Source: Olsenella sp. An293 | GTDB lineage: Bacteria > Actinomycetota > Coriobacteriia > Coriobacteriales > Atopobiaceae | DNA length: 64,000 bases | Direction of reading: 5' to 3' | Assembly: GCF_002159495.1 (NCBI RefSeq) | Contig: NZ_NFIT01000003.1 | Location: forward strand, 124,001-188,000 | In this document: positions 1-64,000 of the stretch, in pieces | How positions within the stretch are numbered: the stretch's first letter is position 1 | How the letters are laid out: each line of letters opens with the position of its first letter | The notes under the pieces: model-generated | Told to the model about the DNA's origin: nothing | The model's database searches: none | Seen by the model: the letters and a program-made list of their open reading frames with translations, nothing else | Position numbers and translations under genes: made by a program

Positions 1-39
1 CTGCGGGCGTAATAACTCTGTGAGCAGAAGAATTTCCTC

Positions 40-112
40 TTGTATACAGAAGACCAATGTTCGAGTACAATCTTACCTAGATGTTTACAACATGCTTTGT
101 TTGTATACAGAA
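40..112 (+). promoter_or_regulatory. Direct repeats and dyad upstream of ietA
   Basis: The 12-mer TTGTATACAGAA occurs twice, at 40-51 and 101-112, and each copy holds the palindrome GTATAC. Between them ATGTTTACAACAT (81-93) is a perfect short dyad. All lie just upstream of the chosen ietA start at 140, so they are candidate operator or promoter elements. This is seen directly; a regulatory function is inferred. Confidence 0.4.
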
Positions 113-139
113 TGCTTGGCAATGAATATGGAGAGGGCC

Positions 140-1231
140 ATGCAAGCTGAAGTGCTACGTATTATAGAGGGCGGACTCACTGGAGACAGAACCAAAGTGC
201 TCAACTACGCCAGAACGTTGGCGGACAACTTGGAGCAGTCTGGGGACCCTCGCTTCGCGAAGCGAATACGCACGACTTTGGCGGGCAAGCGTTTCAATGT
301 TGCGACGCTTGACGGGCTCTCTTCAAAGCCCGTAGACCAAGAAAGCCGCATGGAAATCGTCGATGTTGAGATTGTCTTGCCGGAAGACGTTGATCTCATC
401 CTCAGCGACTTTCTCCGCAATGAGATTGACGGCGTCGTAGCAATGCGCGGCAAGCGAGACATCCTGGCACGTCACGGAATGGACGCGCAGAACTATTTGC
501 TGCTGTATGGCCCACCTGGATGTGGAAAGACCAGCATAGCTCGCTATATAGCGGCGCAGACCGGTCTCCCGCTCGTAACAGCCCGTCTTGACAGCCTTGT
601 ATCCTCTCTGCTTGGGAGTACCGCAAAGAACATTCGTAAGGTATTCGATTACGCGGCAAAGCAAGAATGCGTGCTGTTTCTCGATGAGTTTGACGTGGTC
701 GCAAAGCGCCGAGATGACGAAAACGAGCTTGGGGAGCTTAAGCGGGTGGTGAACAGCCTTCTTCAGAATATCGACTCGTTCGGTGAGGGGAGCATCCTCA
801 TTGCCGCGACGAACCATCAGGATCTGCTGGACCCCGCCGTCTGGCGTAGGTTCAACAAGGTCATAGAGGTTCCCATGCCCGCGAATGGCGAGCTTGAAGC
901 ATATGCTCAGCGTTTCATTCAGCCCTGCATGTCTACGAGAATTAAACCGAAGCTCTATAGCGCGCTTGGGGGCCTTAGCTTTTCGGATCTCAGCACGGCA
1001 ACCAAGAACGCATTCTATAGCGCCACGCTCGAAGGTTTAGACGGCATGTTTACGGCATACCATCTCGCACGTGAAACGTATCTTCTCAAGCATCACAGGC
1101 TTGATGACCAGGAGGGTTTTATCCGCTATCTCATCGATGCGGGATGCACCTTGAGAGAAATCCATGAGAGGACATCAATATCGATGCGTCGCATCCAAAC
1201 GGTTTCTCGAGCAGCAAGAAGTGAGGAGTAG
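140..1231 (+). CDS. ietA: IetA-like AAA+ ATPase of the IetAS defence system
   Basis: AAA+ ATPase of about 363 residues. Walker A GPPGCGKT begins at residue 124 (Lys130) and Walker B VLFLDEFD holds Asp182-Glu183. A sensor/arginine-finger stretch (ATNHQDLLDPAVWRRF) and a small C-terminal helical domain follow. The start at 140 has GGAGAGG just upstream. An in-frame GTG at 20 would add 40 residues with no visible ribosome site. The stop lies 2 nt before the subtilase gene, so the two are surely cotranscribed. A paired AAA ATPase and subtilisin-like protease is the composition of IetAS, an anti-phage system that was also described as a plasmid-incompatibility factor. Here the ATPase presumably senses infection and controls the protease. 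The codon use is noticeably less GC-rich than the chromosomal genes further right. Confidence 0.82.
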   Translation: MQAEVLRIIEGGLTGDRTKVLNYARTLADNLEQSGDPRFAKRIRTTLAGKRFNVATLDGLSSKPVDQESRMEIVDVEIVLPEDVDLILSDFLRNEIDGVVAMRGKRDILARHGMDAQNYLLLYGPPGCGKTSIARYIAAQTGLPLVTARLDSLVSSLLGSTAKNIRKVFDYAAKQECVLFLDEFDVVAKRRDDENELGELKRVVNSLLQNIDSFGEGSILIAATNHQDLLDPAVWRRFNKVIEVPMPANGELEAYAQRFIQPCMSTRIKPKLYSALGGLSFSDLSTATKNAFYSATLEGLDGMFTAYHLARETYLLKHHRLDDQEGFIRYLIDAGCTLREIHERTSISMRRIQTVSRAARSEE

Positions 1232-1233
1232 CA

Positions 1234-3564
1234 ATGCCTGATGACTTTCTGCCCATAACGGTGTTTCGTCAGCGCTCTATCGATGAGGAGCGAGTTGAGG
1301 GTCGCGGACAGAAGGAAAAGCCAAAGTGGGTCCTTACAGGAGATGACCTTGTTAATAAATCGCACGCCCTCGTGAGCGATTTCGTTGAAAGTTATGCCGA
1401 CGCTCAGCACAATCCCGACTTGCCCTACGTCTACGAAGTGACTCTAGACAAGCGCGATACCGCCAAGTCGAAACGCAGAGCGATAACAGACATGTTCGAG
1501 GTGGACGGGGCCGACGGAGCGTCCCGCGTCATGGGGATGCGCGGAAGCAAGAGCCTCATTGTCCGCGCCTGGGGCAACGAGCAGTTGCAGACGATACAAA
1601 CGCGCCTTGAAGATTACGAGCGCTACGACATGGCGCTGTCATGCATCGACTCAATCGAGAGGTTCCACCCCACAATCGAAATGGAAATCGATAAAGACGT
1701 GTATAAGGTCCGCCTACTAGACTTCGAGGAGGAAAGCTCCCCGTATGCCGAAATCTTCGAAGAACAACTCGGGAAGCTCGGCATCCCGCACAAGAAGCTG
1801 GAGTATGCAAAGGGTTTGACGGTGTATCGCATCCATGCGAGCACCGATCAGGTCAAGGCGGTGGTAGACGGAGCGGCAGGCGAGACACTGTTTTTCATTC
1901 GCCCGATGCCAAGATGTGTTGCCACGCTTGACGGCGCGTCTGGACTCGCTATTCCCGGAATACAGTCACCCAATCCGGGAGTGGACTATCCGCTCATCGG
2001 CATACTTGACAGCGGGATCGAGGAGATTCCTCATCTTTCCCCATGGCTTCTGGGTAAGCGAGTGTCTCCTTATATCGACACCGATTTGGATAAAGCCCAT
2101 GGGACGTTCGTTGCAGGAATTGCGGCATACGGTGACGGGCTTGAGCAGAAGGACTGGGTTGGCGGACTGCCCGCTCGCCTTGTTGACGCTGCGGTAATGC
2201 CCGGTGACGGAGACGTCGATGAGTTGGAGATGGTCGACTCCATCCGCACCATCATCGGTGCAATGCATGAGAGGGTGAAGGTCTGGAACCTTTCGCTCAG
2301 CTTCAACAAAGAGGTTAGTGAGCACGAGTATTCCGAGTTCGGAATGGCTCTAGATGACATTCAGGACGAGTACGGCGTGCTCATCTGCAAATCTGCGGGA
2401 AACTGCGAGCTCTCATACGACGGTGCTAAAGGGAAACTGCTGGTAGGTGCCGATTCCATCCGAGCCTTAACCGTTGGGTCTGCCGCTCATGAAAAAGACA
2501 TCCATGACGCAGCCGAGATAGGCCAGGCCTCGCCGTTTTCTCGCAAGGGGCCAGGCCCCGAATACATCATCAAGCCTGAGGTCTGCCACTACGGTGGCAA
2601 TGCGGGATGGACCCCTTCAGGCATCACGCGCTCGGAAGTTCACTCGTTTGGCGTTGATGGTGGCCCTGCAGGAAATGTGGGTACAAGCTTCTCTACTCCA
2701 CGCGTCGCCGCCCTCGCAGCGAACCTTCAACAGGCCATAGGCGGAGATTTTGACCCGTTGCTTGTAAAAGCCCTTATCACACATTCCGCTTCCTTCCCTG
2801 GGGATACATTAATTCCCGCAGACGAGCGGGTGCAGGAGATGGGCTTCGGTATACCGGGCAACATCAGATCGATTCTGTCGGATGACATCTATTCTTCAAC
2901 GCTCATTCTTAGGGGCAAACTTCCAAGAGGGCAGGTCATTGATATCAAGGACTTCCCGATGCCGCCTTCGCTCATACGCGATGGATACTACACAGGGCAG
3001 GTTATTCTCACTGCCGCGCTATCTCCAATCAGAGCAATCGGCCAAGGTGGTGAGTATTGCCAGTCAGATGTTGAGATTGCGTTCGGAACGTACGATTTCA
3101 AGGAGGAGCGAGACACCACACAAAACGGCATTCTCAACCCTATAGGGCGAAAGGACTCTCTCAACCTGCTGAACCGGACGTTTTATAGCAAGCCACGACT
3201 CAGGGAGGGCGGTACGGATTTTGCTCTTCGCGAACGAATGCTCATTCAATACAAGGGCAAGTATTCACCGGTAAAGAAGTATGCAATAGATCTCGCTGAT
3301 CTTACGAAAAGCAACAGGGAGAAAGTGGCCGCAGGACGTCTCTGGTTCCTGCACTTGAAGGGAACCTATCGCCACCAAACGGAACGCAACGCAGACAGGA
3401 ATGGTTTACCGCTCAGCCAAGACTACTGCGTCATCATTACACTCCGCGATTCCACCAAACAATCCGAACTGTATAACGAAGTGCCTCAGCAGCTTGAACA
3501 GTACAACTTCTGGCATCAGAACATTCGTCTAACAAACCAAGTTAGAGCCATGGTTGGTCTATAA
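1234..3564 (+). CDS. ietS: IetS-like subtilisin-family (S8) serine protease
   Basis: A 776-residue S8 peptidase with a visible catalytic triad: Asp259 in GILDSGIEE, His289 in AHGTFVAGIAAYGD and Ser485 in GTSFSTPRVAAL. The oxyanion Asn is probably that of SAGNCE. The protein has no signal peptide or membrane segment, so it should act in the cytoplasm, unlike most secreted subtilases. About 230 residues precede the protease domain and about 250 follow it; I do not recognise these, but they fit the long S8 partners of AAA ATPases. The gene starts 2 nt after ietA. Proteolysis of host or phage proteins on infection is the inferred role; the substrate is unknown. Confidence 0.82.
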   Translation: MPDDFLPITVFRQRSIDEERVEGRGQKEKPKWVLTGDDLVNKSHALVSDFVESYADAQHNPDLPYVYEVTLDKRDTAKSKRRAITDMFEVDGADGASRVMGMRGSKSLIVRAWGNEQLQTIQTRLEDYERYDMALSCIDSIERFHPTIEMEIDKDVYKVRLLDFEEESSPYAEIFEEQLGKLGIPHKKLEYAKGLTVYRIHASTDQVKAVVDGAAGETLFFIRPMPRCVATLDGASGLAIPGIQSPNPGVDYPLIGILDSGIEEIPHLSPWLLGKRVSPYIDTDLDKAHGTFVAGIAAYGDGLEQKDWVGGLPARLVDAAVMPGDGDVDELEMVDSIRTIIGAMHERVKVWNLSLSFNKEVSEHEYSEFGMALDDIQDEYGVLICKSAGNCELSYDGAKGKLLVGADSIRALTVGSAAHEKDIHDAAEIGQASPFSRKGPGPEYIIKPEVCHYGGNAGWTPSGITRSEVHSFGVDGGPAGNVGTSFSTPRVAALAANLQQAIGGDFDPLLVKALITHSASFPGDTLIPADERVQEMGFGIPGNIRSILSDDIYSSTLILRGKLPRGQVIDIKDFPMPPSLIRDGYYTGQVILTAALSPIRAIGQGGEYCQSDVEIAFGTYDFKEERDTTQNGILNPIGRKDSLNLLNRTFYSKPRLREGGTDFALRERMLIQYKGKYSPVKKYAIDLADLTKSNREKVAAGRLWFLHLKGTYRHQTERNADRNGLPLSQDYCVIITLRDSTKQSELYNEVPQQLEQYNFWHQNIRLTNQVRAMVGL

Positions 3565-3629
3565 GGCAATCTGCTAACGAGCCAGGTAAAGTGATAGGAA
3601 CGCAAGCCAACCGTCTCCAGGAGCCGCCC

Positions 3630-4007
3630 ATGCAACCCCACCGCGTAGCCATAGCCGACCTCGAAGACCGCCCCGAGTGCGTCCACCGCGCCTACCTCGA
3701 CCCCGCCGAGGAGTGGAACGGATGGGCGTGCCCCTACTTCGAGCGCGCCGAGGTCGAGCGCATGGCTGCGTGGCTGCCCGAGTTCGACGATTCGCTCGTC
3801 TACGACGAGGAGTCAGACGCCTTCAGCACCACCTACGATCCCGACCTCACCGAGACCTTCCCCGGCACAGACATCGACGGACGGCACCTGTACCCCATAG
3901 GAGCCGGCTCATGGACGTGGGTCATAGTTGACGAGAACAGCGAGGAAACCACCGCAGACGCATCGGCTGATGCGGCCACCAAAACCGACAGGCACGCCCC
4001 CGCCTAG
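3630..4007 (+). CDS. Hypothetical acidic protein, 125 aa
   Basis: Small acidic protein of unknown function starting at ATG 3630, with AGGAG at 3618-3622; an in-frame GTG at 3591 has no ribosome site. Noticeable stretches are EEWNGWACPYF near residue 30 and GAGSWTW near residue 100, followed by a low-complexity Ala/Asp/Thr tail. It lies 65 nt after ietS and converges with the LlaJI-type nuclease gene, overlapping its stop by 4 nt. The base composition is much more GC-rich than ietAS, so it may not belong to that operon. It resembles small cargo proteins of actinobacterial plasmids and islands in general character, but I cannot assign a family. Confidence 0.55.
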   Translation: MQPHRVAIADLEDRPECVHRAYLDPAEEWNGWACPYFERAEVERMAAWLPEFDDSLVYDEESDAFSTTYDPDLTETFPGTDIDGRHLYPIGAGSWTWVIVDENSEETTADASADAATKTDRHAPA

Positions 4008-5479
4008 CCAATCACCTCAGCAAGGCGCGCGGCGTCCAACTCCCGCCCGCCCACATAGGCGTCGAACACTGACTCCGCCGGCAGCGCGTACAGCTCCACC
4101 TCGTTCGAGAACGGTGACTCCTCGGCAGCGATCACGCCGGGAAAGCGCACGCGCCCCAGATGCTCAACGGCGTCACCGCACGACGGCACGAGAAACGCGT
4201 TCACCACCCTGGAGAACCCGTGCGCGAGCATAAAGTTGCGGTACGCGGCCTGATACAGGAACTGCTTGGTCACCGACTCCACGCCCGGCACGCCGCCAAC
4301 ACGCTCGCCCAGCAGCGGCGTGTAGTACTTGGCGTCGAGGATGGCGAACGTCCCGCCCCCGGCGGCGGCGCGCCCGCCGGCACCTCGCACCGTCACGATG
4401 TCCGGGATCAGCGTCGCAACCTCGCCGCACGCCCGCTCCTCGCCGGCGCCTAATGCAGCCCACTCCGGTCTCGGGATGACATCGATAAGCCGCTTTTCCG
4501 CCATCCCCGCGAACGGCGGAGCCAGCTCAATCCCCAGCTCCCCCAGTCGAACGGCCAGCACGTCACCGAACGCGACCTTGCACGCCGTCTCCCACACGTG
4601 ATGGAAGCTTGACGTCCCCAGGCACAGAGGCGCGTCCGACGTCGCAGACATGCCCTCGTCGCGCACATAGCGCACGAGGAGGTCGATTACGTCCTGCTTC
4701 CACGTGACGAACTGCACCGCCCGCTCGCACTCCAGCCGGTACGCCACGAAGTCGGCGTCCCCAAAGTCCGCCACGGAGGAATCGCTCAGCCACACCTCGT
4801 CGAGCGCCAGCAGCTGAGCCAGCCCGCTCTCCTGCATGAAGCGCGAGCACTCCGTAAGCACCGCGCGGTGCAGTCGCGTTACGAAGTCAGAGGCGTCGGC
4901 GTCAGTCTCCACGGTCTTGTAGTCAAAGTAGATGGGACGCCCATCCCGCACGAAGGGAAGGTTCGCCGCGATGGTGCGCTCCCAGCTGATGTTGCCCGAC
5001 CCGTTGTCCGCAATGGTGCGCACGTAGTTAGAGTAGACGCCATACTCGTCATACATCTCGAGCAGCGAGAGCATGAGCGCCAGGCGGTCGTTCGCCCCCA
5101 TGCCCTCCTCAGTCGCGGCGGCAATGCTGGCGTAGCTTCCACCGCTCTTGCGAAGCACCCTGAACACCTGACTCATAGCTGCGCACGTGGCGTCATCGGG
5201 GCGCTTCGGGTCAATCTCGGGCAGATACTTCGGGTACACGACAATGCAGACGCTCTCCACTAGGGCAAGGCCCACGTAGACGAACTGATAGGTCCCGCGC
5301 GGCGCGCTCCCTCCAAGCGGATCGTACTCTTTCGGCTCGTCACCCGTCCTCAACCGAAGCACGCCGTGCGCGCACAGAAGGGCGATGTAGCGGTCAGCGT
5401 CATCCAGCCCGATGCCGAGCGTCCGCGCGAGACTCACTGGCGAGTGGAACGAACGCTCGCGAATGTAGACCGTACGCAT
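4004..5479 (-). CDS. LlaJI-family restriction endonuclease (McrC-like, R2 subunit)
   Basis: A 491-residue nuclease subunit, last gene of a four-gene restriction-modification operon. Near the C-terminus a PD-(D/E)xK-type core can be read: FHHVWETAC around residue 295, Asp360 in LIPDIVTV, and Asp382/Lys384 in ILDAKYYTP. This layout is that of the LlaJI restriction enzyme family and the related McrC proteins. The N-terminal part probably contacts the AAA+ motor. The ATG at 5479 lies 4 nt past the stop of the motor gene; an upstream extension to 5542 would overlap that gene and is rejected. It should cut DNA only as a complex with the McrB-like partner. Recognition specificity cannot be told from sequence. 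Confidence 0.82.
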   Translation of the reverse strand: MRTVYIRERSFHSPVSLARTLGIGLDDADRYIALLCAHGVLRLRTGDEPKEYDPLGGSAPRGTYQFVYVGLALVESVCIVVYPKYLPEIDPKRPDDATCAAMSQVFRVLRKSGGSYASIAAATEEGMGANDRLALMLSLLEMYDEYGVYSNYVRTIADNGSGNISWERTIAANLPFVRDGRPIYFDYKTVETDADASDFVTRLHRAVLTECSRFMQESGLAQLLALDEVWLSDSSVADFGDADFVAYRLECERAVQFVTWKQDVIDLLVRYVRDEGMSATSDAPLCLGTSSFHHVWETACKVAFGDVLAVRLGELGIELAPPFAGMAEKRLIDVIPRPEWAALGAGEERACGEVATLIPDIVTVRGAGGRAAAGGGTFAILDAKYYTPLLGERVGGVPGVESVTKQFLYQAAYRNFMLAHGFSRVVNAFLVPSCGDAVEHLGRVRFPGVIAAEESPFSNEVELYALPAESVFDAYVGGRELDAARLAEVIG

Positions 5480-5483
5480 AGCG

Positions 5484-7403
5484 CTACTCCGCACCGTCGG
5501 CAACCGGCTCCTCCGCAGCGCCCGCAACCTCGCCAGACTCAAGCAACTCAGTATCGCTCACATTGGCCGGCGAGAAGGACGGCAACTCGCGCATACCCCT
5601 GAACGCCAGCTCTCCAAAACTCTCGAAGTCCTCGCAAACATCCGAGTACGTCGCACGGCCTTCGTGAGAGAACACCTTCGAAGCCTTGGTTTTGGCGGCA
5701 TCCTCGAAGAGGTAGAGCAGCACCTTGTCCTTGAAAATCTGAGTGAAGCCGTCGGGATCAGCGAGCCTCGCGGGCGAGATGAAGAACGGCCCGAGCAGCT
5801 TGTCCTCGTTCACGCCCGCATTGAGCAGCACCTGGTTGATGCCACGCCTCAAAGCGTCCCAGCTCACCATGCGCGCGGGCGTCCCGACCGGCACGGCGTA
5901 GCCGGCGATCTTGTCCGAGCCCTTGTCTATGCCCATGTAGCGGAAGTCCCAGCGACGCTTGAAAGCGGTGTCCATCGGGAAGACGCCCTGATCCGCGCTG
6001 TTCATGGTTGCCCAGATGAACATGTTGGGCGGCAACGACAGCCGCTCCGCCTCGTCCCTGAGACGCAGCTGTTCGGAGAGTAACCGCTCCGGGTCTTGGA
6101 TATACGCAGTCGTGGCGTACTCCGGTAGGAACACGCGCAGGTACTCGCGCATCTCGCGCGGCGCAGCAATCTCGTACTCGCTGCGACCGTCGGAGTCGCG
6201 GTCAAGCAGCTGGAACACGTCACCGAACGCGGCCGCCGGGTTCGCGCGATTGATCTCCTCAACGACAAGCAAGTAGTTCGTGCCGGGGTTCTGCACCGCA
6301 GCGATGTATGTCTCCAGGAACGGCCCCGGAACGAAACCGTAGCTGATCTCGCTCTGGGTGCTCTCGGTTCCATCTTCATCGGTCACCGTGCGCATCGTCG
6401 TGACCGGCTTGTAGCAGCCCACGAACTGAGCGTAGGTGTAGTCGGGGTGGAAGGTGACGCGCCTGACGTTCCTCTTGTCGAAATACTTCTCCGCCTGCCG
6501 TGCGAGCCGGTACGACTTGCCCGTACCAGGAGCCCCAAAGAAGATGAGGTTGCGAGGCTCGGGGACACTTGCGCTCAAAACAGGCTCGACATGGGAGATG
6601 CCTTGCTCTTCTGGCCTAGCATCAACTAGCTTCTGCAACGCAGCGAGCGGATCATCTCCAGCCTGATACTGAACGTCCTGAGAGGACTCAAGGTAGTCAA
6701 CGATTACCCTGCGCATAGCGCTGGCAACATTGTGCTCGAAGCGAGCGCGCCCCTCAAATACGTCTGAATAGTATTTCAGCGCTGCCGGCACACCTCCGGC
6801 AGCAATATCCATTCCCTTGCGACATATGGCAAGAATCGCGGCAAGGCGCTCGTCGAAATCGAACGCCATCGCCGCAGAGAACTGACCGGGGTTATCTTTA
6901 TTTGCAGTGGCGAACACAAATCGCGTAGGCCTGAGAACAAACGTGTCGGAGCTGGAATCGGCCACCGTAACGCTGATTGCGTCAATCCAGTACGCCTTGT
7001 CAGAAAGGCCTTTTTCATCCAGTTCAGACGCCTTGCCAACCTGGCTTACATCGGGCAGGAGAAACAGGACGGCGAATAGATTTCCGATATTCGGCCTTAC
7101 TCCAGAACTATCCTGAACATTGATTCTGACCTTTCCGCCAACCTCTCGAACGGGATAACGCTCATCGATGCAAATCGTTCGACTGGTCCCTCGTATCAGC
7201 ACCTCAAAGCTGATGGAGTGGTCCACGATATCGCGAGCCCGCACCCGTGAGCCGTCCGCAGCGAATCCTACGCCCGCAAGCTCGAATTGCCCGGCCCCAC
7301 TCGTCGTCCTTCCGCGAACGCTGAGAGCACTTTGATCAAGCGCATCATCGTCTATCGGATAGCTGAGGTTCCACATTTCTCGGAAGGACATCGCATTCAC
7401 CAC
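5484..7403 (-). CDS. McrB-like AAA+ NTPase (LlaJI-type R1 subunit)
   Basis: A 639-residue motor subunit. Walker A GAPGTGKS is at about residues 290-297, Walker B LLVVEEINRAN at 378-388, a McrB-like MNSADQ element at 467 and FKRRWDF at 481. The first 250 residues are unlike the E. coli McrB DNA-binding domain and probably hold the target-recognition domain. In McrB relatives this module uses GTP to translocate and activate the McrC partner. It starts 2 nt after the stop of methylase 2 and ends 4 nt before the nuclease start, so translation is likely coupled. An alternative Met lies four codons downstream. Unlike a true type IV McrBC, cognate methylases sit in the same operon. Confidence 0.85.
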   Translation of the reverse strand: MVNAMSFREMWNLSYPIDDDALDQSALSVRGRTTSGAGQFELAGVGFAADGSRVRARDIVDHSISFEVLIRGTSRTICIDERYPVREVGGKVRINVQDSSGVRPNIGNLFAVLFLLPDVSQVGKASELDEKGLSDKAYWIDAISVTVADSSSDTFVLRPTRFVFATANKDNPGQFSAAMAFDFDERLAAILAICRKGMDIAAGGVPAALKYYSDVFEGRARFEHNVASAMRRVIVDYLESSQDVQYQAGDDPLAALQKLVDARPEEQGISHVEPVLSASVPEPRNLIFFGAPGTGKSYRLARQAEKYFDKRNVRRVTFHPDYTYAQFVGCYKPVTTMRTVTDEDGTESTQSEISYGFVPGPFLETYIAAVQNPGTNYLLVVEEINRANPAAAFGDVFQLLDRDSDGRSEYEIAAPREMREYLRVFLPEYATTAYIQDPERLLSEQLRLRDEAERLSLPPNMFIWATMNSADQGVFPMDTAFKRRWDFRYMGIDKGSDKIAGYAVPVGTPARMVSWDALRRGINQVLLNAGVNEDKLLGPFFISPARLADPDGFTQIFKDKVLLYLFEDAAKTKASKVFSHEGRATYSDVCEDFESFGELAFRGMRELPSFSPANVSDTELLESGEVAGAAEEPVADGAE

Positions 7404-7405
7404 TC

Positions 7406-8293
7406 TTAACTACTCGCGTAATCCCTTATGCACCCAGCAACGTACTCTGCAAGTTTAACCGGGACAGCATTGCCTATTGCCTGCTCGATGTCAGTCTTAG
7501 ACCCAGTGAAGACAAAAGACTCCGGAAACGTCTGCAGATAGCTTCGCTCCTTGTACGTCAGAGCCCTTACGCCATCGGAAATATCCGCCTTGTCGGCAGG
7601 ATGTCTCTTGTACGAAGGCGGGATGGGCCTGTTTGTACCACGGACAGTAACTGCCGGCTCATCTATCGAGAATACTCCACGGCGATTGAAGTTACGTGGA
7701 TGAAGATAGTAGTACTGGGTTCCCAGGCTATCACCAAGGTAATCCCTCACCGTCATCTGCTTTTTTGCAAGCCGCGAATCGAGAAGCTCTCCGAGGAAGT
7801 CATCCTGATCGCCAAGGTGTCCGATAAGGAAAAAGCGCCTACGGATCTGCGGGACACCACAGAGACTCGCATTCAAAACGCGCTTAGTCAGCCCGTACCC
7901 TGCATCTTTGAATATGGCGAGCGCCTCGGGTAGAACATCCATGCGCTCGATGTTGTAAACGTTCTCCATCACGAACCACTCGGGCTTGATCTCGGCGATT
8001 ATTTTCGCGTATCGAACAGTAAGATTAGCCCGCTCGCCCCTGTTTCGTGCACCTGCTATAGAGAAATCCTGGCAGGGCGGACCACCGATGATGATATCCG
8101 GCTTGTACCCAGCGATATTATCGAGCGTTTCATCCTTGTAGAGATCCGCCTCGAATATAGGGTGATCAAAGTTCTCCCGATAGATGTTGACGGCAGCTTC
8201 CCATCGGTCGTAGGCAGCGACGATATCAAAGCCGGCGTTTTGGAACCCCAGGGAGAGCCCGCCGCATCCAGCAAACAAATCAACGCATCTCAT
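7406..8293 (-). CDS. C5-cytosine DNA methyltransferase 2 of the R-M operon
   Basis: A Dcm/M.HhaI-type cytosine C5 methylase, 295 residues from the ATG at 8293 directly before CVDLFAGCGGLSLGF (motif I, SAM binding). Catalytic Cys74 sits in GGPPCQDFS (motif IV), ENV follows (motif VI), and a GNAVP motif X is near the end. The start lies inside the upstream methylase gene, overlapping it by 14 nt. It is closely similar to that paralogue over the whole length, including an almost shared FSIDEPAxTVRGxxRPIPP block. Two C5 methylases in tandem fit an asymmetric target that needs one enzyme per strand, as in LlaJI. It protects host DNA from the nuclease pair downstream. Confidence 0.9.
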   Translation of the reverse strand: MRCVDLFAGCGGLSLGFQNAGFDIVAAYDRWEAAVNIYRENFDHPIFEADLYKDETLDNIAGYKPDIIIGGPPCQDFSIAGARNRGERANLTVRYAKIIAEIKPEWFVMENVYNIERMDVLPEALAIFKDAGYGLTKRVLNASLCGVPQIRRRFFLIGHLGDQDDFLGELLDSRLAKKQMTVRDYLGDSLGTQYYYLHPRNFNRRGVFSIDEPAVTVRGTNRPIPPSYKRHPADKADISDGVRALTYKERSYLQTFPESFVFTGSKTDIEQAIGNAVPVKLAEYVAGCIRDYASS

Positions 8294-9215
8294 GCGGGGC
8301 ACCTCCCAGGTATTTGATAATCGCGCGCGCGACATACTCAGCCATCTTTACGGGCACGGCGTTGCCGACCATCTGATTGACGTCGGTCTTCGAGCCAAAG
8401 AATTCGAAGCTTTCGGGGAACGTTTGAAGAAGGCTTCGTTCTTTTGGAGTCAGACAGCGCGCCTCGCTCAATGGCGCAGCGTCATTCGGATGCAGCTTGT
8501 AGTTGGGAGGAATCGGCCTATCGACACCCCGAACGGTCATAGCGGGCTCATCTATGCTGAAGATTGCCCGACGATCGTAGCTGCGAGGAATACGGAAGTA
8601 ATATTCGGTTCCCAGGCTGTCACCAAGGTAGTCGCGAATTGTCATCTGGCGGCCAGAAAGCCCCTCGTCGAGAGCCGCACCCAGAAAGTCATCCTCAGCC
8701 CCAAGGCACCCAACCAGGATGAACCGCTTTCTTGCCTGCGGAACGCCGCAGCGGCTTGCATCAAGTACGCGCCCAGTGAGGCCATAGCCGCACTCTTTCA
8801 GAATGCCGCGAATCTGATTCATCGCCTTGCTCATGCGTACGCGAGGAACGTTCTCCATAACGATGATGCGAGGCAGACACTGTGCAATAATCTCGCCATA
8901 CCTGACCGTTAGGACAGCCCTGCCCCCATCCTCGGAACGCTTTCCGGCCTGCGAGAAATCCTGGCAAGGTGGTCCACCGATAATGGCATCCGGTTCTAGG
9001 GAGGCAATTTCCCTCACAACCGACTCCTCGCTCAGGTCTCTCTGATAAACGGGATGAGAGAAGTTCTTGCGATACACCTCGACAGCTGGTGTCCAGTTGT
9101 CGAAGGCGGCAAGCACCTCGAACCCAGCGTTCTCGAAGCCGAGGGACATGCCACCGCAGCCAGAGAAGAGGTCCACAGCAGTGATGCTTTTGCTCTGTAC
9201 CTGATTCGCAGACAC
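8280..9215 (-). CDS. C5-cytosine DNA methyltransferase 1 of the R-M operon
   Basis: First gene of the operon and a second cytosine C5 methylase: ITAVDLFSGCGGMSLGF (motif I), Cys84 in GGPPCQDFS (motif IV), ENVPR (motif VI) and GNAVP (motif X). The start is uncertain. I chose the GTG at 9215, 13 codons before motif I, because the ATG at 9338 would add about 41 residues that look untranslated and would lie upstream of a possible -10 box (TAAAAT on the minus strand near 9290). With the GTG start it has 311 residues. The overlap with the next methylase gene suggests coupled translation, giving methylation before restriction subunits build up. Confidence 0.88.
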   Translation of the reverse strand: MSANQVQSKSITAVDLFSGCGGMSLGFENAGFEVLAAFDNWTPAVEVYRKNFSHPVYQRDLSEESVVREIASLEPDAIIGGPPCQDFSQAGKRSEDGGRAVLTVRYGEIIAQCLPRIIVMENVPRVRMSKAMNQIRGILKECGYGLTGRVLDASRCGVPQARKRFILVGCLGAEDDFLGAALDEGLSGRQMTIRDYLGDSLGTEYYFRIPRSYDRRAIFSIDEPAMTVRGVDRPIPPNYKLHPNDAAPLSEARCLTPKERSLLQTFPESFEFFGSKTDVNQMVGNAVPVKMAEYVARAIIKYLGGAPHEMR

Positions 9216-9339
9216 GCGCCGACCTGCCCTTTCTGCCCGATGCTGTTGCACCGTCCGTTGTAATGCCTTTCCTTGCAAGCAGAAGATTTTACCATGCGCC
9301 ACGCGTGGCCCGAGGCACGTCAATCCACCAACGCGCAAT

Positions 9340-10129
9340 CTCCCGTATCAGTAACAGCCCATCAAACAATGGCTAAAGCATCGACTTTGGAGCCTAGAAA
9401 AACGAGAAGAACGAGAGCTCGCGACGCCAGCTAACACCAGTCTTCGTCATTCCGACCACATCCCACACATTGCAGAAAGCACAACGACCCAGCATGTCAA
9501 CCGTTGGACGCTTTCCCGCCGCCAGTCCTGGCCGCCTGCCCGGCCGCGTGCTACGTTGACGATGATCGACCGCATCCCGGCCGCCCGCGCTCCGGGTGCG
9601 CTGCCGGGCCGTTCGCGCCACGCGTCAGCCATGGCGCGTGTAAGTCAACCAGGACGCCCTTGGGCGCATACCGCACGCGTCTTCACCGCGGCTCCGGCAG
9701 CCCGCTGCGCGGTCTGCCTCCGCATGTTCGGGTTCAGCCACGCACGGTATGCGCCCAAGGCCTAATGCAAGGATAACTGGCGCCATGTCAGCCGCGTGCC
9801 GCGCCCGTCCAGCGGCGCGCACCCTGCGCACGGCCGTCCGGTCTGCTGCCGCATGCGGGTTGTCCGCACGCAACCGGTCAGCCGTCCAGGGCGGGCGGCG
9901 TACCTACTCGCGAGACCACCGGCCCGCGCGCGCAACGGCTCCGAGAGTCTCACGCATGCCCGTCATCCGCGCAAGCGCGGATCGGCTCCGACTGCCCGCA
10001 AGCGCCGCTCAGAAGGCCAAGGACGCCCGCACAGCAGCGCCACGGCGTCCAGGCCGGCAAGCACGCCACCGACCCATACGAAGCCGTACGAGCCTGCATG
10101 ACGGCGCTCCACTGCCACGACGCCCATCG
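9340..10129. other. Gene-poor GC-rich stretch between portal gene and R-M operon
   Basis: About 790 bases with no convincing gene in either strand. The open frames that cross it are antisense shadows or have unnatural Arg/Ala-rich composition. A 40-codon frame begins on the minus strand just after the portal stop but has no good ribosome site. A 61-codon minus-strand frame at 9447-9632 cannot be excluded. The stretch is rich in short inverted repeats, among them a tight hairpin at 9965-9982 (7-bp stem ATCCGCG, loop CAAG). In a phage this is where head genes should follow the portal, so it may be decayed coding DNA or a structured RNA region. Confidence 0.5.
9658..9760. repeat. 16-bp perfect inverted repeat with 71-bp loop
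   Basis: CCTTGGGCGCATACCG at 9658-9673 is repeated exactly in inverse orientation at 9745-9760. The flanks continue with weaker complementarity (CATGGCGCG on the left against GGCGCCATG on the right), so a long imperfect hairpin can form. The interior is also GC-rich and self-complementary. It may be a structured RNA or the trace of a small inserted element; no gene for it is seen. Confidence 0.6.
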
Positions 10130-11617
10130 CTATTCGTCCAAGGCCGCACCCGCCGAGTTCGCCCCGAAGGCACGGGGACGGCCGACGCCAGAACCGCCCG
10201 TGTCCGCGAGACTCCTCGCGGTCTCCTCATCTTCGCCGTACCACTTGGCGCGGTACTCCCACGCGTTCATGAGGCCCGAGGCCACCTCCGCCATGTCCTG
10301 TCGCTTCTCGGCACTCGTGTCCGTGATGATGCTGTCATCAAACGTGACGCGCACCTCGCCCTCATCAGGGAGCCCCACGCCGAGCGAGCGCGACGCCGCC
10401 ATAACGGCCCTGCAGATGCCCGCGATCGCACCCTCCAACGCGTGCTCGTGCCTGCGGATGTTACGCATGAGCGCCGAGTTGTCAGCCGAGACCTCCGTGG
10501 CGGTCTTCACGTATCCGGCGCCGTCGAAGTCGAAGTACCCCAGGCCAAAGCCCGTCAGGTCACCGAGCATTTGCAGCGCACACCTGAACGCCCTCACCTG
10601 CGCGTCGGTCCGAAGCGCCGGCGCAAACTCCTGAATCGTGTCCTCCGTGCTCATGACCTTCCTGAACACGGTGCAGTCCTGCCGCCCGAACGGTATCGAG
10701 ACCTTCCTACTCTTACCGTCCGTCTCCTGGTCGAACATCACGTCACTGAGGAACACACGCATCTTGCCATTGTCCACCTCGGAGATCATCGCGTCGAAGG
10801 CGAGGTCCACCGCCTGGATCGCGTCCACCGCATCCGCGAACACGCTCTGCCCGTACGGGCTCATGTCCACGCGCGTATTGTCCACGGCCGGCTTCACGAT
10901 GGCGAAGGTGGGATAGGGAGAGCCCGTCTCGTACACGGGGCACACGCCCGCAGGCGCGACCTCGTTGCCGTGCTCGTCAAAGCACACCGTGACGATCCGA
11001 TAACCGCCCCTCCCCACGCTCTCATTAGGCGAGAAGGACAAAGCGGCCGAGAAGTCCGTCCCAGCACCCTTGAGGTGCATCTGCAGCTGGTCGACCGCGC
11101 GCCCCCGCCAGAACGCCCGCGTGACGAACGCGCACTCCGTCACGCCCTCCTCGTCCCACGTGAGCGGTATCACCATGCGTGCGTCGTAGTGCCTAATGCG
11201 CACGCTCCCCGCATCCGCGTCCACCCAGAGCGCCCACGCGCCCGTCCCCATGCCAAATGCCTTGACCACGGTTGCCTGTGCCGCCGCCATGAAGCCGCTT
11301 TGGGCGAGAAACCCCTCGAGCCAGTCCGTGCACTCCTGCGTCCCGCACACCACCTGCGTCTTGTCGTTCAGCAGCAGCGACCCCCACTCCCGGCACACCC
11401 GCATTGCCGGATGAATCGAGCGCCTGTGCACCTCGTACATGCGCCCAACGCCGTCGGTGTCCTTGTAGTCGTAGAACGAGCCACACGCCTGCATCCACTC
11501 GTGCCACGCGCGTATGTGCGGCTCCATCGCCTCGAGCGGCAGCGCGAACCCGAGCGCCCGCAGGTACTCCCGCACGTGCTCGGGCACCCAGTACTCCTCC
11601 TCGTACGTCTGTGCCAT
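10130..11617 (-). CDS. Phage portal protein
   Basis: A 495-residue protein with the character of SPP1/A118-type portal proteins: an N-terminal helical region, a central part with many acidic and aromatic residues, and C-terminal helices (ETARSLADTGGSGVGRP near the end). Portals form the dodecameric ring at the capsid vertex through which the terminase pumps DNA. It is the third gene of the packaging module TerS-TerL-portal, all on the minus strand, with 281 nt between TerL and its ATG at 11617. No scaffold, protease or capsid gene follows, so the packaging line is cut off here. The assignment rests on length, composition and gene order more than on a sharp motif. Confidence 0.72.
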   Translation of the reverse strand: MAQTYEEEYWVPEHVREYLRALGFALPLEAMEPHIRAWHEWMQACGSFYDYKDTDGVGRMYEVHRRSIHPAMRVCREWGSLLLNDKTQVVCGTQECTDWLEGFLAQSGFMAAAQATVVKAFGMGTGAWALWVDADAGSVRIRHYDARMVIPLTWDEEGVTECAFVTRAFWRGRAVDQLQMHLKGAGTDFSAALSFSPNESVGRGGYRIVTVCFDEHGNEVAPAGVCPVYETGSPYPTFAIVKPAVDNTRVDMSPYGQSVFADAVDAIQAVDLAFDAMISEVDNGKMRVFLSDVMFDQETDGKSRKVSIPFGRQDCTVFRKVMSTEDTIQEFAPALRTDAQVRAFRCALQMLGDLTGFGLGYFDFDGAGYVKTATEVSADNSALMRNIRRHEHALEGAIAGICRAVMAASRSLGVGLPDEGEVRVTFDDSIITDTSAEKRQDMAEVASGLMNAWEYRAKWYGEDEETARSLADTGGSGVGRPRAFGANSAGAALDE

Positions 11618-11898
11618 CTACATCGCCCTCCATCGCCCGCATCCAACCGGCTCTCCTGGCAGCCCGTCCAGCCTTCGTTCCTTTTCATTCGCTTGGCGAG
11701 AAGAACGCGCTACTTCCGTCACACGCTTCCGCACAGCCCCTTCATGCCCCTCAGGCTTTAGCTTTTGATGCCGAGAATCCCGCCCGCCCATCAACGGCAC
11801 ATCGCATCGTCCGTCCTCCCCGCGTTTAAACTGGCGAGAAGAACGTCCGCTACCTCGCGTTTTCAGTTGGCAGCTGAATATGCCGAGAAGCACGTCCC
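11618..11898. other. Intergenic gap between TerL and portal genes with repeated GAGAAG motif
   Basis: 281 bases without a gene, unusually long inside a packaging operon. The motif GGCGAGAAGAACG occurs at about 11695 and 11831, and a variant GCCGAGAAGCACG at about 11881, so three copies fall within 200 bases. The same core recurs across the window (see findings). A small lost or decayed gene between TerL and portal is possible. Confidence 0.5.
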
Positions 11899-13176
11899 TC
11901 ACCCTCTCAGCACGTCATCCATCATCGCGTAGCGAACTGCGTCGATGGAGTGGTCATCACCGTCGGGAATCTCGTCAATCCAGCGCCCGTCGCGGTCGCG
12001 CAGGAACTCCTTGCAGGTGAACTCCTCGAACGTCCTCGGGCAACACGCGGGGTCGATGACGATCTCCCTCAGACCAGCAAGCCAGTCATAGGAGAGCCTC
12101 CGCATCCGCGCCTTCCTCGCAGGGTGTACGCGGATGCCGAGCTCGCGCCGCCAGGTTGCCATCTGCACCTTCGAGTCGGGAGTGTCGTCGCACCACACCA
12201 TCTGGTCGTGGAAGTAGGGCTCCGCGCCCGGCTCGTCGGCATAGGTGAGCGCGTCCACCACGATGCGCCCCGTGTCGGCAGGCATCATTTTGTTTGCCGA
12301 GTGTTCCTCGAAGACCGTGAGTCTGCGCGCGTCCGGCTCCCAGCCGCAGCGCACGAAGCGCCACGGGTCGGGGAACCAACCCCAGTCCACGCCGTTGCGA
12401 ATGCGCTCGAAACCTCGTACACGCTCGTCGGTCAGCCTCGCCTCCACGATGTTGTCGAAGACCGCTCCGCCCGTCCCGGTCACCTCGCCGAGGTATTCCC
12501 AGCGCCACGCGCGCTCGTTCTCCTCGCGCAGGTACTCCGCCTCCTCGACGAAGGGCGCGCCGAGCCATCCCGGGCGCGTCTCCACCACGTCGAGGTATGA
12601 CGAGTGTCTGACGAGCGTGTCCGCCCGCCGCTTCCGCTCGATGCACTCAACGTTCACCCAGCTCCACATCGTCTTGGGCGGGTTGTAGGAGTAGAAGATC
12701 CAGAAGTCCTCACCACCGCGACGCAGCGAGTTGAGTATCGAGCGAACCGCCTCGATGCCGTCGAACTGGTCAAGCTCCTCGAACCACGTGATGGCGCAGT
12801 ATCCGCGCGTGAACTTTACGCCCTTGAGCTTGAGTGGGTCATCCGCCCCGCGGAACACGATGCGCTGCCCCGTGGGCAGGTAGACGATCTCCATCGGAGA
12901 GAGCTTCGCCTTGAAGTACGCCGAGAGCCCCAGCGCCTCGATCGCCCAGAGCACCTGCTGGTACACCGAGTCGCGCAGCGTGTTGGAGAAGCGCCGCACC
13001 ACACAGGCGTTCGCATAGGGAAAAGCCACAACGAGAAGAACGATGCACAGGCTGATGAAGCTCGACTTCGTGCTCCCTCGGCCTCCGTGCAACCAGTAGT
13101 GCGTATGCCCATGCGCCATGACGTCACCGAGCACGTCGTGGAAGCGCGGGATACAGAGGTCGGCGGCGCTAATCAT
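11899..13176 (-). CDS. Phage terminase large subunit
   Basis: PBSX/Terminase_6-type large terminase of about 425 residues. The ATPase P-loop is HGGRGSTKSSF near residue 30, an acidic Walker B candidate is AITWFEELDQFDG near 130, and the C-terminal nuclease half has acidic positions such as GVDWGWFPDP, VWCDDTPDSK and the late DDHSIDAVRYAM. It cuts concatemeric DNA and drives it into the procapsid through the portal. I chose the ATG at 13176, which has GAGG upstream and overlaps the TerS stop by 8 nt; an in-frame ATG at 13194 is also possible. It is followed by the portal gene after a gap of 281 nt. Confidence 0.9.
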   Translation of the reverse strand: MISAADLCIPRFHDVLGDVMAHGHTHYWLHGGRGSTKSSFISLCIVLLVVAFPYANACVVRRFSNTLRDSVYQQVLWAIEALGLSAYFKAKLSPMEIVYLPTGQRIVFRGADDPLKLKGVKFTRGYCAITWFEELDQFDGIEAVRSILNSLRRGGEDFWIFYSYNPPKTMWSWVNVECIERKRRADTLVRHSSYLDVVETRPGWLGAPFVEEAEYLREENERAWRWEYLGEVTGTGGAVFDNIVEARLTDERVRGFERIRNGVDWGWFPDPWRFVRCGWEPDARRLTVFEEHSANKMMPADTGRIVVDALTYADEPGAEPYFHDQMVWCDDTPDSKVQMATWRRELGIRVHPARKARMRRLSYDWLAGLREIVIDPACCPRTFEEFTCKEFLRDRDGRWIDEIPDGDDHSIDAVRYAMMDDVLRG

Positions 13177-13576
13177 CGACGTCCTCACCCTCATCGGCCC
13201 CCGGCTTCGCCGCGCCCACGGCCACGCCGAGCACGATCTGCGGGGCCGCCTCGGCGCGCTCGCCCTTGTCGCGGGTTGCCTGTGCATACTCGTCGGGGTA
13301 CTTGCGCTCCAGGAGCCACGCGGCCGCCGTCCACTGGCCGTTTTTCTTGGTAGCCGCCTCGCGGATGGTGGTGAGCAGCGTCCGCTTGTAGTCAGCTTCT
13401 GCCTTTTTTAGCGACTCGCCTAACGCGCGATGCAGCCTCCCGCTCGGCTTGGAGAGCCAGCGGTACAGCGTTGCCTCGTGAATGCCCACCGCCCGGCAGA
13501 TATCCTTGTTTGAGAGGCCATCGCCCTTGAGCGAGGCCATCTGCTGAATCAGCTCCTCGGTGAGCTTTGCCCTCAT
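13169..13576 (-). CDS. Phage terminase small subunit
   Basis: A 135-residue DNA-recognition subunit of the terminase. The ATG at 13576 has a strong GGAGGT upstream. An N-terminal helix-turn-helix can be read (LSNKDICRAVGIHEATLYRWL, about residues 20-42), as in many TerS proteins that bind the pac/cos site. A helical oligomerisation part follows, and the acidic tail (ADEGEDVDD) overlaps the TerL start. TerS sets which DNA is packaged. In satellites a private TerS redirects helper-phage packaging, but here TerL and portal are also present. Confidence 0.82.
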   Translation of the reverse strand: MRAKLTEELIQQMASLKGDGLSNKDICRAVGIHEATLYRWLSKPSGRLHRALGESLKKAEADYKRTLLTTIREAATKKNGQWTAAAWLLERKYPDEYAQATRDKGERAEAAPQIVLGVAVGAAKPGADEGEDVDD

Positions 13577-13758
13577 GCCGGGCACCTCCCTCCGTGACAA
13601 ATTCACATTCGTACAGGCTCATTGTCCGGAGATGTCACAAAGAATGGAGGAGAGGGCCGCGCGCGGATGCGAGGCCTCGACAAGTCTCTGGCCACCCTCA
13701 CGGTGGCGCTTCCTGAAGCTCGGTCGTAACCCCACACCCTACGTGAGATTGTGTCGCG

Positions 13759-14169
13759 TCACTCTCGCTCCCGCTTACCCTTGAGCCCAAATTTGCGCAT
13801 GAGCCGCGAGTTCTGCTGCCGTAGCCGCGCATACTCCCGGCGCGCAGCCTCAATCTCCGGTCCCTCCTCGCACCCTTCGGCCTCGCGGCGCAGAATCTCG
13901 TTGAACGCCCTCTCCTCGGCAACGTGCGCTTCCTCCGTGCAGCGTGGGCACATCCCACTCTGGCGGTTCAGGCGTACCCCGACTGCTCCACACTGCGGGC
14001 ACACCGAGAGCACTCTTAGACTCGCGTGAATCCGCGATGCCTGCATCTCGATGGCACGGACGCTCCGTTCCACGCCGTAGCGCCGGCGGATCTCCTCGCG
14101 CACGGCAGCGGCTCCCCGATGCCCCAGCTCGCGGATCACGTCATTCTGTCCAGTTGTCCACACGCTCAC
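13759..14169 (-). CDS. Zinc-ribbon protein of phage type
   Basis: A 136-residue protein of unknown role between the primase and TerS genes. The N-terminal 50 residues look like a helical DNA-binding segment (GAAAVREEIRRRYGVERS, then a second helix). A zinc ribbon with two CxxC pairs follows (CPQCGAVG near residue 57 and CPRCTEE near 74), and the C-terminal half is a charged helix ending KFGLKGKRERE. Proteins of this layout often sit just before terminase genes in Gram-positive phages and may regulate late genes or help packaging; this is inference from position. It is separated from TerS by about 180 nt in which I see no gene. Confidence 0.65.
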   Translation of the reverse strand: MSVWTTGQNDVIRELGHRGAAAVREEIRRRYGVERSVRAIEMQASRIHASLRVLSVCPQCGAVGVRLNRQSGMCPRCTEEAHVAEERAFNEILRREAEGCEEGPEIEAARREYARLRQQNSRLMRKFGLKGKRERE

Positions 14170-14190
14170 GCCGCATCATCGCCCACGAAA

Positions 14191-14421
14191 AACACCACTG
14201 CTGGAAAACTACTCGAGGTGTCCACAGTGTTCGCGCGTCTGACCAGCGAGAAAACACCTTGAACACCGGAGCTCGACAAACTCAGGATTACCCCTCGCAC
14301 TCCTACAGGGCCTCTCTCCCCACCATCATCCCCGACACTCCACAATGAGGTGTTCAGGTGTTTAGGGTGTTCGTTTCCGCAGCCCAACACGTCAAACACC
14401 CGGCAAACGTCCCTGAACACC
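14191..14421. repeat. AACACC/GGTGTT hexamer cluster, candidate replication origin
   Basis: Eight exact copies of AACACC or its complement GGTGTT fall in 231 bases: 14191, 14253, 14262, 14349, 14357, 14366, 14395 and 14416 (first base of each). Three are tandem with 8-9 nt steps (14349-14371). The wider consensus is about TGAACACC. The cluster lies at the 3' end of the primase-helicase gene and in the gap after it, where satellites and P4-like elements commonly keep iteron-type origins. The repeats are seen directly; origin function is inferred. Confidence 0.55.
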
Positions 14422-16563
14422 ATTACGCTCAGTCTCAAGCTCTTCTGGGGTCTTGAGAACAAAAGCCCGCTGCGAGCCATAGCCTTCTACGATGCGATTG
14501 CTCGGGCAGCGCTTCCATTCGGGGAAGCAGCGAGTGATGATGTTTGAAACGCGCATGTTGTCCCCCTTCTTCACGCCCTCGCGGGGTATCTGGATGGCCT
14601 CGACAAGAATCTGCATCGTGCACACGGGCTCTCCCTGCTTTTTTCTCAACAGGTATCTTCCGACAAGCCCTATCCACGGATCCTCAGTGGTCGCACGCTC
14701 ACGCATGGCATTAGCTTCGCTCTCTACCGACCTCGGAAGCACGAGGCCGCAGTTGGGATTCGCGCGATAGTCTGCGAGCACTTCTGCCCACACCTGCTGA
14801 ACGTACTCAGCGAAGTCCGGCGCGAAGATGTCCCGAGCCGCCCTTCTTCCGCAACGAACCGGCATGAAGCGTCGGTTGCCCGTTGGGTCCTCCAGGTACT
14901 CGCCTAGGTTGGTTGTGCCCACGAGCACGCAACGCCTCGGCAGCTGCACCGGTCGCTTGGCATAGGGGACTCGATAGCTGTCGGTCTGACTCGTGATGAA
15001 CGACTTCAGGGTCTCGACCTGCCTGCCCTTGAACGCTGCCAGCTCAGCAAGCTCCACAAACCAGCGCCCCTGAATAAGCTCCTGCGCCTCCTTGGTCCCG
15101 ATGTTCTTCACATCGTCCACGAAGAGCTCGTCGCGCATCGCAAGCCGGCGCAGGAGGGTCGACTTGCCGATTCCCTGCGGTCCCTGCAGAACGACCATGT
15201 AGTCATACTTACAACCTGGCTGATACGCACGCGCGACAGCTGCTCTCAGCAGGAGCGCCGTCACCGCCCGAACGTATGGAGTGTCCTCCGCGCCCAGACA
15301 CTCAACAAGCAGAAGATCCTTCCTGGGAGTCCCGTCCCACTTTGGCAGCGCATCGAGCATATCGGTAAGGGCGTCGAAGCTCCTGCCATCCGAAAAGATC
15401 GAGAAGGCCGCAAACACGTTCTTATCCGAGCGTACGAGCGATCTCCCATCAAACTTGTAGCGCTCCTGCATGCGCGCGAAGAGGTAGTCATCGTCAACCG
15501 GACGCCAGAGCTTTGTCTCTGCTGCCCATGGGAGCCCATCCTCAGCCACCACCTGCTGGCTCATACGCTCTAGACGCACCCCCTTAAGGCCGGGGTCTTC
15601 CTGCATCCACCAAGCGAGAGCCGGCACGGTAGGGGCATAGAAACCAACACAGTCTCCGTCCTTGTTGATCTTGGCTTCGAGATGGGGGTTGCTCCATATG
15701 CTCTCCCCGCTGATTGTCTTAACGCCTCCGTCATCGACGGAACCTCTCCATGACGTTCCAGGCGGATGACGATAGGCACTGTTAACCTTCTGGACGATGA
15801 TCGAGTCCGGCAAGGACGGCACACAGTGGCTCTCGTTATATGCGCGGGCAGCCGCAAGCGCGACGTCCTTCGGCGTGCACTTCGAGTTCATCGAGCATGC
15901 AAAGCGGTAGATTGTCTCATCTCGCGCGCCCTCGTGAAGCTTCTCAGGCAGCCTGAATGGTGCTTTCCGCGCCTTCTCGCCCTCCGTGATTGCCATCGCT
16001 CCGTCAGTACCGGGGCGATGCTGCATCACAAAAGCAAGCACGTTCTCGTCTGCATCTGCTATCTCACACTCGTCGGGGCTCACATCCCAAAAGACCTCCC
16101 GTCCGTTGGGATGAATCGATCCGGGAAGCATGACATAGCCCTTCTCACCACGGAAGTCCACGTGCGAGTTCTCGTTCTTGTAGGAGTCTGGCGCTCCATC
16201 AGGGAATCGATAGTAGAGGTGGGTTCCGCCTCTGCCCGTCACCGCGCTCGCTGTATCTGGGAACTTACCGTGTTCCGTTTGCCATTCAGCAAGCTCCTCA
16301 CGCCCGTCGAAGGACCCGTCCTCAGCTACGTCCAGGTCGATGACGCCAATGTTGCCGGAGACGGAACCACAGGCAACAGCAATATTGCTGTCAGGGTGAG
16401 CGGCGAACATCGCCTCGATGATAGCTGCATTGCTGGTCGCATCTTTGAAGCCATGCGAGCCCTTATGTGGCTCCTTCGCACAGGCAGCAAGCGTGAACAC
16501 TGCAAATCCGTGATGGTCCGCGAGCTGGAGCGCCATCTGTCTGCGCTCGTCGTTTCCCGTCAT
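14392..16563 (-). CDS. Bifunctional primase-polymerase / VapE-type helicase
   Basis: A 723-residue replication protein. The N-terminal 190 residues match the archaeo-eukaryotic prim-pol domain: GVIDLDV near residue 73, the GRGGTHLYYR block, then VDFRGEKGYVMLPGS. The C-terminal half is a virulence-associated-E/D5-like P-loop ATPase with GPQGIGKSTLL (Lys467), WFVELAELAAF as Walker B region, and CVLVGTTNLGEYLEDPTGNRRF. Such proteins prime and unwind element DNA in prophages, P4-like satellites and PICIs. It overlaps the excisionase gene by 4 nt. The hexamer cluster starts in its 3' end, which suits an origin-binding initiator. The gene should be read from the promoter in front of the XRE gene. 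Confidence 0.88.
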   Translation of the reverse strand: MTGNDERRQMALQLADHHGFAVFTLAACAKEPHKGSHGFKDATSNAAIIEAMFAAHPDSNIAVACGSVSGNIGVIDLDVAEDGSFDGREELAEWQTEHGKFPDTASAVTGRGGTHLYYRFPDGAPDSYKNENSHVDFRGEKGYVMLPGSIHPNGREVFWDVSPDECEIADADENVLAFVMQHRPGTDGAMAITEGEKARKAPFRLPEKLHEGARDETIYRFACSMNSKCTPKDVALAAARAYNESHCVPSLPDSIIVQKVNSAYRHPPGTSWRGSVDDGGVKTISGESIWSNPHLEAKINKDGDCVGFYAPTVPALAWWMQEDPGLKGVRLERMSQQVVAEDGLPWAAETKLWRPVDDDYLFARMQERYKFDGRSLVRSDKNVFAAFSIFSDGRSFDALTDMLDALPKWDGTPRKDLLLVECLGAEDTPYVRAVTALLLRAAVARAYQPGCKYDYMVVLQGPQGIGKSTLLRRLAMRDELFVDDVKNIGTKEAQELIQGRWFVELAELAAFKGRQVETLKSFITSQTDSYRVPYAKRPVQLPRRCVLVGTTNLGEYLEDPTGNRRFMPVRCGRRAARDIFAPDFAEYVQQVWAEVLADYRANPNCGLVLPRSVESEANAMRERATTEDPWIGLVGRYLLRKKQGEPVCTMQILVEAIQIPREGVKKGDNMRVSNIITRCFPEWKRCPSNRIVEGYGSQRAFVLKTPEELETERNGVQGRLPGV

Positions 16564-16808
16564 GCGCCACCGCCCATCACATACTCAACGAATCGCGGCT
16601 TCGGCACGAACCACTGTCTGCCGCCCACCTGCACGGCGGGGATCTTGTGCTCTCGACAGAGCTTTCGCACGTACTCAACCGTGAACCCGGTCAGTTCCGA
16701 AATATGCGCGGGTGTCAGCAGGTCGGGGTATGCCGAGAAGATCTCAACAGATGACCCTGGAGCCGCTCCATCCGAACCGGACTGGCAAACTGGATGGTTA
16801 CGCCCCAT
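16560..16808 (-). CDS. Excisionase-type small winged-helix protein
   Basis: An 82-residue protein whose last 50 residues form a MerR/excisionase-like helix-turn-helix (LLTPAHISELTGFTVEYVRK, then KIPAVQVGGRQWFVPK). This is the classic HTH_17 form used by Xis proteins and phage AlpA-like regulators. It begins 2 nt after the XRE stop and overlaps the primase start by 4 nt, so XRE, Xis and primase form one tight operon. With an integrase gene on the other side of the switch, a role in excision is likely, though a transcriptional role is also possible. Confidence 0.75.
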   Translation of the reverse strand: MGRNHPVCQSGSDGAAPGSSVEIFSAYPDLLTPAHISELTGFTVEYVRKLCREHKIPAVQVGGRQWFVPKPRFVEYVMGGGA

Positions 16809-16810
16809 GG

Positions 16811-17020
16811 CTACGACGCCACCTTCTGGAGACGCTCCTTCGCCTCGAGTCGCTCGAACGCAGCGAGCATCTTCTTGACCTGCCCGGGATACGGGACGAG
16901 ATGGCCGTTCTCAATCTGAGAGATCGTGGAGACGTGCAGCCCCGACTCCCGCCCAAAGGCGGACTTCGACAGGCCGAGTCTCTCCCGCCTTGCAGTGATC
17001 TGTTCCTTGGTCAACTCCAT
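16811..17020 (-). CDS. XRE-family small repressor
   Basis: A 69-residue helix-turn-helix protein (Cro/C1 type) that is almost only the domain: ITARRERLGLSKSAFGRESG and STISQIENGHLVPYPGQVKKM. AAGGAAGG precedes the ATG at a good distance. It is the first gene of the leftward replication/packaging operon and diverges from the rightward 360-aa gene. The inverted repeats at 17041-17113 lie between the two starts and are the expected binding sites. At this size it could be a Cro-like regulator rather than a full lysogeny repressor with a cleavable domain. Confidence 0.85.
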   Translation of the reverse strand: MELTKEQITARRERLGLSKSAFGRESGLHVSTISQIENGHLVPYPGQVKKMLAAFERLEAKERLQKVAS

Positions 17021-17040
17021 GATTCACCTTCCTTTTGGTG

Positions 17041-17113
17041 TTGACGTATGTCACCGTATACATCTATTATACGGGTGTCATTTCCCTTGATAAGAATGAT
17101 TAAAGGGGTGTCA
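17041..17113 (+). promoter_or_regulatory. Promoter with inverted-repeat operator at the genetic switch
   Basis: A -35 TTGACG (17041-17046) and -10 TATTAT (17065-17070) are separated by 18 nt and face the 360-aa gene. The promoter is overlapped by an inverted repeat: TGTCACCGTATA (about 17050-17061) against TATACGGGTGTCA (about 17069-17081). A third half-site GGGGTGTCA ends directly before the ATG at 17114. This is the layout of a repressor-controlled switch; the XRE protein is the likely ligand. Confidence 0.65.
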
Positions 17114-18196
17114 ATGAACGCATTTACTGAGATAACACTTCATCGCCAGTGGATTGACTTTGATGAAGAGACCGGAACAAGACGCGGAGTTAAAACCCCT
17201 GATGAGGATGCCCTCAACGAGCTTATAAATGCTGATTCTCCGAGCAAGCTCAGGGAGTTCACCGCCCAATGGTTTCCATTCATGAGCTGGAGAAAAAGTT
17301 GGGAGCACCCTGATTTTGAAGATGAGCTAAAGGCGGTGTCCGACACGCGGGCGCTCATCCTATTGGTTCTCACCCTCAAGCGGCTCGTTGATGATGACGC
17401 ATGCTCCAAGGAGAACTTTGAAAACCTTGGCGTTAGATTCGGGAGAGGTGGCACCGAGAACCACGAGAGCGCTGATCTCAACTTCCTGGCTTCTTCAAAC
17501 ACCCTATCCCGCGTCATTAGAGGTACCAACCACTGCGAAGCCGCAGAGAAGAGCCTCTACGCCGAGTTTAAAGACCATGGGTTAAGCGATGACGATCTCA
17601 TCAAAATGGGGTACCTAGATTCAGATGGATCCTTCTTCTGTCCCCATGTCGCACTGTCCTTTGCCCCAGCCCACCAGATTCAAAAACAGAAGCTCTACCT
17701 CTTTAGCCAGCGAGAGATGGCTTCGTCCCTAGATCCGAGCAAGCGTTACCCTGTCATGTCCTTCTTTGGAGGCAATCTCAGAAAAGAGATTTCATATGGT
17801 CCCCAACGAGCACTCTTCTTTATAGACATGATTATCCGCCCGTGCATTCAGGGCCTTCGGATTCAAACACGAGACGGGATACTTGCACCACAAGCAGACA
17901 CAAACTTCACCTCGTTCTGGCTCTGCCTTACAGAGACCTTCCGCGATTCTCGCGTAACGAGGTGCAAGGCGTGCGGGCTTCCCATCATCGTTACAAAAGA
18001 GCGTGGGTCGAAACGTCAGTATTGCAACGATACGTGCAAGCGGAAGTACAAACGAGCCCTCAGATTTGCCCATCTCGTAAACGAGGAGCACATGAATCTA
18101 AAGGAGGCATCCGCTGCAGCTGGCATAGCTGTTACAACCGCTGAACGAATGCTCAGTAGAAATGAAATCACCATCAATGCCCACCCCGCCCCATAG
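17114..18196 (+). CDS. Unknown protein with C-terminal zinc finger (CGNR-like)
   Basis: A 360-residue protein that I do not recognise as a whole. The first 280 residues have no clear motif and are Phe/Trp/Asp-rich. The C-terminus has CKACGLPIIV, then about 15 residues later RQYCNDTCKRKYKRA, a four-cysteine finger similar to the CGNR zinc finger of actinobacterial regulators. A last helix-turn-helix-like segment follows (LKEASAAAGIAVTTAERML). The start at 17114 has AAAGGGG upstream; an in-frame ATG at 17048 would run through the promoter. It is read from the repressor-type promoter and lies 61 nt before the integrase, so it may regulate the island or act against other phages. Its base composition is low in GC, as in ietAS. 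Confidence 0.65.
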   Translation: MNAFTEITLHRQWIDFDEETGTRRGVKTPDEDALNELINADSPSKLREFTAQWFPFMSWRKSWEHPDFEDELKAVSDTRALILLVLTLKRLVDDDACSKENFENLGVRFGRGGTENHESADLNFLASSNTLSRVIRGTNHCEAAEKSLYAEFKDHGLSDDDLIKMGYLDSDGSFFCPHVALSFAPAHQIQKQKLYLFSQREMASSLDPSKRYPVMSFFGGNLRKEISYGPQRALFFIDMIIRPCIQGLRIQTRDGILAPQADTNFTSFWLCLTETFRDSRVTRCKACGLPIIVTKERGSKRQYCNDTCKRKYKRALRFAHLVNEEHMNLKEASAAAGIAVTTAERMLSRNEITINAHPAP

Positions 18197-18257
18197 GGGC
18201 GTAATGGAATAGCAAAAGACCTGCTCACGACGCTCGCCAACCAAGGAGGTGAATGTA

Positions 18258-19568
18258 ATGGCAAAAGGAGACGGAAGCATTACGGAGGTAAAGAAGCCCG
18301 ACGGAACCAGCTACGCCCCCAAGCATTGGAAAGTCCGCATCGACCTCGGTACGAATCCTATCACCGGCAAGCGTGACGTGGTCTCGAGAAACATCAAGGG
18401 CACCAAGTCCGATGCCTGCAAGCTGCGCGACCAGCTCAAGGCAGATCTCGAGTGCGGCCTCTCGGCCAACGCCGACAAGATGACCTTCGCCGAGTTCGCG
18501 GAGCAGTGGCAGCAGGCTCGAGAGACTGCGGCAGAGATCAGCAAGACGCGCCTTCGCCGGGAGCGCACCATCGTCGAGGACATGTGCTCCTACATCGGCG
18601 GCATCAAGCTCCGCGACATCACCGCCCAGACCATCGAAGGGCTCTACATGAAGATGCGCTGGGACAAGACGGAGGAGAAGGGCAAGTGCAGCGGCACCAC
18701 CATGAACATGATCCACAAGCTGCTCAAGCAGATCCTCTCCCGTGCCGTAGACTACGACCTCATCCTGCGCAACCCCGCCGAGAAGGTCAAGGCACCGCGC
18801 TGCGACACGCCGGACCGTCGCTCCCTCACCACCGCCGAGGCGCGGCGGCTGCTCGCAACCATCGATGAGGCGGAAAACGAGGCCTATGCGTCCCGTGACG
18901 CCATCGAGGAACGGCAGGAGAAGCGCGGTGACACCTCGGAGCGGAGCTACCTGCGAGGCCTGTCCAGCATCGGCAACGTCATGGCCGCACGCATCGGCCT
19001 CGCAACCGGTATGCGACGCGGAGAGGTCCTGGGCCTCACGTGGGGCCATATCAGCTTCGCACGGGGAACCATCCGCGTCACCCAGTCGGTCACGACCTAC
19101 GGTGAGGTGAAGGAGCCCAAGACCGAGGCGGGGAAGCGCGTCATCGCCGTGGACGAGAAGACCATCGAGCACCTGAGGCGGTGGAAGCAGTTCCAGCGAG
19201 AAGAGCTCGCCATTCTGTCGCTCGAACAGACGAGGGACACACCCGTCTGCTGCAACGACAAAGGCGGCCTCATCGCCCCGACGAACTTCTCGCGCTGGTG
19301 GCGGTCCTTCACGAAGGCCCACGGTTTCGAGGGCCTGAAGTTCCATGAGCTCAGGCACACCCAGGCAACGCAGCTCGTCGCCGGCGGCATGGACATGAAG
19401 ACCGTCCAGCACCGGCTCGGCCACGCCTCGGCAACCCTGACGATGAACCTCTACGCCCACGCGCTACCCGAGAACGACGCCCAGGCGGCTCAGCTCATCG
19501 GCAGCCTGTTCTCCGAAACGCCGAGCGAGCAGGCAAGGCAGGAAGGAGCTCTCAGGGTCGCGGTCTAA
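18258..19568 (+). CDS. Tyrosine-recombinase integrase
   Basis: A 436-residue phage-type integrase with an N-terminal AP2-like arm-binding domain (about 1-65), a SAM-like core-binding domain (about 75-175) and a catalytic domain. The tetrad is visible: Arg253 in ATGMRRGEV, His363 and Arg366 in HELRHTQ, His389 in LGHAS and Tyr399 in LYAHA. I chose ATG 18258 because AAGGAGG lies at 18243-18249; the GTG at 18249 would overlap that site. It points at three tRNA genes starting 125 nt downstream, the usual attachment target for this family. It should catalyse integration and, with the excisionase, excision of the island. Confidence 0.95.
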   Translation: MAKGDGSITEVKKPDGTSYAPKHWKVRIDLGTNPITGKRDVVSRNIKGTKSDACKLRDQLKADLECGLSANADKMTFAEFAEQWQQARETAAEISKTRLRRERTIVEDMCSYIGGIKLRDITAQTIEGLYMKMRWDKTEEKGKCSGTTMNMIHKLLKQILSRAVDYDLILRNPAEKVKAPRCDTPDRRSLTTAEARRLLATIDEAENEAYASRDAIEERQEKRGDTSERSYLRGLSSIGNVMAARIGLATGMRRGEVLGLTWGHISFARGTIRVTQSVTTYGEVKEPKTEAGKRVIAVDEKTIEHLRRWKQFQREELAILSLEQTRDTPVCCNDKGGLIAPTNFSRWWRSFTKAHGFEGLKFHELRHTQATQLVAGGMDMKTVQHRLGHASATLTMNLYAHALPENDAQAAQLIGSLFSETPSEQARQEGALRVAV

Positions 19569-19584
19569 GGCGATTGCGCCCCGG

Positions 19585-19622
19585 ATTGTGTCCCAGTCCC
19601 CGTTGTGTCCAGATTGTGTCCC
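19585..19622. repeat. Three short direct repeats after the integrase
   Basis: The core TTGTGTCC occurs three times in the gap between integrase and tRNA genes (ATTGTGTCCC at 19585, GTTGTGTCC at 19602, ATTGTGTCCC at 19613). Direct repeats next to an attachment site are typical of integrase arm-type sites, so these are candidates. The attachment core itself was not identified. Confidence 0.4.
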
Positions 19623-19692
19623 ACGAAGGAGGAGCGATGAGGCTTCAAAAGAAAACAGGCCAGAGGACGCATCCCCTGACCTGCGGTCTTGT

Positions 19693-19769
19693 TGGTAGCC
19701 CGTACCAGATTCGAACTGGTGATCTCCGCCTTGAGAGGGCGGCGTCCTGAACCGCTAGACGAACGGGCC
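19693..19769 (-). tRNA. tRNA-Glu (anticodon CUC), copy proximal to integrase
   Basis: The minus strand folds into a full cloverleaf. The acceptor stem GGCCCGU pairs with ACGGGCU (one G-U), the anticodon stem CCGCC/GGCGG encloses loop CUCUCAA with anticodon CUC, the T-arm has GUUCGAAUC, and CCA is encoded. Its 3' end faces the integrase, as expected if the island used this tRNA as its attachment site. Confidence 0.95.
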
Positions 19770-19772
19770 ATT

Positions 19773-19849
19773 TGGTAGCCCGTACCAGATTCGAACTGGT
19801 GATCTCCGCCTTGAGAGGGCGGCGTCCTGAACCGCTAGACGAACGGGCC
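19773..19849 (-). tRNA. tRNA-Glu (anticodon CUC), second identical copy
   Basis: Base-for-base repeat of the neighbouring tRNA-Glu, with an 80-bp period and only 3 nt between the two mature sequences. The cloverleaf, CUC anticodon and encoded CCA are the same. Either a normal tandem duplication, or one copy came with the integrated element. Confidence 0.95.
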
Positions 19850-19873
19850 ACATATGCGATTGGAAGGGGCAAA

Positions 19874-19947
19874 TGGCTGGGACTGAGAGAGTCGAACTCC
19901 CGTTGACGGAACCAGAATCCGCTGTCCTACCACTAGACGAAGTCCCA
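19874..19947 (-). tRNA. tRNA-Gln (anticodon CUG)
   Basis: Cloverleaf on the minus strand with acceptor stem UGGGACU/AGUCCCA, anticodon loop UUCUGGU (anticodon CUG), T-loop GUUCGACUC and encoded CCA. It is the first gene of a three-tRNA cluster Gln-Glu-Glu in transcription order. Confidence 0.95.
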
Positions 19948-20051
19948 ATTTGCCACTTCATGCGCCTCTCAGCGCGGGAAAACACTATACGGGAAAGACG
20001 TCGGCCGCGCAAGCGTCTTTTTTGGAGAACTTGTGCGTCGCCGCCCGAGCC

Positions 20052-20930
20052 CTACGCCTGCCGCCAGAGCAGCACGTTGTCCTCGAACTCGACCCCCACG
20101 CGCCCCGCGTCGCGCAGCCAGGAGAGGTACGAGCGCACGGTGCTGCCCACGAGCGCGTGCTGCTCGAAGGTCATCCGCAGGCCGTAGTCGGCAAAGACCC
20201 GCTGCAGGATGCCCTCGAAGGAGCGCGGCTCGGCGCACAGCCCCACGATCTTCTCGGCAACCTCGTGCACCGTGTCGATGTTGAGCTGCGCCAGCTCGGA
20301 GACGTCCTCCGTGGCGGGCGCGTGGGCGGGGACGAACATCCGGGCGGAGAGGCCCTTGACCATCTCCAGGGTCTCGAGGTAGGCGGCGACGTCATAGACA
20401 AAGCTCACCCGATACTTCTCGAGCGTCTCGGCGCTCGAGAGGCAGTCGGCGAGAAAGACGACGTCGTCCGCCGTGCGATACCCGACCATGTCGAAGAAGT
20501 GGCCCGGCAGCCCGATGGCCTCGAGGCCCTCGGGGAGCTCCTCGGCCGTCAGGGGCTCGGCGTCGCTTTCCTGTGCCAGGAGGAACTTGTGCCTGAGGTC
20601 GCGGCACGGGTAGCCGCCGTAGAGAAACGCGGGCTCCAGCTCGGGCCGACGCGTGAACGCGCACTCGACGCCCGGCGCAAAGACCCGGCACCCCGTCTGC
20701 GCCTGCAGGTAGCGGTTGCCGCCGATGTGGTCCGCGTTGGAGTGGGTGTTGTAGATCGCCGTCAGGCGCCATCCCCGCTCGTCCAGCAGCTTGCGCACCC
20801 TGCGGCCCGCGTCCTTGTCGTTGCCGCTGTCGATGAGGCACACGTCGGTCTCGTCGAGTCGCACCAGGCCGATCTTGGCGGGGCTCTCGATGTAGAAGGT
20901 TCGGTCGGTGACCTGGATCAGCTCGTACAC
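20052..20930 (-). CDS. Metallo-beta-lactamase-fold hydrolase
   Basis: A 292-residue MBL-fold protein. The start is a GTG at 20930 with AGGAGG six bases upstream; the longer open frame to 21158 runs through repeat-rich intergenic DNA. Metal-site elements are THSNADHIGG (the HxHxDH motif with Asn in place of the second His), a GLPGHFFDM His and a later PAHAP. A C-terminal winged-helix-like tail (SFEGILQRVFADYG) resembles glyoxalase-II-like and lactonase-like MBL proteins. It probably hydrolyses a thioester, lactone or phosphodiester, but the substrate is not evident. Transcription is away from the serine dehydratase on the same strand. Confidence 0.8.
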   Translation of the reverse strand: MYELIQVTDRTFYIESPAKIGLVRLDETDVCLIDSGNDKDAGRRVRKLLDERGWRLTAIYNTHSNADHIGGNRYLQAQTGCRVFAPGVECAFTRRPELEPAFLYGGYPCRDLRHKFLLAQESDAEPLTAEELPEGLEAIGLPGHFFDMVGYRTADDVVFLADCLSSAETLEKYRVSFVYDVAAYLETLEMVKGLSARMFVPAHAPATEDVSELAQLNIDTVHEVAEKIVGLCAEPRSFEGILQRVFADYGLRMTFEQHALVGSTVRSYLSWLRDAGRVGVEFEDNVLLWRQA

Positions 20931-20971
20931 GCGAGGCCTCCTTGGCGTCGATGCCCGCGCCTGAGGGGCGG

Positions 20972-21129
20972 GCGAGAAGTGCGGGCAAAATCGGGGGCTA
21001 TGGGCATCGAGTGCGGGCTCGCTTTTGGCGGATCTTCTTGAGTGCGCGCATCCAGTGCGTTGTGGCCCGCACTGGATATGAAAAGCGAGAAGTGCGGGCT
21101 CGCTCCCGGCGTATAGCGAGAAGTGCGGG
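20972..21129. repeat. Dispersed GCGAGAAGTGCGGG repeats
   Basis: GCGAGAAGTGCGGG occurs exactly at 20972, 21085 and 21116, with a shorter form (CGAGTGCGGGCTCGCT) near 21008. All lie in the gap before the MBL-fold gene. The copies share the CGAGAAG core seen elsewhere in the window, followed here by TGCGGG. No gene overlaps them once the GTG start at 20930 is accepted. Confidence 0.55.
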
Positions 21130-21165
21130 AGGGCCGATAAGAACGTGCCGCCCCGCACCGTCCCC

Positions 21166-22764
21166 CTACGCGCAGCCGGCGCAGCCCGCGCACGCCGCGC
21201 GCGCCGCGGGCGTGGCCGCGAGGCCGCCGCGGGCGGTCTCGCGCAGGCGCGACGGCAGGGCGTGACCGACCTCGGCCATCGCAGCGACGACCTGGTCGAA
21301 GGGCACGAGCCACTTCATACCCGAGAGGGCGAGCTGCGCCGCCGAGAAGGCCGCCGCCACGCCGATGGCGTTTCTCGCCTGGCAGGGGACCTCGACGAGG
21401 CCGCCCACCGGGTCGCAGACGAGCCCCAGCAGGTTGGAGATCGCGATCGAGCTCGCGCAGAGCGCCTGCTCCGGCGTGCCGCCGAGCAGCTCCACGAGCG
21501 CCGCGGCCGCCATCGCCGCCGCAGATCCCACCTCCGCCTGGCAGCCGCCCTCGGCGCCGGCGACGCAGGCGTGCGTCTGGATGTTGAGGCCCACCGCCGC
21601 GGCGCACCAGAGCGCCTCGGCGACGGCGTCGTCGCCTGCGCCCACGGCATCGGCGACGGCGAGCACGCAGCCGGGGACCACGCCGGCCGACCCCGCGGTG
21701 GGAGCTGCCACGATGACGCCCATCGCGGCCGAGCGCTCGAGCACCGCCATCGCGCGCGCGACGGCGTCGGTCTGCGCGGCGCCCATGAGTGCCTCCGCCC
21801 AGCGCCCGGAGCCCTCGCTCACGAGGCGCGCCTCCCCTCCGATGAAGCCGCCGAGCGAGCGCGCCGGCGCGCAGATGGGAGCGCTCGTCTCCTCGCGCAT
21901 GACCTCGATGACGCGGCGCATGGACGCCTCGGCGCGCTCCTCGCCCGTGAGGCCGAGCTCGCGCAGACGCATGACGCCGCCGATGGAAAGCCCCCGCTCG
22001 GCGCAGGCCTCGAGCAGCTGGGCGCCGTCGTCGAAGAGCTCCGCCGCGGTGACGCCGGGGGCCACGGCAGAGCCCGGCACGGAGATGAAGGTCGCGAAGC
22101 TCACGTCGCGGATGCGGCGGATCATGGGCAGCACGGAGGCGTCTGGGGATCCGTCGGTCTCGAAGACCGAGTAGGCCTGGCCGCCCTGCTCGGTGCGGTA
22201 GGTGCGGCAGAAGGCGATGTTGACCTCGGCCATGGCCAGCAGGTGGGTGAGCGAGGCCAGGATGCCCGGGGCGTCGCGGTGCGCCACGAAGAGCGTCGCG
22301 TACGCCCCGGAGATGTCCACGCCCACGCCGTCGATGCGGCTGATGCGCATCTTGCCGCCGCCGAGGCTCTCGCCGCGCACCTGGCAGCGCTGGCCGCCGG
22401 CGCCCTCCATGTCGATGTCCACGGTGTTGGGGTGCACCGAGGAGTCGTCCCCGGCCTCGACGAACTCGAAGTCCAGGCCCGCCTCGCGCGCCAGGTCAAA
22501 GGCGTCGCGGATGCGCTCGTCGTCGGTGTCTAGGCCCAGCACGCCCGCCACGAGCGCCCGGTCGGTGCCGTGGCCGTGATAGGTGTGGGCGAAGGAGTTC
22601 CACAGCGTGAAGCGCACGCGCGCGATGCGCCCGCCCACGAGCGACGCCGCGACGCGCGCGCAGCGCAGGGCGCCGGCGGTGTGCGAGGAGGAGGGGCCCA
22701 CCATGACGGGGCCCAGCACCTCAAAGGCTGAGGTGGTGGCAAGGGTCTGGGGCTTCGCTGCCAT
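21166..22764 (-). CDS. sdaA: L-serine dehydratase, iron-sulfur type, single chain
   Basis: A 532-residue L-serine ammonia-lyase that converts serine to pyruvate and ammonia. The N-terminal beta domain begins with FEVLGPVMVGPSSSHTAGA and includes an ACT-like regulatory part. The C-terminal alpha domain has APTAGSAGVVPGC, GAEGGCQAEVGSA and CDPVGGLVEVPCQ, whose cysteines bind the [4Fe-4S] cluster. The ATG at 22764 has GGGAGA upstream. The length fits the fused actinobacterial and E. coli SdaA form rather than separate alpha and beta chains. It diverges from the DUF969 transporter-like operon. The enzyme is oxygen-sensitive, in keeping with an anaerobe. Confidence 0.93.
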   Translation of the reverse strand: MAAKPQTLATTSAFEVLGPVMVGPSSSHTAGALRCARVAASLVGGRIARVRFTLWNSFAHTYHGHGTDRALVAGVLGLDTDDERIRDAFDLAREAGLDFEFVEAGDDSSVHPNTVDIDMEGAGGQRCQVRGESLGGGKMRISRIDGVGVDISGAYATLFVAHRDAPGILASLTHLLAMAEVNIAFCRTYRTEQGGQAYSVFETDGSPDASVLPMIRRIRDVSFATFISVPGSAVAPGVTAAELFDDGAQLLEACAERGLSIGGVMRLRELGLTGEERAEASMRRVIEVMREETSAPICAPARSLGGFIGGEARLVSEGSGRWAEALMGAAQTDAVARAMAVLERSAAMGVIVAAPTAGSAGVVPGCVLAVADAVGAGDDAVAEALWCAAAVGLNIQTHACVAGAEGGCQAEVGSAAAMAAAALVELLGGTPEQALCASSIAISNLLGLVCDPVGGLVEVPCQARNAIGVAAAFSAAQLALSGMKWLVPFDQVVAAMAEVGHALPSRLRETARGGLAATPAARAACAGCAGCA

Positions 22765-22896
22765 ATGCGTCTCCCGTGACGGCGGGCCATTGTTCTCGAC
22801 AGCTAGCTTAGCAGGGTGCGGGCTGGCTTGGGCCGCCCTTGCGGCACTGTTACCAATTGGGGAAGCCCCGCCCGCGCCGCCCGCCCGGAGCGCGGG

Positions 22897-22915
22897 CTTG
22901 GATACGATACCCAAG
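22897..22915. promoter_or_regulatory. Short dyad in the sdaA-DUF969 divergent gap
   Basis: CTTGG and CCAAG at 22897-22901 and 22911-22915 flank ATACGATAC, 33 nt before the DUF969 start. The inner part resembles a -10 box. It is the only dyad I see in the 183-nt divergent gap and may be an operator, but a chance match is possible. Confidence 0.3.
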
Positions 22916-22947
22916 TCGTACTGTCTACCTGCAAGCAAGGAGGACCG

Positions 22948-23727
22948 ATGGATCCCGCAGAGCTGATCAAGCTCCTGGGAATCGTCATCGTCGTGGCGGG
23001 CTTTGCCCTCAAGCTCGACTCCATCCTCATCATCATGGTCGCCGCCGTGGCGACTGCGGTGGTGGGCGGGATGGACCCGGTGGCGTTCCTGGACACCCTT
23101 GGTGAGAGCTTCGTCTCGAACCGCAGCATGTGCATCTTCATCATGACGTTCGTCATCACCGGCACGCTCGAGCGCAGCGGCCTGCGCCAGGCGGCGGCAG
23201 CCCTCATCCGCAAGCTCAAGAACGCCTCCGCCGGCATGATCGTGTCGGCATACGGCATCGTGCGCGTGGCCTTTGCCGCGTTCAACGTCAACTTCGGCGG
23301 CGTCGCGGGCTTCATCCGCCCGGTCGTCATGCCCATGGAGCAGGCGGCCGTCGAGCGCGACGGCAGCAAGATCGGCGAGAAGCACCTCGAGGAGCTCAAG
23401 GGCATCTCCGCGGGCATCGACAACGTCGCGTGGTTCTTCGGCCAGGTGCTGTTCATCGGCGGCTCCGGCGGCCTGCTCGTCCAGGGCACGCTCGCGGGTC
23501 TTGGCTACGACGTGAGCCTGGCGGACCTCGCCGCGGTGCAGGTCCCCGTGGCCATCGTGGCCATGCTCGCCGCCATCGTCTACTACAACGTCATCGACCG
23601 CCGGCTCATGAGGCGCCGCTCCAAGGTCATCAAGGCGACCGGCTCCACCAGCCTGGAGGAGGCCTCCGCCGCGGCCGAGGCCGCGTCAAAGGACGAGCGC
23701 GCCGAGAAGGGCGGTGACGCCCGATGA
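22948..23727 (+). CDS. DUF969 family membrane protein
   Basis: A 259-residue protein with AAGGAGG directly before the ATG at 22948. It has several hydrophobic segments (LLGIVIVVAGFALKL, ILIIMVAAVATAVVGG, CIFIMTFVITGT, VAIVAMLAAIVYYNVI) and ends in a charged, Ala/Glu-rich cytoplasmic tail. I recognise the family as DUF969, which always travels with a DUF979 protein and often with pyroglutamyl peptidase, as here. The pair is thought to form a transporter; import of small peptides or pyroglutamate is plausible from context only. It overlaps the next gene by 4 nt. Confidence 0.85.
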   Translation: MDPAELIKLLGIVIVVAGFALKLDSILIIMVAAVATAVVGGMDPVAFLDTLGESFVSNRSMCIFIMTFVITGTLERSGLRQAAAALIRKLKNASAGMIVSAYGIVRVAFAAFNVNFGGVAGFIRPVVMPMEQAAVERDGSKIGEKHLEELKGISAGIDNVAWFFGQVLFIGGSGGLLVQGTLAGLGYDVSLADLAAVQVPVAIVAMLAAIVYYNVIDRRLMRRRSKVIKATGSTSLEEASAAAEAASKDERAEKGGDAR

Positions 23728-24683
23728 CTGAGTTCGTCCAGTTCTTCCAGAGTGCCGACGTGACGCTCTCCGACAAGCTCCTCGAGGTCGTCTACATCCT
23801 CATCGGCCTCATCGCGTTTTACGCGGGCGTGCGCAACGCCATGGACCAGACCAACGAGAAGCGCCTGGGCACCGCCTTCTTCTGGTGCGTGCTCGGCATC
23901 CTGTTCATCGTGGGCCGCTGGGTCCCGTCCACCGTGGCGGGCGTGCTCGTGGTGCTGATGGTCATCCCGCCCATCCTCAAGCAGGTGGGCCGCGGCGTGG
24001 GCGGCGAGCCCACGGCCGAGGAGATGCAGGGCAACTACGAGAAGATCGGCATGAAGCTCTTCGTGCCGGCGCTCTCGCTGGGCGTGATGGCGCTGGTCTT
24101 CGCCCTGTTCACCAACATCAGCTCGCTCGTGGGCCTGACCTTCGGCGTGGTGGTGGGCGGCGTGCTGCTCATGGCCTTCTCGCGCAAGAACACCCCACGG
24201 GTCTTCCTCGACGACACGCGCCGCATGCTCGACACCGTGGGCCCGCTCTCCATGCTGCCGGTCCTTCTCGCCGCGCTGGGCGCGATCTTTACCGCCGCGG
24301 GCGTGGGCGACGTGATCTCCGAGCTGGTCTCGGGCGTGATCCCGCAGGGCAACGCCGTCGTGGGCGTGATCGTCTACGCCATCGGCATGGCGGTCTTCAC
24401 GATGGTCATGGGCAACGCCTACGGCGCCATCACCGTGATGACGGTGGGCATCGGCGCACCGTTTGTGCTGGCGCTCGGCGCCGACCCCGCGCTCATCGGC
24501 TCGGTGGCGCTGACCTGCGGCTTCTGTGGCACCCTCATGACGCCGATGGCCGCGAACTTCAACATCGTGCCCGTGGCGATCCTCGAGATGAAGGACTCCT
24601 ACGGCGTCATCAAGAAGCAGGTTCCGATCGCGCTGTTCATGCTCGTGGCGCAGATCGTCTACATGATCGTCTTTGGCCTGTAG
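23724..24683 (+). CDS. DUF979 family membrane protein
   Basis: A 319-residue integral membrane protein with about nine to ten hydrophobic segments, starting in a 4-nt ATGA overlap with the DUF969 gene. It belongs to DUF979 by its pairing and by blocks such as GMAVFTMVMGNAYGA and TCGFCGTLMTPMAANFN, which look like a transporter core. Family function is not established. The operon continues, after a 200-nt repeat-rich gap, to pyroglutamyl peptidase, supporting a joint role in using pyroglutamyl peptides. Confidence 0.87.
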   Translation: MTEFVQFFQSADVTLSDKLLEVVYILIGLIAFYAGVRNAMDQTNEKRLGTAFFWCVLGILFIVGRWVPSTVAGVLVVLMVIPPILKQVGRGVGGEPTAEEMQGNYEKIGMKLFVPALSLGVMALVFALFTNISSLVGLTFGVVVGGVLLMAFSRKNTPRVFLDDTRRMLDTVGPLSMLPVLLAALGAIFTAAGVGDVISELVSGVIPQGNAVVGVIVYAIGMAVFTMVMGNAYGAITVMTVGIGAPFVLALGADPALIGSVALTCGFCGTLMTPMAANFNIVPVAILEMKDSYGVIKKQVPIALFMLVAQIVYMIVFGL

Positions 24684-24688
24684 CCGTC

Positions 24689-24706
24689 GGCGCCCCGCGG
24701 GGCGCC
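24689..24706. terminator. Perfect GC palindrome after the DUF979 gene
   Basis: GGCGCCCCG and its complement form an 18-bp perfect palindrome starting 5 nt after the stop. It is not followed by a run of T, so it would be a weak or rho-assisted terminator. Confidence 0.4.
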
Positions 24707-24710
24707 TCGT

Positions 24711-24850
24711 GAGGGTATGTACACCGCCCCTGAGGGTATGTACGCGCGCCGAGAAGAACGTTCTTCTCGGCAGCCCTCTGACCTGCACGTCTTTGGCCGG
24801 ACCCATCCGGGGCGGTGTACATACCCTCAAGCGGCGGTGTACATACCCTC
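24711..24850. repeat. Four-copy GAGGGTATGTAC box array around a 24-bp palindrome
   Basis: GAGGGTATGTAC occurs directly at 24711 and 24732 and inverted at 24817 and 24839, so two direct copies face two inverted copies. Several are extended by ACCGCC. Between the pairs, at 24748-24771, is a perfect 24-bp palindrome made of two head-to-head copies of GCCGAGAAGAAC. All lie in the gap between the DUF979 and pcp genes. Confidence 0.75.
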
Positions 24851-24886
24851 AAGCGGTGCCCGGCCCCTAGGAAAGGGAGGATTCTC

Positions 24887-25531
24887 ATGAAGGTACTGGT
24901 CACCGGGTTCGAGCCCTTTGGCGGCGCGACCATCAACCCCGCGCTCGAGGCCGTGCAGCGCCTGCCGCGCGAGGTCGCGGGCGCCGAGGTCGTCACCGCG
25001 CAGATCCCCGTGGTCTTTGGAAAGGGCCCGGCCGCGGTGGAGGCCGCGATCGACGCCGAGCGCCCCGACGTGGTCCTGTGCATCGGCCAGGCGGGCGGCC
25101 GCAGCCACATCACGCCCGAGTTCGTGGGCATCAACTACGCCAACGCGCGCATCCCCGACAACGAGGGCAACCAGCCCGTCGGCCGCCTCGAGGCGGACGG
25201 CCCCGACGCCTACTTCGCCACGGTGCCGGTCTTCGCCATGGCCGACGCCGCGCGCGCCGCGGGCGTGCCGGCCGCCGTCTCCTACACGGCGGGCACGTTC
25301 TGCTGCAACGAGGTCCTCTACGAGCTGCTGCACTGCCTCGCGACGCGCCACCCCGGCGTGCGCGGCGGCTTCGTGCACGTGCCCTACGCGGCCGAGCAGG
25401 TCGTGGGGATGGGCGAGGGCACCGCGTCCATGAGCGTGGACATGATGGTCGCCGGGCTCACCGCCATGATCGGTGCCGCGGTCGCGGGCTCCGACGACGC
25501 CGTGGTCGCCGGCGAGGGCACGGAGCAGTAG
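24887..25531 (+). CDS. pcp: Pyroglutamyl-peptidase I
   Basis: A 214-residue cysteine peptidase (family C15) that removes N-terminal pyroglutamate from peptides. It starts with MKVLVTGFEPFGG, preceded by AAAGGGAGG. The triad residues are visible: Glu in ITPEFVGINYANARIPD (about residue 80), Cys in AGTFCCNEVLYE (about 142) and His in GFVHVPYAAEQ (about 166). The length equals that of other bacterial Pcp. It follows DUF969 and DUF979 on the same strand, a widespread gene trio, so the three probably import and process pyroglutamyl peptides. Confidence 0.95.
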   Translation: MKVLVTGFEPFGGATINPALEAVQRLPREVAGAEVVTAQIPVVFGKGPAAVEAAIDAERPDVVLCIGQAGGRSHITPEFVGINYANARIPDNEGNQPVGRLEADGPDAYFATVPVFAMADAARAAGVPAAVSYTAGTFCCNEVLYELLHCLATRHPGVRGGFVHVPYAAEQVVGMGEGTASMSVDMMVAGLTAMIGAAVAGSDDAVVAGEGTEQ

Positions 25532-25555
25532 GCGGGTCCTTCTCGGTCTGAAATC

Positions 25556-25659
25556 GTCGCGTTTCCGCACCCCTCCCGCTGACGTGCGGGAATGCGACGG
25601 TTCTGCCGAGAAGATCGTCGCATTTCCGCACCCCACCCGCTGACGTGCGGGAACGCGAC
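25556..25659. repeat. Tandem pair of 43-bp hairpin repeats
   Basis: Two copies of a 43-bp unit at 25556-25598 and 25617-25659 (61-bp period). Each folds as a hairpin with 15-base arms (GTCGCGTTTCCGCAC against GTGCGGGAATGCGAC) and a loop containing CCCGCTGA. The copies differ at a few sites, partly keeping pairing through G-U. They lie between the convergent pcp and gltX genes and could act as a bidirectional terminator or a REP-like element. Confidence 0.65.
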
Positions 25660-25733
25660 ACTCTTCCCAGAAAAACGTCCGGGAGCCGCACCTCAACGAA
25701 GCAGCTCCCGGACGTCGGTCGTATGAGGGGCTC

Positions 25734-27212
25734 CTACAGCGCCATGCCCCGCGCGCGGTCGATGCGGGCCAGGCAGTCCTCGCGGCCCACGAGCGCCATC
25801 GTCTCGCCGAGCGGCGGCGACACCATGTTGCCGCACACCGCCACGCGCACGGCCTGGAAGACCAGGCGCTTCTTCATGTCGAGCGCCTCGGGCAGCGTCT
25901 CCAGCGCCGCGTCGATCGCGGCCGGCGCCCACTCGTCGACCCCAGTCAAAGCCGCGCGCGCCGCGTCCAGCACCGCGCCCATGCCCTCCTTGGCGAGGCC
26001 CTTCTCGACGCTCTTCTCGTCATACGCGAGCGTCTCGGCGGTCGCGAAGACCGGCGCCGCCACGGTGACAACGTCGGCCGGGAACTTGGTGCGCGGCTTC
26101 ACGATCGCGGCCAGCGCGTCGACCCAGGCCTCGTCGGCCTCGAAGCCGTCGCAGACCAGGCCGGCCTCGTGGAGCTCGGGCAGCATGACCTGGTCGGCGA
26201 AGTCGGCGTCGCTCATGGAGCGGATGTACTCGGCCTGGATCCAGTCGAGCTTCTTGGGGTCGAAGGTCGCCGGGTTCTTGGACACGTGGTCGAGCGAGAA
26301 CTGCGAGGCCAGCACGTCGCGCGGGATGATCGTGGTCTCGCCGTCGAGCGACCAGCCGAGAAGCGCCAGGTAGTTGACAAATGCATCGGAGAGATAGCCC
26401 GCGTCGCGGTACTCCTCCACGTTGGTGGCGCCGTGGCGCTTGGAGAGCTTCTTGCCGTCCGCGCCCAGGATCATGGAGATGTGAGCGAAGGTGGGCACCG
26501 GCGCGCCGAGGGCCTCGTAGACGATGACCTGGCGCGGGGTGTTGGAGAGGTGGTCGTCGCCGCGGATGACGTGGGTGATGCCCATCATCGCGTCGTCCAC
26601 CACGGTGGCGAAGTTGTAGGTGGGCGTGCCGTCGGTGCGCTGGATGACAAAGTCGTCGAGCTCGCGCGCCGCGAAGGTCACGTCGCCGTGGACGGCGTCG
26701 CGCACGACGACGTCGCCACGGTCCTCGGGGACCTTGATGCGCAGGACGTAGGGCTCGCCGGCGTCGATGCGACGCTTCGCCTCGGCGGGGTCGAGGTCGC
26801 GGCAGCGGCGCTGGTAGCCCTGGAAGGGGTCCTTGCGCGCCTGCGCGGCCTCGCGGTCGGCGGCCAGCTGCTCCGGCGTGCAGAAGCACGGGTACGCCTT
26901 GCCCTCGTCCCAGAGGCGCTGGGCGGCGTCGCGGTACATCTGGGCGCGCTCGGTCTGCTTGTAGGGGCCGAAGTCGCCGCCCACCTCCGGGCCCTCGTCC
27001 CAGTCGAGGCCCAGCCAGCGCATGGCGCGCAGGATGATCTGGGTGTTCTCCTCGGTGGAGCGCTCGGGGTCGGTATCGTCGATGCGCAGGATGAAGGTGC
27101 CGTGGTTGGCGCGGGCAAACGCCCAGTTGTAGATTGCGGTGCGCGCGCCGCCAACGTGGAGCTTGCCGGTGGGCGAGGGCGCAAAGCGCACGCGAACGGG
27201 GGTCTCGGACAT
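25734..27212 (-). CDS. gltX: Glutamyl-tRNA synthetase
   Basis: A 492-residue class I synthetase that charges tRNA-Glu. It starts MSETPVRVRFAPSPTG with GAGAGGAA upstream of the ATG at 27212. The HIGH-like element is APSPTGKLHVGGARTA and the KMSKS-like element is KKLSKRHGA. The length and all catalytic blocks are complete. A longer open frame upstream runs into repeat DNA and is not used. Being only one gene of the Glu/Gln branch here, it may serve both tRNA-Glu and tRNA-Gln if the organism uses the amidotransferase route; that cannot be told from this window. Confidence 0.96.
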   Translation of the reverse strand: MSETPVRVRFAPSPTGKLHVGGARTAIYNWAFARANHGTFILRIDDTDPERSTEENTQIILRAMRWLGLDWDEGPEVGGDFGPYKQTERAQMYRDAAQRLWDEGKAYPCFCTPEQLAADREAAQARKDPFQGYQRRCRDLDPAEAKRRIDAGEPYVLRIKVPEDRGDVVVRDAVHGDVTFAARELDDFVIQRTDGTPTYNFATVVDDAMMGITHVIRGDDHLSNTPRQVIVYEALGAPVPTFAHISMILGADGKKLSKRHGATNVEEYRDAGYLSDAFVNYLALLGWSLDGETTIIPRDVLASQFSLDHVSKNPATFDPKKLDWIQAEYIRSMSDADFADQVMLPELHEAGLVCDGFEADEAWVDALAAIVKPRTKFPADVVTVAAPVFATAETLAYDEKSVEKGLAKEGMGAVLDAARAALTGVDEWAPAAIDAALETLPEALDMKKRLVFQAVRVAVCGNMVSPPLGETMALVGREDCLARIDRARGMAL

Positions 27213-27311
27213 GAGGTTCCTCTCCGTGGTTCTTATCGTCACATACGCACCTAGTATACAGCGCCGGCGAGAAGGACGGCGACGTCCCGACGATGTCCGC
27301 ACGGCAACCGC

Positions 27312-27529
27312 GAGCCCGGAATTGCCGGCGACTGCGACGAGCGGCGACGCGTGCTCCGGCGTCGAGCCCGGAATCGGCGGCGACTGCGACGGTGATGCCC
27401 AGTCGTGGCCCGTGATGAGCCTGGAATCCGCCGTGGCTGCGACGCGATCGCCCTGATTTCGTCGCAACCATGGCCGATTTTGGGCTCGCGCCCGGCGAGT
27501 CCGTCGCAACCGAGCGGGTTTCTCGGCTC
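27312..27529. repeat. Five diverged 27-bp repeats, three direct and two inverted
   Basis: The unit begins GAGCC and ends TGCGAC, 27 bp long. Direct copies are at 27312-27338, 27364-27390 and 27417-27443 (52-53 bp period); inverted copies are at 27461-27487 and 27503-27529. The inner part varies but keeps a GGAAT/AAAAT segment near position 7. They fill the gap between gltX and the YhgE gene. The copies are too diverged and the spacing too mixed for a CRISPR. Confidence 0.65.
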
Positions 27530-27558
27530 CACCGGCACCGCGCGTCGCCCGCGCGGCC

Positions 27559-29787
27559 TCACATGAGGCGCGTGCGCTCCAGGCGGTGCTCAAACCACTC
27601 GTTCAGGCGGATCACGGGACGGCGCAGCACCAGGCCCAGGAGCAGCGCCGGCACCAGGTAGGCGAGAAGAACGCCCAGCTCGCGCCAGAAGTCTCCGTCC
27701 CAGACCCCAAACATCGCCGCCCGCAGCGCCGCCTCGCTGTGCACAAACGGCAGCCACGAGTAGACCGCCTGGAACGGAGCGGGCAGCATCTCGGGCGGGA
27801 ACGTGCCGCCCGAGCCGGCCACCTGGACCACCATGAGCACCACGGCAACGGCCTTGCCCACGTCGCCAAAGGACGCCGTGAGCGAGAAGATCAAGTTGAC
27901 GTAGACGAGCGACGACGCCAGGCACGCAAGCAGCATGAGCCACGGGTGCTCGCACTGAACTCCCAGGTAGAAGAGGTCTCCGCCGCAGATGAGCGCCGCC
28001 TGGGCCAGCCCCACGACAACAAAGAGCGCAAGGCGTCCCACGTAGGCCTGCGCGTGCGAGCAGCCCGTCTCCTCGAGCGCGGCCTCGGAGGGCTTCGCGC
28101 GCACCAGCGCCGCGAGCACCACCCCGCCGATCCAGATGGCAAGCGTCGTGTAGAAGGGCGCCATGGCCGAGCCGTTGTTCTCAACGGGAAACACCGCCGT
28201 GCGCTCGACCGAGACCGGCGCCGCCACAAACTCGGCGAGCCCCTCCGGGCCAGACGCCAGAACCTCCCTCACTTGCCGCGCGTCGCCCGAGTCAAGCGCG
28301 GAGCGCAGCCGCTCGTGCAGGCCATCGAGCTTCTCGGCCGCCGCGTCCAGGCTGTCCGCGGTCTCGTCGAGGTCGTCGCGTGCCCCGGCGAGCCCGTCGC
28401 TCGCGTCCTTTGCCGCGGAGCCCACGGCCGCAAGGGTCCCGGCGAGGTTTCCCTCGATCGCGTCCGCCTGCTCGGCGGCCTCGGCCACCTGCCCAGCAAG
28501 GTTCCCGAGGCTGCCGCGCACCTCGTCGTCGTAGAGCTGCCCCGCGCCGCCCACCGCCGTGCGCGCCTCGTCCACGAGGCCCTTAAGCCGCTCGCGCGCC
28601 TCCTCGGCGTCCGCTGCCCCGGCGTCGAGGTCGTCCATCGTCTGGCCCAGCCCGTCAGAGAGGTCGCGCAGCTCAACGAGCGCCCGGTCAACGCGGTCGC
28701 GCAGACCGCCCACGCCCGCAATCGCGCTGCCGAGCCCCTCGCGCACGGGGCTGCCCTCGGGAAGCGTCCCCTCAAGCTCGCGCATGAGGTCGAGCTGCTC
28801 CCCAAGCGCGCCGTCCAGCCGCTCGAGCGCATCGATCTGCTCGCCTACGGCGTCCCGCGCGGCGGAGAGGCCCTTCTGGATCCTTGCCTCCTGCGCGCCC
28901 GCGACGTCGAGTGCATCGTCTATCGCTGCGTCCACTCCGTCGAGCCCCGCGCCCGCGGACTCGAGCGCGCCGGCCACGGATGTCTCTGCGTCGTCTATCG
29001 CCGACCCGGCCCCCGCAAGGCCCGACGCCGTCTCGCCGAGCACCTCGCCGGCGTCCGCCGTGGGGGAGAGCGCCGCGTCGGCCACCCCCGCGCCGCTGCC
29101 CAGAAGCCCGCGCGTCGACTCGAGCAGGTCCGCGAAGTCCCTCACGGAGCCCGCCGTTCCGGAGAGCGCGTCGGCGGAGTCCGTCACCGCGGCGTCGAGG
29201 CGCGCCGCGAGGCCCGTCACCGCGTCGTCGTCGAGCGCGGAGCCCAGCTCCTTGAGGGCGCCCGCGCCAACGGCGCTCACCGCCTCGGCAAATCCGGAGT
29301 CGATCTGCGCCATCACGGCCGAGGACGCCTTGTCGGTGACTATGGTGGCGATGGCGTTTGCCTTCTCGTTCTGGTAGAAGCGCACCTCGGCACGGACGGG
29401 ATCGGCGGAGAAGGTGGTCATCATGTCGCGCGAGAAGTCCGGCGGAATCACCACGGCCGCGTAGTACTCGCCCGAGCGCACGCCCTCGACGGCGTCGGCC
29501 TCCGAGGTGACCACGTACCCAATGGAGTCGGAACCCTGCAGCTCGGCCACCACGCGCTCGCCCATGTTGACGGTCAGGGGCACCAGCTCCCCGGAGTAGC
29601 CCTCGTCCTCGTTGGCAACGGCCACGCGGATGTTGCCCGTGTTGCCGTACGGGTCCCAGCTGCCCGCGATGTTGAACCACGCGTAGAAGGACGGCACGGC
29701 GACGATTCCCACAAAGACCACTAGTGCGATGGCGTTGGCCCGCACGTGACGCGCGTCGCGGCGCACAAGCTCCCAGACCCCTCTCAT
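27559..29787 (-). CDS. YhgE/Pip-family membrane protein
   Basis: A 742-residue protein of the YhgE/Pip (ABC-2-like) family. One membrane helix lies at the N-terminus (IALVVFVGIVAVPSFYAWFN), followed by the typical AGSWDPYGNTGNIRVAVANEDEG block. A long Ala/Asp/Glu-rich helical region outside the membrane (about 200-480) comes next, then five to six helices at the C-terminus including an FPPEMLP loop. Family members are involved in export or act as phage receptors (Pip), and relatives such as EsaA belong to type VII secretion. Its start overlaps the stop of the upstream paralogue by 4 nt (ATGA). A divergent TetR gene suggests drug- or lipid-responsive control. Confidence 0.88.
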   Translation of the reverse strand: MRGVWELVRRDARHVRANAIALVVFVGIVAVPSFYAWFNIAGSWDPYGNTGNIRVAVANEDEGYSGELVPLTVNMGERVVAELQGSDSIGYVVTSEADAVEGVRSGEYYAAVVIPPDFSRDMMTTFSADPVRAEVRFYQNEKANAIATIVTDKASSAVMAQIDSGFAEAVSAVGAGALKELGSALDDDAVTGLAARLDAAVTDSADALSGTAGSVRDFADLLESTRGLLGSGAGVADAALSPTADAGEVLGETASGLAGAGSAIDDAETSVAGALESAGAGLDGVDAAIDDALDVAGAQEARIQKGLSAARDAVGEQIDALERLDGALGEQLDLMRELEGTLPEGSPVREGLGSAIAGVGGLRDRVDRALVELRDLSDGLGQTMDDLDAGAADAEEARERLKGLVDEARTAVGGAGQLYDDEVRGSLGNLAGQVAEAAEQADAIEGNLAGTLAAVGSAAKDASDGLAGARDDLDETADSLDAAAEKLDGLHERLRSALDSGDARQVREVLASGPEGLAEFVAAPVSVERTAVFPVENNGSAMAPFYTTLAIWIGGVVLAALVRAKPSEAALEETGCSHAQAYVGRLALFVVVGLAQAALICGGDLFYLGVQCEHPWLMLLACLASSLVYVNLIFSLTASFGDVGKAVAVVLMVVQVAGSGGTFPPEMLPAPFQAVYSWLPFVHSEAALRAAMFGVWDGDFWRELGVLLAYLVPALLLGLVLRRPVIRLNEWFEHRLERTRLM

Positions 29788-32378
29788 CGTGCCTCGCCTC
29801 CCTTCTCGGCCCGCGCGGCGTCCTCGGCCAGCGCGACCAGCTCGTCTCTGTCCATCCGTGCCAGCCCGGCGCGCTCCGCCAGCCGCTCGTGCACGTACTC
29901 CAGCCAGATGAGGTACGCGCTCGCGGCAACCAGGGAGACCACCCACAGGCTCAGCAGCAACAGCTTTGCCGGATGGGCAAAGAGCAGGGCGAGAAGGGCC
30001 AGCGGCACGGCCAGCAGCGCCACGACGCCGCGCCGCACGCGGCGCGGGTACGCCAGCTCAAAGCGCGCGGCCCGTGCCAGGAACGCCTCGCGGTGGGCGG
30101 GGGAGGAGGCGAGCGCGTCCACCAGGAGCGCCAGGCGCCCGGCGTCCTTCTCGCCGTCACGCTCGGTCACAAGGAGGTCCGTCTGGGCCATCTTGCGGTC
30201 AAAGAGCGCGTTTGCCCCGAGGAGCCTCCTTCTGGCAACCACGCCCAGAAGCAGCGCGGGAACGGCAAAGAGCGCAAGGACGGCGAGGTCGCGCGCGTAG
30301 TTTGTGCCATAGAAGCCCGCCACCGCCTCGCGCATGGCGCCGATCCCGTAGGTGAAGGGGAGCCACGGCCCCAGCGCTCGGAAGAAGGCGGGCTGCATCT
30401 GGATGGGGTAGAGGCCGGATGCCCCGGGGATCTGCAGCACCACCAGCAGCACCGCGAGCGCCTTGCCAACGTGCTTGAGCGCCACGGCGAGCGAGTAGAC
30501 CACGAGCACGTAGACCAGCGACGCCTCCATGCCCGCGAGCACAAACGCAACGGGGGAGACGCACTGGACGCCAAGCGCCAGGTCGCCCACGCAGCACGTC
30601 AGGGCCTGCACCTGGCCGAGGAGGGCGAGCAGGAGCCAGCGCCCAAAGAACGCCTGCGTGGGCGTGACCTCGACGTCGCCCAGCCCCTCGCGGTCCACCT
30701 CTAGCTTGTAGATGGCCACGAGCACGAAGCCGCCCACCCACAGCGCGAGGTTGGTGTAGAACGGCGCCACCCCGGAGCCGTAGTTGGCAACGGGGAACAC
30801 CGGCTCGTCGACCATCTGGACCGGCGAGCCCAGCGCCGCGCCCGTGGAGGCGGGGTCGAGGGAGAGGACGTCGCCCACGGCGGGCAGGGCCCGTGCGCTC
30901 TGCACGGCGGCGAGGTCGTCTGCCAGCGCGCCCATGCGATCGGCGGAGCCCCTCAAGGAGTCGGCGGTTTCCGCCAGGGTGGACTGGCTCTGGGCGAGAA
31001 GCGCGTCGAGCTGGGCCAGCCCGGCGTCCGCCTGCTCGATCATCGGCACGAGCGAGCCGGTTCCGCCGGCAAGGCGACCGCCCGCGTCCGCGAGGGCGTC
31101 GAGCGCGGAGGAGAGCTCGGGTGCCGCGCCCGTGGCGAGGTCCGTCCGCAGGGCGTCGAGCGAGCCCGTGCCCGCCTGGACGGCGTCGTTTACCGAGGTG
31201 GCGAGCCCGTCCACGCTCTTGGCCCCGTCGCTCACCTCGTTGCTTATCCCCTGGAGCTCGTCGAGGGCGGAGGCCTGCCCGCTGGCAAGCCCCTCGAGAA
31301 GCGCCACCTGTTCGTCGAGCGCGGAGACCACCTGCTGCTGGAGGGCGCGCTGCGCGTCGTCGGCGGGCTCGAGGGAGGCGACCTTGTCGCGCGCCGCCCC
31401 GAGCGACTCCGCCATGCCCGTCACGTCGTCGTTTGCCGCCCGCAGGCGCGAGAGCGCCGCGTCGAGGCGCCCCTGCGCCCAGCCCACGTCCCCGGCGATG
31501 CGGCCGATGTCCTGGCTCGCCGTCGAGGACAGTCCGGAGATCGCGGAGGCGCCCTCGCCCAGCCTGTCGTCAAGGCCGCGGGCAAAGGAGCGCAGCCCCT
31601 CGCGCGCGTCGGAAAGAGACCCGAGCGCGGAGTCCATCGACGAGGCGAGCCCTCCCGCCGCGTCCGCCGTGGCGGAGAGCGTCTCACGCGCGCGGCCCAC
31701 GGCCTCGCGGGCCGCATCCACGGTCCCGCCCGCGTCCTCGAGGGAGTCCGCCAGGTCGTCGAGGCGCCCCTGCGTGGCTCGGAGGCTCTTCAGCGCGGAC
31801 GACCTCGCCCCGTCGACATCCCCCGCGGCGGACCCCACCGCGCCCTGGAGCTTCTGGGTGACGGTCTTACCGGCGAGCGACACAAACTGCCCGGCGATCT
31901 GGTCCTCGAGCGTGGTTGCCCCCGTGTCCGTCACCTTGGGCGCCACCGCGTTGGCCTTCTCGTTGACGTAGTAGCCAATGCGGGCCTGCGTGGGGTGGCC
32001 GTCCAGCACGCCCGCGAGGGTCGAGGTGAAGTCGGGCGGTATGACAAAGGCGGCGTAGTAGCGGCCGGCGCGGACGCCTTCGAGCGCCTCGTCCTGGTCC
32101 ACGAAGGTCCAGCCGAGCTGGTGGTTCTCCTCGAGCCTCTCCCTTACCATGTCGCCGGCGTTGACCTCTCCCATGCCGGGGACCTCGGCGCCTTTGTCCT
32201 CCACGACCACGGCCACGGGCACGGTGGAGGTGCTCTGGTACGGGTCCCAGTTGGCAAGGATGTTCACCCACGCGTAGAGCGCGGGGACGAGGCAGACCCC
32301 AACCGCCACCACCAGGGCGACGGGGCTTGCCGCCAGGCGCTTGAGGTCGCGGCCGAGGATGCGCGCGATGGTTCCCAT
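29784..32378 (-). CDS. YhgE/Pip-family membrane protein, upstream paralogue
   Basis: An 864-residue paralogue of the next gene. It has an N-terminal helix (VALVVAVGVCLVPALYAWVN), the LANWDPYQSTSTVPVAVVVEDKG block, a long helical region rich in Ala/Ser/Asp, and C-terminal membrane helices with IPGASGLYPIQMQPAFF. Compared with its neighbour it has a C-terminal extension of about 130 residues with two or three further hydrophobic segments (VVALLAVPLALLALLFA). AGGGAG precedes the ATG. The two genes form an operon divergent from tetR, and the products may work as a heteromer, as two-subunit ABC-2-like systems do; that is inference. Confidence 0.88.
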   Translation of the reverse strand: MGTIARILGRDLKRLAASPVALVVAVGVCLVPALYAWVNILANWDPYQSTSTVPVAVVVEDKGAEVPGMGEVNAGDMVRERLEENHQLGWTFVDQDEALEGVRAGRYYAAFVIPPDFTSTLAGVLDGHPTQARIGYYVNEKANAVAPKVTDTGATTLEDQIAGQFVSLAGKTVTQKLQGAVGSAAGDVDGARSSALKSLRATQGRLDDLADSLEDAGGTVDAAREAVGRARETLSATADAAGGLASSMDSALGSLSDAREGLRSFARGLDDRLGEGASAISGLSSTASQDIGRIAGDVGWAQGRLDAALSRLRAANDDVTGMAESLGAARDKVASLEPADDAQRALQQQVVSALDEQVALLEGLASGQASALDELQGISNEVSDGAKSVDGLATSVNDAVQAGTGSLDALRTDLATGAAPELSSALDALADAGGRLAGGTGSLVPMIEQADAGLAQLDALLAQSQSTLAETADSLRGSADRMGALADDLAAVQSARALPAVGDVLSLDPASTGAALGSPVQMVDEPVFPVANYGSGVAPFYTNLALWVGGFVLVAIYKLEVDREGLGDVEVTPTQAFFGRWLLLALLGQVQALTCCVGDLALGVQCVSPVAFVLAGMEASLVYVLVVYSLAVALKHVGKALAVLLVVLQIPGASGLYPIQMQPAFFRALGPWLPFTYGIGAMREAVAGFYGTNYARDLAVLALFAVPALLLGVVARRRLLGANALFDRKMAQTDLLVTERDGEKDAGRLALLVDALASSPAHREAFLARAARFELAYPRRVRRGVVALLAVPLALLALLFAHPAKLLLLSLWVVSLVAASAYLIWLEYVHERLAERAGLARMDRDELVALAEDAARAEKGGEAR

Positions 32379-32475
32379 GAGAGGCTCCCTTGAGCGAGAC
32401 GTGTTACGCGTTCAATGGCTCAAGAGGTACCCCGCGGGGCGAGTTTTATTCAGGAGTCCAATAATTTTGAGCCAA

Positions 32476-32504
32476 GTTCAAAACAGCTGAACAGATGCTA
32501 AGAT
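32476..32504 (+). promoter_or_regulatory. Candidate TetR operator and -10 box
   Basis: GTTCA and TGAAC, separated by seven bases, form a dyad at 32476-32492, just before a -10-like TAAGAT at 32499-32504 in front of the tetR gene. A further GTTCAA lies at 32410 near the YhgE start. The divergent gap is where a local TetR repressor normally binds. Confidence 0.45.
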
Positions 32505-32559
32505 TGACGCGTTGGCACGACGGCGCCTGGCGGCGCGGCACGAGGGAACGGAGAAGGAC

Positions 32560-33189
32560 ATGGCGGCAAGGCCCGGCACGGCAACGCCCAAGAGCGCGGC
32601 CACGCGCGAGAAGATCATGGCGGCCGCGACCTCCCTCATGGCGGAGCGCGGCTCGGCGGACTTTCAGATGGCGGAGGTCTCCGCCCGCTGCGGCATGTCC
32701 AAGGGCTCGCTCTACTACTACTTCTCCGACCGCGCTGAGCTCGTTCGCGCGGTGCTCGACCGCGCGGTGGACGACCTGGTGGCAAGCGTCGAGAGGATCG
32801 TCTCCACGGCGCCCTCAGCAGCGGACTCCATCGCCGGCCTGCTCGACGCCCTCGCCGAGGCCACCCGCCCGGGAGGCCCGCTCATGCTGGCCGTTGCCGG
32901 GGCGGGTGCCGGCTCCGCTCCGGTCGAGGGGCCGCGCCTCGCGCGCATAGTGGACGTGCTGGAGGCCCAGATCGAGCGCGCAAAGGCGGAGGGGCTCGTG
33001 CGCCCCGAGGTCAACGCGCGCCTCGCCGCGGCGGCGGTCGCGGGTGCCTTCCTGGTCTTTGAGCGGGTGGACGTGCGGGCAACCGCCGAGGACGTCCTGG
33101 GCCTCGCGCTCTGCGGGATCGGGACCAATGCAGGGCGGGAGAGGTTTGCGGGCGCGGGCTCGACCGCGGCGGCAGGCTCTGACGCCTAG
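32560..33189 (+). CDS. TetR-family transcriptional regulator
   Basis: A 209-residue regulator with the N-terminal TetR helix-turn-helix: TREKIMAAATSLMAERGSADF, then VSARCGMSKGSLYYYFSDRAEL. The ligand domain is Ala-rich and shows no family-specific motif. I chose the ATG at 32560, which has GGAGAAGG upstream; earlier in-frame starts add an Arg-rich leader. It is divergent from the two YhgE/Pip genes and very probably represses them and itself through the dyad in the gap. Its stop overlaps the remnant of a LacI gene on the other strand by 4 nt. Confidence 0.9.
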   Translation: MAARPGTATPKSAATREKIMAAATSLMAERGSADFQMAEVSARCGMSKGSLYYYFSDRAELVRAVLDRAVDDLVASVERIVSTAPSAADSIAGLLDALAEATRPGGPLMLAVAGAGAGSAPVEGPRLARIVDVLEAQIERAKAEGLVRPEVNARLAAAAVAGAFLVFERVDVRATAEDVLGLALCGIGTNAGRERFAGAGSTAAAGSDA

Positions 33190-33396
33190 GCGACCGCCTC
33201 GCCCGCGGTGGACTCGCGAACGATTAGCTCCGTCTCGAGGACCATCGAGCGCGACCCCAGCTCGTATCCGGCGAGAAGGTCGATGAGAATCCTGCAGGCG
33301 GAGTAGCCCATGCGGTAGCGCGGCTGGTTGACCGTGGTGAGCGTGGGCGTGAGCATCGTGGAGAGCTCGGCGTTGTCAAAGCCCACGACCTTCCGC
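33186..33396 (-). pseudogene. LacI-family regulator, C-terminal remnant
   Basis: About 70 codons that match only the last part of LacI/GalR regulators: VVGFDNAELSTMLTPTLTTV, then QPRYRMGYSACRILIDLL and a final ELIVRESTA. The DNA-binding domain and most of the sugar-binding domain are missing, because upstream of 33396 the sequence switches to a different gene fragment on the other strand. An ATG inside it gives a 66-codon frame, but a functional protein is unlikely. Confidence 0.8.
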
Positions 33397-33805
33397 GTCT
33401 TCTTCCGGCACCTTCCCGTGCGCTACGGTCTCATTGTGCTCAGGACACGGGAGTACTCGACCCTCGCCGACGTCGAGGCGGCCATGAGGCGAAAGATCGT
33501 GGACTTCCTTTTTGATAATCTTGTGTACTTCCAGGCCTTTGACAGCGTGAAGATCTACTACGACGACGGCCAGCAGTCTATCGCTGCGGCACTTCACAAG
33601 GCGATTGACTACGCGCTCCACGTACCGCCCCGCTTCGGCGGCCGACTACCGACTCTCGCAGGCGGCAGACTACATCTGCGCCGCCGAGCTCACGGCGCTC
33701 AAGTATGAGGGAAAGGCATCCACCGCCACCGACGAGAAGTTCTTCGGTAGCTGGTCCCAATTCAAGAAGGGCATGCTGAAGGAAGTCCGCGCGAAGCGAA
33801 TCTAG
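33394..33805 (+). pseudogene. DUF3800 protein fragment, truncated and frameshifted
   Basis: The C-terminal part of a DUF3800 protein (a predicted RNase-H-like family common in mobile DNA). It begins FFRHLPVRYGLIVL and contains FDNLVYFQAFDSVKIYYDDGQ in one frame. The match continues in the next frame from about 33620 with RPASAADYRLSQAADYIC and FFGSWSQFKKGMLKEVRAKR. A one-base shift around 33615-33630 breaks it, and the N-terminal half is missing. It abuts the LacI remnant exactly, so a deletion or insertion joined two dead genes. Confidence 0.78.
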
Positions 33806-33808
33806 CCT

Positions 33809-33851
33809 TCCGGTGTGAATCTGGCGCGATTTGCACCGGATTCGCACCGGC
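33809..33851. repeat. Inverted repeat before metK
   Basis: CCGGTGTGAAT near 33809 and ATTCGCACCGG near 33841 are inverted with one mismatch, with a further GCACCGG between. They follow the DUF3800 remnant and precede the metK promoter region (a -10-like TATCAT lies near 33880). This could be a terminator or operator; there is no T run. Confidence 0.35.
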
Positions 33852-33955
33852 GCGCGCATGCCCTCCGCACCCGCGGGGTATCATCACTAGGCATTTGAAA
33901 CGGCGACGGACGGAATGGTAACGGCCGCCCGCCTCGTCCAGCGAAAGGAAGCGCC

Positions 33956-35242
33956 ATGTCCCAGCTCGATCGTTCCGCCAGCACCACCCCTCGCAGCTAC
34001 CTCTTCACGTCCGAGAGCGTGACCGAGGGCCACCCCGACAAGATCTGCGACCAGGTCTCTGACGCCATCCTCGACGCCCTTCTCGCCAAGGAGGCGCAGC
34101 TCCAGAGCGAGGGCTACGTCTCTCCCTCCGGCGTGCCCGCCAACGTCGACAACGTCCGCTGCGCCTGCGAGACCTTCGTGACCACCGGCACCGTGATCAT
34201 CGCCGGCGAGATTCGCACCGAGGCCTACCTCGACGTCCAGAGCATCGCCCGCGACGTCATCCGCCGCATCGGCTACACGCGCGCCAAGTTTGGCTTTGAC
34301 GCCGACACTTGCGGCGTGCTCAACCTCATTCACGAGCAGAGCCCCGACATCGCCGCCGGCGTCGACGAGTCCTTCGACGCCCAGGCCGGCCGCACGACCG
34401 ACCCGCTTGACCTCGTGGGCGCCGGCGACCAGGGCATGATGTTCGGCTACGCCGCCGACGAGACCGACGTCTACATGCCCATGCCGCACTACCTTGCCTC
34501 CCGCCTTGCCGAGCGCCTCACCGAGGTCCGCAAGAACGGCCAGGTTCCCTACCTGCGCCCGGACGGCAAGACCCAGGTGACCGTCCGCTACGAGGACGAC
34601 CGCCCCGTCGAGGTCACGGCCATCGTGGTCTCCACGCAGCACGACGCCGCCATCGAGGACATGAACGTTATCAAGGCGGACATGGTCGACTACGTGATCG
34701 CTCCCGTGATGGACACCGTGGGCATCGAATGGCACGACGCCGAGGTCTACGTGAACCCCACCGGCCGCTTCGTGGTGGGCGGGCCGATGGGCGATACCGG
34801 CCTCACCGGCCGCAAGATCATCGTGGACACCTACGGCGGCATGGGCCGCCACGGCGGCGGCTGCTTCTCCGGCAAGGACTGCACCAAGGTGGACCGCTCC
34901 GCCGCCTACGCCGCGCGCTGGGTCGCCAAGAACGTGGTGGCGGCGGGGCTGGCGAGGCGCTGCGAGGTGCAGCTGGCCTACGCGATCGGCGTCTCCCACC
35001 CGCTCTCCGTGATGGTGGACACTTTCGGCACGGGCTCGGTGGCCGACGGTGTGATCGAGGCCGCCGTGGGACGGGTCTTTGACCTGCGCCCGGGCGCGAT
35101 CATCCGCGACCTCGACCTGCGCCGGCCCATCTACGAGAAGACCGCGGTCTACGGCCACTTTGGCCGCGAGCTGCCCGAGTTCACCTGGGAGCGCTGCGAC
35201 CGCGTCGACGAGCTGCGCGCCGCCGTGGAGGCGCTCGGGTAG
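33956..35242 (+). CDS. metK: S-adenosylmethionine synthetase
   Basis: A 428-residue methionine adenosyltransferase that makes SAM from methionine and ATP. Signature blocks are complete: [17 protein letters not shown] at the N-terminus, [12 protein letters not shown] in the middle and [19 protein letters not shown] near the end. GAAAGGAAG precedes the ATG. It is monocistronic between a gene scar and a repeat-rich gap. I see no SAM riboswitch in the 150 nt upstream. It is slightly longer than the usual 385-400 residues, with extra residues around [17 protein letters not shown]-like insertion near position 55. Confidence 0.97.
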
Positions 35243-35277
35243 GGGAGCGCGGCGGGCGGTGGCGGGCTGCGACGGGC

Positions 35278-35354
35278 GCGGCGTCGCGCTTTTCTCGGTC
35301 AGGTCACTACCGGCGGACTGCGGCGTTGCGCATTTTGGGGTGAGGTCACGACCG
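35278..35354. repeat. Two-copy direct repeat downstream of metK
   Basis: A unit of about 35 bp beginning GCGGCGT and ending AGGTCAC plus ACCG occurs at 35278 and 35320, a 42-bp step. The copies differ inside (TTTTCTCGG in one, ATTTTGGGG in the other). It lies in non-coding DNA after metK. Confidence 0.5.
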
Positions 35355-35472
35355 CCCGTGACGCATCGCCAAACGCTGATGCCGTGCCGCCTCCAGACGA
35401 GGCTCTGCCGAGAAGAACGCCCAGTTGATAGGGCAAGAGCCTTTGTCTCCCATAAGGACAGACCCGCCAAAT

Positions 35473-35514
35473 GGGGTCGTGGCCGGGAAGCCCCCTGCCA
35501 CGACCCCGTTTTCT
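35473..35514 (+). terminator. Rho-independent terminator
   Basis: An 11-bp perfect stem (GGGGTCGTGGC with GCCACGACCCC) has a 13-nt loop and is followed by GTTTTCT. It lies 230 nt after metK, so it ends the metK transcript or a separate short RNA. No gene lies between. Confidence 0.75.
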
Positions 35515-36076
35515 GCTACGTTCCAACGGTGCCAGTGCGCCCTGGCCCCGCTTTCCGCAACGCTGGCGCCCCCGCGCGTCCGTCTCGGTCCCGCGCAGGC
35601 AGATGCCGTCGCACCAGATGAGCTCATCGTGGGGAACGTGTCCCAGTTGCTGGCTTTAGCTAGCGTATTGCACTGCGGCCCGCCTTGGTCAGCTTCGCGG
35701 GTGCGGTGGCGACGGCCCTTCCCAGAGCGCGTAGGCGAGTACGTAAACGGAAGGGCCGCAAGCGCAAGCGCTAGCGGCCCAATCTCCAAGTAACGGCGCT
35801 GCCTAGCCCATCAAGACGTAGGAGGCCGTCGGGAATATGTTGGTGCTGTCATACGAGCTGGGCAAGCTGCTTCGGCCGCGTCCGACATTTGATCATGTCA
35901 GGCGAACTTTTCTCCGGGCGGGTTTTCCTCGAGCGGGGGCCATCTCCTGCCGAGCGGATCTGTCCTTCTCGCGTCCCTCAACCCATCGCCCGCCGCCGGC
36001 GGCACGTCTCGGCTATCATGGGGTGCGGCCGCACCCGGCCGACATCGCGTCTCCCGCTCAAATGAAGGACGGTATC
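35515..36076. other. Non-coding gap before the glycan locus
   Basis: About 560 bases without a convincing gene. Open frames on both strands (35425-35793 plus, 35346-35789 minus) overlap each other and the terminator and resemble no family I know. An inverted repeat CGGCCCTTCC (35713-35722) / GGAAGGGCCG (35749-35758) can form a hairpin. TATCAT at about 36015 may be the -10 of the downstream glycosyltransferase gene. Confidence 0.45.
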
Positions 36077-37189
36077 ATGCCCGACGTCTCCCAGACACTC
36101 GTCTCCGTCATCGTGCCCATCTACAACGTCGAGAAGTACCTCGACCAGTGCCTCTCCAGCATCGAGGCCCAGACCCACCGCAACCTCGAGGTCCTCTGCA
36201 TCAACGACGGCAGCACGGACGGCTCGCGGGACATCATCTGCGCCCACGCCGAGAAGGACTCGCGCGTGCGCCTCATCGACAAGAAGAACGGCGGCTACGG
36301 CGAGGGCTGCAACATGGGCCTTGGCCTCGCCAAGGGCGAGTGGGTCTCGATCATCGAGCCCGACGACTGGATCGAGCCCGGCATGTACGGCGACATGCTC
36401 TCCTTTGCCGCGGGCTTCGACGAGACGATCGACGTCATCAAGACCCCCTGGACCGACATCTGCAACTGGAACGACCCCAAGAAGCAGCGCGCCTACCCGA
36501 GCACCATGGTGCACCGCCTGAAGACCTCCGCGAGGCCCTTCACCATCGGCGAGCAGACCGCGCTGATCGAGATGCACCCCTCCATCTGGTCGGCCATCTA
36601 CCGCAGGGACTTCCTCAACGAGAAGAGCATCCGCTTCATCCCGTTCCCCGGCGCCGGCTGGGCGGACAACCCCTTCCTCATCGAGACCATGTGCCAGGCC
36701 AAGGCCATCGTCTACCTGGACAAGCCCTACTACAACTACCGCTGCGACCTGCCGGGCTCCACGAAGAACCACAAGACGGCGGACGCCGTCACCAGGCCGT
36801 TTGACCGCTGGATCGACATGATGGGCGTCCTGAACCGCCTGGGCGTGACCGACGAGCGCATCCTCAAGGCCCACTATCTGCGCGGGTTCAACTACACCTT
36901 TGGCGCCATCTCCGACGACGGCTGGGACAACCAGCTCGTCAAGGAGGGCGCGCTGCGCGTGTTCTCGATGATGCGCCCCGAGCTCGTGGCGGGCATCGAC
37001 GACCTCGCCCCGCACCGCAAGAAGTTCTTCTTCGACGTCATGGGCCTGCCCACGCCCAAGTTCTCCCGCGGCCCATGGCGACGCCACCTCGTGCGCCAGG
37101 TGGGCTCCACGCTGCGCCGCGAGGGCCCGCTCTCGCTCGCGCACAAGGTCAAGCGCGCGCTGCTCCCCGAGGAGCGCTCCCACGCGTAG
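36077..37189 (+). CDS. Family 2 glycosyltransferase
   Basis: A 370-residue GT-A enzyme. The nucleotide-sugar domain starts VSVIVPIYNVEKYLDQCLSS, with NDGSTDGS near residue 40 and the DxD-like EPDDWIEPGMYGD near 95. The C-terminal part is basic (RRHLVRQVGSTLRREG) and probably binds the membrane surface. I chose the ATG at 36077, with AAGGACGG upstream; longer frames begin in the non-coding gap. It is the first gene of the surface-glycan region, though a cold-shock gene separates it from the rest. The donor sugar cannot be told. Confidence 0.9.
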   Translation: MPDVSQTLVSVIVPIYNVEKYLDQCLSSIEAQTHRNLEVLCINDGSTDGSRDIICAHAEKDSRVRLIDKKNGGYGEGCNMGLGLAKGEWVSIIEPDDWIEPGMYGDMLSFAAGFDETIDVIKTPWTDICNWNDPKKQRAYPSTMVHRLKTSARPFTIGEQTALIEMHPSIWSAIYRRDFLNEKSIRFIPFPGAGWADNPFLIETMCQAKAIVYLDKPYYNYRCDLPGSTKNHKTADAVTRPFDRWIDMMGVLNRLGVTDERILKAHYLRGFNYTFGAISDDGWDNQLVKEGALRVFSMMRPELVAGIDDLAPHRKKFFFDVMGLPTPKFSRGPWRRHLVRQVGSTLRREGPLSLAHKVKRALLPEERSHA

Positions 37190-37386
37190 GCGTCGCGAGG
37201 CGCGCTCGCGATGGGCGTAAGCCTGCCGTAAGCGCTCGCTGCCGGGCGGCGCTGTTTTGACCCCCAACGGATTGTCGAGATTGGCGGCGCGGTTTCGGGG
37301 TAACATATCCCTCGTGGCTTTTCGGCCACGGGTATCGCGCGCAAGCGCAGCTTTTGCCCCGCGGGGCAGAGAAAGAAAGGCACGAC

Positions 37387-37590
37387 ATGGCACAGGGTAC
37401 TGTCAAGTGGTTCAACCCGGACAAGGGCTACGGCTTCATCTCTCGTGAGGACGGCGACGACCTGTTCGTCCACTACTCCGAGATCCAGATGGACGGCTTC
37501 AAGACGCTGGACGAGGGCCAGGCTGTCGAGTTCGACATCACCACCGGCCAGAACGGCAAGCTCCAGGCTTCCAACGTCCGCAAGCTCTAG
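37387..37590 (+). CDS. cspA: Cold-shock domain protein
   Basis: A 67-residue single OB-fold RNA/DNA-binding protein. Both RNA-binding motifs are present: KGYGFIS (RNP1) and DLFVHYSEI (RNP2). It keeps mRNA unstructured and is a general translation factor as well as a cold-response protein. The mRNA leader is long: a -10-like TAACAT lies near 37301, and a hairpin (CGTGGC/GCCACG, about 37313-37330) precedes the ribosome site AGAAAGG. Such leaders are known to fold differently at low temperature. A good terminator follows the stop. Confidence 0.95.
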
Positions 37591-37613
37591 TAGAGACGCT
37601 TTCGGCGACTTGG

Positions 37614-37643
37614 GAGGGGTCCGCTCATGCGGGCCCCTCTTCT
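37614..37643 (+). terminator. Rho-independent terminator of the cold-shock gene
   Basis: An 11-bp stem (GAGGGGTCCGC with GCGGGCCCCTC, one G-T pair) and 4-nt loop are followed by TTCT, 24 nt after the cspA stop. Confidence 0.8.
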
Positions 37644-37657
37644 GTATGATTATGGGG

Positions 37658-37702
37658 TGCGGGGCATAAGGCGCCGCAGGTGCGGGGCAAGAGGCGCCGC
37701 GG
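37658..37702. repeat. 22-23 bp tandem duplication before the GtrA gene
   Basis: TGCGGGGCATAAGGCGCCGC is repeated as TGCGGGGCAAGAGGCGCCGC immediately after, with a third start (TTGCGGGA). Each unit holds GGCGCC. It lies in the upstream region of the GtrA gene and explains why a longer frame starting at 37680 is not the true start. Confidence 0.6.
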
Positions 37703-37727
37703 TTGCGGGACGAGTCGGGAGGCGTGC

Positions 37728-38129
37728 GTGGACATCAAGGCTCTTGTCGAGCAGTTCCTCAAGTTCGGCGTCGTGGGCGGCGTCGCCTTCGTCATCGACT
37801 ACGGCCTGCTCATGCTGCTCTCCCAGGTGGTCGGGTGGGACCCGGTCATCTCCTCGGTCATCTCGTTCACCATCTCGCTCGTCTTCAACTACCTCGCCTC
37901 CATGCACTTTGTCTTCGAGCGCCGCGACGACCTCTCCCGCCGTCGCGAGCTCGTCATCTTTGTGACGCTCTCGGTCATCGGCCTCGTCATCAACTCCCTG
38001 TGCATCTGGGCGGGCACGGCCGCCTTCGGCGACGGCCCCATGCCGGTGACGCTGACCAAGCTCGCCGCCACCGTCGTGGTCTCTATCTGGAACTTCGTGA
38101 GCCGCAAGCACTGGCTTGAGGCGAAGTAG
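37728..38129 (+). CDS. GtrA-family membrane protein
   Basis: A 133-residue protein with four membrane helices (FGVVGGVAFVIDYGLLMLLS, ISSVISFTISLVFNYLAS, LVIFVTLSVIGLVINSL, LAATVVVSIWNFVSRKHW). The sequence FNYLASMHFVF and the closing NFVSRKHW are GtrA/PF04138 hallmarks. I chose a GTG at 37728 with GGGAGG upstream. GtrA proteins are thought to help move polyprenyl-linked sugars across the membrane for glycan decoration. It lies 57 nt before the rhamnose genes on the same strand. Confidence 0.88.
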   Translation: MDIKALVEQFLKFGVVGGVAFVIDYGLLMLLSQVVGWDPVISSVISFTISLVFNYLASMHFVFERRDDLSRRRELVIFVTLSVIGLVINSLCIWAGTAAFGDGPMPVTLTKLAATVVVSIWNFVSRKHWLEAK

Positions 38130-38186
38130 CAACCGTAGTCGTATGATGGTGCCGACGTTTTTCTCGGCATCTCCTGGAGGCAACCC

Positions 38187-40117
<1,931 letters not shown>

Positions 40118-40133
40118 GGGAGGGCGAGAAGAA

Positions 40134-41036
40134 ATGGGCTCCAAGCGGACCCTCGTCACCGGCTGCTACGGCCAGCTCGGGCGCGCGGTGCGCGCGCTCG
40201 CCGAGCGGCGCGGCGTCGCCGGGGAGTTTGACTTCTGCGACATCGACACCTTTGACATGGGCGACCCGGCGGCCTACGGCCAGTTTGACTGGGACGCCTA
40301 TGGCACGGTCATCAACTGCGGCGCGTTCACGGCGGTCGACGCCGCGGAGACGCCCGAGGGCCGCGTGAGCTGCTGGCGGGCCAACGCCTCCGGCCCGAGC
40401 CTGCTCGCCCGCACCTGCGCCGCTCACGGCGCCACGCTCGTGCACGTGTCCTCCGACTACGTCTTCGACGGCACGCGCGCGCTGCACGACGAGAAGGAGC
40501 CCCTCTCGCCCATCTCCGTCTACGGCCAGTCCAAGGCGGCGGGCGACCTCGCCGTCATGGGGTGCCCCCGCCACTACATCCTGCGCAGCTCCTGGGTCAT
40601 CGGCGACGGAAAGAACTTCGTGCGCACCATGTGGGGCCTCTCCGACCGCGTGGCCGCGGGCGAGCTCGCGCAGGTGACCGTCGTGGACGACCAGGAGGGG
40701 CGCCTCACCTTCACCGACCAGATGGCCGCCGCGATCTTCCACCTGCTGGACGCCGGCGCGCCCTTTGGGCTCTACGACATGACGGGTTCGGGCGCCGTGC
40801 GCACCTGGGCCGACATCGCCCGCGCCACCTTTGAGGCGGCCAACGGCAACGGCGACAAGGTCGTCCCCGTGACCACGGCCGCCTACTACGCGAGCGCCAA
40901 GGGCCCGGTCGCCCCGCGCCCGGAGCACTCCGCGCTCGACCTCTCCAAGCTCGAGGCCACGGGCTTCTCGCCGCGCGACTGGGAGGACGAGCTCGCCGAG
41001 TACCTGGCCTCGCTTCGCGCCGAGCTGCGCGGCTAG
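40134..41036 (+). CDS. rfbD: dTDP-4-dehydrorhamnose reductase
   Basis: A 300-residue RmlD, last step of dTDP-rhamnose synthesis. The NADPH site is TGCYGQLGRAV at the start, HVSSDYVFDG and the catalytic YGQSKAAGD follow, and LRSSWVIGDGKNFV is typical. Only the reductase domain is present; in several actinobacteria this gene is fused to the RmlC epimerase, which is missing here and elsewhere in the window. It follows rfbB by 16 nt and converges with the ATP-grasp gene, overlapping its stop by 4 nt. Confidence 0.93.
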   Translation: MGSKRTLVTGCYGQLGRAVRALAERRGVAGEFDFCDIDTFDMGDPAAYGQFDWDAYGTVINCGAFTAVDAAETPEGRVSCWRANASGPSLLARTCAAHGATLVHVSSDYVFDGTRALHDEKEPLSPISVYGQSKAAGDLAVMGCPRHYILRSSWVIGDGKNFVRTMWGLSDRVAAGELAQVTVVDDQEGRLTFTDQMAAAIFHLLDAGAPFGLYDMTGSGAVRTWADIARATFEAANGNGDKVVPVTTAAYYASAKGPVAPRPEHSALDLSKLEATGFSPRDWEDELAEYLASLRAELRG

Positions 41037-42181
41037 CGCGCGATCTGCGCCCGGGCGGCTCGCTGCTCGGGCGTGAGCGCGTCGAGGCGCGCGAGCTTCT
41101 CGCGGAAGTAGGGCCCCGCGACGGGGTCGTCGAACACGGGGCGGAAGAGCTGCAGGTACTTGATGCCCGTGTGGGAGTTGATCTCCATGATCTGGGGGCC
41201 GCGCTCGGTCATGCATGCGTCGAAGCCCAGGTACTCGCAGGCGCCCACCTTGAGGGCGAGCTCGCGCAGCATCTCGAGCAGCTCGTCCCAGCGCGGGACG
41301 ACGCCCTCGGCGAGCACGCCGCTCACGGGGTGGGCGGGACAGGCCTCGACGCGGTTGGCATAGACGAGCCGGCCGTCGCCGTAGGTGCCCGTCGCGACGT
41401 CAACGTGAACGTTGAAGGAGCTCACGTCCCCGGTCGTGGGCTCCTCGTAGTTGGCGCCCGTGCCGTGCGCGCCGTCCTGCTTGCCAAAGCGCAGGTAGGT
41501 CATCGCGGGCACGGGGTCGCACCCGGTGGGGTTGAGCACGAGCGCGCGTATGGTGTGGATGAGGGGGTTCACGCGCGCGAGGCTCGCCTCGGGCCGGATG
41601 AACTCGGTGAAGACGTAGTTGGGGTGGTCGGCCACAAACGCGGAGATCTCCCGGGGCCCCGCCTGCTCGCCGTCGATCAGGTAGCCCCCGTCGCGCCACG
41701 CGAGGTGGTGGAAGCCCTTGGCGAGCGAGCCGTTGCAGGGCTTGCAGGCAAACTCGCCCCGCTCTCGCAGCGTCGCGAGAAGCCCCTCGACCCCGGGGGC
41801 GTAGCCGCTGCCGGAGAGCGGCAGCAGGCGGCCGGGCTCGGTGTAGTAGAAGTAGGTCGGGACGTAGCGTTCGAGCTCGGAGCCCTGGACGAGGGCGTTC
41901 AGCGTGAGCTTGTCGTTGATCCAGATGCGCTGCCAGCCGTTGAGGGGCCACAGGCGCGCGTAGTCGTAGTCTGAGAGGTAGGAGCCTACGTTCTGCTCGC
42001 TCAGGCCGTAGGCGCAGGCGGACTCCCCGGTAAAGCCCCGCTCGTGGGCCCAGGCGAGGTAGTCGGGGTCATAGAGGCCGCTTCGCCGCTCGCGCTCGAG
42101 GGTCTCGAGATGGCGCGTCGCAAAGCGCCTCGTGAAGCCGTCCTCGAGCATCTCCTCGAGCGTCATGCCTGCGTGGTCCAT
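41033..42181 (-). CDS. Sugar-transfer-associated ATP-grasp protein
   Basis: A 382-residue protein of the ATP-grasp superfamily, in the form found in glycan clusters (TupA-like, ATPgrasp_ST). Visible elements are FACKPCNGSLAKGFH (ATP-binding Lys loop near residue 140), VFTEFIRPEAS (hinge), MTYLRFGKQD and the metal-binding end ACMTERGPQIMEINSHTGI. ATP-grasp enzymes join a carboxylate to an amine or other nucleophile, so a peptide-like or amino-acid decoration of the glycan or wall polymer is possible; the substrate is not known. It is oriented against the rfb operon. Confidence 0.8.
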   Translation of the reverse strand: MDHAGMTLEEMLEDGFTRRFATRHLETLERERRSGLYDPDYLAWAHERGFTGESACAYGLSEQNVGSYLSDYDYARLWPLNGWQRIWINDKLTLNALVQGSELERYVPTYFYYTEPGRLLPLSGSGYAPGVEGLLATLRERGEFACKPCNGSLAKGFHHLAWRDGGYLIDGEQAGPREISAFVADHPNYVFTEFIRPEASLARVNPLIHTIRALVLNPTGCDPVPAMTYLRFGKQDGAHGTGANYEEPTTGDVSSFNVHVDVATGTYGDGRLVYANRVEACPAHPVSGVLAEGVVPRWDELLEMLRELALKVGACEYLGFDACMTERGPQIMEINSHTGIKYLQLFRPVFDDPVAGPYFREKLARLDALTPEQRAARAQIAR

Positions 42182-42298
42182 CGCGTGCTCCCCATCGTCT
42201 GCCCGTGGCGCGCCGACGGGGCTGGACTGTCGGCGCGAGACTGTCAGAATAGATGATACTGCGCGGACGCGCGGGGGAGACGAGCGAGAGGGGGCGAG

Positions 42299-43759
42299 GT
42301 GCGCGCGGAGGAGCTCAAGGCGACGACGATTCGCTCCTTCCTCTGGAAGCTCTTCGAGCAGGGGGGCGCCTCCGTGGTCACCCTGCTCGTTCAGGTCGTC
42401 ATGGCGCGCCTGCTCGCGCCGACGGAGTTTGGCGTGCTCGCCATCATGCTCGTCTTTGTCAACGTGGGCAACGTCATCGTGACGAGCGGCCTCAACACCG
42501 CGATCATCCAGGCGCCCGATGCGAGCGACGACGACTTCTCAACGGTCTTCTGGATGAGCCTCGCCGTCTCGCTCGCGCTCTACGCGGCGCTGTTTGTCGC
42601 GGCGCCGGCGATCGCGGCGTTCTACGCGATCCCGCAGGCGGTGGCGCCGCTCCGGGTGCTGCTGCTCGTGCTCGTGGTCAACGCCTACAACGCGATCCAG
42701 GAGGCCATCGTCGCCCGCAGCCTCGACTTCCGCAAGACGTTTCGCGCCACGGTGAGCGCGGGCGTCTCCTCGGGCGTCGTCGGCGTCGCCGTGGCGCTCG
42801 CCGGGGGCGGGATCTGGGCGCTCGTGGCCCAGCAGCTCTCGCAGCAGCTCGTCAAGTGCCTCGTGCTGGCCGCGCAGGTCCCCTGGAAGCCGCGGGCGGT
42901 CTTTCGGCCCGAGCGCGCGGCGCGCTTCTTCCGCTTTGGGTGGAAGCTGCTCGCCTCCGGCATGCTCGAGCAGGGCTACCAGGGCCTCTCGGACCTGCTC
43001 ATCGGCAAGGTCTTCTCGACCTCCGAGCTCGGCTACGTGAGCCAGGGCAAGCGCTACCCCAACGCCCTGGGGGCGCTGCTCGACGGCGCGATCCAGCCGG
43101 TCATGCTCTCCGCGGCGGCGCGCGTCCAGGACGACCGCGACATGGTCAAGCGCCTCGCGCGGCGCGCCCTCAAGACGAGCACCTTCTTCGTGGCGCCGGG
43201 CATGCTCGCCTTCGCGGTGGTCGCCGAGCCCCTCGTGCGCCTGCTGCTCGGCGAGGCGTGGCTGCCGTGCGTGCCGTTTCTGCAGATGTACTGCATCGTC
43301 TACGCCCTGCTGCCCATACAGTCCACCAACCTGCAGGTGCTCAACGGCATGGGGCGCAGCGACCTGTTCCTCAGGCTCGAGGTCATAAAGAAGCTCCTCG
43401 GCATCTGCATCCTCGCGTTCACGACCTTCGTCCTGCGCGACCTCACCGCCATCGTGGCCGGCTACATCGTCACCGCCGTGCTCAGCACTTTCGTGAACGC
43501 ATCCCCCAACCGCCGCGTCATCGGCTACGCCTACCTCGAGCAGGTGCGCGACATCTGTCCGGCGTTTCTGCTCTCGGCCCTCGCCGCAGCGATCGCCTGG
43601 CCGCTCTCCCTCACGGGCCTGCCCGATGCGGCGCTCGTCGTCTGCCAGGTCGTCGTCATGGTCGTCGCGTACCTCGGCGTGGCGGCGCTGCTGCGCGTGG
43701 AGGAGCTCGGCTACCTCGTGCGCACGGCGCGCGGCGTGCTCGGCACGAGGGGCAAATGA
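42299..43759 (+). CDS. Wzx-like polysaccharide flippase
   Basis: A 486-residue membrane protein with about 12-14 helices, of the MOP superfamily branch that includes WzxC and TuaB. The start WKLFEQGGASVVTLLVQVVMARLLAPTEFG and the FQ.. GYQGLSDLLIGKVFS block are typical. The GTG at 42299 is preceded by AGAGGGGGCGAG. It should flip undecaprenyl-diphosphate-linked repeat units to the outer face. Genes for the polymerase (Wzy) are not obvious, unless one of the large membrane proteins near the end of the window does this job. Confidence 0.88.
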   Translation: MRAEELKATTIRSFLWKLFEQGGASVVTLLVQVVMARLLAPTEFGVLAIMLVFVNVGNVIVTSGLNTAIIQAPDASDDDFSTVFWMSLAVSLALYAALFVAAPAIAAFYAIPQAVAPLRVLLLVLVVNAYNAIQEAIVARSLDFRKTFRATVSAGVSSGVVGVAVALAGGGIWALVAQQLSQQLVKCLVLAAQVPWKPRAVFRPERAARFFRFGWKLLASGMLEQGYQGLSDLLIGKVFSTSELGYVSQGKRYPNALGALLDGAIQPVMLSAAARVQDDRDMVKRLARRALKTSTFFVAPGMLAFAVVAEPLVRLLLGEAWLPCVPFLQMYCIVYALLPIQSTNLQVLNGMGRSDLFLRLEVIKKLLGICILAFTTFVLRDLTAIVAGYIVTAVLSTFVNASPNRRVIGYAYLEQVRDICPAFLLSALAAAIAWPLSLTGLPDAALVVCQVVVMVVAYLGVAALLRVEELGYLVRTARGVLGTRGK

Positions 43760-43814
43760 GGGCTAGTATGGAGAGGTTCCGCGCACCCCGCGTCCACGCA
43801 AGCTAGGAGCATCG

Positions 43815-44930
43815 ATGCACCACGCGACGCCCATCCTCGTCACCCGCTCGTCAATGCCGCCCCTCGAGGAGTACGAGGCGGAGATCGCCTCCCTCTGGGA
43901 GTCCCACTGGCTCACCAACATGGGCGAGAAGCACCACCAACTCGAGCAGGACCTGCGGTCGTTTCTCGGCGTGGACCACATCGCCCTGTTCGTGAACGGG
44001 CACAGCGCGCTCGAGTGCGTCATCGAGGCGATGGGACTCTCGGGCAAGGTCATCACCACTCCCTACAGCTTTGCCTCCACGACCCACGCCATCGTCCGGA
44101 AGGGCCTCACGCCCGTCTTCGCCGACATCAAGCCGGACGACTACACGCTCGACCCCGCGTGCGTCGAGCGCCTCGTCGACGACGAGACCTGCGCCATCAT
44201 GCCGGTCCACGTCTACGGCAACCTCTGCGACGTCGACGCGCTCGCAGAGATCGCGCGCCGCCACGGCCTCAAGGTCATCTACGACGCGGCCCACGCCTTC
44301 GCGGTCGAGCGCGACGGGATCTCCGCGGCCGCGTTCGGCGACGCCTCGATGTTCTCGTTCCACGCCACGAAGGTCTTCAACACCGTCGAGGGCGGCGCCG
44401 TGTGCTTCTCGGACCCCGCCCTGGCCCCCTTGCTCGAGCAGTGGAAGAACTTCGGCATCACGGGCACCGAGTCGGTCGAGTACGTGGGCGGCAACGCCAA
44501 GATGAACGAGTTCTGCGCCGCCATGGGCATCTGCAACCTGCGCCATGTCCGCGAGGAGATCGAGAAGCGCCGGCACGTGGCCGAGCGCTACTGGGAGCGC
44601 CTGGAGGGCGTTCCCGGCGTCCGTCTCAGCCTGCCCCAGCCGGGCGTCACCCCCAACTACGCCTACCTGCCGGTCGTCTTTGAGGAGGGTGAGTTCGGCG
44701 CCACGCGCGACGAGGTCTACGAGGCCCTCATGGCCCTCGACATCCACCCGCGCAAGTACTTCTACCCGCTCATCAGCGACTACGCGTGCTACGAGGGCCG
44801 CTTCGACTCCGCGCTCACGCCCGTCGCCCGTCACGTGGCCGACCGCGTGCTCACGCTGCCCATGTACGCCGACCTCTCGCTCGAGGACGTGGACTGGGTC
44901 TGCGACGTCGTCCTCGGCGCGCGGCGCTAG
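43815..44930 (+). CDS. DegT/DnrJ/EryC1-family sugar aminotransferase
   Basis: A 371-residue PLP enzyme. The cofactor lysine is Lys186 in FHATKVFNTVEGGAVCF, and IYDAAHAFAVERDG and NGHSALECVIEAMG are further family blocks. These enzymes put an amino group on a keto-sugar nucleotide, so the glycan probably contains an amino-deoxy sugar. It begins 55 nt after the flippase and is followed by a glycosyltransferase 13 nt later. The partner dehydratase that would supply a 4-keto sugar could be rfbB. Confidence 0.92.
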   Translation: MHHATPILVTRSSMPPLEEYEAEIASLWESHWLTNMGEKHHQLEQDLRSFLGVDHIALFVNGHSALECVIEAMGLSGKVITTPYSFASTTHAIVRKGLTPVFADIKPDDYTLDPACVERLVDDETCAIMPVHVYGNLCDVDALAEIARRHGLKVIYDAAHAFAVERDGISAAAFGDASMFSFHATKVFNTVEGGAVCFSDPALAPLLEQWKNFGITGTESVEYVGGNAKMNEFCAAMGICNLRHVREEIEKRRHVAERYWERLEGVPGVRLSLPQPGVTPNYAYLPVVFEEGEFGATRDEVYEALMALDIHPRKYFYPLISDYACYEGRFDSALTPVARHVADRVLTLPMYADLSLEDVDWVCDVVLGARR

Positions 44931-44943
44931 CGAGGGGGCGCTC

Positions 44944-45918
44944 ATGGGCGAGACGCCGCTCGTCTCCATCGTGGTCTCGGTCTACAACCACGCCCCCTAC
45001 GTCGAGGAGTGCCTGCGCGGCATCGCCGCCCAGAAGACGAGCTTCCCGTTCGAGGTCATCGTCGGCGAGGACTGCTCCCCGGACGGGACGGCCGAGGTGC
45101 TCCGGCGCCTCGAGCCTGAGCTGCCGGGCAACTTCACCATCATCTGCCGCGAGAAGAACCTCGGCGCCGCCGCCAACGGCGAGGACCTCTACCGGCGCGC
45201 GCGGGGCGCCTATCTCGCGCACGTCGAGGGGGACGACTTCTGGACCTTCGACGGGCGCCTGCAGGCCCAGGTGGACTTCCTCGAGGCGCACCCGGACTAC
45301 GTGGCGGTCTACACGCGCTGCCACGTGGTGGGGGAGGACTCGAGGCCAAACGGCGAGCGCTACCCCCAGTGCCCCCATGACGACTACTCCCTCAGGGAGT
45401 TCTTCTACAGCCGCATGCCCGGGCAGAGCGCCACGATGCTCTGTCGCAGGGAGCCCTACCTGCGCGGCCGCGCGGAGCTGCTCGGGCTCATGGAGCCGGG
45501 GACCTACTACCCCGGCGACCGCCGCAACGCCTTTTCCCTTCTCGTCGAGGGACGGGTGCGCTGCCTGCAGAGCGACTGGTCCGCCTATCGCCACGTGGTC
45601 CGGAGCGGGGGCAGCAGCTACTCCTCGCGCGTGCGCTTCGACGAGGCCTACGCCCGCGCGGAGATCTCCTACGGTCGGGCGCTCGTCCGCTACGCGGAGC
45701 TCCGCGGCACGCCCGAGGCCGTCGACTGCGCCAAGCGTACCTGCTACCGGTTTCTGCTCAAGTGGGCCGCGGACGGGCGCTGCTCCCTTCGGCTCTCCGA
45801 CGCGCTGCGCGAGGTCATGGCGGAGCGGCGACATAGGGTGCGCTACCTGCTCGCGCCGATCCAGTGGTACCTGGTGCTCGGCCTGCGCAGGCTCAGGGGC
45901 GTGCCGATCGACCTCTAG
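44944..45918 (+). CDS. Family 2 glycosyltransferase
   Basis: A 324-residue GT2 with PLVSIVVSVYNHAPYVEECL at the start, GEDCSPDGTAEVL near residue 40 and the DxD-like EGDDFWTFDGRLQ near 95. A later block KWAADGRCSLRLSDALRE leads to a basic C-terminus. It starts 13 nt after the aminotransferase gene and probably adds a sugar to the lipid-linked unit in the cytoplasm. The ATG at 44944 has GAGG upstream. Specificity is unknown. Confidence 0.9.
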   Translation: MGETPLVSIVVSVYNHAPYVEECLRGIAAQKTSFPFEVIVGEDCSPDGTAEVLRRLEPELPGNFTIICREKNLGAAANGEDLYRRARGAYLAHVEGDDFWTFDGRLQAQVDFLEAHPDYVAVYTRCHVVGEDSRPNGERYPQCPHDDYSLREFFYSRMPGQSATMLCRREPYLRGRAELLGLMEPGTYYPGDRRNAFSLLVEGRVRCLQSDWSAYRHVVRSGGSSYSSRVRFDEAYARAEISYGRALVRYAELRGTPEAVDCAKRTCYRFLLKWAADGRCSLRLSDALREVMAERRHRVRYLLAPIQWYLVLGLRRLRGVPIDL

Positions 45919-45945
45919 GGGCCGGCGCCCCTCGCGCCCGGCCCG

Positions 45946-46998
45946 TCACCACTTGATGTCGACGTGGAGCCGCTCGATCATGAAGCGGTAGACCGCGAGC
46001 GCGGCGGGCATGAGCCCGGCGCGGTAGACCGAGCGGGCAAAGCGGAGCCTCCTGAGCGCCCCGCCGTGCGCGCGCACGCAGGAGCGCTCGAGGTAGGGAG
46101 AGCGCGACCAGGTGGGGAAGTGCTCGTCGAGGTAGGCGGTCGTCTGCGAGACGGCTCTGCTCAGGTCGACCTCCCTCGAGCAGGAGAGCCTGAAGGACAT
46201 GGAGACCCCCAGGTGGAGGAAGACCGTCGCGTCGAGCTCCTGGAGCAGGGCCTCGCTCGCTCCGTCCGCCTCGAAGTCGCGGCGCACCTCCAGCAGCGCC
46301 CGCTTGACGCTCTCCACCTGCTCGGGCGTCACGGTGTTGATCATGGACCCCTCGCGGATGACGTAGCGGTAGGGGGCCGTGCCGGTGAAGGCGACGCGCC
46401 CGTCGCTTGCGAGGTAGGCGAGCTGGCTCAAGGTGACGTCCTCGAGGATCTTGGGAGGGGCGTCGAGGCGGCGCATCCTCATGAGCAGGTCGCGGCGGAA
46501 GCACTTGTTCCAGGCGGCGGGGTTTATCTCGATGAGGCGCACGGGCTCGTCGTGCGCCACGAAGGAGGGCCTGGGCTCGTCCATCTCGGTGGAGAGGGTT
46601 GCCCCGTCCTTCTCGGCCACGCGCCTGAAGCCGCAGACCACGACGTCGGCGCCCTCCCTTACGGCCGTCTCGTAGAGGTCGCTCGCGAAGGTGGGGTCGA
46701 CGTGGTCGTCGCTGTCGACGTAGGTCACGTAGTCGCCCCGCGCCACGTCCGTGCCGCTCCATCGGGCGTTCCAGAGCCCCCCGTTCTCCCGGTCAACCAC
46801 GCGCACGACCCCGGGGTTTCTCGTCTCGTAGTCCCTCAGCAGCTCGAGCGAGCCGTCGGGCGAGCCGTCGTTCACGAGGATGATCTCCAGGCCGTCGAGG
46901 GTCTGGGCGAGGAGCGAGTCCACGCAGCGCGGCAGGAGCGCGCGCGTGTTGTAGCAGGGCACGACGATGCTGAGCTTGGGTGTCTGGGCTGGCGCCAT
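45946..46998 (-). CDS. Family 2 glycosyltransferase
   Basis: A 350-residue GT2 on the opposite strand to its neighbours. It starts PKLSIVVPCYNTRALLPRCV, with NDGSPDGSLELLRDYE near residue 42 and YVDSDDHVDPTFASDLYE near 95 as the DxD metal site. The C-terminal half is helical and basic and carries the acceptor side. It resembles EpsJ/WcaA-type enzymes of exopolysaccharide loci. It diverges from the next glycosyltransferase gene. Confidence 0.9.
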   Translation of the reverse strand: MAPAQTPKLSIVVPCYNTRALLPRCVDSLLAQTLDGLEIILVNDGSPDGSLELLRDYETRNPGVVRVVDRENGGLWNARWSGTDVARGDYVTYVDSDDHVDPTFASDLYETAVREGADVVVCGFRRVAEKDGATLSTEMDEPRPSFVAHDEPVRLIEINPAAWNKCFRRDLLMRMRRLDAPPKILEDVTLSQLAYLASDGRVAFTGTAPYRYVIREGSMINTVTPEQVESVKRALLEVRRDFEADGASEALLQELDATVFLHLGVSMSFRLSCSREVDLSRAVSQTTAYLDEHFPTWSRSPYLERSCVRAHGGALRRLRFARSVYRAGLMPAALAVYRFMIERLHVDIKW

Positions 46999-47075
46999 CG
47001 GGCGGTTCCTCTCTGCTGCGCTATCCTAGGGGACTATGGTAACCCTTGTCAGCACGGGCGGGGAAAGGAGGACGC

Positions 47076-47981
47076 GTGAGCTCGGAGGGCCCGAGAATCG
47101 CCGTCGCCATGTCAACCTACAACGGCGCAGACCACGTGGCCGAGCAGCTCGACAGCGTGCTCGCGCAGGATGCGGGGCCCGCGGCGGTCTACGTGCGCGA
47201 CGACGGCTCCACCGACGCCACGCTCGACGTCCTCGCACCCTACGAGGCCCGCGGCCAGATCGTCCTGCTTCGGGGAACGAACCTCGGCGTGACGGGGTCC
47301 TTTCTCGAGCTGCTCTCCCTCGTGCCGGCGGAGTTCGACTTCGTGGCGCTGGCCGACCAGGATGACGTGTGGCACGAGGACAAGCTCTCGCGCGCCCTCT
47401 CCGTGATCGGCGGCTGCCGACGGGACGCCCCCGTGCTCTACTGCTCCGAGTACGTCTTCTGCGATGCCGAGATGGTCCCGCAGGGGCGCTCCCACCTCAA
47501 CCGCTCCGGCGTGGACTTTGCGAGGATGCTCTACGAGAACGTGACCTCGGGCAACACGATGGTGCTCAACAGGTGCCTCGCGGACCTCGTGGCCGGCGCC
47601 GGCCGCGAGGGCGTCTACTGCCACGACTGGTGGATAGCCCTCGTGGCGAGCGCGCTCGGGGAGATCCGCTACGACGACTTCTGCTCCCTCGAGTACCGGC
47701 GCTGCGGCTCGAACGCGAGCCCCACGGGCTCCTCGGGCCCGGCGCTGCTGCGCTACCGGGTGCGGACGTTTCTCTCCGGGGACGGGCTCGCGCGCGTGAC
47801 CGAGCAGCTCGAGAAGCTCGAGGCCTGCTTCGGCGACCGGCTGGCGCCCGACAGGCGCGCCCTTCTGCGGCGCTTCCTGCGCGGCGGCAGGCTCTCCAAG
47901 GCGCTCGCGCCCGTGAGGCTGAGGCAGGGGGTGCCCGAGGAGCTCGCCCTCAGGCTGGCGTTTGTGCTGGGGCTGCTCTAG
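47076..47981 (+). CDS. Family 2 glycosyltransferase, rhamnosyltransferase-like
   Basis: A 301-residue GT2 beginning RIAVAMSTYNGADHVAEQLD, with RDDGSTDATLDVL and FVALADQDDVWHEDKLSRAL. The ADQDDVW block and overall size fit the rhamnosyltransferase-like branch (RfbF/RgpB-type), which suits the nearby dTDP-rhamnose genes. I chose GTG 47076 because GGAAAGGAGG lies 7 nt upstream; an in-frame ATG at 47046 precedes that site. The C-terminus is basic (RRFLRGGRLSKALAPVRLR). Confidence 0.88.
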   Translation: MSSEGPRIAVAMSTYNGADHVAEQLDSVLAQDAGPAAVYVRDDGSTDATLDVLAPYEARGQIVLLRGTNLGVTGSFLELLSLVPAEFDFVALADQDDVWHEDKLSRALSVIGGCRRDAPVLYCSEYVFCDAEMVPQGRSHLNRSGVDFARMLYENVTSGNTMVLNRCLADLVAGAGREGVYCHDWWIALVASALGEIRYDDFCSLEYRRCGSNASPTGSSGPALLRYRVRTFLSGDGLARVTEQLEKLEACFGDRLAPDRRALLRRFLRGGRLSKALAPVRLRQGVPEELALRLAFVLGLL

Positions 47982-48028
47982 GGTCCCGCGCGCGGCTAGC
48001 GCCCCTCTCGCGGCCGGGCCGCGCGCGG

Positions 48029-48382
48029 CTAGCGCCCGTCCTTCTCGGCGGTGTCCCCGTGCGCGAGCGCGACCTCCTGGGCGAGCTCGTTGACCTTGGC
48101 CTTGAGGCGGCTGATCTCGGCGGAGTTGGTGAAGACCTTCCAGAGCAGCAGCACGATGATCGCGAGGTAGACGAAGTTGCTCGGGCTCATGAAGCCGAGC
48201 GCCTGGGAGAGGACGATCGCGATGTCGGGGAAGAGCGCGAGCACCACGAACACCGCCGCCAGCACGACCCAGAACACCGCGTCCTCGACGAGGATCTTCT
48301 GGCGCCTGACCTTGCGGCCCACCACGGCGAGGGCCGCGAGCGCCCCGAGCACGAGCATGATGCGGAGATAGAAGGGCAGCAC
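48029..48382 (-). CDS. DUF2304 family membrane protein
   Basis: A 117-residue protein with three hydrophobic segments (IMLVLGALAALAVVGRKV, DAVFWVVLAAVFVVLALFP, NFVYLAIIVLLLWKVF) and a C-terminal coiled helix (ISRLKAKVNELAQEVALAH). This is the DUF2304 layout. The GTG at 48382 has AGGTGG upstream. In many actinobacteria and firmicutes DUF2304 lies directly behind a dolichol-phosphate-mannose-like GT2, as here (11 nt), and probably assists that enzyme at the membrane, as GtrA does with GtrB. Confidence 0.82.
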   Translation of the reverse strand: MLPFYLRIMLVLGALAALAVVGRKVRRQKILVEDAVFWVVLAAVFVVLALFPDIAIVLSQALGFMSPSNFVYLAIIVLLLWKVFTNSAEISRLKAKVNELAQEVALAHGDTAEKDGR

Positions 48383-48393
48383 TGCGTTTCCAC

Positions 48394-49077
48394 CTACCTG
48401 AGGAATCGGGACATGATGATCGAGAGGCACGTGCGGCTCATGTACATGATGACGTTGCCGAGCTTGAGGTAGCTCTCGCCGCCCTGGCGCTCGCGCATGC
48501 GCGCCTGGATCTCGACGACGGGGCCAAAGCGCCGCGCGACGTAGGCCACCATGTCCGGCTCGGGGGCGCAGTCGAAGCCGGTGGCAAAGAGCTCGATCAT
48601 GCGCCGGCTGTACATGCGCATCCCGCTCGTGGGGTCGGTGATGGTGGCGCCGGTGGTGAGCTTGATGAGCAGCGTGATCAGGCGCGAGCCGACCCCGCGC
48701 GCGCCGCTGGGCCGCACCGTGCCGTCGAGGAAGCGCGAGGCGATGACGATGTCGGCGCCGCGCTCCTCGAGCACGCGCGCCATCTCGGGGATGTAGTCGG
48801 GGAGGTGCTGGCCGTCGGCGTCGTACTGCACGACGGCGTCGTAGCCGTGGCGCAGGGCGTACTTCATGCCGGTGCGGAAGGCCGACGTGAGCCCCGTGTT
48901 GACGGGCAGGTTGACGCCGTCGATCGCCTCGTCGCGCATGACGCGGGCCGTGCCGTCGCGCGAGCCGTCGTTGACGACGAGGTAGTCGACCTGCGGGCAC
49001 GCCGCCGTGAGCGAGCGTATCGTGTCGGCGAGGCACTCCTCCTCGTTGAAGGCCGGTACTATGGCGAGCACCCTCAT
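48394..49077 (-). CDS. Polyprenyl-phosphate glycosyltransferase (DPM1/GtrB-like GT2)
   Basis: A 227-residue GT2 of the dolichol-phosphate-mannose synthase type: VLAIVPAFNEEECLADTI, NDGSRDGTARVM, QYDADGQHLPDYIPEM and ASRFLDGTVRPSGAR. It has no C-terminal membrane helices, so it needs a small membrane partner, for which the adjacent DUF2304 protein is the obvious candidate. It should make undecaprenyl-phosphate-linked sugar for a GT-C enzyme outside the membrane. I chose the ATG at 49077, with AGGAG upstream, over 49113. Confidence 0.92.
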   Translation of the reverse strand: MRVLAIVPAFNEEECLADTIRSLTAACPQVDYLVVNDGSRDGTARVMRDEAIDGVNLPVNTGLTSAFRTGMKYALRHGYDAVVQYDADGQHLPDYIPEMARVLEERGADIVIASRFLDGTVRPSGARGVGSRLITLLIKLTTGATITDPTSGMRMYSRRMIELFATGFDCAPEPDMVAYVARRFGPVVEIQARMRERQGGESYLKLGNVIMYMSRTCLSIIMSRFLR

Positions 49078-49155
49078 GCAGCGGCTCCTGCGATCGTGCG
49101 CGTAACGTCTCATAGCAGTCTAGCACGCCCGCGCCGCGACCGGGCGCGCGGCGCC

Positions 49156-51249
49156 TCAGCGCAGGATGCGGTAGAGGGAGAGGTTGCCGTCCATCCGGGC
49201 CACGAGCTCGAAGCCCTCGGTGTCCTCCGTGATCGAGGAGATGCCGTCGTAGTCGTAGGGGTTGTAGTCCCCGCGCAGGTCCACGAAGCCGAGCTCCTCC
49301 TCGTCGACGCGCAGCACGAGCACGTAGCGCGCGTCGACGGCATCCACGGCCTCGCGGACGCGCTCGTCGGTGGCGTACTCGTCGAGGCGCAGGCGGATGA
49401 TCTTGCTCTCGAGCGTCTCGGTGCCGTTGTTCAGGCCCACGAAGTTGCGGTAGTAGACCCTGAGCCCGTTGGTCCCGTAGGTGAGAAAGCTCCCGTCCAT
49501 GGGGTCGTTGACGATCAGGGCGCCGTCCTCGACGAGCTCGGCGACCTGTCCGGCGAACGCGTGCTCGCCCTGGTCGAGGGGGGCGCCGTACGAGAAGACC
49601 TGCCCGGCGAGGATGCGGTAGTCGCCGAAGGTGGTGTGGGTCGTCTTTCGCCAGTCGCGCCGCTCGATGCCCTCGTTCTCCTCGAGCTCCTCCTCGGTGT
49701 AGTCGCGGTGGGTGCCGGCGACGTTGAACTCGGGCATGAAGTTGACCACGAGGAAGAGGGCGGCGATCGCGCAGGCCACGAGCGGGGCGTTGACCGCGCG
49801 GCCGCGCGACGCGTTGTAGGCGCCCACGACCCGCAGGCACACGTCGTAGACCCAGGCCATGCCGAGCGAGGCGAGCGGGACGGCGGCGATCGCGCAGTTG
49901 GCGGCGAGCCGCATCGGGTCGGTGTACCAGAAGCCCGCGAGCAGCTGCTTGTACTCGTCCTCGTGGGTGGCGGCGATGAGCAGGATGTAGCAGGCGATGA
50001 GGTAGGAGGCCACGAGCCAGCGGCGCCCGGGGGTGAGCGCCGCGCAGACGAGGCCAAAGATCACGAGCAGGGCGAGCACGGGCTGGATGGCCATCTCGGC
50101 GTGGAAGCCAAAGGTGTAGGAGAGCGTGAGTATGTTGACGATCTCCTGCCACGCCCAGGCGAAGGGCTCCCAGATGTGGGTGACCGTGCCCTGCATGAAG
50201 GGGAGGTGGTAGCACCCCACCCAGACCGCCACCACGAGCGCGGCGAAGCCCGCCGACGCGCCGAGCTTGGCGACAATGCCCAGCGAGCGCGCGCCGCAGG
50301 CGTCGCAGATGCGGTGGATTGCGTAGGGGCTCAGCAAGACGACGCAGGTGAACAGGACGTTGGGGTGGCACAGCGCCAGGCCCGCCGAGCAGACGAGCAG
50401 TGTCGCGAGCGTGCGGACGCGCTCCGAGACGCCGCCCTTCTCGCCGAGCAGGTGCACGAAGAGGGCCATCGCGATGGGCACGAGCGAGAAGCCCGCGAGG
50501 TTGGGGTAGACCGGCCCAAAGATGATGAGGCTCCAGGGAAACGCCACGAAGGCGAGGCTCGTGAGCGCGCCGCAGACCCTGACCGCCCGCCGCTCGGGGA
50601 ACAGGAGGGCGAGAAGCGCGAGCATGCCGAGCGGGTAGACGAGGCACGGCAGGACGAGCATCGAGGCGTTGATCGTCACGGTGGCGTGCGCGCCGGTCAG
50701 CATCATGGCGACGGCGCACAGGGCGTGCCAGCCGGAGGGGTAGAACCCGCTGAGGTCGACCGGGGCGATCGCGGCGTCGGCGGGGTCGAGGTAGGCGTTC
50801 GTGCCCAGGGAGGTGAGGCGGCCCGAGTCGGCCATCGACCGGATGAGGTCGAGGTGCTGCGTGAGGTCGTAGGCCTGGAACAGCGTGTCGGGCGTCCCGA
50901 GCCTCGAGACGTAGAGGTTGTAGCCTAGGGCGACGCCGAGCGCGACGTAGACGAGGGGTAGCCACGGCTCGATGCGGGGCAGCGAGAGCTCGCGCGCGCC
51001 GCGGGCCCGTGTGATCGCCAGCGCCGCGCCGGGCACGGCGACGAGGGGGACGAGCAGCGTCAGCGCCGAGGACGTGACGCCCGCGAGGTCGAGCGCCTGG
51101 CCGAGCAGGGCGACGAGGGAGAGGCTGACGAGGGGGGAGCAGCACACCGACCACACGCGGCCCATGCCGAGGGCGCGCAGCGCGAGGTAGCCGGGGACGA
51201 GCAGCAGCGCGCAGAGCGCGAGCGAGACGACGAGAAACTCAAGCCACAT
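49156..51249 (-). CDS. DUF6541-type polytopic membrane protein
   Basis: A 697-residue membrane protein with about 12-14 helices in the first 500 residues and a soluble C-terminal domain. After the start MWLEFLVVSLALCALLLVPG comes a long loop with TLFQAYDLTQHLDLIRSMAD and SGFYPSGWHALCA, the pattern of DUF6541 proteins, which behave like GT-C glycosyltransferases. A soluble part (LAGQVFSYGAPLDQGEHAFA, later IVNDPMDGSFLTYGTNG) lies on the cell surface. It is grouped with the polyprenyl-phosphate sugar synthase and DUF2304, so it is a likely user of their product. Confidence 0.82.
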   Translation of the reverse strand: MWLEFLVVSLALCALLLVPGYLALRALGMGRVWSVCCSPLVSLSLVALLGQALDLAGVTSSALTLLVPLVAVPGAALAITRARGARELSLPRIEPWLPLVYVALGVALGYNLYVSRLGTPDTLFQAYDLTQHLDLIRSMADSGRLTSLGTNAYLDPADAAIAPVDLSGFYPSGWHALCAVAMMLTGAHATVTINASMLVLPCLVYPLGMLALLALLFPERRAVRVCGALTSLAFVAFPWSLIIFGPVYPNLAGFSLVPIAMALFVHLLGEKGGVSERVRTLATLLVCSAGLALCHPNVLFTCVVLLSPYAIHRICDACGARSLGIVAKLGASAGFAALVVAVWVGCYHLPFMQGTVTHIWEPFAWAWQEIVNILTLSYTFGFHAEMAIQPVLALLVIFGLVCAALTPGRRWLVASYLIACYILLIAATHEDEYKQLLAGFWYTDPMRLAANCAIAAVPLASLGMAWVYDVCLRVVGAYNASRGRAVNAPLVACAIAALFLVVNFMPEFNVAGTHRDYTEEELEENEGIERRDWRKTTHTTFGDYRILAGQVFSYGAPLDQGEHAFAGQVAELVEDGALIVNDPMDGSFLTYGTNGLRVYYRNFVGLNNGTETLESKIIRLRLDEYATDERVREAVDAVDARYVLVLRVDEEELGFVDLRGDYNPYDYDGISSITEDTEGFELVARMDGNLSLYRILR

Positions 51250-51388
51250 GGCGGGGACGCCCCTTGGGATCGAGCGCCGTCGGGGGAATTGTTTCCGCCG
51301 GCGGTTGATTGCGGACACATACGTCTGTGACGGTATCATAATAGGAGCGTTTAGCCCGTGGACATCACCTCCGACGAACAGGAGCCCC

Positions 51389-52870
51389 ATGAGGACAAGC
51401 CAGCCCATCTCGCCCCGCCTCTCCCGCCCGCTCGCCGCGCTCGGCGTCGCGGCGCTTCTCGCCCTGGCACCGGCGCCCGCGCTCGCCGTCGAGCCCGCGT
51501 CCGACCCCGCCCCCATCACGGTGATGGCAAACGGGGCCTCCGGCTGGGTCCGCGGCGAGGACGGCGCGTGGCGCTTCAGCCTCGCGGACGGCACGGTCGT
51601 GCGCGGCTGGCTCGTGACCGACGTGCTCCCCGGCGAGAGCGCCTCGACCGGCCTGCAGCGCTACTGGCTCAAGGCCGACGGCTCCCTGGCCACCGGCGAG
51701 CTCATCCAGACCGGCGCCTCCTCGTGGACCTACGCGCGCCCGGAGGGCTACGTCGTCCGCGGCAAGTGGACCGACCCCGCCACGGGCAACGTCTACCTCT
51801 CCGACAACGACGGCAACCTCGCGAGCGCCGGCTGGGTCGTCTCGGACGCCTACGGCGACGGCCTGCAGCGCTACTGGGTCGACGAGGTCGCCCACGCCTG
51901 CGTGCCGGGCATCTCGAGCGCCGGCTGGGCCCACTACACCTCCGCCGCGGGCTACGTCCTGCGCGGCAGCCTTGAGACCGAGCACGGGACCCTGATCGCC
52001 GACAACGACGGCCGCCTGCTCGAGGACCGCGTCGCCGCCGTGGACGGCGAGGGCTGGTACGTCGGCGACCTCGGCGCCGGCCTGCAGCGCTACAACTTCA
52101 ACGCGGTGGACGGCCACCTCTACGCGAGGACCGGCGTCTTCACCGCCACGATCGGCGGCGTCGAGGCGCGCTTCTACGCCAGCCCCGAGAACGGCTACGT
52201 GGTCCGCGGCGCCACCGCCGCGAGCCCGCTCTACCTCGAGGGCGCCTACTGGTCCTCCGACAACGAGGGGCGCCTGACCCAGGTCAGCGTCGCCCCCGAC
52301 GACACGCCGCGCTCGCGCGACCCGTGGCTCGCCACGGTCACCTGGGGCGACGACGCCTCCTACATCTCGACCCTCGCGGCCGCCGCGGCGCGCATCGGCA
52401 GCGACACCGACTACTTCATCAGCTTTGACAACGAGCTCTGCCGCGTGATCGTGTTCGAGCGCACGGCGAGCGGCACCTGGCAGGCGACCAAGCTGTGGAA
52501 CTGCCACGGCGCGAAGAACACCTACAGCGCCGCGAACAAGCACATCTACGGCTGGGGCGGCGTCTACAAGATCTCCGACCACCAGATCTGCGCCTGGGAC
52601 GACAGCTACTTCGGGCGCGGCTACAACGACTGGGCGTCGTGCTTCATCGAGTACTACGAGAAGTCCAACGTCACCGGTCACTCCCGCTACATCCCGGGCA
52701 AGGGCTGGGAGAACTGCGCCTCGTTCCACTCGTCCGCCTATGCCTACACCGGCAACACCATGACCGGGTGCTGCGGCCTGCTCTATGAGAACGCCAAGTG
52801 GGTGCACGACGTCGTGCCCCTCGGCACCACGGTCATCGAGTTCGAGTACAGCGACGGCACCTACTTCTAG
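51389..52870 (+). CDS. Secreted wall-binding-repeat protein with degraded YkuD domain
   Basis: A 493-residue secreted protein. A signal peptide (LAALGVAALLALAPAPALA) is followed by about five aromatic repeats of the GWVVSDAYGDGLQRYW / SDNDGNLASAG type, which bind the cell wall or its polymers. The C-terminal 150 residues align with the YkuD L,D-transpeptidase domain of the next protein. At the active site the SHGCIRL motif there is replaced by MTGCCGLL here: one Cys is kept, but the His and the Arg are lost. Downstream ENAKWVHDV is shared with ENAKWIYDN-like sequence. It starts 140 nt from a divergent DUF6541 gene, with CAGGAG before the ATG. A pseudo-enzyme or altered specificity is likely. 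Confidence 0.75.
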   Translation: MRTSQPISPRLSRPLAALGVAALLALAPAPALAVEPASDPAPITVMANGASGWVRGEDGAWRFSLADGTVVRGWLVTDVLPGESASTGLQRYWLKADGSLATGELIQTGASSWTYARPEGYVVRGKWTDPATGNVYLSDNDGNLASAGWVVSDAYGDGLQRYWVDEVAHACVPGISSAGWAHYTSAAGYVLRGSLETEHGTLIADNDGRLLEDRVAAVDGEGWYVGDLGAGLQRYNFNAVDGHLYARTGVFTATIGGVEARFYASPENGYVVRGATAASPLYLEGAYWSSDNEGRLTQVSVAPDDTPRSRDPWLATVTWGDDASYISTLAAAAARIGSDTDYFISFDNELCRVIVFERTASGTWQATKLWNCHGAKNTYSAANKHIYGWGGVYKISDHQICAWDDSYFGRGYNDWASCFIEYYEKSNVTGHSRYIPGKGWENCASFHSSAYAYTGNTMTGCCGLLYENAKWVHDVVPLGTTVIEFEYSDGTYF

Positions 52871-52905
52871 GCCGCCTGCAACCAGGTTTTGAGGAGGAGA
52901 AGAAC

Positions 52906-55515
52906 GTGAATCATCTGAGAAGCAGCCGTCCCGCGGTCGTCGCGGGGCTGGTCGCGACTCTTGGGCTCACGGCGACGCTCGCCGTGGCCCCGGTGACGGC
53001 CGCGGCCGACGAGCTGCCCGCCGCTGTGGAGGGCATCGGGGCCGAGGCCCCGGCGCCCGTCGAGCAGACGGCCGATCAGGCGGGCGCCCTGCCCGCCGGG
53101 CGGTCGGACGACGAGGCGCAGCTGCTCGCCGACGACCCCGGCCAGCCCGCCCAGCCGGCGGACGACGCCATCGTCATCGGCGCCTACGACGAGGGCGCGG
53201 GCAAGCCCGCGAGCGGCGGGCAGGCCCCGACGGCAGATGAGGGCGCTCCCGAGACGCCCGAGACGTCCGCGGTGCCGGAGGCGCCCGCGGACCCCGTCGT
53301 CGACGAGCCCGCGGACGGAGATGCCGCGGCCGACATCCCGACGGCGGAGGAGGGCGAGGCGCAGGTCCCGGGCGGCGAGCAGGCCGCGGGCGAGACGGCG
53401 GACGCCGACGTGACCGAGGACGCCGAGACCGAGGATGCCGCCGACGCCGAGCAGGACGCCGAGCAGGGCGCCGACCCCGAGCTGGACGCCGACGCCGAGG
53501 GCGCCGACGCCGAGCAGGTCGCCGAGGAGGGGCCGATCGAGCCCGCCGCCTCGGAGGACGAGCGGGACGACTCCGTCGCGGTCGAGGCCTCCCAGGCCAA
53601 CTCCTGGGTCAAGGACGAGAGCGGCGCCTACCGCTGGTACGACGCGGCCGGCAACCTCTCGCAGGGCGGCTGGGTCGTCACCGACAAGAACCTCGACAAC
53701 GTCTCGGGTGAGCTGCAGCGCTACTGGATCGAGGCGGACACCGGCGCGCTCGCCTTCTCCAAGCTCCTGACCATCATCGAGAACGGCGTCACCTACTGGT
53801 CCTACGCCACGGCCGACGGCTACGTGGTCCGCGGCAAGCACACCGTGGTCGGCGCGGACGGCAACGTCTACGTCTACCTCGCCGACAACGACGGCCGCCT
53901 CGCCGGCACCGGCTGGGTCGTCTCGGACGCCTACGGCGACGGCCTGCAGCGCTACTGGGTCGACGAGGAGGCCCACGCTGCCGTTGTCGGCTACTCCTCG
54001 GACGGCTGGGACCACTACACCACCGAGAAGGGCTACGTCGCCCGCGGAAAGGTCGCCGCGACCGAGGGGGACCGCCAGCTCGTCTACCTCGCCGACAACG
54101 ACGGCCGCCTCGCCGAGGCCGGCTGGGTCGTCTCGGACGCCTACGGCGACGGCCTGCAGCGCTACTGGGTCGACGCCGAGGCGCACGCCGCCGTGGTCGG
54201 GCCCTCGGCGGACGGCTGGGCCCACTTCACGACCCCCGAGGGCTACGTCGCCCGCGGGTTCGTGAGCTACGGGGACCGCATCTACGTCGCGAACAACGAC
54301 GGCCTGCTCGAGGACCGCGAGGGCTGGCTCGTCACCGACGCCTACGGCCACGGCCTGCAGCGCTACTTCTTCGCCCATGACGAGCTCACCGGCTGCTCCT
54401 TCATCCAGACCGGCTTCTTCCAGGCCGACCTTCTGACCGGCGGCGCCGGCGAGCTGTGGTTCTACGGCAACCCCGAGCTCGGCTACGTGGCCCGCGGCAA
54501 GATGGGCACCAAAAACGGCGTCCTGATCGCCGACAACGACGGCGTGCTCGCGGAGTCCTACGTCGACTTCCCGGAGGGGATGTACGTCACCGACCGCTTT
54601 GACGGCCAGCTCAGGCGCTACTACTTCGTGCGCGTGGACGGCCACCTCTTCGCCAAGACAGGCGTGTTCGTCGTGGACGGCGAGCACTACTTTGGCTATG
54701 AGGACGAGGGCTATCTCGCCATCGGCCGCAGCGCCTACGGCCGCGGCATGATCGTCGCCGACAACGACGGCCGCCTGCTCTGGAGCGACGTCGAGGGCTG
54801 GGTCGTCACCGACCGCTTCGACGGCGCGCCCGAGCGCTACTACCTCTGGGACCTCGGCGGAGGCGTGATGGGCGCGCGGCTGGGCCTGTTCAAGGTCGGC
54901 GCCAACCAGTACTACGGCCGCGAGGACACCGGCTACGTCGTGCGCGGCACCTACACCGCCCCGGGCGGCCAGACCTTCTACGCCGACAACGACGGCAAGC
55001 TCTCCTACACCTTCCTCACCAGCGCCGGCTGGAGCGCCTTGGAGCGCATCAAGGGCCTCTACAGCTGGACCCAGTACCTCATCGCCGTCGACGTCACGAA
55101 CCACCGCACGGTGGTCTTCCAGGGAGGCTACATCCAGTCCAAGGGCTGCTACGGCAACTGGACTCCGCTCTATGACTGGGGCTGCGGGACCGGCAGGCTG
55201 TACTACCACGACGGCGAGGGCACCCCGCGCGGCACCTACACCATCGGCGGCGGAGGCGCAGACTACAACTGGATGCCGGGCGGCTACGTCCCGGGCGGGT
55301 ACCGCACCACCTACTGGGTGAAGAACGACGTGAAGTACTTCACCGGCTTCTTCCTCAACCTGGGCTTCCACTCGACCGTGGGCATCGAGGGCGGCTACAG
55401 CGACTCAAGCCAGCTGGGCGTCAACATCTCCCACGGCTGCATCCGCCTGCTCGAGAAGAACGCCAAGTGGATCTACGACAACGCCCTCCCGGGCACCAAG
55501 GTCGTCGTCTACTAG
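52906..55515 (+). CDS. L,D-transpeptidase (YkuD) with wall-binding repeats
   Basis: An 869-residue secreted wall enzyme. The signal peptide (VVAGLVATLGLTATLAVAPVTAAA) is followed by an acidic Ala/Asp/Glu/Pro-rich linker of about 200 residues. About nine repeats of the form GWVVSDAYGDGLQRYWVD plus a Tyr/Phe-VARGK block plus ADNDGRLA follow. The C-terminal YkuD domain has HSTVGIEGG and the catalytic SHGCIRLLEKNAKW with His, Cys and Arg intact (Cys about residue 846). YkuD enzymes make L,D (3-3) peptidoglycan crosslinks or attach proteins to peptidoglycan. The GTG start has GAGGAGGAG upstream. It lies 35 nt after its paralogue, as a duplicated pair. Confidence 0.92.
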   Translation: MNHLRSSRPAVVAGLVATLGLTATLAVAPVTAAADELPAAVEGIGAEAPAPVEQTADQAGALPAGRSDDEAQLLADDPGQPAQPADDAIVIGAYDEGAGKPASGGQAPTADEGAPETPETSAVPEAPADPVVDEPADGDAAADIPTAEEGEAQVPGGEQAAGETADADVTEDAETEDAADAEQDAEQGADPELDADAEGADAEQVAEEGPIEPAASEDERDDSVAVEASQANSWVKDESGAYRWYDAAGNLSQGGWVVTDKNLDNVSGELQRYWIEADTGALAFSKLLTIIENGVTYWSYATADGYVVRGKHTVVGADGNVYVYLADNDGRLAGTGWVVSDAYGDGLQRYWVDEEAHAAVVGYSSDGWDHYTTEKGYVARGKVAATEGDRQLVYLADNDGRLAEAGWVVSDAYGDGLQRYWVDAEAHAAVVGPSADGWAHFTTPEGYVARGFVSYGDRIYVANNDGLLEDREGWLVTDAYGHGLQRYFFAHDELTGCSFIQTGFFQADLLTGGAGELWFYGNPELGYVARGKMGTKNGVLIADNDGVLAESYVDFPEGMYVTDRFDGQLRRYYFVRVDGHLFAKTGVFVVDGEHYFGYEDEGYLAIGRSAYGRGMIVADNDGRLLWSDVEGWVVTDRFDGAPERYYLWDLGGGVMGARLGLFKVGANQYYGREDTGYVVRGTYTAPGGQTFYADNDGKLSYTFLTSAGWSALERIKGLYSWTQYLIAVDVTNHRTVVFQGGYIQSKGCYGNWTPLYDWGCGTGRLYYHDGEGTPRGTYTIGGGGADYNWMPGGYVPGGYRTTYWVKNDVKYFTGFFLNLGFHSTVGIEGGYSDSSQLGVNISHGCIRLLEKNAKWIYDNALPGTKVVVY

Positions 55516-55553
55516 GCCGCGCGGGCGGACGCCCGCGACGATGCGGTAAGATT

Positions 55554-55582
55554 GCCACGGCGGGGCGTATCCCCGCCGTGGC
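55554..55582. terminator. Strong 12-bp stem-loop before the ACP gene
   Basis: GCCACGGCGGGG and CCCCGCCGTGGC form a perfect 12-bp stem with a 5-nt loop, 38 nt after the transpeptidase stop. The following bases are not a clean T run, so it may be a terminator for the upstream gene or a leader hairpin of the ACP operon. A TAAGAT -10-like box lies just before it at about 55546. Confidence 0.6.
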
Positions 55583-55609
55583 ATCGTCGTATCTATGAGG
55601 AGAGCATCA

Positions 55610-55843
55610 ATGAAGCTTGAGAAGCTGGTCGCGGACACCCTCGCCATTCCCGTCGAGCGGGTGAGCGACTCCCTTTCCATCGACGACTGCGACGAGTGGA
55701 CCTCGATGAGGCAGGTCGCGCTCATCTCCGCCCTCGAGAGCGCCTACGCCACCGAGTTCGACATCATGGAGTCCATCGAGATGGACTCGGTCGGCGCCAT
55801 CCGCGAGGTGCTCGAGGCCAAGGGCGTCGAGCTCGATGGCTAG
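55610..55843 (+). CDS. Acyl carrier protein
   Basis: A 77-residue acidic four-helix ACP. The phosphopantetheine serine is probably Ser32 in DEWTSMRQVALIS, where the usual DSL is changed to TSM. The acidic helix II/III pattern (ESAYATEFDIMESIEMDSV) is kept. It is a dedicated ACP, not the fatty-acid one, to judge from its place: it overlaps the AMP ligase by 8 nt. Similar ACP-ligase pairs charge an acid and hand it to an acyltransferase (as in D-alanylation or glycan acylation). GAGGAG precedes the ATG at 55610. Confidence 0.85.
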   Translation: MKLEKLVADTLAIPVERVSDSLSIDDCDEWTSMRQVALISALESAYATEFDIMESIEMDSVGAIREVLEAKGVELDG

Positions 55844-57320
55844 GGTGCTGCCCGGCACCTCCGTCGCCGCCTGCGTCGCCCGCCGCGCCGAGGAGCGTCC
55901 CGGCGCCGCGGCGCTCGTCGTGGGGGGCGAGGAGGTCTCCTACGGGCGCCTCTGGGCCGCCGCGACGTCCTTCTCGGCGCTTCTTGCTTCCAAGGGGGTG
56001 GGGCGCGGGGACCGCGTGCTGCTCCACGCCCGCCACAGCCTACCCTACGTGGCCGCCTACCTGGGCGCCACGCGCCTCGGAGCCGTGGCCGTCCCCTACG
56101 AGGAGGGCCTTCCCGAGGCCTCGGTCCGCGAGCTCGCCGAGCGCGTCGGCGCCGCCGCTGCCCTGAGCCCCTCGCCGGTCCCCGGCGTCGCGGCGTGGCT
56201 TTCCGAGGACGAGGCGCCCGCCGAGCCGGACGCCCCCTGGGAGGGCCTGCCGCCCGAGGCGTCAGAGCTCGCCGAGCTGCTGCTCACGACGGGCACGACC
56301 GGGCGCTCGAAGGTCGTCGAGCTCTCGCACGGGGCGGTCATGTCCGTGATCGAGAACATCGTCGAGGCGACGGGCATCGAGGACGACAACGTCTCGCTCG
56401 TGCCCATGCCCCTGAACCACGTCTTTGCCCTCCGCCGCCTCCAGACGGGGCTCGTCATGGGGGCCACCGTCGTGCTGCTGAACGGCGTGGCCTCGCTCAA
56501 GCGCGTCTTCGGGGCTCTCTCGGGCAACCGGGTGACGTCGCTCAGCCTCGTTCCCTCGGCGCTCGCCTACATCCAGCGGGCGACCAAGGACTACCTCGGG
56601 ACCTTCGACGGCCAGATCCGCTTCGTCGAGTCGAGCTCGGCGCCGCTTCCCGCCGCCACGCGCCAGTGGCTGCGCACGGTCCTGCCGAGCGCGCGCCTGT
56701 ACAACTCCTACGGCTGCACCGAGTCCACGGCCTGCTGCATGCTCGAGTACAGCCACCGCGCCGACGACGGCGCCTGCGTGGGCGCCCCCTGCGCCACGGC
56801 GAGGATCGAGATCGTCGACCCCCGCAGCGGCGAGCCGCTCGCCGAGGGCGCAGGGCGCATCGTCATCGGCGGCTCCGCCGTGATGAGCGGCTACTGGGGC
56901 GACGAGGAGGCGACGGCCGCCACGCTGCGCGACGGGCGCGTCTTCACCAACGACCTGGGCTATCTGCGCGACGGCGAGCTCTACGTGCGCGGCCGCATCG
57001 ACGACGTCGCCATCATCGGAGGCCACAACGTCTCGCCCGTGGAGGTCGAGGAGGCCATCGGCGCCTGCCCGCTCGTGGCGGAGTGCGCCTGCGTGAAGGG
57101 CTCCGACCCCATCACCGGAGACAGCCTCGCGCTCTTCGTCGTGTGGGGGGAGAGAAAAGACGACGAGGCCCTCGCCGCCTTCATGCGCGAGCGCCTCGAG
57201 CCGTTCAAGGTCCCCTCCGTGGTGCGCACGGTCGACGCCATCCCGCGAACCTACAACGGCAAGGTCGACCGCAAGCCGCTCGTGGCGGCGCTTGCGGGAG
57301 AGGGCGAGGTGGGCGCATGA
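55836..57320 (+). CDS. AMP-forming acyl-CoA/ACP ligase
   Basis: A 494-residue adenylate-forming enzyme. Core motifs are LLLTTGTTGRSKVVELSH (P-loop A3), YNSYGCTESTAC (A5), NDLGYLRDGELYVRGRIDD (A7/A8) and the C-terminal lysine motif PRTYNGKVDRK (A10). It activates a carboxylic acid with ATP and loads it onto a thiol, most likely the ACP whose gene overlaps its start. It overlaps the NeuD-like gene by 4 nt at the other end. The acid is not evident; candidates are a short fatty, hydroxy or amino acid. Confidence 0.9.
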   Translation: MARVLPGTSVAACVARRAEERPGAAALVVGGEEVSYGRLWAAATSFSALLASKGVGRGDRVLLHARHSLPYVAAYLGATRLGAVAVPYEEGLPEASVRELAERVGAAAALSPSPVPGVAAWLSEDEAPAEPDAPWEGLPPEASELAELLLTTGTTGRSKVVELSHGAVMSVIENIVEATGIEDDNVSLVPMPLNHVFALRRLQTGLVMGATVVLLNGVASLKRVFGALSGNRVTSLSLVPSALAYIQRATKDYLGTFDGQIRFVESSSAPLPAATRQWLRTVLPSARLYNSYGCTESTACCMLEYSHRADDGACVGAPCATARIEIVDPRSGEPLAEGAGRIVIGGSAVMSGYWGDEEATAATLRDGRVFTNDLGYLRDGELYVRGRIDDVAIIGGHNVSPVEVEEAIGACPLVAECACVKGSDPITGDSLALFVVWGERKDDEALAAFMRERLEPFKVPSVVRTVDAIPRTYNGKVDRKPLVAALAGEGEVGA

Positions 57321-57976
57321 TCTTGGCCATCTACGGCACGGGCGGCACGGGTCGCGAGGTCCACGAGATCGTCCGCGACGTCGACCCCTCCGGCGAGCGC
57401 TGGGAGGAGGTCGTCTTCGTCGACGACGTGACCGACGCCCGCGAGCTGTACGGCTCGCGCGTCATGCCCTTCTCGCGCCTCGCCTCCGAGCTTTCCCCCG
57501 AGCGGGTCGAGTTCGTCGTCGCGGTGGGCGAGCCCACCTCGCGCGAGCTGCTCTTTGACCGCGTCACCGAGGCGGGCTACGGGCTCGCCACCATCGTCCA
57601 CCCCACCGCGCACGTCTCACCGAGCGCCCGGCTGGGCGCCGGCGTCTTCGTCAAGATGCAGAGCATCGTCTCGGCCGAGGCCGTCCTCGAGGACAACGTC
57701 TTCGTCCAGGCGGACGTCATCGTCGGCCACGATGTCCACGTGGGCCGCCACACCCAGATCTCTGCGTTCTCGCACATCGCCGGCAACGCGAGCCTGGGGC
57801 AGCGGTGCTACCTGGGCGTGCGGGCATCCGTGCGCGAGGAGTGCCGGATGGGGGACGACGTCGTGTGCGCGATGGGCGCCGTCGTGATGGAGAAGCGCGT
57901 CCCCTCGCGCGTCCTCGCCATGGGAAACCCCGCTCGCTACGTGCGGCGCAAGGCGGGGAGCAAGGTGTTTGGCTAG
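57317..57976 (+). CDS. NeuD-like left-handed beta-helix acyltransferase
   Basis: A 219-residue protein of the NeuD/PglD family: an N-terminal Rossmann-like domain (AIYGTGGTGREVHEIVRDVD) followed by hexapeptide repeats that form a left-handed beta-helix (IVHPTAHVSPSARLGAG through AMGNPARYVRRK). The catalytic His candidate is HDVHVG in the repeats. Family members O- or N-acylate sugar nucleotides using an acyl-thioester. Lying inside an operon with an ACP and a ligase, it may use an acyl-ACP rather than acetyl-CoA. It starts in an ATGA overlap with the ligase. Confidence 0.9.
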   Translation: MILAIYGTGGTGREVHEIVRDVDPSGERWEEVVFVDDVTDARELYGSRVMPFSRLASELSPERVEFVVAVGEPTSRELLFDRVTEAGYGLATIVHPTAHVSPSARLGAGVFVKMQSIVSAEAVLEDNVFVQADVIVGHDVHVGRHTQISAFSHIAGNASLGQRCYLGVRASVREECRMGDDVVCAMGAVVMEKRVPSRVLAMGNPARYVRRKAGSKVFG

Positions 57977-57985
57977 GAGGTTGCC

Positions 57986-58888
57986 ATGAAGCGGGTTCTC
58001 ATCGTGGGCGCCGGGAACGTGGGGTCGGCGGCTGCGCACACGATCGCCCTGAGGGGCCTGGCCGACGAGGTCGTCCTCTTCGACCGCCGCGCCGCCCGGG
58101 CCGACGCCGAGGCCCGCGACCTCATGTGCGCGCTTCCCAGGATGGGGGCGCGCGCCGTGGTGCGCGCCGGCTCGCCCGAGGAGTGCGCGGGCGCCGAGGC
58201 GCTCGTCGTCTGCGCGTCCGCGCCGGCCCGCCTGGGCCAATCGAGAAACGACATGCTCGTCAAGAACGCCCAGATCGTGCGCGACACGGTGTCCGCCGCC
58301 GAGGCCGCGGGCTTCTCGGGGCTCTACCTCATCGTGAGCAACCCCGTCGACCTGCTCGCCCACCTGGTCGTCGACGAGCTGGGAGTTTCCTGCGAGCGCG
58401 TCGCGGGTACCGGCACCCTGCTCGACTCGCTGCGCCTCGAGGACCTCATTCGCGCGCGGCTCGGCGCCGCCGAGGCGTGCGCGCTCGCCCTCGGGGAGCA
58501 CGGCGAGGGCCTCACGGTCGACTGGGGCCGCACGCTCGCGGACGGCGCCGAGGTCCCCGAAGCCGAGCGCCCCGGGCTCGTCCGCGCCACCGTCGACGAG
58601 GCCTACGAGATCATGAAGGGCAAGGGCAGCACGAGCTACGGCATCGCGCTCGCGGTCGCGACCGTCCTCGAGGCGCGCGAGCGCCGCGACGGGAGGGTCC
58701 TGCCGCTCTCCGTGGCGGCTCGGGGCGCCTACGGCATCGACGACATGACCCTGGCGCTGCCGGTCTCCTTTGGTCCGGACGGGGCCCCCGTCGTCCGCGA
58801 GCTCGAGCTCGACGCGGCGTCGGTCGGGCGGCTCCGGGAGGTCGCCCGTGCCATGCGGGAGGCCTACGAGGCCGGCAGGCAGGGCTGA
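57986..58888 (+). CDS. Lactate dehydrogenase-family 2-hydroxyacid dehydrogenase
   Basis: A 300-residue NAD-dependent enzyme of the L-LDH/MDH family. The nucleotide site GAGNVGSAAAHTIALRG is near the start, VSNPVDLLAHL follows, GEHGEG holds the catalytic His, DSLRL the substrate-binding Arg and KGSTSYGI the active-site Thr. In the specificity loop (SAPARLGQSRND) the position that is Gln in LDH and Arg in MDH appears to be Ala, so the substrate may be a bulkier 2-oxo or 2-hydroxy acid. It lies 9 nt after the acyltransferase gene in a glycan operon, an unusual place for central metabolism. Confidence 0.87.
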   Translation: MKRVLIVGAGNVGSAAAHTIALRGLADEVVLFDRRAARADAEARDLMCALPRMGARAVVRAGSPEECAGAEALVVCASAPARLGQSRNDMLVKNAQIVRDTVSAAEAAGFSGLYLIVSNPVDLLAHLVVDELGVSCERVAGTGTLLDSLRLEDLIRARLGAAEACALALGEHGEGLTVDWGRTLADGAEVPEAERPGLVRATVDEAYEIMKGKGSTSYGIALAVATVLEARERRDGRVLPLSVAARGAYGIDDMTLALPVSFGPDGAPVVRELELDAASVGRLREVARAMREAYEAGRQG

Positions 58889-58914
58889 GGCCGCGCGAGG
58901 GCCAGGGGGCGACG

Positions 58915-61860
58915 ATGAGACACCTTGAGAGAAGCGGGGGAGCGAGAAGCCCCTTGGGCCGCGCCTCGGCGCTCTGGGCGGCCTGCACGGCGCTCGTCGT
59001 CGCGTGCCTTTCCCGGGCGGGCGGCCTCGCGCTCGCCCAGTCGGTCGCGCTCTCGTCCTTCTCGGACCGCGCCATGGGGCAGGCGGTCTCCTCCGGGGTC
59101 GACGTCTCGGGCGTCGTCGGGGGCTACTACGGCCTGCTCGCGCTGCTGCTCGTCGCGCTCGTCGCGGCGCTTTGTGCCTCCGCGCTCCTCTCGCGCTGGG
59201 CCGGGGCGGGCCCTTTTGCCGAGGGCGGCGACGCGGCGCGCTTCGAGCGCGCCTCCCTCGAGTACGGCCTGGTCTGCGCGTTTCTCGGCGGGTGGGCGCT
59301 CGTCACGGGCGCCGAGCTCGCCCCGCTCGTCCTGTGCTACCTCGGCTGCACCCTCCACCTCGTCCTCGCGGCGCTCTCCCGGCGCCTCGGCGCGCCCTCC
59401 TACGAGCTGACGTCGGGCGCGCTTCTCGCCCTCTTCCCGCTGGGCGTCTTCCTGCTCACCTCCGTCTCCCTCGCGCAGGGCGCGCTCACGGGGGCCCTCT
59501 GCGCGAGCGTCGCGCTCGCCGTCGCCCTCGTCGGCGGCTGCGTCGCGCTCTTTTTGGGGCCGTATCGCCGCGACGCGGACCGCTTCTCGGCGGCGCTCGC
59601 CCGCGCGGGCGTGCCGCTCCTCGCGTCCTGCGCCGCCAACCCCGTCCTGCTCGAGCTGAAAAACGTCCTCGTCGCCCGCGGCGTCATCGCCGCCGGGCGG
59701 CCCTTCGCCGTCTACGCCCTGCTGACCGCCTGCTGCGGCGCGGCCGGCCTCGTCCTTCTCGCCCGCGACGCGAGGGGGGACCGGCGCGTGCCGGACGCCG
59801 GCCTCTGGCGGCGCCGGGCGGCGGCCCTGCTCGTCGTCGCGGTGGTGCTCTCGGCCTGGCAGCCCCCCGTCACCGTGGAGTACGGCACGGAGTACTTCGA
59901 GAGCTCCAACCACGGGATCGCCCTGGACGCGCTCTTCCGCCGAGGCGAGGTGCCGCTCGTCGAGAACTTCGACGCGCACATGCTCATGCGCGAGCTCACG
60001 GGCATCCTCTACTACCTGCTCAACCCCTACGAGCCGTGGGGTTACCTCGTCTACCAGCTGCTCGTCAACGTCCCGCTGACGCTCGTGCTCTACCTGGCGC
60101 TTTCGCGCGTGCTGCCCGCCCGCGCCGCAGCGCTCTGGACGGTCGCCTCGCCCGCGCTGCTGCTGACGGCGGGCTCTCGCTACCTGCTGCCCTCGCTCGC
60201 CTATGCCGTGGTGGCGCTGCTCGCCCTCTGGGCGGCGGTGAGGAGGCCGTCGGCGCCGCGCTACGCGCTGCTGTGGCTCTCGGTGGCGCTGCTGTGCCTT
60301 CTGGGGCTCGACTCCGGCCTCGCGGGCATCGTGGCCACGGCGGTGACCCTCGCCCTCGTCTGGGCCCAGGACCGCTCGCGCGTGAGGTGGGGGAGGGCAG
60401 CGGCAACGGGCGTCGCCGTCGCGGCGGGCTTCCTCCTGCTGTGGGTGGCGGTCTGCGCCCTGAAGGGGATCGACCCCGTGGGCCGCCTCGCCGAGTTCGT
60501 CTCCACCGCCGCCTCGAACGCCAACTGGGCCACCTGGCCGGTCGCGGACGTCTCCTCGGTCGCCTTTGGCGTCTACTACCTCGTCGTTCCCGCCGCGGTC
60601 CTTCTCGCCCTCGTCGCGCACGTCGTCTCGCGGCGCTCCCGCGAGGCCTTCCGGGGCGGCGGCATGGTCGCGGCCACGTGGGTCGCGTTCGCGTTCTTCG
60701 CAGTCTTCTACCTTGCCAACCTGAGCCGTGGCGTCGTGCGGCACAACCTCGCGGAGGGAAACGTCGCCGTGCTGCTCTCGACCTCGGGGCTCGCGGCGCT
60801 CTCGCTCGTGTTGCACCGGGGCCTCGCCTCGGGGGAGGATGGCGTGAGGTCCTTCGGCCGCTTCGTCGCGGCGAGCGGGGTCGTGACGCTGCTCTTCCTG
60901 CTGCCCGTCTCCGAGGGCGTGGACTACGCGACGCGCTTCGAGAGCGCCGCCTCGCTCGCCCTCGAGCAGTGGGCCTCGACGGACGCCTACAAGACCGACC
61001 CCGAGCCCGGCTCGCGCGTCACGGGCTCCTCGAGGGTCGACGAGACCCTCGTGGGGCTGCTCGACGCGACGCTCGCGGAGGGTGAGACCTTCCTCGACCT
61101 CTCCGGCTCGGGCTACCTCTATGCCGTGACGGGGCGCGAGAGCCCGCTCTACGTCAACCAGGCCCCGGCCATGATCAGCGGCGACTCCGGCCAGCTGCGC
61201 GCCCTGGCGCAGATCGAGGAGGCCGACCCCGCCCTCGTCCTCATGCCGAGCTCGGCGGGCACGGCCATCGACGGCCTCGACACCTGCCTCAAGTACTACC
61301 GCCTCTTCGAGCGCGTCTACGAGGGCTACGAGCCGCTCGCGCGCCTCGACGGGGCGAGCTACGACGTGTGGTGCCGTGCCGGCGAGCGCGACCGGCTGCT
61401 CGAGGCCCTCTCCGAGGCGCTGCCCGAGGGCTCCTGGGCGGCCGTCGAGGGCTACGACCCGCTGCCCGGCCCCGGGCTCGGGCTCGTCCCGCTCGTCTGG
61501 GCGGAGCTCGACGAGAGGGGCGCCTGGGACCAGCCGGTCGAGGCCGAGGCGGGCGTCGAGCTCCCGCGCGCCCTGGGCGCGGGCGAGTCTCTCGGGTTCG
61601 GGCTCCCCGAGGGCGTCGGCGCGCGCCCGGCCTACCTGGCGCTCACGGTGGACGCGTCCTCGGACGCCACGATGACGCTCACGATCGGCGCGGGCGCGCA
61701 GGAGCGAGCCGTGAGCTTTGGCGTGGGCGCGGGCGAGCACCGCTACCTCGTGCGGGTGTCCGCCTACTACCAGTGGTGGGAGAGCGCCTCGCCTGCGCTC
61801 TCCGTCGAGGCGAGCGCCCCCGTAAGCATTGTGGACGCCGCCGTCCTCGCGGGGGACTGA
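58915..61860 (+). CDS. Large GT-C-like polytopic membrane protein
   Basis: A 981-residue protein. The first 750 residues hold about 16-18 membrane helices, and the last 230 form a soluble extracytoplasmic domain (from about SGSGYLYAVTGRESPLYVNQ onward, with a beta-rich end). The first large loop after about residue 315 contains EYFESSNHGIALDALFRR, GEVPLVENFDAHML and LNPYEPWGYL, similar in kind to GT-C mannosyltransferase-type proteins. No DXD motif is certain. The ATG at 58915 has a weak GGGGGC upstream. It follows the dehydrogenase by 26 nt and probably transfers or polymerises a sugar outside the membrane. I do not recognise a named family. Confidence 0.72.
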   Translation: MRHLERSGGARSPLGRASALWAACTALVVACLSRAGGLALAQSVALSSFSDRAMGQAVSSGVDVSGVVGGYYGLLALLLVALVAALCASALLSRWAGAGPFAEGGDAARFERASLEYGLVCAFLGGWALVTGAELAPLVLCYLGCTLHLVLAALSRRLGAPSYELTSGALLALFPLGVFLLTSVSLAQGALTGALCASVALAVALVGGCVALFLGPYRRDADRFSAALARAGVPLLASCAANPVLLELKNVLVARGVIAAGRPFAVYALLTACCGAAGLVLLARDARGDRRVPDAGLWRRRAAALLVVAVVLSAWQPPVTVEYGTEYFESSNHGIALDALFRRGEVPLVENFDAHMLMRELTGILYYLLNPYEPWGYLVYQLLVNVPLTLVLYLALSRVLPARAAALWTVASPALLLTAGSRYLLPSLAYAVVALLALWAAVRRPSAPRYALLWLSVALLCLLGLDSGLAGIVATAVTLALVWAQDRSRVRWGRAAATGVAVAAGFLLLWVAVCALKGIDPVGRLAEFVSTAASNANWATWPVADVSSVAFGVYYLVVPAAVLLALVAHVVSRRSREAFRGGGMVAATWVAFAFFAVFYLANLSRGVVRHNLAEGNVAVLLSTSGLAALSLVLHRGLASGEDGVRSFGRFVAASGVVTLLFLLPVSEGVDYATRFESAASLALEQWASTDAYKTDPEPGSRVTGSSRVDETLVGLLDATLAEGETFLDLSGSGYLYAVTGRESPLYVNQAPAMISGDSGQLRALAQIEEADPALVLMPSSAGTAIDGLDTCLKYYRLFERVYEGYEPLARLDGASYDVWCRAGERDRLLEALSEALPEGSWAAVEGYDPLPGPGLGLVPLVWAELDERGAWDQPVEAEAGVELPRALGAGESLGFGLPEGVGARPAYLALTVDASSDATMTLTIGAGAQERAVSFGVGAGEHRYLVRVSAYYQWWESASPALSVEASAPVSIVDAAVLAGD

Positions 61861-61923
61861 CGGCCCGAGCCGCTGTGCTAAGATGCTTCGGAGTTATGTG
61901 ACGTGAGACAAGGGAGGTTTCCA

Positions 61924-64000
61924 GTGGCACGTCATCTCCAGGCAGTCGCGGACGCCTCGCCCGAGCGCGAGGCCGCGCCGCTTCCCACCTGGGCGCGCGC
62001 GGCCGACGTCATCGGCTGGGTCGTCTTCGTCATCCTCCTGATATGCCTCGCGGTCGGCGCGGGCTTCGATGCGAGCTTCTTCAACGACTTCTTCGCGATC
62101 AACGGCGACTGGCAGGCGTACAACCCGCCGAGGCGCCTGCTCGCGGGACAGGTCCCCTACAAGGACTTCAGCGTCTACCTCGGCGCCGGTGAGCTCTACA
62201 CCGTCTCCGGCGTCCTGGCGCTCGTGGGCAACACGTTCGCCAACAGCATGTTCGCGACCAACTTCCTCACCTTCCTGTTCTTCGAGCTCTTCGTGTTCGC
62301 GTGCGCCGTCGCCGTCTTCGGCGGCTTCAGGCACGCGCGCCTCCCCACCGCGCTCATGGTCTGCTTCACCATGTACGTGAGGACCTGGTCGCCGGACGAC
62401 TACTTCGTGATGCTCGGCACCACCGCCGGCAACTCCAACCGCATGATCCGCGCGGGCGGCATGGTCCTGGGCATCCTGATCATCCAGGCGCTTCTCCACG
62501 TCCGGCGCGGCGTCGGGGCCACGCGCTCCGAGGCGCGCGTCTTCGGCGTGGTCACGCCCATCCTGGCGGGAGCCCTCATCCCGTGGAGCAACGACATGGG
62601 CGTCGTGTTCTACGGCGTGCTCTCGCTGCACTACGCGGTCCTCTACATCGCCTGCTACTCCAAGGGGCTGGTCGACGTCGTCCTGGCGGCGCTGAGGTAC
62701 GTCGCGATCTCGGTCGCGGCGTTTCTCGTCAGCGTCTTCGTGGTGTCTCTCGGCCACCCGCTCGAGTGGTTCAGCTACACGATGGGGGTCGCCTCGTACC
62801 AGGGCTGGTTCTACGACCCGCGCGACGGCAAGCTCGTCTCGATCTTCGACGCCCGCCTGGCCCCGGTGACCATCCTGCTCATCGCGTTCTTCGTGCTCCT
62901 GTGCCTGCGCGCGCGGCGCAAGGGCGCCCCGCGCACCCTCGAGGGGTCGCTTCTGCTCACGGCCACGACCATCGCGGCGAGCTGCATCCTCTGGAACTAC
63001 GCCTACACCATCGGCAACCGCAACACCGATGGCCTCTACGAGGGCATCTACCTCTCCACCTTCATGCTCGGCACCTTCACGCTCGCGCGCCTCGCGCTCG
63101 ACGCCGTCCCCGAGGGCGGCCTGCGGCGCGTGCAGCCCCTCGCGGCGTCGTTTGTCGGGGTCCTCGCCATGGGCGTGTTCACCGGCTTCTACGGCATGAG
63201 CCGCGTCGCCACGCTCAAGGCCGGCCACCCGGCGGAGTACACCTACTACGAGAAGCTCGACGCGTGGCTCACCGACGCCTGCGGCGTCTCGGTGGCCAAG
63301 GAGGCCGAGGTGGTCGGCGACGGCACGGTCTGGAGCACCTACGCCGGCGCCCTCGAGGTGCAGACCGACCAGTTCCAGCCCTCCGGGACCGACTACATCA
63401 TCCACGTGCTGGGAGACGAGCAGCGCGCCCAATACCTCTCCTCGTTCGAGGAGTCCGACCCCGACTACGTGGTGACCCCGTCGCCCACCCTCAGCGCGTG
63501 GAGCGCGTGGGTCAGAAACTCCGGCTGGTGGTTCTACCGCCTGCTGTACCGCGACTGGGAGCCGAGCGTGACCGCCTCCCAGACGGGCAACACCCACACG
63601 ATCTGGACGCGCTCGGACGGCGGCAACGCCCTCGACGTCGAGGTCGACGTCACCGTGACCAAGCTCAACGAGAGCGTGACGCAGGTCACGCTCACCACCT
63701 CCGACCCGACGCTGCAGGCCGTCGCCGACGTGCGCCTCACCGTCAACGCCGGCTCGGGCTTCGCCGTCGGCGGGCTGAGCCCGGTCGTCTACGTCAACCC
63801 GCTCACGGAGCTCGAGGTCGAGGCCGGCCGTGGCGTCGACCTGCACAACGCGTGGTACGTCCCGGCCGACTCGACCCAGTACGTGCCCGTGACCATCAAA
63901 GACGGCGTCGGGACCGTCGAGCTCACGACGATGGCGGCCGCCTCGCCCACGCTCGACGTGAGCGACGTCGTCGTCGAGGGCGTCTACCCCGACTTCGAGT
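61924..64000 (+). CDS. Large GT-C-like polytopic membrane protein, runs off the window
   Basis: An open frame from a GTG at 61924 (AGGGAGG upstream) to the end of the window, 692 codons so far. About 11-12 helices occupy the first 420 residues. The first external loop has FFNDFFAINGDWQAYNPP, then RRLLAGQVPYKDFSVYLGAG, a GT-C pattern shared with the preceding protein (LFRRGEVPLVENFDAH). A large soluble domain follows (YTYYEKLDAWLTDACGVSV, later WSAWVRNSGWWFYRLL and beta-rich sequence). The two genes look like diverged relatives in one operon. The C-terminus lies outside the window. Confidence 0.75.
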   Translation, partial: MARHLQAVADASPEREAAPLPTWARAADVIGWVVFVILLICLAVGAGFDASFFNDFFAINGDWQAYNPPRRLLAGQVPYKDFSVYLGAGELYTVSGVLALVGNTFANSMFATNFLTFLFFELFVFACAVAVFGGFRHARLPTALMVCFTMYVRTWSPDDYFVMLGTTAGNSNRMIRAGGMVLGILIIQALLHVRRGVGATRSEARVFGVVTPILAGALIPWSNDMGVVFYGVLSLHYAVLYIACYSKGLVDVVLAALRYVAISVAAFLVSVFVVSLGHPLEWFSYTMGVASYQGWFYDPRDGKLVSIFDARLAPVTILLIAFFVLLCLRARRKGAPRTLEGSLLLTATTIAASCILWNYAYTIGNRNTDGLYEGIYLSTFMLGTFTLARLALDAVPEGGLRRVQPLAASFVGVLAMGVFTGFYGMSRVATLKAGHPAEYTYYEKLDAWLTDACGVSVAKEAEVVGDGTVWSTYAGALEVQTDQFQPSGTDYIIHVLGDEQRAQYLSSFEESDPDYVVTPSPTLSAWSAWVRNSGWWFYRLLYRDWEPSVTASQTGNTHTIWTRSDGGNALDVEVDVTVTKLNESVTQVTLTTSDPTLQAVADVRLTVNAGSGFAVGGLSPVVYVNPLTELEVEAGRGVDLHNAWYVPADSTQYVPVTIKDGVGTVELTTMAAASPTLDVSDVVVEGVYPDFE

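What the first reader, a model, noticed from the sequence alone, without database searches (positions are those of the whole stretch)
55610..58888. ACP, AMP ligase, NeuD-like transferase and LDH-family enzyme in one operon: a possible hydroxyacyl decoration system
The four genes overlap or lie within 10 nt of each other and run into two membrane glycosyltransferase-like genes. A dehydrogenase that makes a 2-hydroxy acid, a ligase that activates it, an ACP that carries it and a beta-helix transferase that puts it on a sugar form a complete logical path. I know of D-alanyl and fatty-acyl versions of ligase-ACP decoration, but not this four-gene form with an LDH-family member. The acyl group could be lactate or a larger hydroxy acid.
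Basis: inference. Interest (0 to 1): 0.66.

Follow-up and report, generated by a model that had tools for sequence, protein, structure and literature searches.

The report
Hydroxyacid tagging of a surface sugar
Four neighbouring genes in a gut-type bacterium look like a small assembly line that makes a hydroxy acid, loads it on a carrier protein and attaches it to an amino sugar of the cell surface; the logic is known from the cholera O1 antigen, but the dehydrogenase here is an unusual relative of lactate dehydrogenase.

Summary
ACP, AMP ligase, NeuD-type transferase and an LDH-family enzyme lie at 55610-58888, overlapping or 9 nt apart. The same four genes, in the same order, occur in two other species of the genus (Thermophilibacter mediterraneus, Olsenella sp. 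An285); full-length orthologs were found nowhere else in the genomes sampled. In all three the cassette lies 11-14 kb from the DegT aminotransferase of an rmlA-rmlB-DegT set, so the likely acceptor is a dTDP-4-amino-4,6-dideoxy sugar. The dehydrogenase keeps the 2-oxoacid catalytic residues, but its specificity residue is Ala in 3 of 3, neither Gln (LDH) nor Arg (MDH); it forms its own clade and was found only with the cassette. Best reading: a 2-oxo acid is reduced to a 2-hydroxy acid, loaded on the ACP and N-acylated onto the amino sugar. The acid is unknown; one larger than lactate is favoured. The scheme resembles V. cholerae O1 perosamine, whose 2-hydroxy acid is activated by RfbL, putatively on carrier RfbK. 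It is a new variant of a known kind. The membrane genes downstream were not found beside the cassette in either relative. No activity was tested.

The parts
55610..55843 (+). acyl carrier protein, 77 aa, carrier serine Ser32 in DEWTSM
   Evidence: PF00550 19.0 bits, cut-off 20.8; Ser32 invariant in 3 orthologs and aligned with the Ser of two other PF00550 proteins
55836..57320 (+). AMP-forming ligase, 494 aa, proposed to load a 2-hydroxy acid on the ACP
   Evidence: PF00501 205 bits and PF13193 58 bits; orthologs 71-76% identical
57317..57976 (+). NeuD/PglD-type sugar N-acyltransferase, 219 aa
   Evidence: TIGR03570 over cut-off; His138 invariant in the orthologs and in two distant relatives
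57986..58888 (+). LDH/MDH-superfamily 2-hydroxyacid dehydrogenase, 300 aa, Ala81 at specificity position 102
   Evidence: PF00056 and PF02866; catalytic residues kept, Ala at position 102 in 3 of 3; own clade
43815..44930 (+). DegT/DesI-like sugar 4-aminotransferase, proposed maker of the acceptor
   Evidence: PF01041 299 bits; best NCBIfam match PLP_DesI 285.7 bits, under its cut-off of 650; nearest solved structure 2po3; 78-88% identical partner near the cassette in both relatives
38187..39095 (+). RmlA, glucose-1-phosphate thymidylyltransferase
   Evidence: TIGR01207 467 bits, over cut-off
39098..40117 (+). RmlB-like dTDP-glucose 4,6-dehydratase
   Evidence: PF16363 260 bits; 94-98% identical in both relatives; the exact name rests on recall and its place between RmlA and RmlD
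40134..41036 (+). RmlD-like reductase of the same dTDP-sugar set
   Evidence: TIGR01214 183 bits, under the 224 cut-off
42299..43759 (+). Wzx-type flippase of the glycan locus
   Evidence: NF058658 O-glycosylation flippase 243.9 bits, under its cut-off of 720

Best explanation
The four genes are a cytoplasmic N-acylation cassette. Step 1 (inferred from family and residues): the LDH-family enzyme reduces a 2-oxo acid to a 2-hydroxy acid, probably the (S) form, with NAD(P)H. Step 2 (inferred from family): the ligase adenylates this acid and loads it on the phosphopantetheine of the ACP. Step 3 (inferred from family and locus): the NeuD-type transferase moves the 2-hydroxyacyl group to the 4-amino group of a dTDP-4-amino-4,6-dideoxyhexose, probably the glucose form (viosamine), made by RmlA, RmlB and the DegT/DesI-like aminotransferase of the same locus. 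The acylated sugar is then built into a surface glycan. Shown: gene identity, order, conservation, co-distribution, residues and the nearby sugar genes. Not shown: any activity, the acid, the sugar, the final polymer. An acid with a larger or non-polar side chain (such as 2-hydroxyisovalerate or 2-hydroxyisocaproate) is favoured over lactate.
For: Same four genes in the same order in three species. Full-length orthologs of the three enzymes were found in the same three genomes only: dehydrogenase 3 of 396 class genomes at 574-606 bits, next best 218.7; ligase 3 of 396 at 997-1023 bits, next 342.5; NeuD 3 of 140 family genomes at 469-471 bits, next 203. DegT partner in 3 of 3 cassette genomes, 10.7, 14.1 and 12.3 kb away, with rmlA, rmlB, rmlD and wzx. 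Solved relatives of NeuD include a pilin glycosylation protein (4m98), perosamine N-acetyltransferase, UDP-N-acetylbacillosamine N-acetyltransferase and VioB. In G062, another genus of the family, NeuD and a DegT enzyme are neighbours behind an ACP-ligase pair. Dehydrogenase residues aligned with R109, D168, R171, H195 are all kept; R171 binds a free carboxylate (recall), which fits action before the ligase. dN 0.26-0.30 against dS 0.66-0.80 for the dehydrogenase: purifying selection.
Against: The DegT aminotransferase occurs in 32 further family genomes that lack the cassette (35 of 140 in all), so it does not need it. Its 3-of-3 co-occurrence has a nominal chance of 0.015 (family) or 0.019 (genus), which ignores shared ancestry. 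It is 11-14 kb away, not in the operon. The whole case rests on three genomes of one genus. Olsenella sp. An285 also has a WecE-type aminotransferase two genes after the cassette, another possible acceptor source. NeuD relatives are annotated as acetyltransferases; use of an acyl-ACP is not shown. The ACP scores just below the Pfam cut-off. The dehydrogenase is the least conserved of the four.
Confidence: 0.62

Rival explanations
1. The acid carried is plain lactate: the dehydrogenase is simply a diverged L-lactate dehydrogenase and the sugar is N-lactoylated.
For: LDH family; best NCBIfam match is L-LDH, 196.2 bits; best solved relatives are L-lactate dehydrogenases; the eLife 2014 paper says that position 102 is Gly in Cryptosporidium LDHs and Leu in trichomonad LDHs, so Gln is not essential (passages).
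Against: L-LDH equivalog cut-off (303.55) not met; Ala at position 102 in 3 of 3; own clade on a long stem.
Confidence: 0.17
2. The dehydrogenase is a passenger or serves another step. The ligase, ACP and NeuD transfer an acid it does not make (for example a fatty or dicarboxylic acid), while it works on a side step.
For: It is the least conserved of the four (63-68% against 71-81%) and has the highest pN/pS (0.46-0.50); in T. mediterraneus it is separated from NeuD by 89 nt.
Against: Not found without the cassette in 31 genus genomes or 396 class genomes; catalytic residues intact in 3 of 3.
Confidence: 0.12
3. The acyl group goes to a polymer or a lipid-linked intermediate (O-acylation or teichoic-acid-like decoration as in Dlt) rather than to a nucleotide amino sugar.
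For: One of the two nearest other ligases, at 35% identity, is in an ACP-MBOAT-ligase set (G262, L140). The three membrane proteins after the cassette in this genome have no family match, so a new kind of membrane acyltransferase is not excluded.
Against: No MBOAT match among the twelve genes from ACP to MEM3; a soluble NeuD-type transferase is in the cassette; the membrane proteins are not beside it in the relatives.
Confidence: 0.07
4. The cassette makes a small secreted metabolite unrelated to the surface glycan.
For: Ligase plus carrier protein is also a natural-product motif (recall).
Against: It lies near sugar-nucleotide, flippase and glycosyltransferase genes in all three genomes.
Confidence: 0.02

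Closest known systems
Vibrio cholerae O1 tetronate system (RfbL/WbeL ligase, RfbK carrier and neighbours)
   Same: [quoted passage not shown] the acid ends on the amino group of a 4-amino-4,6-dideoxy sugar, perosamine (passages of PMC12208996, and PMC3441752).
   Different: There the acid is thought to be made by other reductases (recall of Morona 1995, seen only in reference lists). Here an LDH-family enzyme stands in the operon, the sugar is likely dTDP-linked, and the host is an actinobacterium. Sequences were not compared.
Dlt D-alanylation (DltA ligase, DltC carrier, DltB MBOAT)
   Same: Ligase and carrier protein activate a small acid for surface decoration (recall).
   Different: No MBOAT match among twelve genes; the ligase aligns a PLxH stretch with an acyl/aryl ligase, not the amino-acid motif (recall); a soluble NeuD-type transferase and a dehydrogenase are in the set.
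PglD / PerB / NeuD sugar N-acetyltransferases
   Same: Family and conserved His.
   Different: Those use acetyl-CoA (recall); here an acyl-ACP donor is proposed.
L-2-hydroxyisocaproate dehydrogenases (HicDH clade of the LDH superfamily)
   Same: Catalytic residues kept with neither Gln nor Arg at position 102.
   Different: No insertion between 102 and 109; separate clade from the insert-bearing paralogs of the same bacterial family, which I only suppose to be HicDH-like.
G062 cluster (L127): ACP, ligase, LuxE, LuxC, transketolase halves, SDR, NeuD, DegT
   Same: ACP-ligase-NeuD beside a DegT aminotransferase in the same bacterial family.
   Different: The acid seems to be built by LuxC, transketolase and SDR enzymes instead of an LDH-family enzyme; its ligase is only 26% identical.

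Membership tests
LDH/MDH superfamily | both Pfam domains over cut-off, and R109, D168, R171, H195 | tested here: met
   PF00056 96 bits, PF02866 48.4 bits; R87, D147, R150, H172 invariant in 3 of 3
canonical L-lactate dehydrogenase | Gln at position 102 and NCBIfam equivalog cut-off | tested here: not met
   Ala in 3 of 3; 196.2 bits against 303.55
malate dehydrogenase | Arg at position 102 | tested here: not met
   Ala in 3 of 3, while the genus paralog has Arg in 9 of 9 rows read
HicDH clade | neither Gln nor Arg at 102, with an insertion before R109 | tested here: inconclusive
   first half met, insertion absent; no characterised HicDH sequence was in the tree
NeuD/PglD/VioB sugar acetyltransferases (TIGR03570) | score over the curated cut-off | tested here: met
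   163.8 against 160.8 bits
acyl carrier proteins | PF00550 over cut-off and carrier serine | tested here: inconclusive
   19.0 against 20.8 bits; Ser32 invariant
Dlt-type decoration | MBOAT membrane acyltransferase beside ligase and carrier | tested here: not met
   none among twelve genes scanned; three membrane proteins there have no match to any family
V. cholerae O1 tetronate-type N-acylation | AMP ligase, carrier protein and a sugar 4-aminotransferase in one glycan locus | tested here: met
   the feature itself is my summary of the passages and recall
V. cholerae O1 tetronate-type N-acylation | same acid-making enzymes and sequence relation to RfbK-O | not tested
   RfbK-O sequences were not fetched; the cassette itself holds an LDH-family enzyme
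V. cholerae O1 tetronate-type N-acylation | amide-linked 2-hydroxy acid in the surface polymer | not testable with these tools
   needs chemistry of the glycan

The most novel reading that the evidence does not exclude
A dedicated subfamily of the LDH superfamily, found only inside a surface-glycan cassette, supplies a branched or otherwise larger 2-hydroxy acid that a carrier protein delivers as an amide to a dTDP-4-amino-4,6-dideoxy sugar: a sugar decoration and an LDH-family role that did not appear in the listings of the paper searches made here (open-licence papers only).
Probability: 0.35. Interest if true: 0.6.

Novelty: new variant of a known kind. Interest (0 to 1): 0.45.

Why it matters
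It would give the LDH family a biosynthetic role in surface chemistry, suggest how a compact four-gene unit can vary the coat of gut actinobacteria, and give a soluble, reconstitutable route to sugars carrying 2-hydroxyacyl amides. It also makes the acid question directly testable with three purified enzymes and a carrier protein.

Tried and rejected
Membrane genes as part of the unit: rejected, since none of MEM1, MEM2, the FAD oxidase, GT2a, EPI, TIM and MEM3 was found by tblastn (E 1e-8) in the stretches fetched around the cassette in G089 (46 kb) and G084 (60 kb); GT2b gave only a cross-match at 33% to the conserved upstream GT2 of G089. The rest of those genomes was not searched for them. 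FAD amino-acid-oxidase-like gene as source of the 2-oxo acid: rejected for the same reason. Dlt-type system: rejected (no MBOAT among twelve genes).

Structure prediction of dehydrogenase and ligase gave mean pLDDT 56.3 and 44.6 with three-row alignments; too poor to use, so no fold search was run. The genome-contig scan with the dehydrogenase found nothing although two orthologs are in that collection (L057, L058), so that scan is weak; one search used only two peptide patterns, and its third locus was a 28% identical Streptomyces ligase. The phylum search drew 396 genomes, which did not list the other two cassette genomes, and found only the window's own genome at E 1e-62. Plasmid search with the ligase: no match at E 1e-40. 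Paper searches for an LDH-family member in such a cluster listed none that fits (listings only).

Errors of mine: four rows (L051, L053, L054, L056) were labelled LDH_Q102 although one search shows Arg102; the tree places them with the Arg102 group. In one search the query CBP_LDT2 was translated in a wrong frame, so its rows mean nothing. My gene caller is crude and shows some false or over-long frames.
Full report
What is there. The window lies in contig 23 of a 2.3-Mb genome of the Thermophilibacter/Olsenella group: the two named genomes with orthologs are T. mediterraneus Marseille-P3256 and Olsenella sp. An285 (Thermophilibacter is in Atopobiaceae, Coriobacteriia). The four genes are at the stated coordinates and overlap or are 9 nt apart, with ribosome-binding-site-like stretches before the ACP and the dehydrogenase. 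Family assignments hold: AMP-binding ligase with both domains, NeuD family above its cut-off, LDH-family N and C domains, and a small carrier protein just under the Pfam cut-off. The carrier serine is invariant in the three orthologs and aligns with the serine of two other PF00550 proteins.

Conservation. The cassette occurs with the same gene order in G089 and G084: identities to the window proteins 78-81% ACP, 71-76% ligase, 79-81% NeuD, 63-68% dehydrogenase. dN is below dS for all four genes in all pairs. Counts: the cassette-type dehydrogenase is in 3 of 31 genus genomes and 3 of 396 class genomes, with a gap from 574 to 218.7 bits to the next enzyme. The ligase is in 3 of 140 family genomes at 71% or more, next 42%, and in 3 of 396 class genomes, 997 against 342.5 bits. 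NeuD is in 3 of 140 family genomes, 469 against 203 bits. They are the same three genomes each time. The ACP was looked for only in fetched loci (found in 3 of 3 cassette loci). Beyond the class the tests are weak: one search drew 396 phylum genomes; searches scanned a large collection with few peptide patterns, and one search missed two orthologs known to be in it.

The dehydrogenase. One alignment of 39 LDH-family rows was read: the three cassette enzymes, 9 of the genus paralogs, and the 27 next-best loci (of 190 genomes with a match). The cassette enzymes (3 of 3) have Ala at the position that aligns with residue 102; the genus paralog has Arg (9 of 9 rows), one further family enzyme (L084) has Arg, 16 family paralogs have Met with an inserted residue, and 10 enzymes from the order have Gln. 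The eLife 2014 paper (PMC4109310; passages only) states that Arg102 marks malate and Gln102 canonical lactate dehydrogenases, that the HicDH clade has neither, and that Arg109, Asp168, Arg171 and His195 are the catalytic set; all four have equivalents here. The same paper notes LDHs with Gly or Leu at 102, so Ala does not exclude lactate. In a tree of those rows the three cassette enzymes form a clade (100/100) on a stem drawn at 2.45 changes per column, apart from all other groups (the program warned of long branches and of unusual composition of two of the three rows). I read it as a 2-hydroxyacid dehydrogenase of changed specificity, probably for a larger side chain. This is inference.

The acceptor. 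All three genomes carry, on the same contig, a conserved set GtrA, RmlA, RmlB, RmlD, an ATP-grasp protein, a Wzx flippase and a DegT aminotransferase, the last 10.7-14.1 kb from the ACP gene. The aminotransferase best matches DesI (285.7 bits, under the cut-off of 650), and its nearest solved structure is 2po3 (215.9 bits), which I recall as DesI, the enzyme that makes dTDP-4-amino-4,6-dideoxyglucose. NeuD-type enzymes acylate the amino group of such nucleotide sugars: solved relatives include perosamine N-acetyltransferase, UDP-N-acetylbacillosamine N-acetyltransferase and VioB. A separate example in the same family, G062, has ACP, ligase, LuxE, LuxC, transketolase halves, SDR, NeuD and DegT in a row, with NeuD and DegT neighbours. 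Against: 32 of the 35 family genomes with the DegT enzyme lack the cassette, the co-occurrence has nominal chance 0.015 without correction for kinship, and An285 also has a WecE-type aminotransferase (over its cut-off) two genes behind the cassette. So the sugar could differ, but an amino sugar is well supported.

What does not belong. The genes after the dehydrogenase in the window genome were not found in the fetched stretches beside the cassette in the two relatives, and the membrane proteins MEM1, MEM2 and MEM3 have no Pfam match. I infer that the cassette is a unit that can be gained or lost in a conserved glycan locus; G091 shows much of that locus without it, and transposase genes flank the region in T. 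mediterraneus.

Comparison. In V. [quoted passage not shown] That is the same chemical logic with a 2-hydroxy acid. The difference is the source of the acid: an LDH-family enzyme in the operon here. Of the two nearest other ligases, at 35-36% identity, one is in an ACP-MBOAT-ligase set and one stands without either, so the ligase may descend from a Dlt-like lineage (inference). Paper searches with the terms listed nothing with an LDH-family member in such a cluster; the library holds open-licence papers only, and I saw listings, not the papers.

Verdict. Real, conserved in three species of one genus, and best read as a 2-hydroxyacyl N-acylation cassette for a surface amino sugar; a new variant of a known kind, with the acid and sugar still to be identified.

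Noticed in passing
L127:1146-10262: In G062 (same family) ACP, ligase, LuxE, LuxC, transketolase N and C halves, SDR, NeuD and DegT lie in a row: a second, richer acyl-decoration cluster that may build its acid on the carrier protein.
   Followed up: partly
window 55554-55582: A perfect 12-bp inverted repeat with a 5-nt loop lies 27 nt before the ACP start, without a T run and not called by the terminator scan; possible end of the upstream gene or a leader element.
   Followed up: no
window 51248-55515: Two proteins with choline/glucan-binding-like repeats (by eye); the second has a YkuD L,D-transpeptidase domain, the first no Pfam match. Relatives of the first lie near the cassette in both other genomes.
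   Followed up: partly
L039:11882-14319: In An285 an ATP-grasp protein and a WecE-type aminotransferase follow the cassette; a 61% identical ATP-grasp frame is in G044 (L131).
   Followed up: no
L038:5765-6928 and 18434-18862: An IS110-type transposase and an IS1595-type zinc-ribbon transposase fragment lie on either side of the cassette region in T. mediterraneus, which would fit gain by mobility.
   Followed up: partly
L041:9826-11099 and L042:7958-8890: Partial or frame-split ligase genes of a related type in genus g31 genomes G067 and G074.
   Followed up: no
L006:17599-19899: A protein with a CotH kinase domain and the same kind of repeats follows the glycan genes downstream of the window; a similar CotH-like sequence is in An285 (L039:6906-9209, by eye).
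   Followed up: no
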